A stretch of DNA of 64,000 nt from Lasiodiplodia sp. COLG20 (taxonomy: Eukaryota > Ascomycota > Dothideomycetes > Botryosphaeriales > Botryosphaeriaceae): contig VNWV01000001.1 of the NCBI GenBank assembly GCA_009801085.1, positions 310,001-374,000 of the forward strand, written 5' to 3'. Under the pieces are notes generated by a model that saw only the letters and a list, made by a program, of their open reading frames with translations, did no database searches and was not told the DNA's origin. Position numbers and translations under genes: made by a program. This document shows, in pieces, positions 1 through 64,000 of this stretch (within the stretch, counting starts at the first letter, position 1; every line of letters starts with the position of its first letter).

Positions 1-1460
1 CGCGGCAAGAGCTGAACTACTCGGAAAAGGTTCGTTGTGTTTGGGCTGCGAAAGAAGAATCGCCTTGCGTAAGTTTACGCGCCGACAAGAAGGACACTGC
101 CAACCTCACACCATTCCTTGCACGGATGTATGAGCGGCTCGTAAAAGACAATTACCCCCACGCTGGCGCAATGCGATCACTCAGTGCTTATTCCGAGGAA
201 CTTGAAGTTGAACAACTGGCCGAATTGAAGCTTTACGTCGAAGGCCCCGGCGAACAAAAGGTAGCAGAAGCGGATGCTGTCTACCGTTTCTTCTCCGGAG
301 AGGTCCTTGAAAACGGCATCACCAGACTCGACGATATGCCACATCTGTCCAAATTTGCGCACAATCTGATCATGTTGGCATCAAGGCACGGAGGACCGCG
401 CCGCAAGGCTACCAAGCCACAGGATTATGTCATTTCAATTTGGGTGGATTGTCCGGGATACACGATTCCTCAAAACTACAAGGAAACGGATTGCCCAAGC
501 CTACTCCAAGACGCCCTGCACCAAATGAATGACACAAGCGGAAGGTTCCTACTTAGCACTGCTCCACTGGGGCTGTTTGAGTCCGAACAGAGTGGTTCAG
601 CGCTCTGGCAACCATCGCGTTATCTTCCGTCAAGCCATGTAGATGACTTGTCTGATATTTACAACGTTCTGGTGAACACCCGCCTGGGGGAACTCATGCC
701 CTCTTCTCAGAAGGTTCCCATAGTCGTAGACGATACGCAAACACTTCCTCTCTCGGCTGGAGCGAAGACCTTTGAGGCGCTCTGGCAATCGTTCCCCCAG
801 CAATCAGCTTCATCGTCGTTCATAGAGTACTTCAATACCATCTCCCAAAACTGGGCCGAAGTGACGGTGGGTGGTATTATGGATTCGATAAACGAGCTGC
901 TGTCACCCTACTCCGAGGCCGAAAGAGACAGCAACGGCAAGCTTCACTTCGTCGTTCCGCCCTCCGACGTTGTGAGAATGTTTGTTCTCTTGAAGCTCTT
1001 CAACCGCTTTCCCGGGGTCAAAGCCTCGGATTTCCCTCAAGCAGCGCACCAGCCTTACGACTTGGACAACCTACATGTTGGCGCGTATGAGCTGGTGAGC
1101 ACTGCTCTCTATCTGGAACTGGATATGTGCTTCGACGAAGGCATGCAGCTTATGTTCTCCGGGACTGAGGGCCACGCCAAGAGTGTGCCCAGAGTCGGGT
1201 TCTGCCGACGGAGTGTTGATATGGAACGGATGTCTGAGAAAGCGATGGATCCAAATGAAAAGCAGGTTTTAACTGTTCGTATGGATTCGGACGTCACAGA
1301 GTCCTTGCTTTTTGAGGCTGAAATGGTAGGCAAGGTGGATGGTTCGCCTGAATACCGTGTGTTTGGCGTCTGGGTTCCAATAGAGCCTGGCGATGAGGGT
1401 GATTTTGGCGCTGCTGCTTGGTATCCCGAAGGCAGAGACGTGAACGCATATCTTGTTTAG
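1..1460 (+). CDS. Unrecognised fungal protein, 5' end outside window
   Basis: The frame is open from base 3 to a TAG stop at 1458-1460, so the protein seen is at least 485 residues. The first ATG is at 126, but the open frame runs through it from the window edge, so the true start is probably upstream. A GTAAGT at 69-74 looks like a donor, but no convincing acceptor follows before the ATG and the frame continues through it. The sequence is soluble-looking, without signal peptide or membrane helix, and of mixed charge, with many Trp, Tyr and Phe residues spread evenly as in a folded globular protein. I recognise no family motif. Codon use and lack of low complexity argue that it is real. Being single-exon over this length is ordinary for these fungi. 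Function unknown. Confidence 0.7.
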   Translation, partial: RQELNYSEKVRCVWAAKEESPCVSLRADKKDTANLTPFLARMYERLVKDNYPHAGAMRSLSAYSEELEVEQLAELKLYVEGPGEQKVAEADAVYRFFSGEVLENGITRLDDMPHLSKFAHNLIMLASRHGGPRRKATKPQDYVISIWVDCPGYTIPQNYKETDCPSLLQDALHQMNDTSGRFLLSTAPLGLFESEQSGSALWQPSRYLPSSHVDDLSDIYNVLVNTRLGELMPSSQKVPIVVDDTQTLPLSAGAKTFEALWQSFPQQSASSSFIEYFNTISQNWAEVTVGGIMDSINELLSPYSEAERDSNGKLHFVVPPSDVVRMFVLLKLFNRFPGVKASDFPQAAHQPYDLDNLHVGAYELVSTALYLELDMCFDEGMQLMFSGTEGHAKSVPRVGFCRRSVDMERMSEKAMDPNEKQVLTVRMDSDVTESLLFEAEMVGKVDGSPEYRVFGVWVPIEPGDEGDFGAAAWYPEGRDVNAYLV

Positions 1461-1542
1461 CACTAGTAGCATCAGACCGCAACTGCCTGTTGACTGGCTG
1501 TCAACTGGCTCATCTTAATGCTTCTTGTTCAATCCATCTTTC

Positions 1543-1661
1543 ACGTACGACCATAGGTCGCAGAATGCAGGGCTTCCCGTCCGCTCAGCCGTACTTAAGC
1601 TGCGAACCGGCCGATTAGTACTCAAGTGGGTGACCATTGGGGAATCCCGGCTGTTGTACGT
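1543..1661 (+). rRNA. 5S ribosomal RNA gene
   Basis: This 119-bp segment matches the fungal 5S rRNA pattern end to end. It opens with ACGTACGACCATAGG and carries the near-invariant GGGCTTCCCGTCCGCTCAGC followed by CGTACTTAAG. It then has the internal control region around AGTGGGTGACC and closes with CCCGGCTGTTGTACGT. The first and last nine bases pair to form helix I. The GGTCGCAG and CTGCGAACC arms differ from the Neurospora-type sequence but still pair with each other, which points to compensatory change in a functional copy. A TTTT run begins at 1661 and serves as the RNA polymerase III terminator. A lone 5S gene between protein genes is normal in Pezizomycotina, where 5S genes are dispersed. 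Confidence 0.95.
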
Positions 1662-2305
1662 TTTGCAATTCATTTTTGGTGGTGTGCGGTGGGTCAGTGC
1701 TAACGTTTTGCGGATTAGTGCTCTAAACGAGATTACCAATTGCGAGGGTCAATACGAACCAATCGAACTCTGCAGCTATCGGAGATTGTATCCAAAATGA
1801 TGCGAGTCGAGGAATCATTTGCGAGCACACGTGTATAAAAGTGCAGGTGGCACTTGTTGGGCCATGTGTAACATCTTCAGTGCTTGAGAGAAATATCGTG
1901 TCTATTTCTGATTTTTCTCCACTACGCCCTCTTATTTGTTGCTCGTAGGCTTGCACAACATTGTCGGGTCGGAAAACAGCAATGTATGCCTATTGATTGA
2001 TCGTACAACCGAAATATTCAAAGTCGTTTTGGCTCCACACTGAAACTATTGAATTGTGCACATATTTCTAAAGCATGACATGCTTGCTACTTTCGGATGC
2101 ATTCAACTCATGTTGAAGCTAATTTCTGCGAAGCCAGAATCCACAGCTTGCACCTTTCATTCGCTGCCGGATCGTCCACTATTTCAAATTTGTTCGTCTC
2201 TAACTTCATAGCTTTTGCTCTCTTCATCACGTAGCTCTCAAACTTCGGCAGTCCATTCTCACCGCTCTTCAGCATGCCGCTCGCCGCAAAGCTTACTATA
2301 CAGTC
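1662..2305. other. Intergenic stretch without recognised gene
   Basis: AT-leaning sequence between the 5S gene and the broken gene relic. Only short open frames without coding character are present. I see no repeat or RNA gene here. Confidence 0.5.
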
Positions 2306-2800
2306 CTACAGCACCTCTGCCACAGTTGCGTTCAATCCACACTCAGCCGATTGACCCGGAGCGTAGAAGGTACACGGCAGATCCTGTCCATGCGACGCAG
2401 GCGGCACATCAGAGAGATAAGCGTACGACAGCTCATCATCTGCATCCTTCGTAGAAACAAATGGAGCATTCAATGCGTATGCATTGCAATTGATGAGCAC
2501 CTCACTCGGGAGCAGTGCCTCCTGTTCCCGAATATCCGCATACAGTGCATTGGAGCCATTGTAAGCAGGCGAATATATCTCGTTGGCAATCAAGTCAACG
2601 AGACCAGTGTAGTTGCCGCCGCCGCCGCCGTCACCGCCGCCCTATTCCTTCCCCTCCTTCTCACCATCACTTCCGAACGCCGCCTCCAAGTACCCCAAAA
2701 GCTGCTCCTCCGTCTCCAGCTTCGGCGCCACGGACCCTCCGCCAAGATCGGGACGTGCGGCCTCGTCGGGAGGCGGCGGGAGGTGTGGTAGGTGGCTTGG
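2306..2800 (-). pseudogene. Relic of an unrecognised protein gene with an in-frame stop
   Basis: Read on the minus strand, one frame gives convincing protein in two parts. The first, from about 2800 to 2646, is acidic and helical (for example KLETEEQLLGYLEAAFG). It ends at a TAG near 2645, and the same frame resumes at once with a glycine run from a GGC repeat. It continues as NYTGLVDLIANEIYSPAYNG, with Cys residues and normal amino-acid composition, to a stop at 2306. No ATG precedes the second part; the longest frame starts only at TTG. Splicing could remove the stop only if the intron lay inside the GGC-rich segment, and I see no good donor there. I therefore call it a decayed gene. The family is not recognised. 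Confidence 0.4.
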
Positions 2801-4262
2801 GCGTGGGAGGAGGGGTCGGTGTATGTGTGGTTGTTTCCAGCGCAGGGGCGAGGCGTTGGTTGTGGAGGCCGGCGGGGCGGCATATCTGCAGTTGGAGAAG
2901 TTTTAATAATCTTCAGTTTTCTAAGGGGGCCGAAAAGCTGTCAGAGATAACTGCTTTTCTCGTTTTTAGAAACAAGTATCGAGACTACCACCTTACATTG
3001 TATTCAGCGGCGCGTTAAAGCTCGTAACCTAGGTCGACGACGGGTGGCGAGTTTGGTTTATCGGCCAGAGCTACGGGAGCGGGCGTGAGAAGCGCCGCAA
3101 AGGCCACGGCCTCGGTGATGCCAATTTTGCCAAAAAGCATCTCGGAGGACGGCCGTCAAAGAGGTTGAAGACCATAATACGGGAGAACAGAGGAAGATGC
3201 TGAGAACAGATAGGCGTTACTCAGGACCAAGTTTAATAGTAAAATTGTTGATTGGGCTTAAATCCTCCAGTGGTACTGTCTAAGCTTATTGGGCTACCGG
3301 ACCGGATTGAACACTGAGCATGCTTCAATAGCGCGGCACCATGAAGCAGCAGCGTTCACTTGCAGCCATATTTTGTGTCATCGCAACGATCCGTGTATCA
3401 CTAAGCTGCAGAACGGTGATCTTGTATGATAAACTTCCAGAGGAGCACATTTTATGCAGAAGGGAAGAGGCCAAGACACAAGAATTAATCGTGTACAGAA
3501 AAACCGCTTTGGCAACAACTTCTTCACGAACATCGACTTTTGGTCGCCGGGGGCGAGGAGGGCTCAGCCACGGTGTAATGTGCCGCCCTTAATGGGATGT
3601 TGCAGCTTAAACCAAAGTGGCACAGAGGGAGGGGGCGGAAAGTCACATTCTACGCAGACTTTCCCAGTCCGGTAGTTGCACCCGTCCATTTGTCCTGCAT
3701 CACACATGCACAGCAGCTGTTGAGTGGATAAAACTCGTAGAATCGAATTATTCCCACACAGCCACCATCCTGTCTTGTATCTGTGAATGATAATTGGCCT
3801 ACAAAAAAGGCCGAAAGAGATCTGAACCCAACGTTTTCTTTCCTAAGAGCCTTGTTACCCTACGCAGTAGATCAAAACTCAACAAGGATCTTCAGGCTAG
3901 AACGCACAATTTTCCAAAAGTTTTGTAGCAGTGCTCATGTTGCGGCTGAGAAAATCATCATTCCGTTGCTTCATTCAATCTCCCTTTTCGAAGAAGAAAG
4001 CGCAACTGCCCAGGCTAAATTATTCCCGCCATCCTCCCAAATTCCCACGATGATGCACACCGACCCTTCCTAAGCATTAAACAAAAATGTACCAAAAAAA
4101 AAAATATCCGCAAAACGTTTCTCCTTGGTATATCCCATATGCCCGCCCACCCACCGACCAACCAACCCACAGAAAAAAGTACTCCAACGCCCAACCAAAA
4201 TCTTCAATCAATCATCATTAACTCCTTCCCCTCTCCCTCTCCCTTCCCTCCCACTCACTTAC
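2801..4262. other. Intergenic stretch downstream of the histidine kinase gene
   Basis: About 1.46 kb with no gene I can support. The end next to the kinase stop codon is pyrimidine-rich on the + strand (CCCTCCCTCTCC type), which is the 3' flank of the minus-strand kinase. Short A runs near 4080-4110 are the only simple repeats. Confidence 0.5.
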
Positions 4263-7200
4263 TCACAACACCTCCCCCACCACCGGCCCAAACGGCACCG
4301 ACGCCTTCCTTCCCGGCCCCATCCCCACCTGCCCCTGCCCCGCCACCATTCCCACGACCCCATCCTCCTGCTGCACCATGACGACCGGACCTCCCTCTCT
4401 CCCCTCGCCGACCCCTCCATTCGCAACCCAGTTATCCAGCAACCTCCCCACCTCGCGGAAACTAACAGGCTTAGTCATGTACAAGTCGAACCCACTCGTA
4501 AACGCCTCGCTCTGATCGCGACCGCTCGCCAACCCCGTCAGCGCGACGATCAACGAAGGCGGCGGGCGCAGGTGCGGCATGTGCGGCGGCAGCTGCGCCG
4601 CGAATTCCGCTTCCAGCGCGCGGATGCGGCGGGTCGCCTCGAAGCCGTTCATGATGGGCATGCTGATGTCCATGAAGATGATGTCGGGTGGTGCTGGTAC
4701 GTGCTGGTGCTTGTTCTGGCCGTTTTGACCGTTCGTGTTCGTGTTCGTGTCGTTACCGAACAGCAGCGACTCGAACACAGCCACCGCCTCCGCGCCGTCG
4801 GCCGCAGAGTGCACGGCCGTGTATGCGCGCTTGCGCATGAATGTCTGCAGCAGGCGAAGGTTGACGGCGTTGTCGTCGACGAGCAGCAGGCGCGGCGTGC
4901 GCCCCCCGCCGCCGCCGCCGCCATTGTGCAGGCCGTGAGGCGTGGGCGTCTTGGAGCTGCGGCGGCTGCTGATGCTCTTGTGGCGGGTGGGCGTGACGGT
5001 GCCGGCCGTGTCGACGGACGAGGGTCTGTTGACGACGGTAGTGACGGTGGCAGAGTCGGCGAAAGGGCTGGGGGCTAATGACGGTTTGCGGACGAGGTCG
5101 GATAAGGAGTGGTTGTTATTGTTGTCGTTGCTCGTCACCGCGACGCCTTGAGAGCTCATCGGAGAGGCCGGGGGCGCTTCGTTCTGCAGTCGTTCCTGCG
5201 GCGTCCAGGACATTGTCCGGCTGTGCTCGAAGGGAGGTCGCTCTTCATGTGGTGGTGGGGCGGAGGAAGATGTCGTTCCATTGCCTCGGGGTGGTGCGGG
5301 TGCTGGGTCGGGGAATGGGAACTCTCCGTTCAGCTCTACCGGCGGGATGGCGTTAGGAGAAGGTAGTGTATCCATGGCCATGTGGGCGTTCATGCTCTCG
5401 TCGTTACCGAGGATGTCGCCTTGATGGAGGACGCTCAAGGTTTCTGGCGCGCCGTTACGGTTCGTATTCAATGTTATTTGCTCGACGCGAGTCACCACCT
5501 CATCAACAAAAATGTCCTCTGTGGTCTCCGGCGAGACGACAGAATCCGCGATACTGCTAGGGCTGATCTTTTTGGCTCGCTTGTCCATGACGTTCTGCAG
5601 CGCCTTGGCTAGCTTGTATGGACCAACAGGCCTGGGCAAGTACTCCAGGTTTACGTGCTTCATCAGTTCGTCTGTGGCAGAGTATTTGCTAGTACCGGCG
5701 CGAATGACGAGGAGCATAGGGCCACTTGACAAGTTCCCCCTCAAGCATGGGCAGAGCTCGAGGAGATACGGCAGGTCAACTTCGTCGACCGTGATGAGGT
5801 CGGGTTGAGTCTCAGGACACCAATTGAAGACATCCGAAAAGCCGTACCAGTCCTTGAGGAAGCATTCGAGCGAAGCTTTCTCGAGTTCCAACGCACGGGT
5901 GGTAAGAGGGCTCGTAAGTTTCTCGTAATCTGGTGGCCTGAACATCGCCGCCGTCATTCCGGATGCGGTCAGCCTGACGGAGTTCAGGCAAGACTGGATG
6001 GGTCGGTGGCTGCCACCAGTTCCGGTGCTGGCCGCCGTGCCCGTAGACGAGGCGGGAGCTGACGCTGGTGTCGTGGTCGAATTGGTACTACTGCTGCCAC
6101 CACCACCCTTGACCATTGGTAGTGTCACCACTACGTCGGTACCGACGCCAAGCGCGCTTCTGATGTTGATATCGCCGTTGAGCATGTCAACGATGGATCG
6201 CACTAGAGACAGGCCAAGCCCAGTTCCTGGGTTAATGGGATTTTCCTGCGCGAAGGGCGTGAAGAGCTTGGTCCTGAGATATTCAGGCGAGATGCCTTGC
6301 CCCGAATCGGATATCGTAAGGGTAACGATACTGGTGGCGGGAAGATCTTGAGTACCGTTTGTGTTTTGAGACGGCGCATCCTTGATATCCTTGGCGCTGA
6401 GGCTCACCCGGATGAAACCATTCCTGGTGTACTTGATTGCGTTTCCAAAAAGGTTCATGACAATACGCCGGACAGCTCCTGGCTGCGTAATAAAGTCCCA
6501 CCTACGCGCCTCGATATTCATGATAATCTCCACGGCTGGTCGTGTTGCCTTTTGTGAGACTCCATCTTCCAGCGTACCCAGGTTCCGATTGGGTGCTCCT
6601 TGGAGTTTGTCATCCGCATTCTCAAAGGTGGTAATGTCCCGGAAAACGTGGCCTAACGCCACCCCTGCAACGACTTCCTCCGTTATGGCTGCGAGGTCCA
6701 CGGCGTCATAGATGTTGAGGGTGGGTTGCTGCATTATCGGATGTAGTGCATTTTGAGCACTTCCGTCCTTGCGCGATTTCCTTGCTTTCCGAATATTCCT
6801 TTCAAACGAGTTGATCTTGGAGTAATCCAGAACCATGTTGATGGTATCCAAAAGTGTCCGTGCACAGCTGTCAGCCGTTGATACCAAAGATTTCTGGTAC
6901 GACGAACATTCCGTGTCTTCCAGGAATTCGCAGGATGCCAGGATGCCGTGCAGGGGCGAGCGGAGTTCGTGCGAAATGGATCCGATGAAATCGCTCTTCT
7001 GCTGGTCCGAAGCCATAGTCGCAAGACGGGCGACTTCGGTCATAACGCAGCTGCAGAAGGCTATAGTGTGGAGAAAATCGGGGTTGTGGCCAAAAGTCCG
7101 GAAATCCGAGGTGTTGTAAACGAAGCAAGCGACCCAAGACTCAATCTGAACGTCCCAGAGGGGAACAAAAATGACCTGGCGAGCTCCTGGGAAGTGCCGG

Positions 7201-8979
7201 GCAATAATGACGGCCTCGCTCCTCGATGGCAGCCTCCGCCTTGTCCCGGTCGAAGTCGGCGAGTATTCTGTCGTGAGTGATTCTTCTCCTGAGGAGCCCT
7301 GACTTAGACCATCATCACCAAAACTGTAGAGTTTTCCTCGAGGATGACGCCGGATCATCTTTGCTAAATCTTCAGGCGAAAGTGGTGTGAATTCTTCCGG
7401 GTTACCATCTTGGTCATCTTCATGTATTGCAGGCGAAGCCATATGGGCCAGGATATCCACGGAATGGCTAGAATCCCCGTAAGACGGTGCGTTATCCATA
7501 GAATGGTCGGTTAGACTGCCGAATGACACGCGATGTTGCGCAGCACTTTCTTTTAAATCGTCCACGGAAGGATTCACCGAGGGATGGGGAGCACCGTCGG
7601 GACGGAGGCCTGCCGTGGTGCTCATGAAAACAACACCTCCACCACCTTTCAACGACAAGGAATCCATCAGGCCTTTCGAAGCCCGCTCAAACGTTTCCGG
7701 GTGGTCATTATCACAAACTCTGGAATTCGTCTCGGTCTCGGACTCGTCACTGGAATTGGCGGGATCTGCGTTTCTGGAACCAATGCTCCGACGGCTACTC
7801 CTAGTGGATTTTGGTGTTCCGGGCAATTTCGGACTTGCAATGGATTCGCTATGTTCCTCCCCCTTGACACTCCGTGCGGCCTTGTACTCGGCAAAGGTGG
7901 TATGCTTGAGACTCCGGTTCCTGTGGTGGTTGACTGGGCGTTTGCGTTTGCGAAGCGGATGCTCGGGGTCTACGAAGGCTGCGAGGCACATGTTCATGTT
8001 GACGGCGCGTTTCCGGTCCTCCTTCTCCTTCATGAGCTCGAGATGCTCCATTACGTTACTTGCCATGATTGTAAGAACTGTCAAAAGAAGTTAGTACCAT
8101 AATACAAGCATGCTGGCGGAGCCGGCATTGCCAAGCGGCATCTGAGAAAGGGCGCTAGCCCTCCTAGGAATACTGTGCGGAGCCGTCTCCGACGCAAGCC
8201 GAACGGAAAACTCAGCCCCACCGCACTGGTAGTGCGTTCCACTCCGGCCGAAAGGTCAACGTTCAAAAAAGCGAAGATTGATGGCGAACCTACATTTCCT
8301 GGCAGAAGCACTGAGCGGCTCACGCGGTTTGATGTCCATGGCGAATAGAGAGCCAATGGCAATGCCCTTCTTGGTCCTCAACGGCACACCCACGTAGTAT
8401 CTGTAACAGAATTTGTCAGTGGTCAAGACTCAGCTCGGATCCACAGCATGTGTTTACCTGAAGTACGGCTCGCCCGCCACGAATGGCAACGAACTGTACT
8501 GGGCATCTTTGGACAGATCTAGCACCTCGAAGCACGCAGGCGAGCCATCAGAGCTTGGGGTCTGTTCCAGCGTCTGCTCGCATAAGCGACCTCGCTTGGG
8601 TACGCTCTTGCACTGAGGGTTCCACAACAGGTCAGCCAGGTACAATACGGAAAACATGGAAGAGCCGGAAGCTTACAACGGCCCAGACTGCATCGTCCGG
8701 ATGCTCGGATTCATCGCAGTTGGCGAGGTCAAGTGTTTTGGTGCTCTCGGCGACAAAGTACTGCGTCTCGCGGTCAATTAGGCTGATGATGGCGCGCTGG
8801 ATGTCCAATCGCCAGGCGATGAGCTGGCAATGCGCAGTGAGTACCGTGTCCGGGGTGGCGGCGCGCGCGACTGGGACGGTGTTCGGCGGCTGGAAGTACT
8901 TGTACAGCTCTCTCGCACGGCTGCTGTCGGTGCAGACAGCAACGGGCTGGGCTTGGGGCTCGGGCTGCTGGTACCCCAT
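4263..8979 (-). CDS. Fungal hybrid histidine kinase with N-terminal GAF-like region
   Basis: Four exons: 8979-8677, 8612-8458, 8400-8294 and 8077-4263, giving 1459 residues with matching phases. ATG 8979 has A at -3. The first 190 residues form a GAF-like sensor region (IDRETQYFVAEST, then VGVPLRTKKGIAIGSL). The HisKA box FIGSISHELRSPLHGIL has the phospho-acceptor His at about 558. The ATPase domain follows, with the N box near 730, DSGQG near 779 and GTGLGL near 806. A C-terminal receiver (about 1250-1420) has LLVDDNAVN, acceptor Asp about 1325 (FMDISMP) and Lys about 1391 (YMTKP). Between ATPase and receiver lies a long linker holding a receiver-like segment (about 905-1020). There is no membrane helix, so it is a cytosolic sensor feeding the His-Asp phosphorelay. 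The exact fungal kinase group is not assigned. Confidence 0.93.
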
Positions 8980-9653
8980 GTTTTAGGGGTGTTTGTACGA
9001 GTTGGACAGCAGCACGGCGGCGACAGAACCGTGGCCGGGGGAGGGCATGGAGCGTTTGTTTTGTGCAGAAAACGGTGGTGGAGAGCACTGCAGCGCCACA
9101 GCGGTCGGGCTCGCACATATCTGTCGTTGGGGCCTAGGCTGGTGGCCGGGGCGGTTGGCGAGGGAGGCCGTTCGCTGCGGACTTCCGGCTGGCCGCCAAG
9201 CAGCACTACAGCGCCATCGCGCCGTCGCCCGCACTACGGCTCGCCGTAGGCGTGGCTTGGAGCGACTCTGTTCGCATGCGGGCCCAGGCCACTGCAGAGC
9301 ATCCGACTGCTGAACCCTGATCCATGCCCAACCGAGCATGGCCGCCGCTGAGCCCGAGCCGCACTGTTGCTGCCAGCTATTGCAATATCTCTCACGGCTC
9401 CCGCGGAGCCCCCCTGTGGTGGCGACTCGCAACAGAGTTTATCAGCTCAACGGTCGGGCCTGCCGGGCCTACCGGCCCTCCCTCCTCGGAAATGATCATT
9501 GACTGCCGTTATTCGTTTGTGTGCTACTCTGCCCTCCAAACCCTCGACTATGCGAGTCATCCGCCCGCTCGTGTAATCTGGCCAAGCGCTGACATGAGGC
9601 GCCCTGGCTGACGGGCCCTGACTCTCTAAGCGTGCACAATCCACCTCCTCGCC
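8980..9653. promoter_or_regulatory. Upstream region of the histidine kinase gene
   Basis: These 674 bp lie between the stop of the 2EXR-type gene and the start of the kinase, both on the minus strand, so the segment is the kinase 5' flank. It is GC-rich and carries open frames without family similarity. No TATA box is evident. Confidence 0.4.
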
Positions 9654-10541
9654 TTAAGCCGTGCCCGCTGACTCCGCGCGCTGCTGCTGACACTCACGAC
9701 ACTCGAGATACAGCGCCGCGCAGAACTCGCGGATCGGCTGCCAGCCCTCAGGGTCATCCGTCACCACATGATTCGCCGGACACGTCCATTTCCACCGCCC
9801 GTCGGCGTCCCTCTTCAGGCAGTTCTCGCCCAGCGTCCACGACTCCAGCCCGAAAGTGATGGCGGTGAAGCGCGGCTCTGCTAGGTCTTTGAACTGTTGC
9901 GACACCTGACTCCACAGCCATAGCGGGTTCCACATGCGGTCTGGCACCGCGTGCACATGGAGCCTGAGCTTCTCGACTCGTTTCATTGCGCTCAGACTCC
10001 TGGACACGCGGTCCCTCAATCCCCAGTCGCGAGGCATCGAGCGCGGATCTCGCGAGCCGAGCATGTTGGATGTTGCAATGATGCGGATCTCGCAGCTGCG
10101 CACCTTGGTGACACTGTCGCGACTCAGCGGCCACAAATTCGCGCTCTGCTCATTCGAACGATCGACATTCAGGGTGAAGGTTGCGCTTTTGCAGAGCACG
10201 TCCATGAACTCCCGGTGAAGCTGGCGGCTGGCCAGTAGGATGCCATATTTCGGGTAGGTGGGCTTCTTGCGGTGCGGGATCCAGGACGCCATGCTCAAGG
10301 GGCGCGGCGCGCGCATGGCCTCAGTTGGAAAGGAGGGGTTGCAGTCAGGGTCCACCATCTCCTCGTAGACCATGTTGCGGATCTCAGCCGGCAGGCCGGT
10401 GAAGTTGAAAAAGGGCTCCGGCTTTGCGGCGCGACGTTTCTGGAAGTAGAGAAGCAGCGGCAGCGAAAGGGCAACCGCCAAGGCCAGGGTCCACGCCGAA
10501 AGAGTCCAGTTAGCGGGCGTGGTTGCCATAGCGAGAGCCAT
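9654..10541 (-). CDS. 2EXR/F-box-like domain protein with N-terminal membrane anchor
   Basis: Single exon, 295 residues, ATG at 10541 and TAA at 9656-9654. Residues about 10-35 (WTLSAWTLALAVALSLPLLL followed by FQKRR) form one hydrophobic helix with a basic flank, so the protein is probably membrane-anchored. The segment after it, FFNFTGLPAEIRNMVYEEMV, is the typical opening of fungal 2EXR or F-box-like proteins (F-x-LP-x-EIRNMVYE). The motif LLASRQLHREFMDVL and the later strand-rich region also fit that group. Such proteins are numerous in filamentous ascomycetes and mostly uncharacterised; a substrate-adaptor role is only a guess. A second ATG five codons in (MATTPANW) is an alternative start. 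It lies in tandem with the kinase gene, 0.67 kb away. Confidence 0.8.
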   Translation of the reverse strand: MALAMATTPANWTLSAWTLALAVALSLPLLLYFQKRRAAKPEPFFNFTGLPAEIRNMVYEEMVDPDCNPSFPTEAMRAPRPLSMASWIPHRKKPTYPKYGILLASRQLHREFMDVLCKSATFTLNVDRSNEQSANLWPLSRDSVTKVRSCEIRIIATSNMLGSRDPRSMPRDWGLRDRVSRSLSAMKRVEKLRLHVHAVPDRMWNPLWLWSQVSQQFKDLAEPRFTAITFGLESWTLGENCLKRDADGRWKWTCPANHVVTDDPEGWQPIREFCAALYLECRECQQQRAESAGTA

Positions 10542-11821
10542 GAGCGGTGTAGACGCGGTCGACAGCGAACGGAAGCGGCTCTGTGCTGGGCAGTCCGCGT
10601 AAATGAGTGCGAGTGAGGGTTACGTGGAGGGTCGTACACGAAGCTGCTGCGCTGGCTTATACTCTCTCCTGTTGCCTTGCGGGATTAGCACAGCCACGCC
10701 AGGCACGGACCGACATTGTAGGGCTGAGGCAGCCCCTATGGAAGTCTAGACAGATGCGGCAGCCCGGGAGGCACGGAGGAGACAAGCGCTCGACGGCGAG
10801 AGGGCGTTCCCGGAGTTGAGCGCCCTCGTGCTCCAGCGACGAGTGGCTCTGTCTTGACAAATGCGGACGCGCAGGCGGAGCGACTTCCGGCGAGCGCGGT
10901 GGGACGAGGCTGTCACGATGGTCAGGGTGCAGTCATACGCCGGCGGACCCAGAGTTGGCCGACAAGCTTTTGCGGGGTGAAGGAGGAGCTGCTGTGCCGT
11001 CCTGTTGAACAGCAGATCTGCCGCTGAGTAAGGATGCAAGCGAAAGGCCCAGGCACGCCGTGCAGCGGTGGATCTTCCGACGAACACCCTAATCACGACC
11101 ACACCCCTCAGGCGCCCTCCAGTGCTCTGTCAGCACGCCCGCGTGCGCCGTCAGCATCCAAACCTCATCAAGCACCCATTGCCTGCGCTGGTCGTTCGAC
11201 GCGCGCGCGCCCGAGACGTGCCCGAAAGGCCGGGATAACGTGTCTGCCTGCGGATCGTTGCCAAAACCTGCTGCGCTGCTGCGACATCGCCCTGCGCGTC
11301 GCCGGGGTCTCTGCGACTCTTCCAGCGCCTTCCTCGTCCGCGTGCACCTTTTGGGGCACTGCTTAACGCCGAAGCTGCGGTACGGCCCCTCTAGTGCCAT
11401 CCAGCGCGATGTGATTCTTCACTTTCATCGATCTGGAGCGGGGATCATCCCTTGAATCAGCTGACACAACTTGGAAAAACCAAGTCGTCGTCCTTGCTTG
11501 CCCCGGCTTCTGCGCACCACCAATTGTGCCGTCTGATTCATTTCCGCGCCGGCCAATTGCCGTCGTGCCGCGCTCCCGTGTGAGGTCATCCCGAGCTTGT
11601 CTGCGCCTTGGGCGACGTGTGTCACCGACGTCGACGCGCCTGGAGCTCTACCCAGATGCTTGTTTACGTGTGCTGCCCTGTGACGAGCCTTGACGCTGGT
11701 GACGTTCGATTCCAAGGCGCATATAAGATCACGTCGCTGCTCCTCCAATTGTTCGCCATCTCTCAGCTCACAGCTGTTGCTCACCTTCCAAATCCCCAGC
11801 TCCCTCGTCAGACGTGACACT
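10542..11821. promoter_or_regulatory. Divergent intergenic region with MARVEL-gene promoter
   Basis: This 1.28-kb GC-rich region separates the minus-strand 2EXR gene from the plus-strand MARVEL-like gene. It holds only shadow frames. The part next to 11822 contains a TATA box at 11721. Confidence 0.5.
11721..11727 (+). promoter_or_regulatory. TATA box of the MARVEL-like gene
   Basis: ATATAAG lies 95-101 bp upstream of the ATG at 11822, a suitable distance for a short 5' leader. The call rests on sequence and position only. Confidence 0.55.
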
Positions 11822-12419
11822 ATGATTCTCTCCCGTCTAGTCTCCATCTTCCTGCGCTTCGGCCAGTTCGTCTGCGCTGCCGTATGTCACTTGCCATCGT
11901 ACCTTCACTGCGCCTCTTGCTGACGTCCATCAAGGTCTGTCTGGGCTTGTCGGCCTGGTTCCTCCATGAGATTCGTCATGGTAGCGGCGGCCCCCGTGGA
12001 CGTACCATCTACATCATCGTCATCGCTTGCGTCTCCATCATCACCTCGCTGATCTGGATGATTCCCTTTACTTTCACCTTTTTCCACGTGAGTGACGCGT
12101 CGACCAACCTAATTATCCTTACATCACCCTTCTAACCGACTGTCAGTATCCATTTGACTTCATCCTCAGCCTGGCTTGGTTCGCCGCATTCGGTGCTCTG
12201 GTCGAATACATTCACGACGCCAATTGCGGCGGTGTCTTCCACTGGGGCGGCCTGTACCGCGGCGGCTGGTGCGACAAGTGGAAGGCTAACGAGGCCTTCG
12301 CCTTCATCGCCGCCTGCTTCTGGCTCGCCAGCACCCTGCTCGGCGCCTGGGTCTTCCACAAGAAGACGCGCCCCGACGGCACTTCGCGCAGCCGCTTCGG
12401 CCGCCGTTCCTACGTCTAA
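11822..12419 (+). CDS. MARVEL-like four-helix membrane protein (161 aa)
   Basis: Exons 11822-11881, 11935-12087 and 12147-12419, all phase 0, give 161 residues. Donors are GTATGT and GTGAGT; acceptors are AAG and CAG. Four hydrophobic helices are visible at about residues 5-28, 46-70, 73-93 and 120-143. Short loops, a GGVFHWGGLYRGGWCDKW loop before the last helix, and a basic Arg/Ser tail complete it. This layout matches fungal MARVEL-domain proteins, which sit in the plasma membrane or trafficking vesicles. The exact role of this member is unknown. It is convergent with a second four-helix protein at 13245-14099. Confidence 0.88.
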
Positions 12420-13244
12420 GCGCCTGAGACTACTGCCCGTCTCTCGGAACTCGGCACCGTGAAGCTCTGATGAGACAATGACGTCTTTTTCTACGCGACG
12501 CGCGGACGAATTCTAGGGAACGCTACCAATACGAGACGGAAAAAGGAAAGGGTGGGGCCAAGACGGCCTCTCCTTCCGAACGACCATGACCTCATCCCTT
12601 CCCTCCCATGACGACTGATACCCTTTCTACTATTTTCACATTGGCGAAGGACTTCGATACCCCGGCGCTGGCTCTTAACTCTGCACTTCTCTCAATAGTC
12701 TAAGCCTAGGCTTTTAATTATCTTTTGTTGCATTATCATTTCATTCCTTCTGCATTAACGATCATGAGGAGTCTTGGTTCTTTTGCTGTACACTGCATCA
12801 CTTAACCAGCTTCGGTGTGAATCTTTGAATATACCATATTTGCGACATGTCTGAGACTTCATTCCTCGCCGTGATATCATAAGAACCCCCGTAACACGCC
12901 ATATCCCTTCGTCTGTCCGAAGGGCATCATACACAACCCCCATAAATGACAAAGTCCTGTCCCAATAAGGCAATGCGGAAGAAAAATATGGGAACAGAAA
13001 GATGGGACGGAAAAGAAAAAAAAAGTCCCATCAGCAAGGAGAAAAGAAACCACATGGACCGCAAACCTAATCCAGTCCTTCCCGCCCTGGAGCCAACCCG
13101 GCATTAACGCCAGCCTCGTCGTGCATGTGCTCCAAACCGTAACACCAAACCTGCCATCTAACCATTCAAGCCTTTTTCTTTCTCAACCCCCCTCACTTTC
13201 TTTTTTCTCTTTCATCACCTTCCAACTCAAACTCCTACCACCCT
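12420..13244. other. Shared 3' region of two convergent membrane-protein genes
   Basis: These 825 bp between two convergent stop codons hold the 3' UTRs and poly(A) regions. They contain T-rich and A-rich tracts near 12710-12760 and 13010-13025 and no coding signal. Confidence 0.5.
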
Positions 13245-14099
13245 CTAGTACCTCGGCGGCGGTGGCGGCGTGATGGACCCGGCCGAGTGGACGCTGACGG
13301 GCAGCTCCTTGTCGTGGTGGCTGCCATTCATCTCGACGCTGCCGTCGTCGAGCTTGGCCTGCTTGCGCTGCTTGCGCGTGTACCACTTCTCGATGCACCA
13401 GCCGAAGACGGCGACGACGAGCATGAAGCCCTGCAGCAAGAAAACGACGAGCGTCGTGTACAAGGCGAATTTCTATAAACGTCTCACATCAGCGAACTAC
13501 TCTTCGTAAGAAAGAGGGTGAGGGTTGGTTGGAAACTTACGCTCTCAGCGCACAGCCGGCCGAACTCGTGGTTCGAGATGCTGCTGGGCACGCTGGTGCT
13601 GGTGCTGGCGGGGCGCTTGCCCTTGAACTTGCACGTCCACGTCTGGATCGTCTCGACCTCGGGCGAGTTCTTGTTCAGCACCGCAGCGTAGATGAAGCAG
13701 CCGAACGCCACGACCATGGTCGGGAAGATCAGGCCGAGAGTGATGAATGCGCGCGCGGTGGTGCGTTCGGTGAGGTTGAGCTGCGAAAGTGATCCATTAG
13801 CCTCCTGTGCCTATACGGGTGCTGTATGTGTTTCTTTTTCTTGGACTTACCTTGGGGAGGAAGCAGAGGACGAGGAAGAGGAGGTTGAAGAAGGTGATGA
13901 CCGCGCCGGCGCCGACGAGCGTGTTGGTGCCGCGCACGTCGAAGTGTCCGTTCCAGAGCGGTAGCCACCACGGGTTTGTCGAGTACTGGTCGTTGTAGAC
14001 GGCGAGGGCGTGGCCAGCGGTGCCCATGATGCAGACGCCGAAGATGAAGCTCAGGCCCGCGAGGGACAGCTGCGCTATTCTGATGTGCGTGGGCAGCAT
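13245..14099 (-). CDS. MARVEL-like four-helix membrane protein (238 aa)
   Basis: Exons 14099-13851, 13780-13541 and 13472-13245, all phase 0, give 238 residues. Donors are GTAAGT at both introns, and acceptors are CAG and TAG. Helices are seen at about residues 8-30 (LAGLSFIFGVCIMGTAGHAL), 58-82, 91-117 and 163-188. The loop between helices three and four is long and contains two Cys. A hydrophilic C-terminal tail of about 45 residues ends PPPPPRY and is likely cytosolic. The pattern is that of fungal MARVEL/tetraspan membrane proteins of unknown function. It differs from its convergent neighbour in length and in loop sequence, so the two are not a recent duplication. Confidence 0.88.
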
Positions 14100-15183
14100 T
14101 TTGGTGTATGGGATGGCGAAAGCACAGGAAGAAAGGTACTGTGGAAAATGGGGTATAATAGAAGGGTATCAATTAAAATCCACGGGAACCCGTCGTCGCG
14201 ATGAGTGTTTGGTCGAAGTCCAGACTCCAGACGGGAAAGGGAAATAGAAACACGGGTTAAGGGAGAGGACCTCTCGTTGCTCCACGTTGAGAATGGGAGG
14301 GCAGCTCGCTGAACCAACGGGGCAGCGCGGCCATCGACGTTTAATAGAAGGGCGATGATTTGGGCGAATCTGATCTTAGCAACACACCCCGCCTACTCGG
14401 GTGCATGCACCACACGGCGCCTATTCCGGGAGTCGGCATGGCCGGGATGGAGGGCAAGCACCTGCATTTGCGCCAACCACAGAGACGAGCGGAAGCCAGC
14501 CCTGCGACCGGGCCAGGCTGCTATTTCTGGGTTGGTGGAGGGGAGATCCACAGCGACAAGCTTCGCACTGGGCGGGCGGGCGCCAAAAGGTTCATCTAGG
14601 GCGTTCTGGTCAAGCTTCAATCAAAACTCGCGCATGGGTGTTCTTAGCGAGAGGCAGGGGAGAACGACTGTGATTCGCCTGGAGGTGCCTGGGTAGTGCA
14701 GGATGAGCTATTCGTAGCCTGTGGTGTGGTCGGATGGCTGGAAGCAGGGCGCTTGTGAGATTGCTGCTGCAGGAGGCCCCGGCTTGTGATTCGCTGGATG
14801 CATTTGTGGTGGAGTCCGGCGCTTAACGGTCAACGGCTGTAGAATGAGGTCTGTGCACTGGGCTGCTCGAAGGGTTAACATGCCAAGCGATTGCTAAAGT
14901 GAACCGAAGCGGTCATTTATGGGATGCTGAAGGGCTTGGGCAGATCGCAACTATGAGGAGAAGGGCCGCGCAATGCGTCATTGCTCACGGATGCTCTGAT
15001 TCGCATGGTTTGAGGGGAGCTCACCTACTACACAGTAAGCTCCCCTCAGTTGCTTAGCGCTGATAACATCTTACACTGTACGTTTCCATGCTATTGTCGA
15101 AGCGCCAGACGCCATCCTGCTCCTTGTGATGATATGCAGCTCTGAAACGCACCCCAGATTGTCGCTTCCGTCCTCATGACAAC
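14100..15183. other. Intergenic stretch with a stem-loop
   Basis: These 1.08 kb lie between the 5' end of the 238-aa membrane protein gene and the 3' end of the LysM gene, both minus-strand. I see no supported gene. The one notable structure is the inverted repeat at 15011-15048, listed separately. Confidence 0.5.
15011..15048. repeat. Inverted repeat, 11-bp perfect arms
   Basis: TGAGGGGAGCT at 15011-15021 is the exact reverse complement of AGCTCCCCTCA at 15038-15048, with a 16-base loop. It lies 136 bp past the stop of the minus-strand LysM gene, so it could fold in that gene's 3' UTR. It could also be a palindromic protein-binding site. No poly-T tract follows. Confidence 0.6.
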
Positions 15184-16060
15184 CTACAGTTGGCCCGTCA
15201 GACTCCCGCCAGCCGACCACCTGCTGCGTCCAATCCGCGGTTTGGTCTTCCCGGATGAGCTGCCCTCTAAGGGATGTTCTTGCTCCCACCGCTCATCATC
15301 CTTATACGCCTCTATGGCGGCGTCTAAATCGTAGTCGGCTTGCTTGAGGTACAGTAACGCGATATCGTATCTGTTGATCCGGGCGAATCAGCTGTACCGT
15401 GCTTTCACATGCCAATATTTGGAGCTGGGAGGCTTACTCGGCCACTTTGCAAGTAACCATCCACTTGCGCACTTTGACCTTCCGGGCCTCCTCCTCTTCG
15501 CCTTCTACCGGCCGGGGACTCAAGCTCACGCCTCCTTTATAGTATTCACCGGGGATCAAGATTGTTCGCCTGCCATGTAAGAGGTGGTCGGAAAAAACGT
15601 TGTTGGTTTTCCTGAGGGCGGCGGCGGGCACGCCATATCTCAGCGATAAGTTCGTGATGGTATCAGTATCGGGATCGACAAAGTGGAGCACGTCTGGCGC
15701 CGGCTCGTTCCTAGCCTTCCCCGCAGGCGGCTGGACCGGCTGGTGGCCTTCATATGGCGGCGGTCGCTCATGAGTATCTACGCGGGCTAAGGTGGCGTGG
15801 CGAGGTCTCGGCGACGGTGGCGGTGAGTATGCCGGAGGATCGCGCAACCCTTGGGGCAGAGGAGACGGCGTGGTGGAGATCTGGCAGAAAGGACAATAGG
15901 TGGCGAACCGCGTGTTGTCCGTTATGCATCGTGCACATATGGCGCGGCCGCAGCACTCAAGCCGGCGCTCATACTGAGACGGCTTCTCAGTCTTCTCGTC
16001 ATACGTGGGAGGAATGGAAGAGAGGAGCGCGGCGCAGGTACAGCAAGCTTCTGTCGACAT
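15184..16060 (-). CDS. Intracellular LysM protein with zinc-finger head and helical tail
   Basis: Two exons, 16060-15438 and 15370-15184, give 269 residues; the intron has donor GTAAGC and acceptor CAG. Ignoring it would end the protein at VTCKVAE. With it the frame continues EYDIALLYLKQADYDLDAAI, a helical UBA/CUE-like segment. Residues 6-58 form a Cys-rich zinc-binding module (CCTC, then ECCGRAICARC and YCPFC). A proline-rich linker carries a PPPY motif. Residues about 125-160 are a LysM domain (DTITNLSLRYGVPAAALRKT, then ILIP). There is no signal peptide, so unlike chitin-binding LysM effectors it is probably intracellular. The start at 16060 (MSTEACC) is preferred over an upstream ATG at 16090 because the zinc finger begins directly after it. 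Family membership is clear; function is unknown. Confidence 0.85.
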
Positions 16061-16622
16061 GGTGCTAATCCAAAGTAAGAGACGTAGCAATGAGCAGAGG
16101 TGTTTGGAATGTAACAGGAGACCGGATCACCTCCGCAGCTGCCGCTTCTGACATCACCAAGGGTGCCGCGGTCCGACGGCACGCGATTCGGCAGAGCCTC
16201 GATAAGATAAGAACGCGGGCGCGTCGAGGGCCTGAGGCGCCATCCGCTTTGGGAAGCGTAGACGAGCCGCACCGAGAAATTCCAGCAACACCTCAGTCAA
16301 CTTCGCGCCGCGACCTCCGACCACCAGCTACGACACGACACCGACGCCCCGCCCTCCTCGAGGTATGTCATGACGAACGAATTCTGCCGAGTGCCCTTCA
16401 GGTAGCCTGGAGGAGGCAATCATCGCGGTCCGCCAACAGCATGTGCAGCGGTCGCGCGGTGATACGCTTCCTCCTTCGCGACGCGAGCTGAAGAACCCTC
16501 TTGGTCCTGCTACCTGGGGGCACTCTTTGCGCTCTATGGCTCTTGAAGGCTAACTTCATCCCCGGTCGCAGATACCTCAGTCCGCCCCGTAGCCACTTGA
16601 GAATCTCGTACCAATCGCCAAA
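16061..16622. promoter_or_regulatory. Divergent promoter between the LysM gene and RPS22
   Basis: These 562 bp serve two divergently transcribed genes. GAGGTATGTCATG near 16360 resembles a 5' splice site, and TCGCAG near 16570 an acceptor, so RPS22 may have a 5'-UTR intron. That is inference. Confidence 0.5.
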
Positions 16623-17280
16623 ATGGTCAAGACCTCCGTCCTCAACGATGCGCTCAACGCCATCAACAACGCCGAGAAGGCCGGCAAGCGCCAGGTCCTG
16701 ATCAGGCCCAGCTCCAAGGTCATCATCAAGTTCCTGCACGTCATGCAGAAGCACGGTACGTCGCGGCTTTCCTCCATCGGTCTTCGCAGTTTACAACCCC
16801 TTCCCCTCCTCGGGCATATAACTACCTAATGGTTGGAATTGCACCACAACCTTTGGGCTTTAAGTGTCCGAAAGATCAAACTCTGCGAAGATCTTACACG
16901 TTTTCTGATTTTTTCTGTGATTTCCAACGTTTAATCTTCCGCAACATGCTGATTGAATTTTTCTCAGGCTACATTGGCGAGTTCGAGGAGGTCGATGACC
17001 ACCGCAACGGCAAGATCGTTGTCCAGCTCAACGGCCGTCTCAACAAGACCGGTGTCATCTCTCCCCGCTACAACGTCCAGCTCAAGGACCTCGAGAAGTG
17101 GGTCGTCAAGCTCCTCCCCTCGCGTCAGTTCGGCTGCATCGTCCTCACCACCTCCGCTGGTATCATGGACCGTAAGTTACCCAAGTCTCTAATTTTCTTG
17201 ATCCAATTACTGATTGGTCTGCAGACGAGGAGGCCAGGAGGAAGCACGTCGCTGGCAAGATCCTTGGTTTCTTCTACTAG
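16623..17280 (+). CDS. RPS22: 40S ribosomal protein S22 (uS8)
   Basis: Exons 16623-16755, 16968-17171 and 17225-17280 give 130 residues, the usual length. The sequence begins [19 protein letters not shown] and contains the uS8 signatures [40 protein letters not shown] and [15 protein letters not shown]. It ends with [12 protein letters not shown]. uS8 is an early-binding protein of the small subunit that contacts the central domain of 18S rRNA. Intron 1 is 212 bp, long for this window; I looked for box C/D snoRNA motifs in it and found no convincing pair. The gene is divergent from the LysM gene and 455 bp upstream of the Tfc7-like gene. Confidence 0.98.
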
Positions 17281-17735
17281 AAAGCGGGTTCTGTCAGGGC
17301 ACAGTCGGGGTTTGGAAATATCCGGAGGTTGAAATATAAAAGTTTTCATGACATGTACGGCGCGTGACATTGCAGTTGCATTTGCGGAGTAGGCTACGCT
17401 CTGCCACTAAGGTGCACGAAAAAAATGCAACGAACTTTTCGCCGAACATCGGTCCCACTTTAAAAATGATCTTCGTGAAATGTTCATCCCAAAGTGACGT
17501 CAAGGCTAGAGATAGACTCGTTCAAGGCAGAATCTGTGCGGGTGTCTAAGCTTGGGCGATTTATCATCGTGCAGCCTCGTGTTGTCTCAAGACATTCCCA
17601 TTCTCTCGACGTCAGTTGACTGTTCTTGAACCGAGGCAGAAGCAGCCCTGTGCGCAACCTATTCCGACAGCATCCCGCTCCAGCTCTCGCCATTTTCACG
17701 AACATACCTCCTTTGTACGGTACACACACAACACA
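17281..17735. promoter_or_regulatory. RPS22 3' flank and upstream region of the Tfc7-like gene
   Basis: These 455 bp separate two plus-strand genes. No further gene or RNA is visible. A CACACACAACACA stretch directly precedes the next ATG. Confidence 0.4.
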
Positions 17736-19208
17736 ATGGTTCTCGAGACGATATACGTGGTCAGGCATGGCGTAAGTTTTAGTGCGACAAATTCGAAAGC
17801 GCATACCTCGATCACATTCCCTGCATCCCATCTGAGATCTTACCCCGCGCGCGAGCGATGCGCAAGTTAATCGGAGAGCCTCGTCCATGACTCCCCTCCT
17901 CCTTCGCCATGCTTCACGGAGATCCCGCAACACCCTACCGCTCCATGCAAGATTCTGCCGCACGCACACACGAATGGCGACGAAAGTAGTACAAGAAGCA
18001 ACTATGGCTAACGCGACGCTCCTCTTCTTTCGGCGCGCTTTGTAGTTCCGCATGAACTGGGTGGTGGACCCGAACACGGGCGAATACAAGAGCATGACGC
18101 TGTCGTCGACGCCGACAGGCATCCCATCGGACCCGGCGCTGGCCAGCTACGGCGAGCAGCAGGCAGCGCAGCTGGCGGACAAACTGCTCTCGCTCGATCC
18201 GCCCATCGACGTCGTCTACTCCAGCCCCTTCTACCGCTGCCTGCAGACCCTCAAGCCTGCGACTGAGCGACTATTCGCGCCCGATGGCAGGTTGAGCGGC
18301 CAGAAGATCCGCGTCGAGAATGGTCTTGGGTAAGTGGTGTAATCGTGGCCCTTTCGCGACACAGGGAAAGAGAAGGACACCCTCCCGCAGACTCCCACCA
18401 CCTTCTCCGTCCCTGTATGATAAGCAATGACCGATCGCTAACGCCCCGCGCTCTTTGCGCCACTCACCCAAACAGCGAATTCTACGGCCTTGCCCGCTTC
18501 GACCACCCCTCGCCAGCGCCGCTGGCAGAGCTGCACACGCACTTCCCAAGCCAGCTCGACGACGGCTACGCGCCGGTGCTGGTGCCGTCGACCAACGGCG
18601 AGTCGATCCCAGACCTGCACGACCGCATCGCCTACACCCTGTCGCGCGTCGTCGCCGCGCTCGACGCCGACCCGCACGGACCCCGCACGCTGCTCATCTG
18701 CACCCACGCCGCCAGCATGATCGCCATCGGCCGCGCGCTGACCGGCCGCATGCCGCCCGACGAGGGCGAGGAGGACTTCAAGTGCTTCACGTGCGCGCTG
18801 ACGCGGTTCGATCGCCGCATAACGAAGGAAGAGGACGGCGAGCGGGTGTGGAAGGAGGAGAAAGAGGCCGGCGAGTGGAGCGCGGAGCGTCCGCACGATA
18901 TTCCCCGCGTCAGTTGGAGGGAGGGCAGGGGCGTGGCCGGCGGCTGGGATTGCGTCATCAATGGCGATTGCAGCTTCTTGACTAACGGCGAGGAGAGAGG
19001 ATGGTGAGTCTGCTTCTTTCGGGGAAAGGGGGGCGGGAAACGAGCCTGGCTGTTATCCGGAGTGGTGCGTGCTAATCTTTTGTCGTTGCACAGGAAATTC
19101 TCTGGCGATGAGGCGTTCTTGACGGACCCCAATGCCTTCAACGATAAGCTGAACACTGGCGAGCCGGTGCCTACGACCAGCGCGGCTGCTGATTCTTCGA
19201 AGCTGTGA
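17736..19208 (+). CDS. Tfc7-like phosphoglycerate-mutase/histidine-phosphatase family protein
   Basis: Exons 17736-17771, 18046-18329, 18476-19003 and 19094-19208 give 320 residues with consistent phases. The first exon codes only 12 residues, ending exactly at the catalytic motif VVRHG; exon 2 continues FRMNW. The second catalytic His is in LLICTHAASM. Between them are YSSPFYRCLQTLKPATERL and GLGEFYGLARF, both typical of the branch that includes yeast Tfc7 (the tau55 subunit of TFIIIC) and its paralogue YNL108C. The catalytic residues RHG and H are kept, so phosphatase activity is possible. Whether this protein is a TFIIIC subunit or a free phosphatase cannot be told from sequence alone. The gene lies tail-to-tail with RPL17. 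Confidence 0.88.
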
Positions 19209-19840
19209 GAGATTTTCGGATATTAAAGTGTTTCAGTGCCAGAAGAGAGGATAAATACGAGAGCAAGAATGTTCAAGGCAATAGATAACCTCGGGATCCA
19301 GGGAGGAAAACGTTGTGTTGGGATATTTCAAGCGACGGGAGGATACCTTGTTTGGACCAAAATGGATAGACCACTTTTAGAGAGCTTGCCGATCAGGATC
19401 GATTCCATCTCCTTCGGTCAATCTATAGCATCCAGGGAACTTATAGGCCAGGGCCGAGACCATGTGAACTATGGCACCAGCAGGAAAGCGCAAGTTTGAT
19501 CAAACAAAAGAGATGTCGCATTGTAATAGTTTTGGAGTGCTCAGGCTGAACGAAAAGAAAGACACGATTGAAATCACACACAGTGTGACGTCACATCGCG
19601 GTGCATGCTTGTCTACACGCCTGTGGGAGCCTCATCGGTCGAATCGATTTTTTAGACAACATGATATCGTGTGTGTTAAGAGACCCGATCTGGGGGTTTT
19701 AGAAACTGAGCAGAATGTCGCCCACGCATCCATCCGACCTCTCAAAAGCAGTCCTGTCGAAACACCGGCAAGGCCCCCCAATAAACCCCCATTTTTTCTC
19801 CGTCAGAAGCCAGTTATCCCCCAAGCGTCGAAATTCCCAT
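19209..19840. other. Convergent 3' region between the Tfc7-like gene and RPL17
   Basis: These 632 bp between two stop codons are somewhat AT-rich and hold no supported gene. Confidence 0.5.
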
Positions 19841-20728
19841 TTAAGCGGAAGTGATGGCCTGGCGGACACGCTGGCCACGCTGCCTCGAGTTCAGCCTCGC
19901 GACCTCAAGGTCAGCGACCTGGGGACCCTTCTGGACGACCTCCTCGCCCTCGGTGAGGATGAGCTCGATGTGGCAGGGGTTGGACATGTAAGGGTTGATC
20001 TGTTGTCGTTGTTAGCGGGCACCCTCTTGGGCAGGCCGTTGGGCAACATACGCGACCGTGCGCACGGTAGGTGCGTCTCCGCTGCTTGGGAGCCTGGTTG
20101 ACCTGGATGTGCTTGACGACGAGGTTGCTGGTGTCAAGGCCCTTGGTGTCGGCGTTGGCCTCGGCGTTCTTGAGGAGGTCGAGGAGGAACTTGGCGGACT
20201 TGACGGGCCAGCGGGCCTTGGAGACACCGAACTGCTTGCCTATAGAATCGCACGTCTCAGCCAATGCTACACGTTTGTGCCTTCTGAGGATTGCAGATCC
20301 GCCCATTCATGTCCATCTCAAAATGACGACAATCCAAGCATCCGTTTCCCCAAAGGCGACGAGGCAACTCACCCTGCGCGCAGCGGCCGGTGGAACCGGC
20401 GTACCGCCTCATGGGAACGGCCTCGGACTTCTCCTGGACGTTCTCGAGGTACTTGAGGGCGCGCTCAAGCTTCCAGCCGTTGATGGCCTGGGCGGTCTCC
20501 CGGGTGTTCTTGAAGGAGACGCGGAGGTAGGAGCCGCGAGCGCGAGCGCTCTTAGCGGACTCAATGTCGGTGGCAGCGTAGCGGACCTAGAGATGCAGCA
20601 GGCGTGCGTCAGCCAGCTGTGCCTTCGAAATTTTGGCAGCACCGGGGGTGCGCTGCAACAAGGAGCTCGGCGGGCGGGCAGCGGCTGCAATGGCAGCGCA
20701 TCGGGGGCAGGCGGCGTGCTCGTACCAT
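19841..20728 (-). CDS. RPL17: 60S ribosomal protein L17 (uL22)
   Basis: Exons 20728-20726, 20586-20373, 20239-20052 and 19999-19841 give 187 residues. The first coding exon is just the ATG, directly followed by a GTACGA donor. Exon 2 resumes [18 protein letters not shown], the conserved uL22 start. Further signatures are [57 protein letters not shown] and [19 protein letters not shown]. uL22 lines the polypeptide exit tunnel of the large subunit. The gene shares a 313-bp divergent promoter with fibrillarin. Confidence 0.97.
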
Positions 20729-21041
20729 CGTGAGGGAGATTGACGGAGGGTCCTGGTGTGTTGTCGGGGTGGTCGTGTCGTCTCGCTGGGCGGAAGAGGA
20801 GTGAGGTTCGACCTTCGCATCGCATTTTCGCCCGCCGCGCGTGGGCGGCGCACGGGCCACCACCCGGCCGTAAGCGAGCGCGCGGCCGACCATTGGCAGT
20901 GCAGCTTCTGCAGACGAACTTTTTTCGAACCCGAAGCTCGCCCACCGCAGCGTCGACTGTCACCCAGCAACAACCCAGCGTCGCTGCTCGTCGCTCATTC
21001 CAGACTCCCCCGAACGTCCTCTTTCAACAGCAACATCTACA
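20729..21041. promoter_or_regulatory. Bidirectional promoter of RPL17 and fibrillarin
   Basis: Only 313 bp separate the RPL17 ATG (minus) from the fibrillarin ATG (plus). The segment is GC-rich (GCGCGCGG, CCGCCGCGCG) and has no clear TATA box. Both genes serve ribosome production, so shared control is likely but inferred. Confidence 0.7.
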
Positions 21042-22360
21042 ATGGCCTTCACTCCTCGCGGTGGTCGTGGCGGCGGCGGTGGTGGTCGTGGTGCGCCCAG
21101 AGGCGGTGGCCGCGGTGGTCGTGGTAATTCTCACTTCCTTCCTCTTTCCCAATCGCGCTGCGCGAAACGCAAGGACGTCTGCTGCGCTTCCTCTGAGCTC
21201 CAGATGACGTCCTGTGCTTCGCGCGCATTCTTCGCAGGGCGGGGTCCTTCATCTCCAGCACATCGCTGACTTTGATTTTCAACAGGCGGCTTCGGTGGTG
21301 GTGACCGTGGCGGTTTCGGCGGTAGGGGCGGTGGCCGTGGCGGCCGCGGTGGTGCCCCGAGGGGTCGTGGTGCTCCCCGCGGTGGTGCTCCCCGCGGAGG
21401 CCGTGGTGGTGGCAGGGGCGGCAGGCCCGGTGGTGCGGCTGGTGAGTTTTCCTGTTTCTGCACGCCTCTGAGCCCCGTACGGGTAGCTGACTATCTTGTG
21501 TAATACCACAGGCGGCGCCAAGGTCATCATTGAGCCCCACAGGCACGCCGGTGTCTTCGTTGCTCGTGGCAAGGAGGATCTTTTGGTCACCAAGAACCTG
21601 ACGCCTGGCGAGAGCGTCTATGGCGAGAAGCGCATTCAGGTCCCCAACGCCGGCGCTGCCGCTCCCACCGAGGATGGCGAGCCCGCCCCCGCTACCACTA
21701 CCGAGTACCGTGTCTGGAACCCCTTCCGTTCGAAGTTGGCTGCCGGTATCCTTGGTGGCATGGAGAGTAAGCTTCCTCGCAGACATTGGAGACAAAGACA
21801 GCGGCTGATCAGAAACAGACATCTACATGAAGCCTGGTAGCAAGGTTCTCTACCTCGGTGCCGCCTCCGGTACCTCCGTTTCTCACGTCGCTGATATCGT
21901 TGGCCCTACCGGTAGGTCTCGCAACCCGACATTCGTTTCGGCAATACTGACATTTCTAGGCACTGTCTATGCCGTCGAGTTCTCCCACCGTTCGGGTCGT
22001 GACCTGGTCAACATGGCCACCCACCGCACCAACGTCATCCCCATTGTCGAGGACGCCCGTCACCCGCTCAAGTACCGCATGCTTGTCTCCATGGTTGACT
22101 GCATCTTCGCCGATGTTGCCCAGCCCGACCAGGCCCGTATTGTCGGCATGAACGCCCACCTGTTCCTCAAGAACGGCGGTGGTGTTGTCATCTCGGTCAA
22201 GGCCAACTGTATCGATTCCACGGCCGCTCCCGAGGCCGTCTTCGCCCGTGAGGTGCAGAAGATGCGTGAGGAGAGGATGAAGCCCAAGGAGCAGCTCACC
22301 CTCGAGCCTTTCGAGAGAGACCACGCCATGGTCTGCGCTGTCTACGCGCGCAGCGACTAA
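21042..22360 (+). CDS. NOP1: Fibrillarin, box C/D snoRNP 2'-O-methyltransferase
   Basis: Exons 21042-21123, 21286-21441, 21512-21766, 21819-21911 and 21960-22360 give 328 residues; all introns are in phase 1. Residues 1-80 form the RGG-rich domain ([13 protein letters not shown]). The methyltransferase core follows: [38 protein letters not shown], then the SAM-binding motif [20 protein letters not shown]. Later blocks are [28 protein letters not shown] (here [10 protein letters not shown]) and [14 protein letters not shown]. It ends [15 protein letters not shown]. Fibrillarin methylates rRNA riboses guided by box C/D snoRNAs in the nucleolus. Gene and length match the family. Confidence 0.98.
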
Positions 22361-23959
22361 GTTTTTCGTGATTTCCAAAAAGAAAAAGGTTCTTGATTTT
22401 GTGGGTTCATAATTGGGTGGAATCTCCATGAGCGGTTGGCTTTGTAAGAGAGGACTTGGCTCATTCTACCTGTGCTGAGGTTCTTTCGATACTTGAGGGG
22501 CTTCACTTTTTCTCGTTTCGCGGTGTACATTCGGCTTCGGGAGTTGCGGCGTTAAAACACTGGTTGATGAGCTACGTGGCCCTCCTCTAAATCACATCCA
22601 AAAAGCCGATTTTTCTCTGTTCAAATTTGTGCTGTGCAAGAATCATTAAAACTTGGTGACAAGACGAGGCCGCTGCCTTCTGACTACTTGAAATATCGTA
22701 CGTTCTCTTGCCACTTTCTTATCAAAGCTAACATTCCACTTTTTTCCAAAGGTCAATAAGAAAAGATGAGAAATCTCGTGACGCAACTCCTCTCTTCTTC
22801 TACTACAAGTGCATCATAGTCAATCATACAGCATAGATCATCTACTTTCTCGTCCAAGTTAAAGTTTCCAAACTACTTCAGCAACGCTGACGCAACCCGC
22901 ACCATCATTATCTGCCCCGCTTTCTTCATCTACGCAACTATTTCTTCACCCTCCTCCCGATGGCACTAGAGGATCACATCAGCCATCATTAGTACTATCG
23001 CTTTCGATGCTTTCTCATTTTCACCTACGCCAATGGCGGGAGAGCGTTTTAGAGAGCTTGAGGTGATAAAGGAGGAGAAGGGCTGGTATTCTTAACAACA
23101 GGGTACATATCTAAGCCAAGAGGGTTGCTAAGAATATGGTCACCCGGTCCATGTTTGAAGGTAATGACAAAGGTTCATGCCGAAGTGCCTGCCTAGGTGA
23201 TTGTTGCAACGTCTCCACTTTCGGGCTCATTCTCCACCTCGTCACCAAGATCATCATCCTCAACGCCGTACATAAAATCGGCCACAAGCATGCTGCCGTC
23301 CTCCAAGCTCTTTTTTTCCCTTTCTCCGAAGCCGCAGTGCTGTGTTCCCCTGCGTCTCTTGTCCCCCCTCTAACCTCTCCTTTAATTTTTCGCAAAATAA
23401 GTGCACGGCACTCATGGAGAGTCAACTCTGGATATTTCCTCGCGCGCTCTTAAATCTCCATAAAGTGACTCAGAATAATACATCAATAGATCTAAACAAA
23501 ACTAGGGATATGCATAAGATTTCTTGTCTATCCCACAAGACTGAAGAGAAGTCTGTAAGTGCCTAAACTCTCCTGCGTGTAACTGCATCCTCCCGTCTGT
23601 GACGTAATGTCTCACATATTGATCAATTGTGTTTTAAATTTCTCAGAAATTACTACCTGTCAAATTTTCGTTTCCAAGACTTCTCCAAATACGCCTGGTA
23701 AATTAAAATAAAAAGTGAGTAGGAGTTTCTGAAATCGTCTAGAAAGCTGAAAAGATAAATCGAAAACGCCTCATAAAATCAAAGAAAAAAAAACTTCTCC
23801 AGAAATAACTCAGGAATCATCAAAGGGAAAAATACAGGAATATGAAATCGGTGGCCAATAGGACCGCTTCTGAACTGCACTGCTCATTACGGGTACTTGA
23901 TAGTGCCGACATGCACTGTGTCGGGAAGCATTCCAGAGACCAGTGTGAGACCAAGCAGC
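22361..23959. other. Gene-free, AT-rich stretch between convergent genes
   Basis: About 1.6 kb. The segment 23450-23850 is clearly AT-rich, with runs such as AAATTAAAATAAAAAG and AAAGAAAAAAAAAC, against a GC-rich background. I see no gene or RNA. It separates fibrillarin from the 3' end of the chromo-like gene. Confidence 0.5.
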
Positions 23960-25602
23960 CTACTTACGGCCACCACCCGTCTTACGGCGCTTTATTGACG
24001 GGATTTCCTCGTCATCGTCGTCGGACTCAACGACAACCGCCTTGCCTCGCTTCGACGTTCCCCGGCGCGTTCTCCGAGGGCTCGTCGTCGTCGTCGTCCC
24101 TTTAGCCTTAGTACTCGACTTCGTAGGCTTCTTTGCAGTCGACTTGCTGCTGCTTTTGGCGGCAGGCTTCGGCGTCTTCTGAGCGACAGGAACCTTCTTG
24201 GCAGCGGGAGCCTTTTTAGCAGCAGGCGGCCCACTATCAGCAGTCTTGCGATCATCCCAACCGTACTCGCTATCGTCCGTCTCCTCCTCCACCTCCAGCT
24301 CCTCCTCATCCGCACTACTGCAGGTGCTACGGGGCCGATTGGGGTCGAAGAGGTGCGGATAATTCTCTTCGACAGCTTCCCTCTCCGCCTCCCACGCCTC
24401 CTGCCACTCGTCCGACGGCACGTTCGGCACGCGGCGCCGGTCGTAGTCACGCGGGAAGCGGTAGGGCCGCGGCTTGACGGCCTTGTGCGTATGGAAGAAG
24501 TACGCGATGTCGTGGTTGGGCTCGTTCCAGTTCAGCGGCAGCCAGTACGGCTTCTCCCAATGGCCGCTGAAGCGGAGAAGGACTTCGAAGTCGGATGTGG
24601 CGGTTGCGTTTGTGGTGCTGGTGTTGTTGCCGTAGAGCGTGGGGGTTTTGCGCACGCCGAGGCAGAAGTCGACGGCCCAGTAGCCGTCGTGGCCGTTGTT
24701 CTTGGCATTGGCGCGGTAGCGCTTTGATGGTACGAGGCTGGGGTCGTACGTCCGCTTTTTGGAGCTGCGGGAGAGCTGTTTTTTGGGTTGAGAATGGGGA
24801 GCCGTCGTCGTCTTCTTGGTGCTGCTGGACGCGGCGGTGCGGGTTTTGTTCTTGACGTGCCTGGTGCTGCGTGTTTGCTCCTCTTCTTCTATCTTGTCTG
24901 TCTCTGAGGTGTCGCTTTCAGACTCTGGTACATCTTGGTCATCTTCGGCCACAAGTTCTGTTTAATGGAATATCAGTGGGTGTTTGCGGCCAACGAGGTG
25001 AAAGAGGAACTGACTATCAATTTCCTCACGGAGGCGTCGGATCTGGTCTTCCTTTGCCTTCTTAGTTCTAGAAACTCCTTTGTGGACAGATGTGTGGTCT
25101 TCATCGCTTTCGTTGTGATCTTCTTCGGGTGCGTCCTCTCCGGGAGCATCCTCTTCGGCCGCATCTTCTTCATCCGCATCCTCTTCAGCTGCATTCTCGA
25201 GGGTATTGGTAGCGTTGGCGGCCGTGTCTTCAGCCTGCGTCTCCTCATCAACTGCGTCATCATCTTCATTCGTGTCCGGGTCCGCGACGCCTGAAGCAGA
25301 AGTAGGCTGAATGTTTGCTGGACCACCAGTGGTAGGAACCGTGGAGCCTTGGCCGTGCCTGCGAGGGGACTTGGTAACATAAATAGGGGTGGCTTTGGGA
25401 ATAGAGTTAGCATGCATTGTGGTCCGTATGTGGGTATATACTTACCCCCTGGACTCAAAGGTCTAATTCTAATGCTCTCTGCTATCGCATCGATGTCCTC
25501 GGACGACGGGCCACGAACAGGGCGGGAATTGCGGGAGCGGTTGCCGCCGCGGTTACTGCTATAGTTCTTTCCACGAGTGGGTTTGTTGGCTCCCCTAGGC
25601 AT
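23960..25602 (-). CDS. Chromo-like nuclear protein with histone-H1-like tail (copy A)
   Basis: Exons 25602-25446, 25392-25015 and 24957-23960 give 510 residues in consistent phase; the second donor is GTCAGT, less standard. The N-terminus is basic and RG-rich (NRGGNRSRNSRPVRG), followed by a long acidic stretch. A compact domain at about 270-365 starts GYWAVDFCLGVRKTP and contains VLLRFSGHWEKPYWLPLNW and PRPYRFPRDYDRRRVP. The order hydrophobic-strand, aromatic, W-x-P-L, then a helix resembles a chromodomain (compare LVKW...TWEP). The C-terminus is Lys/Ala/Pro-rich like histone H1 and ends RRKTGGGRK. A nuclear, chromatin-bound role is inferred. The stop overlaps a GTAAGT, so a further 3' exon is possible. 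A related gene lies at 55377-56588. Confidence 0.75.
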
Positions 25603-28600
25603 GGTGGATATATTGCTGTGCTAGAAACCTTTAGAAGCGATGGAGAGATGGCGTCGTGGTGTGGGGTGCAACTCCTATCGACCGTGGATCAATTACGTGT
25701 GGGCTCTTGAAATGGCGTGTGGCACGGCGAGATCAGGAATAAGCAGGAGAACTTGTAGAGTGTCATGTTTTAGGTAGGCAGAGAGGATCTGAACGAAGTG
25801 TTGAGGTCAGCGGGACGGATAACAATGAAAGTTGAAAGAACGGGCATGGAGGGCTCTGGAGGATGCTCAAAGCTACAGCCAGAGCACAAAGAAAGGTACC
25901 TCACAAACCATCGCCAACCCTTTCAGAGGCTTTGTTAGTCCATCTGAGACACGGAAGTGTGGTTGCGAAGGGTTGATTCGGCGTGCTGCAAAGAGGTGCC
26001 TGTTCACACGCCACGGCACAGATATTCCTCGCATTGCTTGCAACCACTGCATCCCGAAATTGCCAAAGAACCGGAAGGACACCCTTTTCAGAGCTCCTCA
26101 GACAGTCTTGGATGAGCTCTACGAGACTTCTGCTTTATCCTCCGGTCCTTGTACTATGTAGCGGTTGCTTGGCAAATCCTTTACATACTTGACATGCAAT
26201 CATACTTCGGTAATAATGGAATACAAAGTTTCTGGATTTGTATCGTCGCGGGCTACTAGCAAGTTTTACTACACCTGCATCAACTCATTTCTTCGGAGCA
26301 TGATGGCCTTAAACATTCCCAAAAGAGGTTGCCAGCTATCCAATCATACATCTTGGAATTTCCGCACGGCGCTTTGGTTGCCAAAACAACAGTGGCAGTA
26401 TATGATAGTATTTTACAGGTCCGAATCATGGAAGCAGTATTTGGGGTGGGTGTCGATATGGTTCTAGATTCATCCGTAATGTGGTAGCAGATGCAAGTCA
26501 TATTGGTATCAAAGAGAGAGAATGTGAAAGGGGCGACCAGCTCGAATAGTCAGAACGATGCGAGCAAAGAAACAAAGCAGCACTGACAGGCGAGGCAGAC
26601 AATGGTCTCTATTGCCTCCAGACTCGCCGTAGATTGCCTCATAGTTAATGGCGATGAGATTCCATTCCCCTCGACCTGTATCGTCGGAGGTATCGCACCA
26701 CGCTCAGGTAGACATTTGGAGAACTGCGTCAGAATATATCCGTGTAACCCCAAGCCCAGATATTCAGACGTATATCCGGATATTGGATCCAACTATCCAC
26801 GCAGGAAGGGCGGTATCTTTCGAGTGGCATGGAAGTGCAAAGTCTTCTGTAACCCATCATGTCCCAACATCGAACTCCTCAGCACGACCATCATCTTATA
26901 GCACCTACCTAAAATCGCTCACACCCAGAGTTTTCCCCTTGCCCGTCTTTTTTTTCGGGCGAGCCTCGAGTTTCAGGCACCTAATGCCAAGCGAAGAAAA
27001 GAGGATACATAATCCCAACGCAGTGGTCAGTAACCATGCTGCACCGCCACACCTCGCCCCTCCCCAAATCGTCCCACCGGGACGGAACGGATGGGGGCCA
27101 TAAATTTCAAACGCCCAACTCGCTATGTTTCTCACGTTCTCGGTTTTAAGCTTTCGTCCCTGTTCCCCCGCCAAGGGATGTCTGTCCCCCCTTCGGCAGT
27201 TCTTGCACCACGACTCCTCGTCACGACTTACCTTGTCGCAGTTGAACCCTTTTCTTCGAACATTTCGGGTTTCTTGAGATCGAGGGGGAAAAAGGGTTTG
27301 GTGTTTGAACACGTCGAAACGGAAGATGATGGTCGCGCCAAGAGGCGTCCTCATGCGGCTCGCGTCTCGCCGCAGCAATAAGCGATGCAGCAATAAGGCC
27401 CACCCGCATCGGATTTGGGAAGAAACGCGGGGGCAAAAGGCGGATTTGACTAACGTCACTAAGTAAAAAAAAATAGAGCATGCTGCGACTGGAAAAGGAA
27501 GGCAGCGAAGTGGTGTTCGCCGATCACCGGTCAGAGATAGATAATGGCTGATGATCCTGCCGAACAGCTATTGCGCGAACCTGTAGGTACCTTGTAGAGC
27601 TGAAGGAAGCGGCCGGCGGGCGGGCGGGAGGGGAGGGGTGGGCCGTGCGAGGAGGGCTTTCTCCAAAACACACCGATGGTGATGATGAGGGCTGGTAGTG
27701 TGGGCATCTATGGTACGTGTCCCGTTGTAGGCGATGTCCTACGCAGGCTGCCTGACTGGTAACCGTTCATCCGCTGCGGAAGCGCCGGCCGGTGAGCGAA
27801 TGAGGAGCTCGTCGTTACGTCGTGCAGTGCAGTGGCTCGGATTGTATCCGTTCACCAACCCAGCACAACAAGGCAGGGCCCTGGGCGGTGTAAGGTGGCG
27901 GAGCATCGACACGACGCGCTTGCTGTTGCGGCTGGGGGGGAAGAAAGGCGGGCTGCGGGCTGCTGATCCTTAGCGTTTGTGCGAGATACGGCAGGTGCGG
28001 CGGCTTTCCTTCGACGAGAAGAGAAGTCGAGCATCAGCGCTACGGAAACCGGTCCGCCCGATGGCACGACGAGGCTGAGAATCCGCTGCAGGGACAGCGT
28101 TAGTTCGCCCGACCGGTTGCTTCGGCAGTCTCGGCGCCGAACTATCGCGGCTTTTTTTTCTTCTTCATCGCACGCCGAACTTCCCGGCAGTGATAGCTTA
28201 AGCGCCTCGTGCGGGAAGTAGCCAAGACGCAAAGTCGGCGGTGCCGAGAGCTGTCTACGTATGCAGTCAATACTGCCGCCTGGCTGTGGCGAAAAACACC
28301 TTGCCCTGTAAATGCCTCGTCATGCTGTATGATAGCGTACACGTACCCTGTTTTCTTAACATAGCACCCTCGGCCACCGGCTCGTGATCTCGGGGCACCT
28401 TTCACATTTTTGCAGCGAAGACCGAGCGGAGATCCCATGCGAGTCATTCGAGAGGCACGGAAGAAAGTTGGCGGTGGGGAAGAGAGAATCCGAGCAAGGG
28501 TGCAACGGCAAGCTGACGATGAGATGACCTGTGCCTTGCATGCGGCTGTGGACAACGCTTTGGCGCGCGTGGGGACGCTATCTCGTATATCGCCTGAAGA

Positions 28601-29446
28601 TAGTGGAGAAAGCCCTTCACATCCTGGCTTCCCGAAGATTTTCCTCTGCAGATTCGAGAAGGAAACAGCGTGGCATGCATGCTGCAGCTCAGCTGAGAGT
28701 GCTTTCAGCTCGGGTATTGTACGTTGAAATGAAAGGCAGTTTCTTGGGCTGCACGTCCCTAGAGTGGAGATTGACCGCGGCCCGATGTCACTCGTGCTTT
28801 GACATTTTTGGGTAACACAAGAAAAAAGGAAAAAACCTACACTCGTGGCGGGGTCAAGAAGCAAAGAGTGTGGGGAACATTCTAGAGGTTTCAGCTAGTG
28901 CTTAACCGCGATGCGTTGTCTGGCACGTATTCGTGGAGATCCAACAGACGCGAAACGGTGAAGAAGCTGCATATGCGCGTGTGCCTTGCGCTCGGACGCT
29001 CGAGAATTCTTGCCTGTGCGCTGATGGTGCGGCAGAGAAGCTCAGGCGAAGTGCGACGGATTGCAGACAGTGCTGGTTGAGAGTCAAACATTGACAGTTG
29101 AATTCTTTGGGGCTGATCGCCCAATAGGATTATACTTGAGATAATCTACAGTCCATCCGTCAGATGGCATTGTTACAGCGGCATTACGATCCTTGAGATG
29201 CCATATATTTCCATAAGCCCAATAAGCGCCCTCCCTGACCGCCTCTATAAGTCCGTTTCCCAAAGCGTGATCCAGCACTGCCAACCCAGGAAACTACCAG
29301 ATCCCATATGCCAAATCATAAACCGTAAAACGCCCTCGCTTCATGTACGTACATGTATGAAAAAGGTACTGGCTGCGCACTGACTGTACAGCGGTTGTGG
29401 AATGATGAATGCATTCCAGAAAACCCATATCTTTGAAATGAGGCAA
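25603..29446. other. 3.8-kb gene-free stretch
   Basis: Between the start of the chromo-like gene and the end of the transporter gene. Several frames of 150-240 codons exist on the minus strand (26905-27459 and 28142-28864). They are rich in Ser, Arg and Cys, lack family motifs and show no splice logic, so I do not call them genes. No repeat or RNA gene was recognised. Confidence 0.5.
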
Positions 29447-31270
29447 TTAAGCGCCAGTAGACCACTCTACGGTCTCGAGTGCAAGCATGACGAGCACTAG
29501 CGTAGACGGAAGAATCCAGACCACGTAACTCTGGAAGAGGAGGTTGCTCATTGCGCCCATGTAAACGTTGTTGAGTTGGCAGATCTGAGCCAACTGCAGC
29601 GCGCTGGGAGCACCGCTGAGCAAGAAGCAGACAATCATGAAGATAGGGTCGCCAATGATGCTGACGGGAGCGTAGCGGGCGAGCAGCGCCAGGAAGGGCG
29701 CCATGATGATGGTCGGCAGAAGCATACGGCTGATGAGCGACGCGTAAAGCAGCTTCTTCTCATCCTTGGCATCCTCGAGATCCTGAGCACTGGCCTCGGG
29801 CAGAGTGTTTCGCGCAAGGTTGGCGCCAAGGACGACAAGAATCAGAGGAACGGCAACTCCACCCGACTGCTTGACCGCCCGGGTGACCGAGGTATTCACA
29901 AAAGTGCCTTCGTCGAAGAAGAGGTGTTGAAGCGAAGGAACCGAAGCGACGATGAGGGCGGCAAGCATGGCCCAGAGCGGCGGGTTCATGAAGTCCCAGA
30001 CGCCATCCATAAACCTCCGGATGCCGGAACCAATCTTGGAGAGTGCCGTCTGCACAGGCTGGGGAAGAGCGCGGAAAGCCTTGCAAGAAGTAGCACGGAT
30101 CGACTTGCCAGCGGAGCACAGCTTTTGCTTGATCCAGAGCTTCGAACGCGTTGGCCAACCCTTGTAGCCCTTCGGAATCTCCGGCTCAGGCTCGGATGCG
30201 GTTTCGCTTTCTGCGCTGTGGCCGACCAGGTTGCCCGGGCCAGCAGTGACAACGTTGCCGTTCGTGGGAGTGGCATTGAGCTTGCCATTGGCCTCATCCC
30301 TGGCATATCTCTTTGTCAGGTTCGAGGTAGACGAAGCACGAGAGACATCGCCGCTGGTACGCTGGTTATCGTTAACCGGGGTGATGGCACCCGAGGCGAA
30401 GGAAGACTCAGGAACAGGGCTGGCAGAGCGAAGTTCGCCGTCATCGTCGTCATCCTCTTCTTCGTCGAGAAGGTTGCGGCGCTCAATGGAGCTAGCGTCA
30501 TCGAAGTCACCCTGCTCCAGGGCGGCATTCATTCCAGCGTCTTCGTCGGGGTATTCACTAGCGGGCTTGAGGAGGACCTGATAGCCCCAGCTCCAACGAA
30601 CGAGCTGTCCCAGCTGCTGAAAGATCAAAAGGTACAAAATACCACGCGCGCCAACCTCGTCGTCATTGTCTCCGGGAACCTCGCTCCAGTGGAGGCCTGA
30701 AATTGTCTTTGAAAGCGAAAGGACAAGTGAAATAGGTAGCGAGTTGGAGTTGCCGAAGACAGCCATGGCGGTAATAAAGTTCTTCGGCCTTTGTTTCTTG
30801 AAGCCAAACAGGCGGGCGACGATGAGGGCGGAGGCCCATGACACGAGGGTCTGGACGACGAAGATGGCGGGAATGATAGCAAGGTCGATGAGCTTCTCAG
30901 CGGTCAGCTGCGATGCGAGCTTAGTGAAGACTAGCGAGTGTTAGCGACCCGGTTGCAGGGCGGGGTGCGGGGACGCGAGACACATACTCAGACACGGCGT
31001 GAAGAGCTGGACGTTGAGATTGGCGATGAATTTCTGGGCATTGGCGTCGAACATGCCCTGGCGAGCGATAATGTAGCCAGGTAAACTGACGCAGACGACT
31101 TCCAGGACCGCCTCAAAGACCAGCAGAATGAGGTGACCGAAGTCGGGGTGCGAGGAGTGATTGTTCATGGCGTCGAACAAGGCCGAGGACAGCGAAGAGT
31201 CGGAGGGATTGGCCATGGAGGTGAGATCCGGGGCGCCGCCGACCAGCAGGCGATGGGACTTGAAAAGCAT
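29447..31270 (-). CDS. PIN-like auxin efflux carrier family transporter
   Basis: Two exons, 31270-30988 and 30930-29447, give 588 residues; donor GTATGT, acceptor TAG. N-terminal helices include LILLVFEAVLEVVCVSLPGY and, after ARQGMFDANAQKFIANLN, the motif LFTPCLIFTKLASQL. The motif SNSLPISLVLSLSKT in helix five is the signature of the fungal branch of the family (S. pombe and Ecm3-like members). A long hydrophilic, acidic central loop (about residues 190-340) separates two helix bundles. The C-terminal bundle contains GGVAVPLILVVLGANLARN and FLLSGAPSALQLAQICQLNN. Family members are integral membrane carriers, often in the ER. ATG 31270 has A at -3; ATG 31216 (MANPSDSS) is an alternative start giving 570 residues. 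The gene is divergent from PBS2. Confidence 0.9.
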
Positions 31271-32074
31271 TCTGGGGACGCGCGCTCCGGCGCGGAGGCG
31301 TCTGGGGCTAGGAGCTAGAGCAGGCGGAACAGCGCGGGCGGTCGGTCTTGTTACAAGTCTTGTCTGAGAGACAAGACGAGGAGGCAAGCGCAGTCGAGGG
31401 GAGGGCAGGGCTTGGGAAGCGGCAGCGCAGCGGCGCAAAAGAGTTTATAGGCGCGATAAGACGAGAAGGCGCAGCGCGCGCAAACAAGAATGACGGTGTC
31501 GGGCAGGGTGAGCTGTGCAGGCTTGGCGGCGTGCGATGGCGACGCTATCGCGTCAAAGCTGGCCTGGGCGAGCCGCGCTGGGTCCGCCCAGCTTGGCACG
31601 GGCAGCAGCGCCACCCTGAGCCCATGGCCTCTCGCATCCGCACATGCAGCGCCCCGGCGCACAGGCGCGCGCGTCACGTGCCCGCCATCTTCGATTGTCG
31701 CAGCCTGCTGCGCGCGCGGCGATCAGTCAGTGGTGAGGCCGGGCAGCGCGACTCTTTGACGCGGCGTCCAACAAGGCACGCCCCGGCGTGAGACGAGACA
31801 CGGCTGCGCTCGTCCGTCCGCGCGCGAAACCTGCTGCTGCCCGGCTCCAGCGTCGTCGCTGCATCTCCACCCTGTAACACCACCACCCACCGGCTACGTC
31901 ACGCCTAGCGAACTCCTTCGCCCTCCCCCTTCGCACCGCCACACTCCAGACTCTCTCCTCCTCCCTCCTCCCCTCCCTCTCCCCGCGCACCCCCGGCGAA
32001 TCTCTTACCCGCTGCGCGTCGCATCTTCTTTTTCCGCGAAACAGCGCCCCGCCAATTGCTGCCACTCGTTCACC
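31271..32074. promoter_or_regulatory. Divergent promoter of the transporter and PBS2
   Basis: These 804 bp are shared by two divergent genes. The PBS2-proximal part is strongly pyrimidine-rich on the + strand (TCTCTCCTCCTCCCTCC near 31950-31985), common before start sites in filamentous fungi. A TTTATAGG on the + strand lies near 31443. Confidence 0.5.
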
Positions 32075-34086
32075 ATGCCCTCAACGCCCGACGAGGACAA
32101 CCTGTCCGATGTCTCCTCCCCGCTCGAGTCGCCCACGAGCCCCGACATTCCCTCGCCTTCGTCGCCGCTGGCACAGCCGCCGCTCAACCGCGCCGCCTCA
32201 GCCGCGCCCTCCACCTCCGGCATGACGGTTTCGTCGACACCATTGGGCAATCTCAACGCGCTCCGCAACCCGCAGAAGCCCAACCCGCCCAAGCCCAGCG
32301 GCACCAACCTGCCCCAGGATATCCTCGAGCGCATGAAGGCCGTCCACATGGGCAGGCAACGCGCCCCGCCACCCAACCCGCGCGCGCCCCCTACGAGCGC
32401 TCAGAGTCCCCTGCCTCAGTCGCCGGGCGGCGCCTTTGTCGGTGGCGTTCCGCAGAACTTCCGACTGCCTGGCCAGCCCGGGAAGCCGGGCATCAGTCAC
32501 TTCCCCTCCGCTCCTGCCGTGCCTAACCTGCAGAAGAGGTCGTTGGCAGAGAAGCGTGGCATGGTTCTGCCTGGAGGCCTTCCCGGCGCAGCCCCCAATG
32601 GGAGCCCTGCGCCTGGCGGTAGGAAGAAGCCCGGCTTCACTCTGAAGGATATCAATGGTGGTGTTGACGCGAAGCCCATTGTCGGCTCGAAGATCGACGA
32701 GTATAACAAGTACTTGGACAAGGAAACCGGCAGCTTGAACTTTGCCGGCAAAGCCACGCTGACCGGAGAGGGCGTCAAATTCGCAAATGGCTCCACCTTC
32801 AGCATATCTCTGGATGAGGTGGAAACTCTGGACGAGTTGGGCAAAGGCAATTACGGCACCGTGTACAAGGTCAGACACGCCCGGCCGCAGATGAGAAGAC
32901 CAGGACTCGGTCTGGCTGGAAACAAAGCCTATTCCATGCCCGCAGTCCCCGGCTCGCCGGTGAACAAAAGCGAGTCGTCGGCCGAGTCGAGTCCGACGGC
33001 CGCCAAGTCTGGTGCCGCCACGTCGGGCAAGGTCATGGCCATGAAGGAGATTCGCCTGGAGTTGGATGATGCCAAGTTCGCCGCCATCATTATGGAGCTC
33101 GACATCCTGCACCGGTGTGTCTCGCCTTACATCATCGACTTTTACGGTGCCTTTTTCCAAGACGGAGCAGTGTACATCTGCATGGAGTTCATGGACGGCG
33201 GGTCGATAGACAAGCTATACGGCGAGGGTATTCCTGAGAATGTGCTGAGGAAGATCACGCTTGCGACAACCATGGGTCTGAAGGCTCTGAAGGATGAACA
33301 CAACATCATTCACCGTGATGTTAAGCCAACCAACATCCTCATCAACACCAGGGGCCAGGTCAAGATTTGCGATTTTGGTGTCAGTGGCAATTTGGTCGCC
33401 AGTATCGCCAAGACAAACATCGGTTGTCAGAGCTACATGGCTCCGGAGAGGATATCGAGTGGAGGCGTTGCACAGGCCGGTGCCAATCCGGGCGGTGGCA
33501 CTTACAGCGTGCAGAGCGACATCTGGAGTCTGGGATTGACCATCATCGAGTGCGCCATGGGCAGATACCCCTACCCGCCTGAGACGTACAACAACATCTT
33601 CAGTCAGCTCAGCGTAAGTCATATGCGACCCCCTTCGTGCTTCACATCAACTAATGACGCCAACAGGCAATCGTCGATGGCGAACCCCCGGACCTCCCCG
33701 CTGAAGGTTTCTCCGAGGCAGCAAAGAACTTTGTTCGTGGCTGTCTGAACAAGATTCCTAACCTCCGCCCCACCTATGCCATGCTGCTTCAACACGCGTG
33801 GCTGGCACCTCTCCTAAAGCCCGCCACCATTTCCGAGGAGGAGGAAGAAAACGGTGGAGACGATTCGGCAACCGGTCCTCATGTCGATTATACTGGGACA
33901 GAAGCACCGGAGGACCCAGAGGTCGCTCAATGGGTTAACGACGCCCTGGAGAAGAAGCGGGCCGGCACGCTGGCGCAAAGCCTGAAGCCCGCGCTGCATG
34001 CTGCCCCTCTGGATGCAGTATCAAGCCCTCAAGGAACCCCATCGGCTACACCTGACGTTCCACCGCCCCCTCCTGCCGAGGAGTAG
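32075..34086 (+). CDS. PBS2: MAP kinase kinase of the high-osmolarity (HOG) pathway
   Basis: Exons 32075-33613 and 33667-34086 give 652 residues. A proline/serine-rich N-terminus of about 240 residues precedes the kinase domain. That domain has the glycine loop GKGNYGTVYKV (256-266), catalytic Lys about 324 (VMAMKEIRLEL), HRDVKPTN with Asp about 415, and DFG at 433-435. The activation segment GNLVASIAKTNIGCQSYMAP holds the Ser443/Thr447 pair that MAPKKKs phosphorylate. The sequence and the insertion after the glycine loop are those of filamentous Pbs2/PbsB and fission-yeast Wis1. Pbs2 activates the Hog1/SakA MAPK under osmotic and oxidative stress. The yeast Sho1-binding motif KPLPPLP is not visible in the N-terminus. 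The C-terminus is acidic, then proline-rich. Confidence 0.96.
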
Positions 34087-36691
34087 TAAACAACTTTGTA
34101 CGATTTTCTGTTTGTGTTACGACGGGAAAAGCGAAGACGATCGTTTTGCACGAAATGCGCATGTTCCAATTCATCTATTCGCCTGGGGCGAAATAGGGTC
34201 TCTTCTGATCACGAAGCAACAATGAATTTTCTTATCTTCTCCTGTAAGGCATAAGAGAGTTGGGATGTTTGATCGGTTTTCTCACACGGCGAAATGCTTG
34301 CAGACTATGTGGGTTTGATGGGATGGCGAGGGTATGGGAATGGGAAGATTCACGTTCGTAAAGGGATTATCGGATGCGGGCAATGGGAAAGTTGAAGAGA
34401 AGAACGGGTCTTTGTCGGGCGTCTCTTGTTTCATACCGGAACCGAAGCTACCCTTATTCCTCCCTTTTTACTATACACATGGGGGTTCTTATTTTCCTTT
34501 CCTCTACCTTTACAAATTCCTGTCTTCCATAATTCACATTTTCATCCAAAAATTTTCTTTTCTGTCGAACTCCTTTACGAAAGTTTTTATGCTTGAGTGC
34601 AGAGTAAATCCCTCAATGGCTAATTCGTTCGTACACTCGGCCCATGTTTCGTTGCATTGTTTGTTCCTGTTGCCTTGCGCCACGGCAGGTTTTCAAAACA
34701 CTTGAGCCATGAGAGCCTAGTTCTGAGAAAGTACAACACAAAGTTGTGGGCAGCCAGAGCAACTGCCCAGACGTAGATGTAGAATTGATAACCGTACAAG
34801 AACGCCTAGACGATAGGTCTCATTACTCACGTAAGTAAAGTGCGAACCTCCCTGCAAGCATGATTACGAGTAATCAACTGTTTTGAACCTTTGATGGCAT
34901 ACATATGAGGTTCGTTTGTCTGGGTGCACCGAGAGATGCTGCACTCTTCTTCCGTGAGCAGTTGGAGTAGATGACCGGATATATATGTGAGCCTTTGAAG
35001 TGGTCGGGTATAATCGGATTGTTGAGATCCAAAAAAAAAAAAAAAAAAAGAGGCTGGAATACGGATATCAAGCTTAATCCCTGGCTTGTGATCGTACCCG
35101 GTGGGAGAGTTTTGAGAAGGTTTTATCTTTATTTTTTTTTTAGCTTTTGCAACCTGCTGTCACGAGAGCTTCTGGTTTTTCTCTGATAGAGTAAACGAAA
35201 GATCCAACACTCGTGATAGCCTTTACCTCGACACTAGGTAACCTAGCAGATAATTAGGATGAGTGGGAAGGGAAACAGAAGTATGAGGTCAAGCAGGGGG
35301 TTCGTATGTCTAAATAGAAAATAACGCAGTGCGTTGCAAAGATGTAAGTCGTCTGTGCACCGTGAAGGATGCTACACTTTCTCAACGTGGGAAGCTGAAG
35401 CAAAGGTCTTGATGCATGTGTACCATCTGCAAAACCGGGTTTAATTCTAGATATCTGCTTCGAATTTCCGCCTTAAAAAAACGTAATGTAGTCGTTTTTA
35501 GTACCGCTCCAATGCTCAAATATATTGCAACACAAGGAATGATGGTATTATTTCCTAATTGTCTAGCTATACCTTTCACTCTTGGAATACGTTCTCATCT
35601 GCTCTTCTCTCTTATCCGCGTGAGAATATGTGAAGTGAGGAGCCGGAAATCTAAGTACGAAGCTCGAGGAACAGGGTCGGGTGACGTTGACCGCATGCAT
35701 TCCCCCTCTCCCTTGACAACTCTAACCTTAAAGCACGCAAGCCGAGTCTATCTCTCCCACATTCCCGTCTTCCTCTTTCTTTCACGCTTGTTCCCGTACA
35801 CTAGTGATCTCCACACGCCGTGGGAAGTCACCCGACCGGCCAATACAACGCGTCCTTTCGTCCGGCGCGGCGCGCGTCGGCCCCTCTCCCCCTCCCCATC
35901 CCCCCTCTGCTGATCGAATGGGGAGATCTCGCCATGGCGTGCTGAGGGGGCAGAGGGAGAATTGAGGGGGTGCGCGCGCTTGGACCTTCGCTTTTCCCTT
36001 TTGTCCATTCTCTCTCTCTCTGCCTTTTGTTCTTTCCCCCGTCTGAAAAGTGCTCGAACCACTTTCGTGTCGATCGGATTACTTACGATATTACCGGCCC
36101 CTCTGGCCCCGCCGCCCCAGAAGGGAAAGACATCGATCCTTCCTACTACTTGCTGCTGTCTTTTCTCCTTATTAGTAAGTTTTTTCTTTTTTGCTCTCCC
36201 CATCTCCGCATGATCACCGTCCCATGTATATGCGCTTTCTTTATTTGGGGTTGGGGTATCCACTTGTTTCTTGCCTGTTCTGTTTACGATTGGCGCTGGC
36301 GGCGGGGGCGTCGGTGCGGGCGGTGGGGACACACGCTCGCAACAACTCACGCTTACACGACACAGAGATGTGCTGGAAGGTTTGTCTCTCTCTCTCTAGT
36401 CGCTGGCGTTCATCACACCTCCTGGATGCTTGCTTTTACGTGCACGCACGACCGTCGTGTACGAGAACCTCCTGAGCCTTTCCTTCCCTTTTTTTTCCCT
36501 TCGCTTTTGTTCCCTTTTCTGGCAGAGCACTGCCTCGCAAAAAAATCCGCTCGTGTGCACGTACGATGTGGTCTGTACTCGCCTTCCTTGTTCAGCCTTC
36601 TGGATTCCTTTCGCCAAAATTTTTGATCGTTGTTATAGGATGTCCGTTTTCTTAATGAAACCGTCTTCGCGGGTTTTTCCTATGATCGAGA
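34087..36691. other. Gene-free stretch upstream of the motif array
   Basis: These 2.6 kb between PBS2 and the repeat array are AT-leaning, with a run of 19 A at 35031-35049. No protein gene is supported. From about 35990 to 36650 the + strand becomes promoter-like, as described separately. Confidence 0.5.
35990..36650 (+). promoter_or_regulatory. Possible promoter and 5' exon of a non-coding transcript
   Basis: The + strand has CT-rich blocks (TCTCTCTCTCTGCC near 36010) typical of fungal transcription start regions. A strong donor GTAAGT follows at 36175-36180, and a polypyrimidine tract ending in AG at 36398-36399 (TCTCTCTCTCTAG) is a good acceptor for a 225-bp intron. No coding frame of recognisable character is joined by this intron. 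The region points into the motif array, so it could start a long transcript across it. This is inference. Confidence 0.3.
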
Positions 36692-38133
36692 CGGCATTCG
36701 CCTTCAGACGTTTGATGTTCTGCTCAGCATGAACGGGTCGGTAGAAATGGGTGGGGAGGATGGGTGACGTGGTGTGAGTGCCGTCTTTTTTTTTTGTTTA
36801 CTTTTTGCTCGGAACTTTGGCAGGACAGTATACCTTCGTCTCGATGGTCAATGGAACTCAAGACATGTTATGCAGGGGGAGTGTAGCTGTATGGTGACGA
36901 AACATAGAAATAAGTAAAAGGTACTTTTTGTACATGTGGGATGATCCTGGAAGCCACGTTGGAGTCGGGACGTCTGGGGGAAAGGATTGACGGGGTGGAA
37001 AGATGATGTGTGCAGTGCATACGGAAGAGAGCAAGATCTGCCTCATCCAGACGTTCGAACGTCGTCCGGGGGATCCCAACGAGACGTTCGACGTTCGGCA
37101 CGCTCCGTCTGACTGTAACGTTGGCAACGACGAAGCATCCAGCCGCGGCGGACATAGCCGCCAGACGTTCGAAGATGAGCACGGGGTATGTACACGAAAG
37201 CAAATAATAATAAGGCTGCATCGCGATCCGCGGAAGTGCCCGCATTGAAAACGGTTGGCGGATGCACCCGATGGCGATCTCCGCCACTCCGACGGCGGAA
37301 GCGGCCTTCAGACGTTCGATGTTGGGCGGAACGCGCCTATAGGTGAGCTTTTTGTCAAAGGGTGTGTCGAATTAGACATTCGAGGATCGCCGCAACCCGG
37401 GAAAGAGCGGAAGCGCCCGAGTAAATTGAGCGTGCAGGGGTTCGGCCGTCGGATTTGCTGTCTGTGTCTGGATTGTTTTATTTCTTTTGCGCACAACCCA
37501 TCCCCAACGCACGTTTCGCGGCGGGTCGCCTTTCACACACATCACAGGGAATATGGTGGCGGTAGCGGGCGGAGATAGCCATCAGACGTTCGAGGGAAAA
37601 GCAGAGAGATGGTAGTTGCGGACGGAGTAGGCCGAAGAGGAAAACAACGAGCGTTTCCACGATGGTGGTCGGTGCACGGAGGTTCTGTTCGGGGCTCTAG
37701 ACTAAGTACATGGGTCCGGTATTCTTCGGAATGGCCCGAGAGAAACAGGAACCGGTATTTTCATGGGAGCGCTGCAATCAGGGGGTGTTTTGAACCCCCG
37801 AAATGTTCTTTTGGGAATTAGGGGAAGGAATGGTGAGGACGGCTGAGCCCGAAGGGGTCATCGCTGGAGGTTGGACCAGCGGGTTACTCGATTCGGCAAG
37901 GTGATCCTGAGGACTGAACCGCAGGCATTCCTGAAGGCTCTGAAGGAAGAGCAGGATGGAGACTATTCGAATCCCGGCAGTTTTGCTCACGAGTAGGATA
38001 TCGCGGACGTGTGGGAAAAGGTGCGTCTAGACGTAGGGCTTTTAATCGGCAAACCGCATCTCTGGTTCACATCTTCTCCGGACCACGTGGTTGGTAGCGT
38101 CGTCGACGAGCATACGAAAGAGCCTGAGGGGCC

Positions 38134-38163
38134 GGCGGTCTTTCTCACGGCGTGAGAACCGCC
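38134..38163. repeat. Strong hairpin inside the array
   Basis: GGCGG and TTCTCAC pair with GTGAGAA and CCGCC around a GGC loop, with one three-base bulge: 12 base pairs in 30 bases. It ends about 7 bp before the motif copy at 38170-38190. Confidence 0.6.
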
Positions 38164-38194
38164 GAGAACGGATTCCGACGTTCGATGTTGCTCG

Positions 38195-38482
38195 ATTATG
38201 ACCGAGTAACGGCAGGTCTGGTCCCTTCTTTTTGTGGAAGTCTTTCGGTAGTCGTGGTGCGGAGTAAAATCTCTCGGTCGTTGAGAGCGCGGGGTGGACG
38301 TATTTTGTGGTAGGCTACGAACCCTTGGTTCCGCACGTCATTCCTTCGCTCTGCTGACGAGCCTAACGGAATCGCTTCCACTTCAGTGTAGGATGGGCTT
38401 TCGGGAGCTTCGGGGCGATTCTCCAGCGAGCTGAGAGACGGACAGCTGTGGCGTAGCTGATGCTCAGTCAATTATGACCGAG
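38195..38482 (+). repeat. 12-bp direct repeat pair inside the array
   Basis: ATTATGACCGAG occurs at 38195-38206 and again at 38471-38482, 276 bp apart. The first copy directly follows a motif copy; the second does not. It is the only exact spacer repeat of this length I noticed in the array. Confidence 0.55.
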
Positions 38483-41400
38483 CCTTATCCGCGGCTCACT
38501 CTGCAGATCATCCTCCACTACTGCACTGCTGATCTGAGGCGTGCATAAGTACGTCCCGCCGTTGTGGCTCAGCCTTTGAGATGGAACATCATGCTTTTGA
38601 TGAGGCATTTTTCATAATGCCTCAGCTGGAATCAGATTTCGCTGACCATACATACAGCATTCACGGTGGGTTTGGACTGGACATTGTTATGTCTGTGGCG
38701 AACATCCACAACGATCTTTTTTTTTTTTCAAGGTTCTTGGGGGTGAAGAGGTAATAAATATCTATTGAAAGGTGATGATGATCCCTCCGGATTTTAAAGG
38801 TGGCTTGTATGTCCGCCGCTACACGTGCTCGGCGGCTTCCCCGGAAGGATCTCTTAGCTGCTCGAATCTGGGGCACCGGCCTCGTGTCTCGTATATCGGG
38901 TGCTGATCAGCTAGCAAACAGTGAAGACAGCCAATTATCGGGGCGTGGCGGCGGCAGTTGTCGTCGGTGTGCAGTAGAATGATGATGCCAAAGGAAATGG
39001 CATGGGCTCCAGCTTTGTTCAAGATCATCGGAAGGATCATTTTAGACGGGTGGGAGCAATTTATAGTGCAGAAGTTAAAATGGAAGATTAAAAAGTAGGT
39101 GGCTTGGCAGAATTGAAGCAGATGTGCTCAGCGATGACCCTTGCAGCTGCAGGGCATCCCGCACGAGTAATGGCTGTGCAGGCGATCATCAGAGATGCGC
39201 CGCGTGGGTAATGTCCGGTGGGTCGGAGGCACCCTGCACAGCATTTCCGGTAGCTGGTCTGGAGAGACCATGACGAACCGGGCAAGCCCACGCAGAGGAT
39301 TTTTTGAGACGTTTGAAGCTGTTGCTACGAGCGAATCAGCGCCCCATCCCCGGCCGATTTCAAGGCGCCGTTAGAGCGGTGCGGCTCAAAATCTGCTCGG
39401 ATGACTTCCCAATGAAGTAATCGTGACGGGTCTACTTCACATGTATTCCTCCGCAGGATTTCTCGCGACGTTCAATCTTGACGCCTACACGAGACACCAG
39501 AGCTGCTGTGGCATGGTCCAGACGTTGCACTGATTCCGCAGGTGGGTCAGTCCGTCGCGTAGTGCGCGGAAGGAATTTTTCAGATGTTGGATGTTGTCTG
39601 GAGAGATAGTACCATATCGATACCTCGAGCTACAACCCCAACGCAATGGAGAATCAAGACCTTGAATCCACAGAGCGTACCAAGTGTTTCAACAACACTT
39701 CCCACGCCGAGTCAGGACATGGCCGGTTATGCAAGCAATCGCCCTCAGCCACCGGCGCTGTACACGATTCAAACCACCATCACCTCATTACACGGTATCC
39801 ATTATGCAGGCGAGACATCGCACATCGCTTCCATTTCTTTTGGAGAACCGCCGAAGGAATCCCTCAGACGTTGGAAGTTGGAAGGGGATTCACGAATCGT
39901 AGAGGGCGGAGGCAAAAAGCAAGGAGGAAAAGGTTACCTCTGCATGCACACTAGTCTTGGGGGGGAGCATGTCACCGGGCCGCATGCTGTGGACTACGTG
40001 GACCGCAGGGCTCGCGGGCCCTCTTCTCCCCCATGTCACGGCAGCAAATACCAAAACGGGTAACAGCAGGGGTTTTCAGACGTTCGAAGTTGAGCCTCAC
40101 CCCGGATTCCTCTCGTTTATTTTATTTTTTTTCTGGGGCCGTTTGGAGGGGAAACTGGTCTCTGTCCAGGGGTGGGTGTGGGCGAGCGCTCGGAGTTTGG
40201 TGAGGCTCCCTTTTAGCATTTCCCCATGCGGTAATGGGTTGCGGAGAAACCGCCGTACCCGAGGGAGCGGTTCCTCCGACACCATTGATGGTTTTCGCAT
40301 CGTCCCTGGAGCAGGGGGCCGTACCTTGGTACATAAAGAAAGGCCGAGGCAAATTAATGGACAGACGAAAGATCTAGAATAATGCAAACAATATAGGTAC
40401 GGGCGTAACGAAATGGCGGAGGGTCGGTGCACCGGGTGGCTACCGGTGTCAACGGCAAATCTTGCCAGTGACCATGACTGCGACCTCCCGAAGGATTCCT
40501 CCAGACGTTCGACGTTATGGCGGTTTGCTTTTTTCCATATCTTATTTCCTTGGGCCTGGGGAAAGGCTAAAAGGTCGGCCGATGGCAGCACGGCCCTGCA
40601 GATCGTAGAGCTTGCCCTATGGAATGTCATTTCGTCTGTACAACTGCCAAATCGGGTAATCTGGCTGAGGCTTAATCTATTAAGCTCTCAAGGATTTGAT
40701 GCGACGTTCGAGGTTGAGGCTTGAAGAGAGTCGTGTATAACGCTTGCAGACCTGGGCCCAGCGGTGAGGCAGATGGCTTTCGGAAGGAACCATTCAGACG
40801 TCCAAACTTGAAGGGCTCCTGCTCCACAAGACAGCCAGCTGTATGCATGCAGACGACGTGGCTCAGGAACGACGTGGCTCACTCGGGCATGGCCTGAGCG
40901 CTGAGGTCTGGAGAGAGGCTCGGCCGCTTTGTGGAGCTCGGCAACCGGAAGGATCCTCTCGGTCGCCCAAACACATTCAACCACACTTTGCACGTATTCT
41001 TCCTGTCGCGGCAGTCGGAGATGCGGCCCAACTGCACTACTCGTCCGCGTGGTCCACGGATCCTTTTGCGGAGCCCGCTGCGAAAAAGCTCCCATTCGAA
41101 GGGACAGGCGGTGTCGTCGTCAGGAGGAGTGAGGCGTGCAATCAGCCACCCACGAGGATCCCGGCCAAAATCCATTCAGGATTCCGGAGGTGGTTCCGGC
41201 AGGTGGAAGATGGCGCCTGGCGAGCCATGTGGAAGCCATGGAAGCCTTCGATTGCCAGCAGAAGGGCCATGTGGCCTCCGAATCGACGTCGGTTTCGCTC
41301 CATCATCGCCCCGACTGCGCCGGAAAAACCCTAGGTATACACTGCTCTGGGACCGAACGACGGTTGCCAACCAGAACAGCTGGCCCCGGATCATGCCGTC

Positions 41401-44093
41401 AGCCGGACAACCACGACCTTCAGCCACCGGCAGCAGCCGTCAAGCCGCAGAGCCGCCATGGCAAGGGAAGCTCCTCTGCTGCGTTCGACCTCTCGTCAAG
41501 GCATTAGGCTAGGGGAAAACGTGAACCTGGGGGAGTCGTTGGGGCTCCCCACACTGGCGCAGTCCGCCTTTGCCTGGTTCTGGAACGGAGCCACGACGGT
41601 TGCGCCACCATCCTATAGGGCGGTGCGGCTTCTTCCACCCCTCCTTCAGGAACAGGCTTTCCTCCGGCCGATTTGTTGGTGCAAGGCCACTTGAAAAACC
41701 AGGGCCGGCCATGCTGCTGCGTCCGAAGTTGTTGTTCGGCACATTGTGAATCAGCAGAACTGCCGCTTCGCTGGGAGAGCACTGACTGGCTCGTTCAATA
41801 GCGTCGGCGAAAACCCAAACCACCAACCATACAAACGTGTCCATCACAAGGAAGGAGTTTTTGCTACGTTTGATCTTTCATCTCGCTGCTCCGACGTCTG
41901 ACGTGGGAAACCACGTAGGATCTCCTTTTTATTTATTATTTTCTCCCACCGCTGCGTGACAAGCCCATGCCTCGGCTCGGGCCTCCTGGGTGCGCTGATC
42001 TCCCAAAGGACCCTCACACCGGTGTTGACCCAGTCCACTGCCTGTCTGAGTAAGCGCCCCCGGACGACCTGCCCCATGCGGCAGGGCCTGGTGGATATCT
42101 GCCTTTGGTGAGTAATCATTCAGGGTGTCTGGGTGATCAACGCGATCCTCGCATCGTGGAAAGGATTATTTGCTGCGTCGGAAGTTTGATCTGCCCATGA
42201 CTTCGTGGTTGCGACCCTTGACTAGCATGGGCGTGTTTGATCCTCCGTATGGATTTTGTAGGGCGGCCAACGGCAGTGTGAGCTGGCACACACACGTGGT
42301 CGTCTGCAACGATCCTCCCAAGATCCTTCTCATATGCAGTCCCACCCAACAACACCTTCAACAGCAGCAGGAGAAGCGTAGAAGCTGCCGTCTAACATGA
42401 AGCCAGCACCTATGAGAGAATCAAATGTGGACTTGATACTGGTATGTAGCCCCCGATCTGCGCCTGCACCATGCACAACATCGAGGGTCAATGCGATCAA
42501 AGAGCCCATGGTACCGGGCTCTCTCTCCCTCCATCGGCGATCTCAGTCCACGATGCCGGAAAGGATTTTTTGCTACGTTCGAACTTCCTTCATTCCTGAC
42601 CGCCGTGGCACATGGTAAACGGTAGGGCCAGGCCTCTGACCATTGTGTGAACACCCTGCACATTGGGAAGTGGAGCACTCCCCAGCAAATGCTATAGCGC
42701 TACCGCAACGTTCGGAAAGGATTCCTTGCTACGTTCAAAGTTGAGCAGAAATCGGGACCCCAGCGCTAGGAAATGCTCAGGATGGCTCCACTTTCTGAAT
42801 ATCCAGGGGCACGAGAGGGAAGGACCTAGGTGGTGGGGGGTTAGGGCGGCAACGGGGGGAAGGGAGGGGAGGCATCCCGAGGACAAAGCACGCGCGAAAG
42901 CGTCCGGTAAGGATTCCGACCGACGTTCGAAGTTGGACTGGGGATAGATTATGATTGGAGAAAAGGAGGGGTTAACCCGGATCGTGGTTAAGGGGAGGAA
43001 GCAAAAGAAGCTTTTTTATTTTTTTATTTCCAACGGAGTGGAGGTAAGGGTTGGTGGAACGGACCGAAACAGCACGACACACCTCACCAACAGATCGATC
43101 CCCGCGGAAGCGCCGGCTATCGGCGCCCACCGAGGTCCGAGAGCTCATAGTATGCCCGTCATTCGTGCCGATTCTGCTGCCGAGAGAGTGCTTTGTTTCA
43201 TTGATGTGCAATGCTGTCCCTGGGAATACCGCCGAAGATGTGGGGAATGGGCCATGCAAGAATGGTCCGATACAGATCTATCCTTGCGGGGGGTGTTCAA
43301 GGGGCTGGCTTGCTTCCACCAGCACACGACCACCTCTAAAATCTCATAAGGATTTTTTGCTATGTTCGAGGGTCCTTCCAGTAGGCCGTACCGAGCATGG
43401 CCGGTGGAGCGGCTAGCAGCAATGATATGCTGGTAACCAAAGCAACCCTGAGCATACATGGCATGCACGGTGCTCCCCCGAACAGCCCCCCGTAAAGCCA
43501 TAGCCAAAGACTACAGGGTAGGAATATTTGCTACGTTCAAACTTGCACTGCATGGGCCATTGACTGCTGGCGAGAAACTCGGACGGTCCCAGGACGGTAC
43601 AGGAGAAGTGGAGGTAGCAGCTTGGACTCAGCGGGCCACACGCACAGCCATTACGGAGTGGCACATGGAAGGATCCCTTGCTTCGTCCGAAGTTGAGGCA
43701 ACATGCAGTGAGTAGTGCTCCGTGCCAAAGGGCCCAGAAGCGAGACGACGCCAATTGGGAGCATGTGCGTCGATGGAAGTGGGATAAGCTGTGTAAGCAC
43801 ATGGCATGTCAGCAGCGTTCGCGGCCTCCCTACGGGAACCAACCACCAAAGCACTTGGCTGACTGGAAGGATTTCTTGCTACGTTCGACGTTGCCCGGGT
43901 CGAGCATGGGTTGGACGAGGGACGGTATGCAGAAGAATGGCCGGGACGAAGACCGTGCACCGTAGGATGCGTACTGCATCCAGCAGGACGTGTACGCGGC
44001 GGATTCTGCTACGAGGGACCCCACAAACAATCTGAGCCAGCCACCAGCACGCTGTGCCGCTGGAAGGATCCTTTGCTACGTTCGAAAGTCGAC

Positions 44094-45784
44094 CCGAATG
44101 GGAGCGGCCTCCGCAACGGCCGCAAACGCCCATCGAAGTCTTAAGCTGGCTGGCCTCTTCCAAAGCGCCGAACTGTCCAAAACCAGGAAAGCCGACGAAT
44201 CAGCCGCCGCCGATGCGTCACATTAGAGCAAACCAGCAGAACAGTGTACATGACGCTGGGGCGGAACTTTAAAAGAGAGGACCCGACAGCGTGGTCGAAG
44301 GAAGCAACCACGTGCTCGGGGGCGTCTCATCCATCGTCTCCAAATCCTGTTGGAATCCCTCCTCTCTGAAAAGAGTCGAGGATCGGGAGGAAAAAGAAAA
44401 GTGAATGATGAATCCAACACAAAGCGGGACTGCGCCACCAATCGCATGCAGGCGACGTCAGCCCAGGCTTGTTTCCGATTGGTATACCCGTTGCAGTAAT
44501 CCCGCCTCTACGCCAGCCTGTGGCGCTGCGATGGATTCCAGACCGCAAATCCCACAAATCGCTCCCACTAGCGTCCGCCGACTCTAACTTAGCCTACCAC
44601 CGACGCACCCCTAACCCTTCGCGTACCCAGGAGCCATTTCGCAACACACTAAGAAAAAATAAACCTGCGAATGCGAGAACGAAGGAGGTGGTGGTGACTG
44701 AGGCCAACTTGGAAAGATCTGGTAAAGGAACAGGAAAGAAGGACGCCAAACCAACAAATCCTCCTCCTCGCCCGAGAACCTACCCCGTGCGCACTTATGC
44801 AAACCGAAACCATGGTTTAATACTGCTGACATTAGCGCAGCTCCCGGATACACATCCCTAATCAGGCAATAATTACAGCTAAAGGAGACAAGACACCACC
44901 AACACCCCCCAAACGAACCGAAAGCGATATCCATCCTGCCCTGCTTCCTTCAACCAAGAACGAAAGCGAACAACCCAGCATAACCACATGCGTCGATGAC
45001 TCGTCCGAAAAGCGGTCTGAGAAGGTCCAGAAGCCACACACACTACGTACTTGCCACCGAGATGTGGCGTTCTCTCTCGGGATTGCCGATTCTTCTTTAG
45101 ATAGTCACAGCCACCAGCCCCAGCCACAAAACTACTTGCCTCCACCCAAAAATCGCCTGACCTTTCGGCTACGATAGCCCTTCTGTATCTTGGGGGGCGT
45201 GCGCCGCCGTCATAAACCGCCGCGCGTAGTCTAGACCCTTCCACCACCCCCACCACATGCATGGCTGAGGGACGATGCAAGCTGAGAGATTAGGATTACG
45301 ATAGAGGGGCAGTTGAAGCATCCATTTGGACATGACTGCATGATATGCATGTGAACAAACGCATCTGGACGAGAGCTTCAACTCTCAGTTCTGTTGCAAT
45401 GTTAAACGAACCGACCTCGTGTGCACCGAGTACACGACACATCACAAATGAGTACCACTCGGGTCCGCCTGCGGACAAAGCCAAACATGTGTTAGCCGAA
45501 GCATTTGAAATAAGGAACATGCCGTTGCTACCTTCTCTGCCAAGTGTCTGTACAAACGAGTTTTTGATATCAAGATTAAGGTCCGAACCTCCCGCAAGCG
45601 CGTTGAAAGAGGAGAAGAAAAAGGGGGTATGTGATCTTCTGAACCACAACAGGGAAGAAGAACCCCCGGCGGCAGGGCAGCGGAGAATAACAAAAAGCAG
45701 CAGCAGCCTTTCTTTGCCTCGAAAAACGCCCAACCAATGCATACCAATCATACATCAAGAGGCCGCGACCCTTCTGTAACCCGC
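44094..45784. other. Gene-free stretch between the array and SEC63
   Basis: These 1.7 kb contain no motif copies and no supported gene. The right end is the 3' flank of SEC63. CCCTAACCC at 44608-44616 is a lone telomere-like nonamer. Confidence 0.5.
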
Positions 45785-48027
45785 TTACTCCTCGTCCGTG
45801 TCGGTGTCCGTCTCGCTGGTATCCGACTCCTCCTCTCCTTCCGTGTCACTGCCGCTGGACACTTCCACCTGGCGCCTGGGCTTCTTCGTCTCGCCACCCT
45901 TCATGGCCGCCATCTGTCCTGCAATAGTATCTATTCGCTCGTTAGCCTTGTGCTTATCAATCGTCATAGAGCCCTTGAACTTACCCTCATCCGGCTCGCT
46001 AATCTCCTCTTCCTCCTCGATCTCGACCGCCTTCGAAGGGTGGTCGACGACCAGAGTGACATCCATCTTAGTGTCCATACCGACGTAGCTGTCGCACACA
46101 AGGTGCATGGTGAACTTGTACTGGCCCGGTTGGGGCGGAGCACCGAACTGCATCTTCAGAGTCTGGACGTTGTAGGTAGGCTTGCCCTGCTCGTCGAACA
46201 GCGGCTTATCGAACTTGGTGAAGGTGAACGGGGGAACGGCGACCTTGTTCTGCCTGCCGTCGGCCAGGAAAACGTGCCATCTCGGCGAGTGGTCCCTAGC
46301 GAAGTACGGAGCGTATGCGAGCGGGGGCTGACCAGCCAGTTCAGCCTTCTTGGCCTCTTCAGCCTCAGCGCCCTTCTTGCGGCCGTGGAGAGCGTCCAAG
46401 TCGCCTTCCTTGGGATCAACGTCTTCAAGGTCCTTCTCGGAGACCGGAGGAACATTGGTGGAACCAGGAGGAATAATACGGGCCTTGACGACGAACTGAA
46501 CCAAACTGCTGGGGATGATGACCTTTTCGCCCATAACCTTGAAGAAGGCCTTCTCTACGTGCAGGTGCGGGAGCTGGCTGGCAACCTTTTCGGCGGTGGC
46601 GAATTCACTTTCAGACAGAAGACCAGCACCAACTGCACGCTTGCGCCTCTCGTCCACGGGCAAGCCCATGTATTCCTGAACGCTCAAGTGTGTCCTTGCG
46701 TTTTGACCCTCAACTGCGCGAACAATGGCGGGAGTGAAACCGGGAAGCTGGAGAAGCGGCGAAGACTTGGGAGGAATGGCTTGGAGGATATTTTGCGACG
46801 TGTGGTAAGACGACAGAAGAGGCGGGCTGTTGCCGTAGGCGAGAGCAACAGCGAACAAAGCGTCGTTGAGCTTGTGGGCGATAGGCGCAACCTCGAATTT
46901 CTCGGCATTGAGAGTCTGGTCCTCGAGCTCGACACGTCCAAGGTAAGCCCACAACAAGGCAAGTGCTTTCCTGCGCGCGCCTTCATCGAGTTCCTCCAGA
47001 GTCTGACGGTCCTTGACGCTGAGTCCTCCAGCGAGAGGTGACAGCTCACCCTCCTGGAAGAGCTTGGATTCAACCTTGGACAGACCGGCCTCAGCCTTGT
47101 GTCCCTTGAGTGCTTCCTCGAATTCAGTTCCGGTGCTGAGAGCAGAAAGAACGCCGCCTTCGCTCAGATCCGGCTTGTACTCCTTGAAGATGTTACCCGC
47201 GCTAGACACCAGGACCTTCTCCTTGGTGACGCGCTGAGTGCCATACCACCATTTGCCGACCAGGTAAGGGAGAACGACGCCCAGGACAATTCCGTAGCCG
47301 AGCAGAACATATCTGCCGTGGCCCTCGGTGACGATCCACTTGGGGAGAGCAATGCCAATGCTGAAGCTCTGCTTGCCGTCGGGGTGGCCATATTGCAGGT
47401 AGTTGTTGCGGACCTCTTCGTCGGTGAGAGCCTTGAAAGCCTTCGTGTACTCAACCCACTGGTCATTGATGGACTCAATGGTCAGATTCTTGGCCGGATC
47501 GGGTTGCACCTTGTCGGGGTGGTGGGTCAGGGAAAGTTTGCGGTAGTGAGACTTGATCTGCTTCTCGCTCGCGGACTGTGAAATGTTAGCGGAATTCTCT
47601 GCGGCATGCCTCGCGCGTGCTTACTCTAGCGACACCCAGAACGTCATACGGATCCCAGATCTTAGGTACGGTCCTCGCCGTCACGAGCATAAGGTAGACC
47701 ATCCATGCCATGACAAGCCAACCGCCCAGGGCGAAGAGAAACTTGCCCAGCTTGCGCTCCTGCCGGCGCAGCTTCTTGCGCTGACCATCGATAAGGTCGC
47801 CATGTTCGGGGGTGAAATCAGACTGTATTCTCGGAGCGGTATTCTCGAGATCCTTGCTGCGGGTGAGCAGCGAAATGGTTACCGGAATAGTAACCAGACC
47901 GGTGATGGTGGTGACGAAGTACGGGAAGAATTGTCCCTGCAGACGAAGTCAGCATGCTAACTGCGGGTGGCTGGCGGGCGGCGTCGTTTGCGCGGACCTG
48001 TTCGTCATAGTTGTAGTCGGTAGACAT
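45785..48027 (-). CDS. SEC63: ER translocation subunit Sec63 (J-domain protein)
   Basis: Exons 48027-47998, 47936-47625 and 47575-45785 give 710 residues, all introns in phase 0. Donor 1 is GTCCGC, unusual at +3 to +6. Helices are at about 12-35, 74-97 and, after the J domain, near 205-228. The J domain starts WDPYDVLGVARSASEKQIKS and has HPD at 133-135 (LTHHPDKV), facing the ER lumen and recruiting the Hsp70 Kar2/BiP. The cytosolic Sec63 domain includes LLQLPGFTPAIV and VPPFTFTKFDKP. The C-terminus is strongly acidic (GSDTEGEEESDTSETDTDTD), as needed for Sec62 contact in yeast. Sec63 joins the Sec61 channel for post-translational import. Length fits the family. Confidence 0.97.
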
Positions 48028-49092
48028 AATGAACGGCGGTGTCCCGGAGGGACGGTGAGGCGAAAGCGACGGTGCTCAGACGGACAGCGATTTTGCGAGG
48101 ACGGCGAGAGTACTCGAGTGGCTGCGCGGAGAAGTTCAGGCGATGTTGGCCCGGAGATGTGGCATGTTCTGGGCGTCGTATTGGAGGGGACCGGGAAAGT
48201 AGTCGCGCTCGCTTTCAACTGAACAGGTGTCTTGCGCTCGAGCTCCGGCAATGACAGCCCTAACGCCAAGCCCCCACGTGATGACGCGCTGAACACTCTC
48301 CGCGTCGTATCCATCAAAATATACTTTCATTTGGCCACTGGGTGTGCTTTAAGCAATTTCGAGGGCTACATGGCAGCAGTATTCTCGTCAATCAGCCGCA
48401 CTTGCAACGAGAACGTCATTTGTCTTCATGAAAAACCTAATATGTAGAATTTAGAACTTTGTGCTGTCGCTCGCGACGCTCGGAAGCACGGCCTCGCAAC
48501 CGCAGATCGCTCCACTCGCAAAGTCAAAGGCTATCTGGCGTTTGCATGGTTTGGTCAAGAAATTGTCAAGCATAACTGTACATCACTTGTGCCAGCTAGA
48601 ATATCTGACTGTGAGAGCGCATCGTGGAACAGCAGGAGAACACATCAGTGCGAGCCTTGCCCCAAGCATCTCACAGAAGAGCAAAATATTCCGTGTGGCC
48701 GACCCATGCAGTGCGTTGTGTCCAATGTGGAACACGTTATTTCTACTCATGTGCACTGCTTGAACAAGTTGACTGTAGTCCTTGGCGCCAAGCTCTTAAA
48801 TGCAGCCGATTCGAAGTTGCTTTGCGAGTAGAACGCAGAAAACCCAGATTGCAAGAGCGAAGCATCTGTAAAATCAAACTTGCAATTATTTTTCGCGCGC
48901 GTGTGTGAGGTCGAGAGAAGCGCAAAGTGTCGCGGACTGGGCGGCGAGGTGGCCCGAAACGGGAAAGCGCTTGGGCGAACCTCGGAAAAACTAAGCGGCC
49001 GCCCACACTTCTCCAAAAAGCCTCTCTTACTCGCCTCCGCTCAGTGACAACCACGACGACGACCGAAAGCCGACGACGACAAGTTGCCCACC
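48028..49092. promoter_or_regulatory. Divergent region between SEC63 and RPS18
   Basis: About 1.07 kb between two divergent starts, without a supported gene. The RPS18-proximal 100 bp (CCACGACGACGACCG type) are the likely 5' leader. Confidence 0.5.
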
Positions 49093-49680
49093 ATGTGTAT
49101 GTGCCCGATGCGCCCTCACGTACACCCGCGATGCCTTTCCGCTAACATGGATCGCAGCGCTCGTCTCGGGAGAGAAGAGCAACTTCCAGTACATTCTGCG
49201 TCTCCTCAACACCAACGTTGATGGAAAGCAGAAGGTCATGTACGCCCTGACCAAGATCAAGGGTGTTGGCCGCCGCTACTCCAACCTGGTCTGCAAGAAG
49301 GCCGATGTCGACCTCACCAAGCGGTAAAGCGCCACTTCGAGCAGCATGGGAAAAAAGACGGGAAGCTGATACGCGCAAACAGTGCTGGTGAGCTCACTTC
49401 GGAAGAGCTCGAGCGCATCGTCACCATCATCCAGAACCCCACCCAGTACAAGATCCCCACCTGGTTCCTCAACAGGCAACGCGACATTGTCGACGGCAAG
49501 GACTACCAGGTCCTGGCCAACGGTGTCGACTCCAAGCTCCGTGAGGATCTCGAGCGCCTGAAGAAGATCCGCGCCCACCGTGGTCTCCGTCACTACTGGG
49601 GCCTCCGCGTCCGCGGCCAGCACACCAAGACCACTGGTCGCCGTGGCCGCACCGTCGGTGTCTCCAAGAAGAAGGGCTAA
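49093..49680 (+). CDS. RPS18: 40S ribosomal protein S18 (uS13)
   Basis: Exons 49093-49096, 49158-49323 and 49383-49680 give 155 residues. The first exon is only ATG plus T, followed by a GTATGT donor; exon 2 completes [19 protein letters not shown]. Signatures are [57 protein letters not shown] and [18 protein letters not shown]. uS13 sits in the small-subunit head near the P-site tRNA. Reading the ORF without the four-base exon gives a false N-terminus, so splicing defines the start. Confidence 0.97.
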
Positions 49681-50398
49681 AGCTTTGTTGTTTGGGAGTG
49701 GGATTATCGGCGTGGGCATTGGGTTCTGGTGGGAGTCTGCAATTGCTTTACGCATGGTGGCAATGGCGAGGTTGCCTTGTTACGGACAATGAGAGGCTGT
49801 CAGCCGGCTATCACGGCCGGAGATGCAATCCAACATACCTGCAGACATCCCTCAAAAAATACTACCATTTTTGCAAGTCACAATCTGTGCGGGGCGCCGT
49901 CTGACAATCTGTGTCCACTTCTGGAATTCCGAGCAGGTGCAGGGCTGTTGAAACGTTCAAATAGGATGCAGGCTTGGCTCCAGCGGTTGCAGAAACGGTC
50001 CACGTCACCCCCCGGTCCGGCGTCAATATACACTGCAGCGCTCCCCAGAAACCCACCGACGCAGCCAGTCCGGGCGTTTTCTATTTCTGCGCGGCCAGGT
50101 CTTCCCCGATCCCCCATCCCGAGTGATTGGCTTCCCGCCACCTTCAACAATGCACGCCTGCACCCGCTGGCCTCGCAGTGCATTGCATCCTCCGCTACAC
50201 TATGGCCTGAGACGCAGCGTGCGTTTACGATAAGTAAGTGCTGGAGCCCCACGAGTCGGCAGCCTTGCAAGCAGGCCACCTGCGTGCCCTTTCGTGTACT
50301 ACTGACCGGTGAACCTCTTTCTGACAATCAATGTAATCCATCGCATTTCCCTTTAACTTTTCCCACGCCTAAAATATCCCAAAGCCCCTCTCTCCACC
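49681..50398. other. Intergenic stretch
   Basis: These 718 bp hold the RPS18 3' flank and the upstream region of the next plus-strand gene. A possible CT-rich leader (CCCCTCTCTCCACC) ends at the next ATG. No other feature is seen. Confidence 0.45.
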
Positions 50399-51037
50399 AT
50401 GTCTTCCCGGGGGCTCGTCCTCTCCAAATCTCGGTCTCAGATCCTGAGACCGCTCTCGCCAGTCCTCGATGCCGTGACGCGGCTGCTCCGGCCGTCGTCG
50501 GCGCAGTCGACCACCTACTCCAAGACGGGCGCCACGGCCGCCTGGATCTCCAACGACTTCACCATTCCCCCCTCAGGCGGCGGGCCCAACGGCGATGCCG
50601 TAGTGGTGCCCGCCATGCCGGCAGCGCCCCAGCCGCCGCGCACGCCCAACGACGACGACAACCTCGTGCCGGTCGGCTGCTCGTCGTCGCCGTCGACGTG
50701 CGGCTCGACGACCTCATCTAACCTCACCAACAACATGAACTGGTCGACGCCCTCGCAGCGTACTGACGCCGGCATCATCAAGCGGCGCCGCATGCGCCGC
50801 TACCACAACCACAGCGGCTACCCGGCCGTCGTGTACGCGCCCGACCCGCCGCAGCAGAGCGAGCCGCGCACGGTGCTCGAGAAGATCGTGCTCGAGCTGT
50901 TCGACGTGCAGCGGCTGGACTGGATGATGATTGCCGAGCCGCTGCAGCGGCTGTACGGGCTCGACGTCGACAGCGCGGCCGTGCTCGGCATCTTGCAGGA
51001 GAATGGACGCGTGCAGAAGACCATGTGGTGGGATTAA
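50399..51037 (+). CDS. Unrecognised protein with mitochondrial-type N-terminus
   Basis: Single exon, 212 residues, with the ATG in a good context (CACCATGTC). The first 45 residues carry many Arg, Ser and Leu and almost no acidic residues (MSSRGLVLSKSRSQILRPLS), like a mitochondrial presequence. A low-complexity Pro/Asn/Ser middle follows. The last 70 residues look folded and conserved: VLEKIVLELFDVQRLDWMMI, then AEPLQRLYGLDVDSAAVLGI, ending MWWD. I do not recognise the family. Mitochondrial location is inferred from the N-terminus only. Codon bias is strongly toward C/G third positions, supporting a real gene. Confidence 0.65.
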   Translation: MSSRGLVLSKSRSQILRPLSPVLDAVTRLLRPSSAQSTTYSKTGATAAWISNDFTIPPSGGGPNGDAVVVPAMPAAPQPPRTPNDDDNLVPVGCSSSPSTCGSTTSSNLTNNMNWSTPSQRTDAGIIKRRRMRRYHNHSGYPAVVYAPDPPQQSEPRTVLEKIVLELFDVQRLDWMMIAEPLQRLYGLDVDSAAVLGILQENGRVQKTMWWD

Positions 51038-54000
51038 AGAACACCCATCAATCAATCTCCAGAAGAAACAACAAGAAGAAGTCCTTATTTTCCTCAGGAC
51101 TGTAATGATTGCATCACAAGATCGAAGAAAGAGAGGACACACACACACGAACTTGGCTACGAGACGGCGAAGAAAGAGGGGCATTGGGATTTAACCGGAT
51201 TCGCGTCTGTTTCCGCCCAAACACTTCACGAACACTTTCGATACGGGAGACGCCTGGATTTGAGGGCGCGACGAAAGCTCTGGATTAGGTTTTGTCTTGC
51301 TCGCGTTTTTCCCCATGAGTATTTTGTTTCTTCTTCATACCACGCAAATGCGGGTTTCTTTCTCTCTCTTTGGGGCGGCTTGACGTTGAGAACAGGGGAC
51401 AACCAACGACCACACCAACACCACCCATGACGGATCATGATGTTGATGATGACGACGAACCCTTGTTTTAGGCGCTTTGTGTCTTTTTTGCCTTCCGTTG
51501 CGCGCGCGTTCTCGTTTCGCTTTGCTTTGCGCTATGCGCTGATACTACCTTCTACGACTGCTCGCTTTTTTGGCAACACACCACTCTCCTCCTACTCATC
51601 CTCCCGCACCTCCGTCCCGTTCCCGAGCCGGTGGCTGACTGGCCTGCATCTTGCCCCTGCCCCTTCTGCCCCCACTCCGAGAAGGAGAGACGATGATTCC
51701 TCCACACTGTAGACTAATTGGACGGGGGCTGGTGGGGACATGAGGCTGGATTGGAGCCGGGGCTGGTGCCGGGGGCGACTGGCTGGGGCTTTGACTGGCA
51801 ACGACTGGTACAATATTCTTACCGCGCCTGCGCTGTTCAGCTGCAGGCTGCAATGCACTTACACATCCTCCTCTCGGGGGGTGCAAAATACCAACCCCTC
51901 CCAGCAATTACCTTTTGGTTCCTGTCTTCCCTGCGTCTCTCGGGTACGATGGGTACCAATCACCGTGAATTGACGCCATAACGATACGAATGAGCGAAAT
52001 CGGAGGGCGGGAGATAGTGGAAAGTTAGAGGAAGAGAGGCAATATCACGTTTCGCTCAGCTGTCGCACGCATGGGTATCTGGGGATCGTCTAACGAATCC
52101 CGATCGCGCAGCTACTGTTTCGTCTCTACCAAACAACACGAGAGAGAGAGAGAGCCGCCTGGAACCACAGTGGCGGACGGGTATGTATGCTGCAGGCCGG
52201 ATGTGTGCGTTGCGCGTGCGGTTAGATGGTACGCATGGGGTTGGCGGACCTGACTGCTGCGTCGCATGTACATGAAGCAGGAAGCAGCAGCAGCAGCAGC
52301 CCGCCCGCCCGCTTCTGCATCGCGTGCCATGTTCGTCTGTCGTGGCAGGAAGTCAAGCGCCCGCGTATCGGAGTGAGTGGTGGATGAGCTGCAATCGACG
52401 TGGTGGGGATTTTCCTGAAGGATGATGGACCCGGCAACTCGGGTCGAGCCTGGATGCGAGGAAACTCACGAGCAGCCCATTGGAAAGTGGATAGGCAAAC
52501 CGAGGAGATGGAACGATGATCAGTCATTCTCCGAGTCACGGAGAGTAGTGACACGAATTCGCGCGCGCTCTTTCTCGCGCGAGAGATGGCGAGAGAGGCA
52601 CAACACGGTGGCACGGCGGTGTTTGCGTGGACTCAGGAAACACCACAAGCAATCTAAAGGCTATGCAAGTTGCCGCAAATGCGCGGCCTGGGTGGCTTGA
52701 AACGGGCTTGCTGGAACGGGACGGATCGCCGTTCCAGATAGAAACGAGAAGGCAAAATTTTCCCTCGGTTCTGCTTATTTTTTTGTGTTGAGTGGAGCGT
52801 TGGTCGAAAGTGTGCATGTTGCAACGAACCCCGTGTCGTCATGCTAGTGGTTGGGCTGGAGCCGCCAACAAGCTACCGGCAGCGCAGGTGCAGCCGGCGC
52901 CATGCAGGACCAGCAACAACACAAAAAAACCCCTCCTCTGCCCGGCCCTGCGCCCGGCCGCCCCGCTGGATCACGTCCGAAGCCGTCCACTGGACGAGAC
53001 ACGTCCAAACGGAACGGGAGGAAGCACGGCGGGAAAGCGGGGACCGAGGGACGGTCCGGCATTGGGTGGCCGCCGGTGGTTGGAGCAGCAGCGTCACTGC
53101 CCGATTCGGAAGTGCGGCCCATCTCGGGCTGATGCAGATGCGCTTCGGGGTTGAGCTGCGGCCTATCTTGGGCAACATGATGCGGTGAGCTGCGCCTATG
53201 CGATATGTCTCCGTCGCGCTGCCGCTGTGCTCGCCCCAGCGCGCCGCCCGCTGCGCCGACGGACTGGGATGGCTGCGGCGTGCTGGCCGGCAACAACTTT
53301 CGCAGCGTCGCTTAGATCCCGCAGCGCAGGGAATGTGCACGGCTGGGGAATCTCGCATGTGCATACATAACTCTTGTGCAGCAGATATGCACTCTCTGTA
53401 CAGATGTCCCGAATAGTGGGCTCTTGCCTGAAGCGGCGCCCGTTGCTACCTAAACAACCAGCTACCTGCCGTTCTTGAAACCCCTCTTTCCTTCCTCGAT
53501 CATTGTCAACATCCAACATCAACACTGGCCATGTACCATCGTTTCGAGAAGCCACTGAACATCCTTCACTTGGCTTCCTCCCGGGATTTGTCCACTCAAC
53601 CAACACTGGTCTTCCACTCAGGGGTTGCAGCGTAACAGTGAGGACTGGTAATGGACATGGACGCACAGCATGCCCGGAATAAACCATCCAAGTGGGAGTT
53701 TCAACTACCTCGACCTTATTGCAACACCAAGCGAACAGACATGGGATGACCTCCACAACTCCCCGTCCGTCTGTAGTTGAAGGGGCACCGGCCGTTACCC
53801 CTTTCCTCTCCCCAACCTACCCTGGCCACCCGGGCCTTCTGGATCATCTCGAGTATCGGACCTTATCTGGCTTCTGATCCTATACTGTGGACCTTTGAGC
53901 ACGAAGAGAATGCTATCCAAAGAGTTATGGGCAGAAAGAGATGGTTCAAACTATGGAATCTTGATGAATTCGCGCTCAAGGTCACTAACGATAGGACAAG

Positions 54001-55376
54001 ATGGGCTTCACCGTTGGTCCCAGGCCATCATATTCGCCCATTACCGCTACTACGTCTCTTGGAAACTTCCTTTCTGATCCCTTTCGATGGGACTGATCAA
54101 CAGAGCTTGAGCGTCTATGAGGTCGATGGTCCCTCTGCTCTGTCTCGTCAACTACTGGAATCTCAGGGAGCGGAACATGATGAGATCGCCGGAAGACTAT
54201 CTGTGTAGGACACATCCGGGAGGAATAAATCCATGTGAATGAAGTGTGGAAGACTTTCGGAGAGCCCTCACTACGGCATATGACGCTGTCAAGCAGCTAT
54301 TGTCATACAGTTCGGCCGGGCATGCAGGAATATTGGTGAATGGATCATGATCCGAAAGTATCCGATTCTCTATCACATCAGCGCTCGGAATCCGGAACCA
54401 TCATCTGCAGGAATAGGGCGTTGACGCTGCTTGTTCCTACTCAGCCCGGACGAAGGAAAGATCTGCACGAATCAAGAGCGTGTTCGGAAGTAAGAGACAC
54501 AGACACAACCGTTGGACTCTTAAAATAATAAGAAGATGGAAGATCCAGGGAGTGGGTAGTACAGGTGAGTTCCACGTCCGATATCTGGAGCGATATTACT
54601 CATTACTTTCCCATGGGAAGCGGCAGCTCTGACATATCATATAGTCAGGAGGAGCACACACTTTTGAACATGACCTATCGTATCACTGTTACATGTCCAG
54701 GTTCCCTTGTTACTATTTCCGCGCTCGAGTTCCGTTACGAGAGAAGACTTCAATTTACCTACACTGCTTTCGATCCTCCTCAGCTTTGGAGAGTCTACTC
54801 GGACGCGACTCGCGGGCATCTCGCTTATACGGGATTTAGTTGATACTTTTTCTACGCACTTCTATGCATGTTGTAAGGCCCTTCGGCCTGAAACATGTGT
54901 TGCTAAGCTTGATTGGGTTGAAAAGATTTGGAAATACTTGCAAGTACAGGAAATGGGCTTACGAGCACGATTGCTAAGACCCCGCATTGTCGTGCCATGC
55001 TGCACATATTGGAGGCGACAGTGTCACAAGCCACAGGACGGCACGAATACTGTTGGCACAGCCACCAGACATCCAAACGGAGGAATCATTATTTTGGCAC
55101 ACATGCCGTTTATCCTTTGCAACCAAAGCCGAATCCGATTCAGCTCATCCTATACTTGCGTCGCCGTCGCCGTTACCGCCACTATCGCCATCACCACAAT
55201 TTACCACTTCAAGCATACCTTATACTTTGACCGCCACACACTACAACTAGCCAACACAACACTCAGAGACTTGCGTTGAATCTATACTACACTACAGATA
55301 AACAGGGTGGTGCTCTGCAGGTCGTACATCATGAAGAAGGTTTTGTCATCCTCGTTGGTACCACAAGATACTCCAG
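51038..55376. other. 4.3-kb stretch without a supported gene
   Basis: Only simple repeats stand out: (AG)7 at 52141-52154 and (CAG)n at about 52284-52300. Frames at 53777-54208 and 54707-55279 look partly protein-like, for example WFKLWNLDEFALK and LDWVEKIWKYLQVQ. The first begins only at TTG just after a stop, and splice sites joining them into a gene are not convincing. They may be relics. The right end contains the 5' part of the next gene. Confidence 0.45.
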
Positions 55377-56588
55377 GCCTCCTCTGACTCTGCTCAGTCA
55401 AGAAAACGCTCACGCGCGGAGCCCGCTGAAGACAGCTCATCTGACCAGCCCTTAGCAAAGCGCACAAGAAGCGGACGCCTCACAAGCACAACCGCACAAC
55501 GACGGCTCCAACACCGATGCGCAGCCCGCCGCCGCACCACCCAGTCATCATCAAACGCCAGCGGCGGCGGCGGCGGCGGCGGCGGCCCGCACGGCTCCTC
55601 ATCCTCCTCCTCCTCCTCTCGCAAACCCACTGGCCCGTACGAAGTCGAGGGATACTACATGACCGACGCGTGCATCTTCATCCGGCCGAAGGGCTCGCGT
55701 TGCACGTGGAACGACGGCATCCTCCCCAAAGCGTCCGAGTGCGAGACGCTGCTCCTGTGGCAGAACGGCGCCTTGACCTGGGAACCTCTGTCGTATAACC
55801 TCGACAACATACATATCGCGCAGTACGTCCGCACTCTTGAACCGGGACAGAGGCCGGAGGATTACCGTTTCCCCCGCGGCTACCGCACTTCGCGAGAGAG
55901 AGCGCGGCGGACGGTGCTCGCGGCGAGGAAGCGGGCTGAGGGTCTACATCCGTCTTTTTTCGAGGGAGGTGATGGTGATCTTGTGGAGAAGAAAAACGAA
56001 GATGAAGAATTACTCGAGGAAGCCCACGAAGAAGATAGAGATGCGGTAGTAGTAGTAGACGGCGAGCACGACGAGCACGACATCGACGACGACTCCATGA
56101 CGACCATCGCCGTCCCGACCGCCATAGCACCGGTCCTGCAGGCCATCCTGCGCAACTTCACCCTCACTCCTCGTCCCGGGCCGCCTGGTGGCGGCGGCGG
56201 TGTGAGCCGTTCTGCTGCTGCTCCTCCTGCTCCGTCTCCTCTCCCCACTCCCTCCTGCAACGCTTCTTCTCCTCTCCCGCCGAACGGAGCGCCGCCGCCG
56301 CCGCCGCCGCCGCCGCCACTCATGACACCGGACTCCGACGCGATACTCGCGGACTGCGCGGCCCAGATCATCGTCATCGCGGACTCGGATTCGACTTCGT
56401 TCGTGGGATTTTCTGACGAGGAGGAGGACAATCCGGATGTGGATGTGGACGACGACACGCCGGGCCCAGATACGACATCGGAATCTGAATCAGAGCCCGA
56501 GTACTATTCGCCTCAATATTTTGGAGGTCTTGAGGTGACTACGCCGCCGGGATCGCCTTCGAGAGGGTCTGGGTGCACTGGGTGGTGA
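55377..56588 (+). CDS. Chromo-like protein (copy B), 5' end uncertain
   Basis: The frame is open from 55335 to the TGA at 56586-56588. A CAG at 55374-55376 is a possible acceptor, so 55377 is given as the exon start and an upstream first exon is likely; about 403 residues are visible. The N-terminus is basic (AKRTRSGRLTSTTAQRRLQH), then Gly and Ser runs. The core at about 92-150 starts GYYMTDACIFIRPKGS, continues LLLWQNGALTWEPLSYNLDN and IHIAQYVRTL, and ends with DYRFPRGYR. It parallels the core of the protein at 23960-25602 (GYW, WLPLNW, YRFPRDY). LLLW...TWEPL is very like a chromodomain strand. An acidic linker and proline-rich tail follow. Nuclear chromatin function is inferred. The first in-frame ATG is 55659, which would cut the core. 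Confidence 0.65.
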   Translation, partial: ASSDSAQSRKRSRAEPAEDSSSDQPLAKRTRSGRLTSTTAQRRLQHRCAARRRTTQSSSNASGGGGGGGGPHGSSSSSSSSRKPTGPYEVEGYYMTDACIFIRPKGSRCTWNDGILPKASECETLLLWQNGALTWEPLSYNLDNIHIAQYVRTLEPGQRPEDYRFPRGYRTSRERARRTVLAARKRAEGLHPSFFEGGDGDLVEKKNEDEELLEEAHEEDRDAVVVVDGEHDEHDIDDDSMTTIAVPTAIAPVLQAILRNFTLTPRPGPPGGGGGVSRSAAAPPAPSPLPTPSCNASSPLPPNGAPPPPPPPPPLMTPDSDAILADCAAQIIVIADSDSTSFVGFSDEEEDNPDVDVDDDTPGPDTTSESESEPEYYSPQYFGGLEVTTPPGSPSRGSGCTGW

Positions 56589-56685
56589 TGGCTACGGGTG
56601 CGATGGCAAGATGAATGTAGGAGAAATCTCGCATGATGGTTGGATTAATGCTTCAGCTCTATGTATGTGCAGCGCAGAGCCACTG

Positions 56686-56737
<52 letters not shown>

Positions 56738-57464
56738 GTTAGCTGTGGAGTTTGGGGGAGATATGGGATGGACACAAGTTGATGATTAAACACTGGGGAT
56801 TCAGACACGGGACTGGGCCGTATGGTGTGCGGATGGCCTTACACTATTCGCATAGCTATGGATCGTTACCTCAAACAATTGCTGGAGATTTGTCCCCCTT
56901 ATTTTTTTTTTTTTTTTTGAAAAAAGAGAAGAAAAACTGGGCTCCTTCTATGAGCAATCCACGAAGATATCATATGCGCATGTAGGCTTAACCATTATTC
57001 CTGCACGAGTAAATAAAGCAAATGTCCGGACGTAAATGTGGAATCTAAGAATGCACAATATATCCAGAAGTTTACTTCAAATACCTTTATATGGTGCAAT
57101 GTTTGTGGCGAGACGCATCGGGGAGGTGAAGTCATTTCCTGGGTCCTGGACTGGTCGGGTTTTCCCACACTGCTAGGAGCTAGAAAAGCAAGAGTGATAA
57201 AGTATACTAGCGTCTCTCTGGCACAGCGGTCATGAGTTCTCGGCGAATTGGCCAGTTGTTCATGTCTTACATCTTAAAATACATAACTTGCTACCAGCTC
57301 AACAAACAAGCTGTCTCTGATCGTTCATATCGAACGAACCGAGCAAAACCAGGGGAATACATGCGGATAAGCCAACTCGGGAAAAATACATCCATCATCC
57401 AGTGATACATTGAGCTTCTTCTTTCTTCCTTTTCTTTTCTTACTTGTACACATAATATTCTTCC
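56589..57464. other. Intergenic stretch with long poly-T
   Basis: These 876 bp between convergent genes hold the poly-T tract at 56687-56736 and a 17-T run near 56902-56918. No gene is seen. Confidence 0.5.
56687..56736. repeat. Homopolymer run of 50 T
   Basis: Fifty uninterrupted T residues lie about 100 bp past the stop of the chromo-like gene. I see no target-site duplication around it, so a retroposon tail is not supported. The exact length may be an assembly artefact. Confidence 0.9.
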
Positions 57465-59216
57465 TCACATCTTATCAAAAACCCTCGTCCCCGTAAACCC
57501 CCTCACCGCACTCCCATGGAACTGCAGGTGTACAGGCTCATCGTTCCCATCCTCGATCGCCGCCTCCAACAACTGGCTCGCCTCCGCCTCCGCCGCATGC
57601 AGCACGTCGAAGCTCTCGTGGCTCTCAGCGGAGCTGCTGCCGCGCGGGCTGCGCCAGACGGCCTGCTCGCCGATGAAGTCGACGCCGCCTTTGCGGCGGT
57701 CGCGGCGGGCGACCTCGCGCTCCTCGAGGGCCATGCGCGGCAGCTCGCTGACGTGAGGCAGTAGCACGCGGCGGTGCCAGGCGCCGACGAACATACCGTC
57801 CGGGTCGACGCGCTGGCGGACAGCGAGAAAGGCGTCGAGGTCCGCGCCGTAAAGCTGGGTCAGCAGCCCGTGGTCGACGCCGCGGAAGTTCTTGGCCCAG
57901 TGCGGGCGCGCGCCTAGATCGCGCATCAGCCATTCGAAGGCCTCGTAGTAGCGCGCGTGGCACGGAGGGTCGGCGTGGAAGGGGCGGTAGAGGGTGGCGT
58001 TGAGGTAGAGCGTCGGGCCGTCGGCGCAGCTGGGGTCAAGGAAGGGGCGCGGTTGGTTGGTTTGCTTGGACGTGTCGGCGACGCGCACTTCGATCGGGCA
58101 GTGCACCCAGACGCCGCGCGAGGAGAAGGGGATGCGCGCCGTCTCCTCGTCGCCGTGGATCCAGGCCGAGAGGCGCGTGATGGCCTCGGGGCCCTTGTGC
58201 AGCGGCAGCGCCCACTCGTTGACGAATTGCGAGTAGAGACAGTTCATGAGCAGGCCCGTGTGCATGGGCTCGACGGCTGACGTCGTCGTGTCGTCGCTGA
58301 AACCGTACTGCATGCCGAAGACGAACCACTCGATGGCGGGCAGGATGGGCGGGATGTAGTTGGCGATCCACAGCAGGATGTGGTAGGTGTGGAAGCCTAC
58401 TGATCCGCCGTACCAGCTCGTCTCGGCGGCGCGGAGCGGCTTGTCAGTCTTCTCCGCTGACCAGATGATGGCGCGCTTCATGTACGGACACCACCAGACG
58501 CGCGTAAATTCCTTCTTTGTCCACAGATCCCTGTCCCACTTGGCCAGCACGTAGCTGAGCGGCTTCAGCGTCTGCTCCCACTCAATCTTGGCCTGAGGGA
58601 TCATCTGGTACTCGACCTCGACGATGATGCCTAGCGCGCCGAGCGAGACCAGAGCGGCGCGGAAAAGGTCGACATTCTGCTCAGCGGAGCACAAGACCAC
58701 AGAGCCGTTTGCCAGGACCAGACGGAGGCTGCGCACCGAGCCGGACAGCAGGCCATGCTGGAGGCTGCTGCCGTGGGTGCCAGTGGCCATGGCGCCAACA
58801 ATGGATTGCTGGTTGATGCTGCCCAGGTTCGGCATGGTGAGGCCATGCTCCAGCGCAGCCTCATTCAGCTGGTACAGGCGGATACCGGCTTGGGCCTGCA
58901 CGATTCCCGTCTTGCGATCGACGCGCACGACCTTGTTGTACTTGTCCAGGTTCATCATCCATGCCGAGGTACAGGTCAGGTCGCTGGGCGAGTGGCCGCA
59001 GCCGACGAGGGTGATACGGCGGCGGCATCGGCGGGCGAGCACGACGGCTTTCTGGATCTCAGCGAGCGACTGCGGGCGGATGTAGAGCTCGGGGTAGGAG
59101 TGGAAGGTGCGGGCCCAGGTGTGGTGGATGTGGGTTTTTGATGCGCGGAAGGGCACGGCCGGGTCGAGCTTGGTCAGCTCGTCCTGGACGCGCGCGGGCA
59201 GCTCGTCGGCGGCCAT
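57465..59216 (-). CDS. ALO1: D-arabinono-1,4-lactone oxidase
   Basis: Single exon, 583 residues, ATG at 59216. The FAD-binding PCMH-type domain spans about residues 37-210. It contains LVGCGHSPSDLTCTSAWMMN, whose His75 is the expected covalent flavin site, and then GSINQQSIVGAMATGTHGSS. The C-terminal half carries the ALO-domain features WYGGSVGFHTYHILLW, GVWVHCPIEVRV and the closing HWAKNF motif. The enzyme oxidises D-arabinono-1,4-lactone to D-erythroascorbate with release of H2O2, the last step of fungal erythroascorbate synthesis; in yeast it is on the mitochondrial outer membrane. Members are usually about 520-590 residues, so this one is full length. An extra charged C-terminal tail of about 80 residues is present. 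Confidence 0.95.
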   Translation of the reverse strand: MAADELPARVQDELTKLDPAVPFRASKTHIHHTWARTFHSYPELYIRPQSLAEIQKAVVLARRCRRRITLVGCGHSPSDLTCTSAWMMNLDKYNKVVRVDRKTGIVQAQAGIRLYQLNEAALEHGLTMPNLGSINQQSIVGAMATGTHGSSLQHGLLSGSVRSLRLVLANGSVVLCSAEQNVDLFRAALVSLGALGIIVEVEYQMIPQAKIEWEQTLKPLSYVLAKWDRDLWTKKEFTRVWWCPYMKRAIIWSAEKTDKPLRAAETSWYGGSVGFHTYHILLWIANYIPPILPAIEWFVFGMQYGFSDDTTTSAVEPMHTGLLMNCLYSQFVNEWALPLHKGPEAITRLSAWIHGDEETARIPFSSRGVWVHCPIEVRVADTSKQTNQPRPFLDPSCADGPTLYLNATLYRPFHADPPCHARYYEAFEWLMRDLGARPHWAKNFRGVDHGLLTQLYGADLDAFLAVRQRVDPDGMFVGAWHRRVLLPHVSELPRMALEEREVARRDRRKGGVDFIGEQAVWRSPRGSSSAESHESFDVLHAAEAEASQLLEAAIEDGNDEPVHLQFHGSAVRGFTGTRVFDKM

Positions 59217-60203
59217 GGTCGGCGGAAAAGGCGGTGGCTCGTGCTAGTGGTTCTGGTTCCTGCTGGCTACCGTCTCATGGTGGGCCCGAGAGCAGTGGTG
59301 AAGCGGAGGTGCTGGACATGGCGTGCGCGTGGACGGAAAAGCCGTCGCGTCGGCGATTTCTCCTCCGCGGTGTGGGTGGGGTGTGAAAGACGACATTGAG
59401 CGCTAGAGACGGCGGGAGTTCCAGCCCGGCTCCCGGCTCACCGCCCGTCACCAGCTCGTCATACCCCAGACCCAAACACCCGCCGTCCCTTGCTCCAGCA
59501 AAAATTCCCAGCCCTGCGTGTCTTTCATCATCGCACTGCGTTATCGTGGCCACCTGCCTTCCTCGCCGCCTGCTGCCAACCGCTTCCCTGGAAAGACGTG
59601 ATGGCTTGTGATTATGAGATGCACCTCAACGTCAACTGACAAATTCCAATGGCAAAATACGTGCCTGGTCGCCGAAGATCACGGTCGTGTGTCATCTCGG
59701 CGGTCGAGGCAGGCTGATAGCGCATGTGAGCGCATTGGAGAAAGGCTCAATAGCAGGTGGGGACGCGCATCGCGACAGCCACCACCTGCTGAAAGCAGCC
59801 AAACAACCCTGAAACGATGAGCCATTATGCTACCTAGCCTCGCAAATGAGCAAATAGTCCTTCCCTCGCCTACACGCGCTAGGGAACTGCACGGGAGCGC
59901 CCGCCAATCATCATCATTGCCGCCCCTTCTGCGGAGATCCTGTCTCTCGGAAAACGCTCGGAGGACTTCGAGGCGAAAAAAGGTGCAGCAGGATGGGGAC
60001 AACAACACATAAATTGCCCTTCGCCCAAGCTCCTTTCTAGCGCTCCATGATCTCCTTCAATCGCCGCTAGCTGGTCGATCGGCATTATTTTTCAAAAAAA
60101 CCCGCAAACTTGCTGGCAAGACTTAAGTCACTTCGTTGCTCTCCAACAGCCCAACATCAACCAACACAACACTTCTCCACAAAACCCAACACACAACTCC
60201 AAA
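59217..60203. promoter_or_regulatory. Divergent region between ALO1 and a small protein gene
   Basis: About 0.99 kb between divergent starts. The part before 60204 is rich in CAACA repeats, a typical 5' leader. No further gene is recognised. Confidence 0.45.
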
Positions 60204-60437
60204 ATGGGCCTCAAGTCCTTCTTCCATACCATCACCACCGGCTGGGAGGACTGGCGTGTCCTTTTGGCCGCCCGCGACGACGATGACGACGACTACAACT
60301 TTGCCTCCGGCGCCCGCAGGGGTATGGAGTACAACTTCCCCTCCGGCCCCCGTCGCGGCACCGAACGCTACGAATCCGAAGAGGAGGGCTACGACAGCCG
60401 CTCTGAAACCTTGAGGACCCCTAGCTCCTCTTCTTAA
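60204..60437 (+). CDS. Small acidic protein with an internal 13-residue repeat
   Basis: Single exon, 77 residues, ATG in the strong context CCAAAATGG. An amphipathic start (MGLKSFFHTITTGWEDWRVL) leads into an aspartate run. Two tandem imperfect repeats follow (YNFASGARRGMEY and YNFPSGPRRGTER), then a Glu/Ser-rich tail. Gly2 could be N-myristoylated, but that is a guess. No family is recognised and no signal peptide is present. The good leader context and the repeat argue for a real gene. Confidence 0.6.
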   Translation: MGLKSFFHTITTGWEDWRVLLAARDDDDDDYNFASGARRGMEYNFPSGPRRGTERYESEEEGYDSRSETLRTPSSSS

Positions 60438-61591
60438 ATCTTATCGACTTCCACCCGGCAAAAACATCACTACAAATCGGCACGGGACACACAAAGCGTT
60501 GGGCATAGATGGCGTTGGGATCAGATTGATTGTTGGAATTGCACGCGGAATACCCTGGGGGGTCTGGAAAATAGCATAAGCAAGGAGTTTCTATCATGTA
60601 CTATGTGTGGCGAATCTTAAAACTTTGACTCTTCTACTTGGACATGACGTGAAGAGAGGTCCCAATGCATTAGTCACCCGTGATCCATCCAGCCATTATG
60701 GCTGACTCCATCTGACGATAACAAGTGGCAATCTTGAGTCACTCGAAAAAGCAAATTCTGACGTTCGATGTGGTTCCATGGAGAAAAAGGATGAATCAAA
60801 TCGTTCCTAACGCTAGCTAGTTTGGGGTATCTTGACGAGGAAGAGAGAATATAGCCCGTAAATGCCCCTGAGTACTCCTTTCCATGCTGTTGTCCCTCCA
60901 ACCAAGAGTTATAAAAAGTCACACCACTTTCGTCTCATCACGACGTTTCCTTTTTGAAACTCGCTCCACATGTGTCCAAGCTCCATCCCCTTCCGAATCA
61001 AGCGAAAAGATCCAGCGACGCTCAAGCATACCCAAATCAAGAAAAATATGGAGATGCGTGCATCAAGCTGATACCTCAAAAATTCTTCCCTATTCCACCT
61101 CTTTCTTGCACACGTCGCAGAGAGTATCCGGAGTCCTAAGGCTCGAGCGCTATCGAACCGATCCAGCAAAGCTCGCCATTCGCTCCGCTGGTAGAGGAGG
61201 CGGCGGCCCGCCTTCACTGCTACAAGTCCTGGCTCGAGTGTTGTTCCCACGCCTCCGGATGAGTTGGTCGAAGAGAAAATCTTCGTATTTGATGAGAAAA
61301 GATTGAGTGGTGTCGTCGTTGAATATTCGTACACGAGAAGAGAAGTAAAAATCCCCAGGTGTTGAAGACCTGTTATATTGCGCCTTGTAGACTCCGTATA
61401 AATGATGATGATGATGTCGGAAACGTATCGTGTAGATTCCCGAAACGCCGTGATCGTTACCCGTGATCATGCAGTGTAGCCGAGCCAAGAAAAAAGCTCG
61501 GCGGAAAAGCGGGCGGATTGAAGCAGGCATCACGGCAGCGGATGCAAGATGGAGTCACACGCGTGGAGATGTGGAGTGACCGGGATGCCGC
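60438..61591. other. Intergenic stretch
   Basis: These 1.15 kb between convergent genes hold no supported gene. They carry one isolated copy of the array motif core at 60753-60771. Confidence 0.45.
60753..60771 (+). repeat. Isolated copy of the array motif
   Basis: AAATTCTGACGTTCGATGTGG begins at about 60752; its ATTCTGACGTTCGATGTGG part agrees in 17 of 19 bases with the array copy ending at about 38191. It is on the + strand, as in the array, but 16 kb away and alone. Confidence 0.5.
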
Positions 61592-61960
61592 TCAAGGATC
61601 GATGTAGTCGATGTCGTCGAAGAGATCCATGACCACCTTGAGCATGGGACCACAAAGATCGGCGCCGTCCGCCGCCTCGCCGCCGAACATGCGGAGACGC
61701 TGATTCTCCACACTCTGCTGCTGCTGCTGTTGCTGGAGCTCCTGCCGGACGTGCCAAGCCGAATACTGCTGATGCCAGTGCGCCGCTGGAGGGTTCGAGA
61801 AAGTCGTGAAACGCTGGAACTGAGGAAACGAAGGCTGACCCAAAAAGGAAGATTCGGAAGAAAAGGAGAAGGAACTGTCGACCGAGGAGTCGCGCGCGTG
61901 ATTGTTGCGGCGGTTGCGCGGGCGACTCCTCGTGCGCTTTCGGTTGTGTCTTTGGCCCAT
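61592..61960 (-). CDS. Small basic-start protein with poly-Gln (122 aa)
   Basis: ATG at 61960 begins MGQRHNRKRTRSRPRNRRNN, an Arg-rich opening I have seen as a common start of short fungal proteins. Serine-rich and aromatic segments follow (SSFSFSSESSFLGQPSF), then HWHQQYSAWHVRQELQQQQ with eight Gln, and a C-terminal LKVVMDLFDDIDYIDP. The open frame extends to 62116, but the TATAAA-type box at 62061-62067 places transcription start downstream of those extra ATGs, so 61960 is chosen. Function is unknown; a nuclear or RNA-binding role would fit the Arg-rich start but is speculative. Confidence 0.6.
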   Translation of the reverse strand: MGQRHNRKRTRSRPRNRRNNHARDSSVDSSFSFSSESSFLGQPSFPQFQRFTTFSNPPAAHWHQQYSAWHVRQELQQQQQQQSVENQRLRMFGGEAADGADLCGPMLKVVMDLFDDIDYIDP

Positions 61961-63549
61961 GTTGAGTTGTAGAGGTTGAGAGGGGATGTTTGAGTTGAGA
62001 GAGAGGATCGCTCCTGGTGAAAGAAAGGTTGGAGCAGGCATTGCGGCGATCTTTAAAGGGTTATATACAGCGGGGTCCGGGGTCAAAGAGTGGGCTTGAC
62101 TCCGATTGCGGAACACGCGATACAGTCACCACGCGCACGACAGTCGTTGACTCACACAGCGGGTGATCGTCGTCATTCTTCCGTGGCTGACCAATTGTGG
62201 CGCCCTAAGTGGCGCAGCAGAGCCCTACGAGCACCCAACGCGTCGCATTCGCATTGACGCCTCGCTTTCCCCGCTGCCTGCTGCGTGTCTTCCTATCCGA
62301 GCGTCTGCCAACACGACAAAAATGTGCATTTTCGACGTGGGCGGTGGATCGAAACCGACGTGTTCTTGGGCTGCGAGGCGATGACTGGGTGCGGAGCCAA
62401 ACGGAAGGCTCAGTCGGGCTTCCGTCGCCACCCGACGAAACGCCTGACCGCGGCCTGAGGCCCCTTCTCAACAAACTCATCGTCACCTCAGGCCCAGTCA
62501 TCGTCATTCATTCTTTCAATGACTGCGAGACCGCTCGCTCCGCAACACCGCCTGCCCCGATCGAGACCGGTTTCTCTCCCCTTACAAATCGCTTGAGGCG
62601 CATTCAGCAGGGTACGGTGCCAAGCGAGAAATGGGCGCGCCTCGATGCGCGCCCTGTACGCATGGCATTCGACCGGACGGACCAACAATGTCGGCGAGCA
62701 CGCAGAACTCCTGTGAAAGGCCACCGGGCTATTGGTCCGCCTTGCTTCCAGCCCCCGAACGTGGGGTTCACGAATGTCACTCCACGCTCGTGGTACGTAT
62801 CATTCCCAGCATCAGGTCTCAGATCCGCCGTATTCTGCTCGTCAGCTGCGATCGAACGCGCTCCTAGTGGCCGGTCGTGATGGAACTTTGTTCATCACAC
62901 GCTCTGTAGCGATCACGCGGCGACGGCTCTTCTGTGTTCCCCTGGATTCTTGCCGAAAGGAAGGGACACAATGCCATCACAGCACCCCTTTCCAAGGCTG
63001 GAGCAAAAATTACCGAATTGAGCCCGTGGGCCATGTGACCGCGGCGGAGGCGTAGGCAAACAATCGGCAGAGCAAAAACAAGAAGAGTAGACGTTGCAGT
63101 CCTACGGCTACGTGACAACAGTCAGTGCTCGCCCGCGATCTGTCGTCCGTATGGAAGGAAATGTGACGGATCACGGCTGCCTGCTCGGATGCACGCTTCA
63201 AAACTCGCTGGCCGATCTCACGAGACAACGGATCAGAAGTCTAGTCATTTGTGGAAAAGGCTGAAGAAAATGCATGACACTACCGAGAGTGCAGGATTAT
63301 TGAAGGTACTCATTAGGTTGCGATCAAACTGTACTAACTACGACTGCCGTGTCTCATCAAAGTCATAAAAATCTCAAAGGTGGCTGCTGCCTCGCCAAAG
63401 AACAAGGAAAGCCACATGGGTGGCGCAAAAGCTCATGCAAGGCACCAGAGTCATCGACGGATCACCAAGCTCCGTGTAGCAACCGCCTTGGCTTCCCGCC
63501 ACCCCTGTCAGCCCTGACAAGGCCGCAGGATTGTGCTACACCCTCCATC
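61961..63549. other. Promoter of the small Gln-rich gene and gene-free stretch
   Basis: About 1.6 kb. The left 150 bp are promoter. A 223-codon plus-strand frame at 62209-62880 has no family signature and high Arg/Ser/Pro, so it is not called. No RNA gene was recognised. Confidence 0.45.
62061..62067 (-). promoter_or_regulatory. TATA box of the small Gln-rich protein gene
   Basis: TATATAA on the minus strand lies 101 bp upstream of ATG 61960 and only about 20 bp from the alternative ATG at 62042, which supports the downstream start. Confidence 0.6.
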
Positions 63550-64000
63550 CTAGGCAATCATGGCGTAGTAGGCGAGGTTGATAACATGGTTCGCCTTCAG
63601 GCTGCAGCGTCGCGCTCCCGAGGCTGTCGTCTCGCACTCGAAGTCGGCGCCGGCGGCGGTGCCGTTGGCGAAGGAGCGTGCGCCGAAGCTACGATGTAAG
63701 GTCAGCATTTATTAAGGATACGATAAGCAAAGATACGTACCTTCCGAGCCTAAAGTCGTGTGCGGCCTCCATACCCCAGTCGGTGACGCTGTCGAACTTC
63801 GAGAATTTCCACTGGAACATGTCGTCGTCGCACTTGATCTGCAAGGTTCCGCGTTAAAAAATCCGTTGATGGTGCACAAGCTCGCTCTGGCCCGGCGTCT
63901 TACATAGTTTTGGGGCCAACCCTCCGTGCCAGCCTCCCACGAGGTGCTGCACACGGTCTTGTTGTTGGAGCTCTGGGCGTCATCCCAGAGCGTGAAGGTC
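63550..64000 (-). CDS. Small secreted cysteine-containing protein, 5' end outside window
   Basis: Three exons are visible: 64000-63904 (partial), 63838-63741 and 63688-63550, with donors GTAAGA and GTACGT. The 110 visible residues read FTLWDDAQSSNNKTVCSTSW, then AGTEGWPQNYIKCDDDMFQW, KFSKFDSVTDWGMEAAHDF, and finally GADFECETTASGARRCSLKA, ending INLAYYAMIA. Four Cys in two pairs, N-glycosylation sites (NKT, NGT) and beta-rich composition fit the fungal small secreted protein type that includes AA1-like proteins. The signal peptide would lie beyond the right edge, so secretion is inferred. Such proteins are frequent effector candidates in plant-associated Dothideomycetes. The long frame through 63712-63954 is not the gene; splicing is needed. 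Confidence 0.75.

Follow-up and report, generated by a model that had tools for sequence, protein, structure and literature searches.

A one-strand array of 27 degenerate 30-nt motifs between PBS2 and a SEC63-like gene of Lasiodiplodia sp. COLG20, with one motif half recurring genome-wide and the other specific to the array

Repeated protein-binding units in noncoding DNA are organised in several different ways. In the family of repeats at EBV oriP, a 30-bp unit that binds protein occurs about 20 times in one orientation, and composite transcription-factor sites, such as those of yeast Mcm1 and a partner, form homotypic clusters of a few sites in a promoter. CENP-B box arrays are built on a long asymmetric site with the consensus TTCGNNNNANNCGGG. 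The pairing centres of C. elegans, which involve the HIM-8/ZIM zinc-finger proteins, carry arrays of 12-bp motifs, with different motifs at different chromosomes, as described in passages of PMC7140621.

The locus reported here lies in a stretch of 64,000 nucleotides from the genome of Lasiodiplodia sp. COLG20, a plant-dwelling fungus; all coordinates refer to this stretch, the window. Like EBV oriP it has one-way copies of a 30-bp unit, the binding here being putative, but its spacers are long and unique and its core is dispersed genome-wide. With homotypic composite clusters it shares a common core and locus-dependent neighbouring sites of putative partners, whereas here about 27 units extend over 7.4 kb on one strand between convergent genes. 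The site resembles that of CENP-B box arrays, judged by the consensus above, in being long, asymmetric and spaced as CG-N4-A, but it lacks the CGGG part. As in the pairing centres (PMC7140621, in part), short motifs form arrays in noncoding DNA, but here all clusters share one motif half, a single contig can hold several labels, and a zinc-finger partner or a meiotic role would be hypothetical. Among titles on Lasiodiplodia, filamentous fungi, Dothideomycetes, pairing centres, fungal lncRNA and the Zymoseptoria centromere, no account of such a layout was found.

The array and its setting

The array occupies positions 36,692-44,091 of the plus strand, within the interval 33,749-45,784 between two convergent genes that are identified by Pfam and homologue matches. 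To its left is the ORF of a PBS2-type MAPK kinase (32,075-33,748, plus strand; Pkinase domain), with 99 % identity to PBS2 of Lasiodiplodia hormozganensis over 92 % of the query; by eye, a further exon may extend this gene to about 34.09 kb. To its right is a SEC63-like ORF (45,785-47,509, minus strand) with a Sec63 Brl domain (E 7.7e-14). No gene was recognised between them, in keeping with the gene-free region claimed in the preliminary description: in the tests, which cover 34,100-45,780, the hexamer score was negative in all 39 stop-to-stop ORFs of at least 100 residues, and ten long ORFs had no Pfam match above cut-off. Rfam returned nothing at the gathering score in the interval and a single chance-level match; the 5S rRNA and snR44 present in the window lie outside it. 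A CT-rich, promoter-like stretch can be seen by eye at about 35.9-36.5 kb.

The array is confirmed as real. When the window was scanned on both strands with a matrix of the 27 ungapped 30-nt copies, 27 plus-strand sites and no minus-strand site reached a score of at least 12 in the array region, compared with a mean of 0.06 and a maximum of 1 site on both strands of 300 first-order shuffles. Left out one at a time, the copies scored 9.7-37.9, and each of the 27 surpassed the top match that its own matrix found on the two strands in the remainder of the window, beyond 36,000-44,700 (maxima 8.4-10.8), a comparison that guards only partly against circularity because the copies had been selected by score. 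Independent support is provided by the recurrence of the core elsewhere in the genome. A sequence-only covariance model placed the same 27 plus-strand copies at the top (at least 10.2 bits); its best match beyond them reached 9.6 bits, at 46,783, and its sole minus-strand match in the array region, 6.9 bits, overlaps a plus-strand copy. With three further places that keep the first half only, these copies agree with the earlier count of about 30 degenerate 30-bp motifs, always on the plus strand.

The spacing of the copies is irregular (33-1131 bp), with values of about 150 and 200 bp seen repeatedly by eye. The spacers resemble neither one another nor the rest of the genome, as the impression of unique sequence between copies had implied: pairwise alignments, 300 of upstream and 300 of downstream sequence, scored like shuffled and reversed controls, and the 7.5-kb array, searched against the genome at E 0.001 with very common words skipped, matched only itself.

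The first half of the window array is GGAAGGATTYYTT, and its variation, like that of the link triplet, follows position in the array. Among the six copies at 36.7-37.6 kb, four have a different first half (type A, CGG......GCC), namely copies 1 (36,692-36,721; leave-one-out score 15.1), 4 (37,149-37,178; 12.1), 5 (37,296-37,325; 27.8) and 6 (37,570-37,599; 12.6), and copies 2 (37,035-37,064; 12.0) and 3 (37,068-37,097; 13.6) are core only. Copy 7 (38,162-38,191; 20.9) has an intermediate first half. The AAGGATT-like type B follows in copies 8 (39,293-39,322; 28.1), 9 (39,452-39,481; 28.8), 10 (39,568-39,597; 30.3), 11 (39,852-39,881; 32.1), 12 (40,064-40,093; 21.8; first half degenerate), 13 (40,489-40,518; 31.3), 14 (40,688-40,717; 22.8) and 15 (40,782-40,811; 29.2). 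A GCT link is found in the degenerate copies 16 (41,465-41,494; 12.5) and 17 (41,703-41,732; 9.7) and in the type B copies 18 (41,850-41,879; 29.4), 19 (42,159-42,188; 23.9), 20 (42,559-42,588; 36.1), 21 (42,715-42,744; 37.2), 23 (43,346-43,375; 20.0), 24 (43,517-43,546; 28.9), 25 (43,667-43,696; 29.2), 26 (43,865-43,894; 37.9, the best match) and 27 (44,062-44,091; 28.1); type B copy 22 (42,907-42,936; 26.3) has a CCG link. GGAAGGAT is kept in the three decayed copies reduced to a first half (38,843-38,855, 39,030-39,042 and 40,947-40,959, plus strand). The two-part motif of AAGGATT and a second half, as first described, thus holds from 39.3 kb on but not before, where no AAGGATT is attached to a core.

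Variation of the core is independent of array position (r 0.017, p 0.57), and its conservation is asymmetric. Of the eight pairs centred on the TTCGAA dyad, T7/A10 and A3/T14 each show complementarity in 85 % of copies, whereas the other six do so in 11-63 %, with G5 opposite G12 (26 %) and C4 opposite T13 (11 %); T6 is present in all 27 copies and its dyad partner A11 in 14. The view of the halves as partly palindromic and dimer-site-like is upheld only in part; a palindromic dimer-binding site is rejected on the unequal conservation of its half-sites, and the dimer idea is weak.

Core and first halves across the genome

The second half of the motif is found genome-wide. In 43.5 Mb, MKACGTTCGANSTT has 77 exact occurrences against 20 for its reversed control and ACGTTCGANSTTG has 56 against 23, with cores on both strands; when the threshold is relaxed, the excess becomes smaller or is lost (102 against 62; 27 against 19), and a 17-mer with up to 3 mismatches is rarer than its reversed control (144 against 313). 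A matrix of the window cores alone detected 12 plus-strand and no minus-strand sites at locus L036 and eight on each strand at L031, both loci having been fetched on account of pattern-search matches there; 60 shuffled sequences of 9.9 kb gave a mean of 0.2 and a maximum of 2. The core recurs in contexts unrelated to one another, and by a crude coding model none of 52 sites in 18 loci falls within a coding ORF. No common gene type was found beside the sites, a Pfam search of 20 flanking ORFs yielding HET, MFS_1, Sld3 and T5orf172/MUG113 and nothing else.

The first half, on the other hand, is array-specific. L036 is a second one-strand array, with 12 of 12 sites on one strand and the first half TCGANTCATT; CGANTCR, a word picked after viewing the sites, precedes the core on its 5' side in 10 of them. 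Other first halves occur in small clusters. Over positions -13 to -3, identity is 0.442 within clusters against 0.266 between them, a value reached by none of 2000 label permutations; with the window removed, the observed value was likewise matched by none of 3000. Among clusters tested alone, L036 and L043 (0 of 500 each), L069 (4 of 500) and L040 (13 of 500) share a first half, whereas the mixed-strand clusters L031, L034 and L039 do not, such that one-strandedness accompanies the shared first half. A common half with a locus-specific half is seen in five one-strand clusters, the window array and these four. After removal of the window, the two inverted pairs and L036, the pooled test falls short of significance (188 of 3000); two arrays carry most of the weight of the result. 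A slight excess of within-cluster similarity also extends to the neighbouring stretches when the window is removed (20, 30 and 87 of 3000), the corresponding values being 115, 66 and 154 of 3000 when the inverted pairs are removed as well.

With up to one mismatch, GRAAGGATTYYTTGCT from the window first half occurs at 7 places in the array and at 14 elsewhere, against 7 for the control, and is therefore not in strong use outside the array. Nor are first halves common to different loci: over 5197 between-locus pairs (107 sites from 42 sources, leaving out the overlapping pair L005/L032) the mean score is 5.83 both upstream and downstream, with one upstream outlier (L031:2373 with L056) and a slightly longer downstream tail. 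Contig C1 holds the window array, L069 and L040, and C67 holds L036 and L043, each with its own first half; the label therefore does not stand for a chromosome. This division into a genome-wide second half and an array-specific first half is new here and takes the partly supported preliminary interpretation beyond its original view.

Known elements and competing explanations

A protein-coding repeat is rejected, as the information at codon positions 1, 2 and 3 is 0.88, 1.01 and 1.00 bits, the third being as conserved, while in-frame stops interrupt 20 of the 26 intervals and 14 of the 26 spacings are not divisible by 3. Many copies translate in one frame as (E/K)GF(L/F)(A/Q)TF(E/D)V, the frames breaking between copies. 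The TFIIIC B-box of ETC/COC sites follows the consensus GWTCRANNC with an invariant C; it is rejected with 27 window matches against 42 expected and none in the 27 motif cores, as is the CENP-B box (0 in the window against 0.69 expected). A transposon-derived repeat is rejected in the absence of dispersed relatives of the array from the genome search described above. A first-half RNA hairpin is likewise rejected, the named hairpin being 73.0 % paired against 73.7 % in shuffled sequence; no consensus RNA structure was found across 25 copies, and no common feature was apparent by eye when 24 copies were folded singly with their flanks.

The array might instead act at the RNA level, in a long plus-strand noncoding RNA in which the motif is a repeated RNA-binding-protein site or sponge, comparable to multi-site lncRNAs. 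The single strand of all 27 window copies and of the second array would be accounted for, as would the position of both in stretches where crude models see no coding ORF. We nevertheless consider it unlikely, since cores elsewhere lie on both strands (seven on each in the L031 cluster), neither a conserved RNA structure nor a gathering-score Rfam match in the gap was found, and one-strandedness goes with the shared first half, which is expected from tandem duplication. Departures in link plus core are, moreover, mostly transversions (83 against 31 transitions; 65 against 64 in the first half), which would break guide-RNA pairing. In the 21U-RNA clusters of C. elegans, a motif is the promoter element of each small-RNA gene, and by analogy each copy here might drive a unique product from the sequence between constant elements. 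The irregular spacing speaks against this, and Rfam on 24 fetched loci gave two tRNAs only, although novel small RNAs would be outside Rfam; such a role appears most improbable.

It is also improbable that the array is a functionless relic of an old satellite or minisatellite, with the 30-mer kept by homogenisation and not by selection. The recurrent spacings noted by eye would suit tandem units, and a younger form seems present at L069, where degenerate units of about 50 bp carry the same core; yet a fixed 30-mer remains ungapped between spacers of no detectable similarity, and the same core stands in unrelated contexts. Of the very old tandem units proposed initially, the positional shift of link triplet and first half is in favour and the position-independent variation of the core is against. 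Common and locus-specific halves in five one-strand clusters would also suit a homology-address system, by analogy with the short-motif arrays of the C. elegans pairing centres one in which the core recruits a common machine and the first half labels the locus, e.g. for meiotic homologue pairing, but different first halves on one contig make this very unlikely. A broader fungal locus-addressing, in which one conserved factor would read the core and arrays would add a repeated locus-specific code word, is quite doubtful, and we would hesitate as much to suppose that homologous or co-regulated loci could recognise each other or be addressed separately by it. The window would then hold the largest such address found in this analysis.

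A putative platform of composite sites

The reading we favour, tentatively and at somewhat less than an even chance, is that the array may be a platform in which proteins bind composite sites on double-stranded DNA. A genome-recurrent half beside a cluster-specific half suggests a protein-binding system, and the degenerate, asymmetric core is clustered above chance, as in homotypic composite sites. The interspersed binding-site array under selection on the motif, as first proposed, appears to fit best because the spacers are free, the 30-nt unit is fixed, the core is genome-wide and its variation is independent of position. One sequence-specific protein would read the common asymmetric core MKACGTTCGANSTTG at many noncoding places, and in large arrays an array-specific second site a few bases 5' of each core would be added, read probably by a partner protein or by a second domain. 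We infer that such an array may have been born by tandem amplification of a single composite unit, after which the spacers would have drifted freely and the sites been kept. A DNA-binding protein would not need the strict single-strand arrangement seen in the largest arrays. With about 27 sites within 7.4 kb, the array would hold the factor at high concentration in the PBS2-SEC63 interval, where the hub might be regulatory, chromosome-organising or a titration sink.

If this reading is true, a Dothideomycete genome would have arrays in which a shared half and a half peculiar to the locus were preserved as the sequence between them was rewritten, and would point to a new candidate DNA-binding factor. 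The array offers a clean natural case for the birth, spread and upkeep of binding-site arrays.

The motif array between PBS2 and SEC63

An iterated matrix, seeded with 24 hand-picked copies, converged on an ungapped 30-nt word with 27 copies at 36,692-44,091; the word comprises a first half, a link triplet and a second half, or core. As the first half alone is kept at three further places of the array, the count of about 30 in the preliminary description agrees with this result. With a leave-one-out matrix all 27 copies score above the best match outside 36,000-44,700, and at a score of at least 12 there are 27 sites on the + strand and 0 on the - strand, as against a mean of 0.06 and a maximum of 1 in 300 shuffles. 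Within -100..+99 no conserved column (>0.5 bit) was found outside the 30 nt, the spacers show no mutual likeness, and no second copy of the array was found elsewhere in the genome.

The assembly comprises 43.5 Mb in 88 contigs, and the window was taken from C1:310001-374000. The interval lies between an ORF for a PBS2-type MAPK kinase (32,075-33,748) and a SEC63-like ORF on the - strand at the far side. The kinase ORF shows 99% identity to PBS2 of Lasiodiplodia hormozganensis across 92% of the query, which places the genome in Lasiodiplodia (Botryosphaeriaceae). A hexamer coding model, trained on six window ORFs (own scores 1.0-1.4), gave negative scores for all 39 stop-to-stop ORFs of at least 100 aa in 34,100-45,780. 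Ten long ORFs of the gap had no Pfam match above cut-off, and neither an Rfam family at gathering score nor a tRNA call was found there; the single Rfam match at E up to 1 is at chance level. A protein-coding repeat is rejected, since third positions are as informative as the others (0.88, 1.01 and 1.00 bits at positions 1, 2 and 3) and stops occur in frame in 20 of 26 intervals. Elsewhere in the window lie a 5S rRNA gene (1543-1662) and a snR44 snoRNA (16808-16949). In a search of the organism's own genome at E 0.001, 5.8S rRNA had no match; the assembly may lack the rDNA, or the search may have overlooked it.

Genome-wide reach of the core

The second half of the motif is not private to the window array. 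Exact MKACGTTCGANSTT occurs at 77 genome places, as against 20 for the reversed control (the pattern read backwards), and by contig position 9 of them fall in the window array, 4 in an array on contig C67 (L036) and 10 in a further C67 cluster (L031). Corresponding counts are 56 and 23 for ACGTTCGANSTTG, 111 and 48 for MKACGTYNRANSTTG, and 27 and 19 for MKACGTTBGANSTTC. A looser search with TTCAGACGTTCGAHSTTGA at up to 3 mismatches is less clear (102 and 62), and the 17-mer GCTACGTTCGAAGTTGA at up to 3 mismatches gave 144 places and 313 for a reversed control that itself belongs to a more frequent class of words. A 28-place pattern including the first half, at up to 3 mismatches, gave 18 places, 15 of them in the window array, and 0 for its control. 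According to a crude, low-sensitivity model, none of 52 core sites at 18 loci lay inside coding ORFs.

Stretches picked for having pattern-search matches were scanned with a matrix built solely from the core of the window copies, for which 60 shuffled 9.9-kb sequences gave a mean of 0.2 and a maximum of 2 sites. L036 (C67, about 778.9-782.6 kb) carries 12 sites on + and 0 on -, with a first half, TCGANTCATT, that differs from the window's. At 10 of these 12 sites the core is preceded, within 16 nt on its 5' side, by CGANTCR, a word picked after viewing the sites, which occurs 19 times on + and 11 times on - across the whole 9.9 kb. Smaller clusters seem to have their own first halves, namely GGCCGTA (L043), GCCTCGAGG (L069) and AACCGAG (L040). 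L069 (C1:3373000-3373650, 651 bases, 4 sites on +) consists of degenerate tandem repeats, each about 50 bp long, with core and GCCTCGAGG first half, and may represent such an array at a young stage. L031 (C67:2652000-2661900, 30-40 kb from the contig end) holds 8 sites on each strand, its mixed-strand cores flanking an MFS-type ORF on both sides, and looks like a regulated gene neighbourhood.

Two loci contain inverted pairs, which have longer common flanks in opposite directions. The pair of L033 (positions 4874 and 5065 of the locus) is 190 bp apart and shares about 22 nt on the 5' side of the core; L068 (C1:3278900-3280300) has three cores, two of which form, by eye, an inverted pair whose longer common flanks enclose an AT-rich middle, a transposon-like arrangement. 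The site at 2373 of L031 and the locus L056, on different contigs, are the sole different-locus pair among those compared whose homology extends far to either side of the core.

First halves within and between clusters

Specificity of the first half was assessed by label permutation on 84 sites grouped into 15 clusters, namely 13 loci plus two parts of the window, which was divided at 38.5 kb after its two first-half types were seen (26 of 27 window copies passed the cut-off). Over the 11 nt at -13..-3, identity was 0.442 within clusters as compared to 0.266 between them, and 0 of 2000 permutations were as high. The core gave 4/2000, the next 11 nt upstream 167/2000, and two downstream stretches 109 and 765/2000. 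Because window pairs made up 192 of 385, the test was repeated on 60 sites from 14 loci, with the window removed, locus L075 added and shifts of at most 2 nt tolerated: the first half gave 0/3000 and neighbouring stretches 20, 30 and 87/3000. When L033 and L068, the inverted pairs, were dropped as well, the first half remained at 0 and the others rose to 115, 66 and 154 of 3000; on further removal of L036 the first half was not significant (188/3000, 44 sites).

Seven clusters were tested singly, with randomly drawn positions within each locus as the reference, two-site clusters and L072 being left out. Of 500 draws, those as high numbered 0 for L036, 0 for L043, 4 for L069 and 13 for L040, and 190, 365 and 450 for L031, L034 and L039; each of the four one-strand clusters has a first half common to its sites, and the three both-strand clusters have none. 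A composite unit amplified in tandem would yield a common strand together with a common first half, and cores gained independently would give mixed-strand clusters.

Variation of the motif and its possible reading

Conservation of the TTCGAA dyad is lopsided, T6 being kept in 27/27 copies and its partner A11 in 14/27, with G5 opposite G12; complementarity holds at T7/A10 and at A3/T14 in 85% of copies. We read the site as asymmetric. Core variation is independent of array position (r 0.017, p 0.57), whereas that of the link triplet tracks it (r -0.531, 0/5000), as does that of the first half (r -0.336, p 0.0002), though only via its two types, there being no trend within 39.3-44.1 kb (p 0.71). 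The core looks like a site at equilibrium; the rest of the motif retains traces of duplication. From the one genome analysed, a relic appears to us less likely than an array of binding sites.

A reading at the RNA level would suit the strict one-strand layout; we consider it less probable than one at the level of DNA. Departures from the majority in link and core comprise 83 transversions and 31 transitions, at A/C, G/T and G/C positions, and in the first half 65 and 64; the ratio expected under random change is two to one. The departures in link and core would break guide-RNA pairing, whereas a protein that recognises the amino and keto groups exposed in the major groove can, by established chemistry, tolerate them. 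RNA pairing in the first half was rejected, as shuffled sequence pairs equally well. By eye, neighbour spacings in the window (36692-44062) and in L036 are often near 150 or 200 bp, which is what nucleosome lengths would give.

When tested, the array motif did not qualify as a TFIIIC B-box or as a CENP-B box. Within the literature covered, the nearest described layout is that of the pairing centres of C. elegans, where zinc-finger proteins dedicated to given chromosomes read arrays of a 12-bp motif (PMC7140621). Here, however, several first-half labels occur on one contig, and for this reason membership of that class is not claimed. We infer that protein binds the array sites, and our reading of the array is that of a platform of putative composite DNA sites, in which a common core would serve one factor and the first half would be an array-specific companion site.
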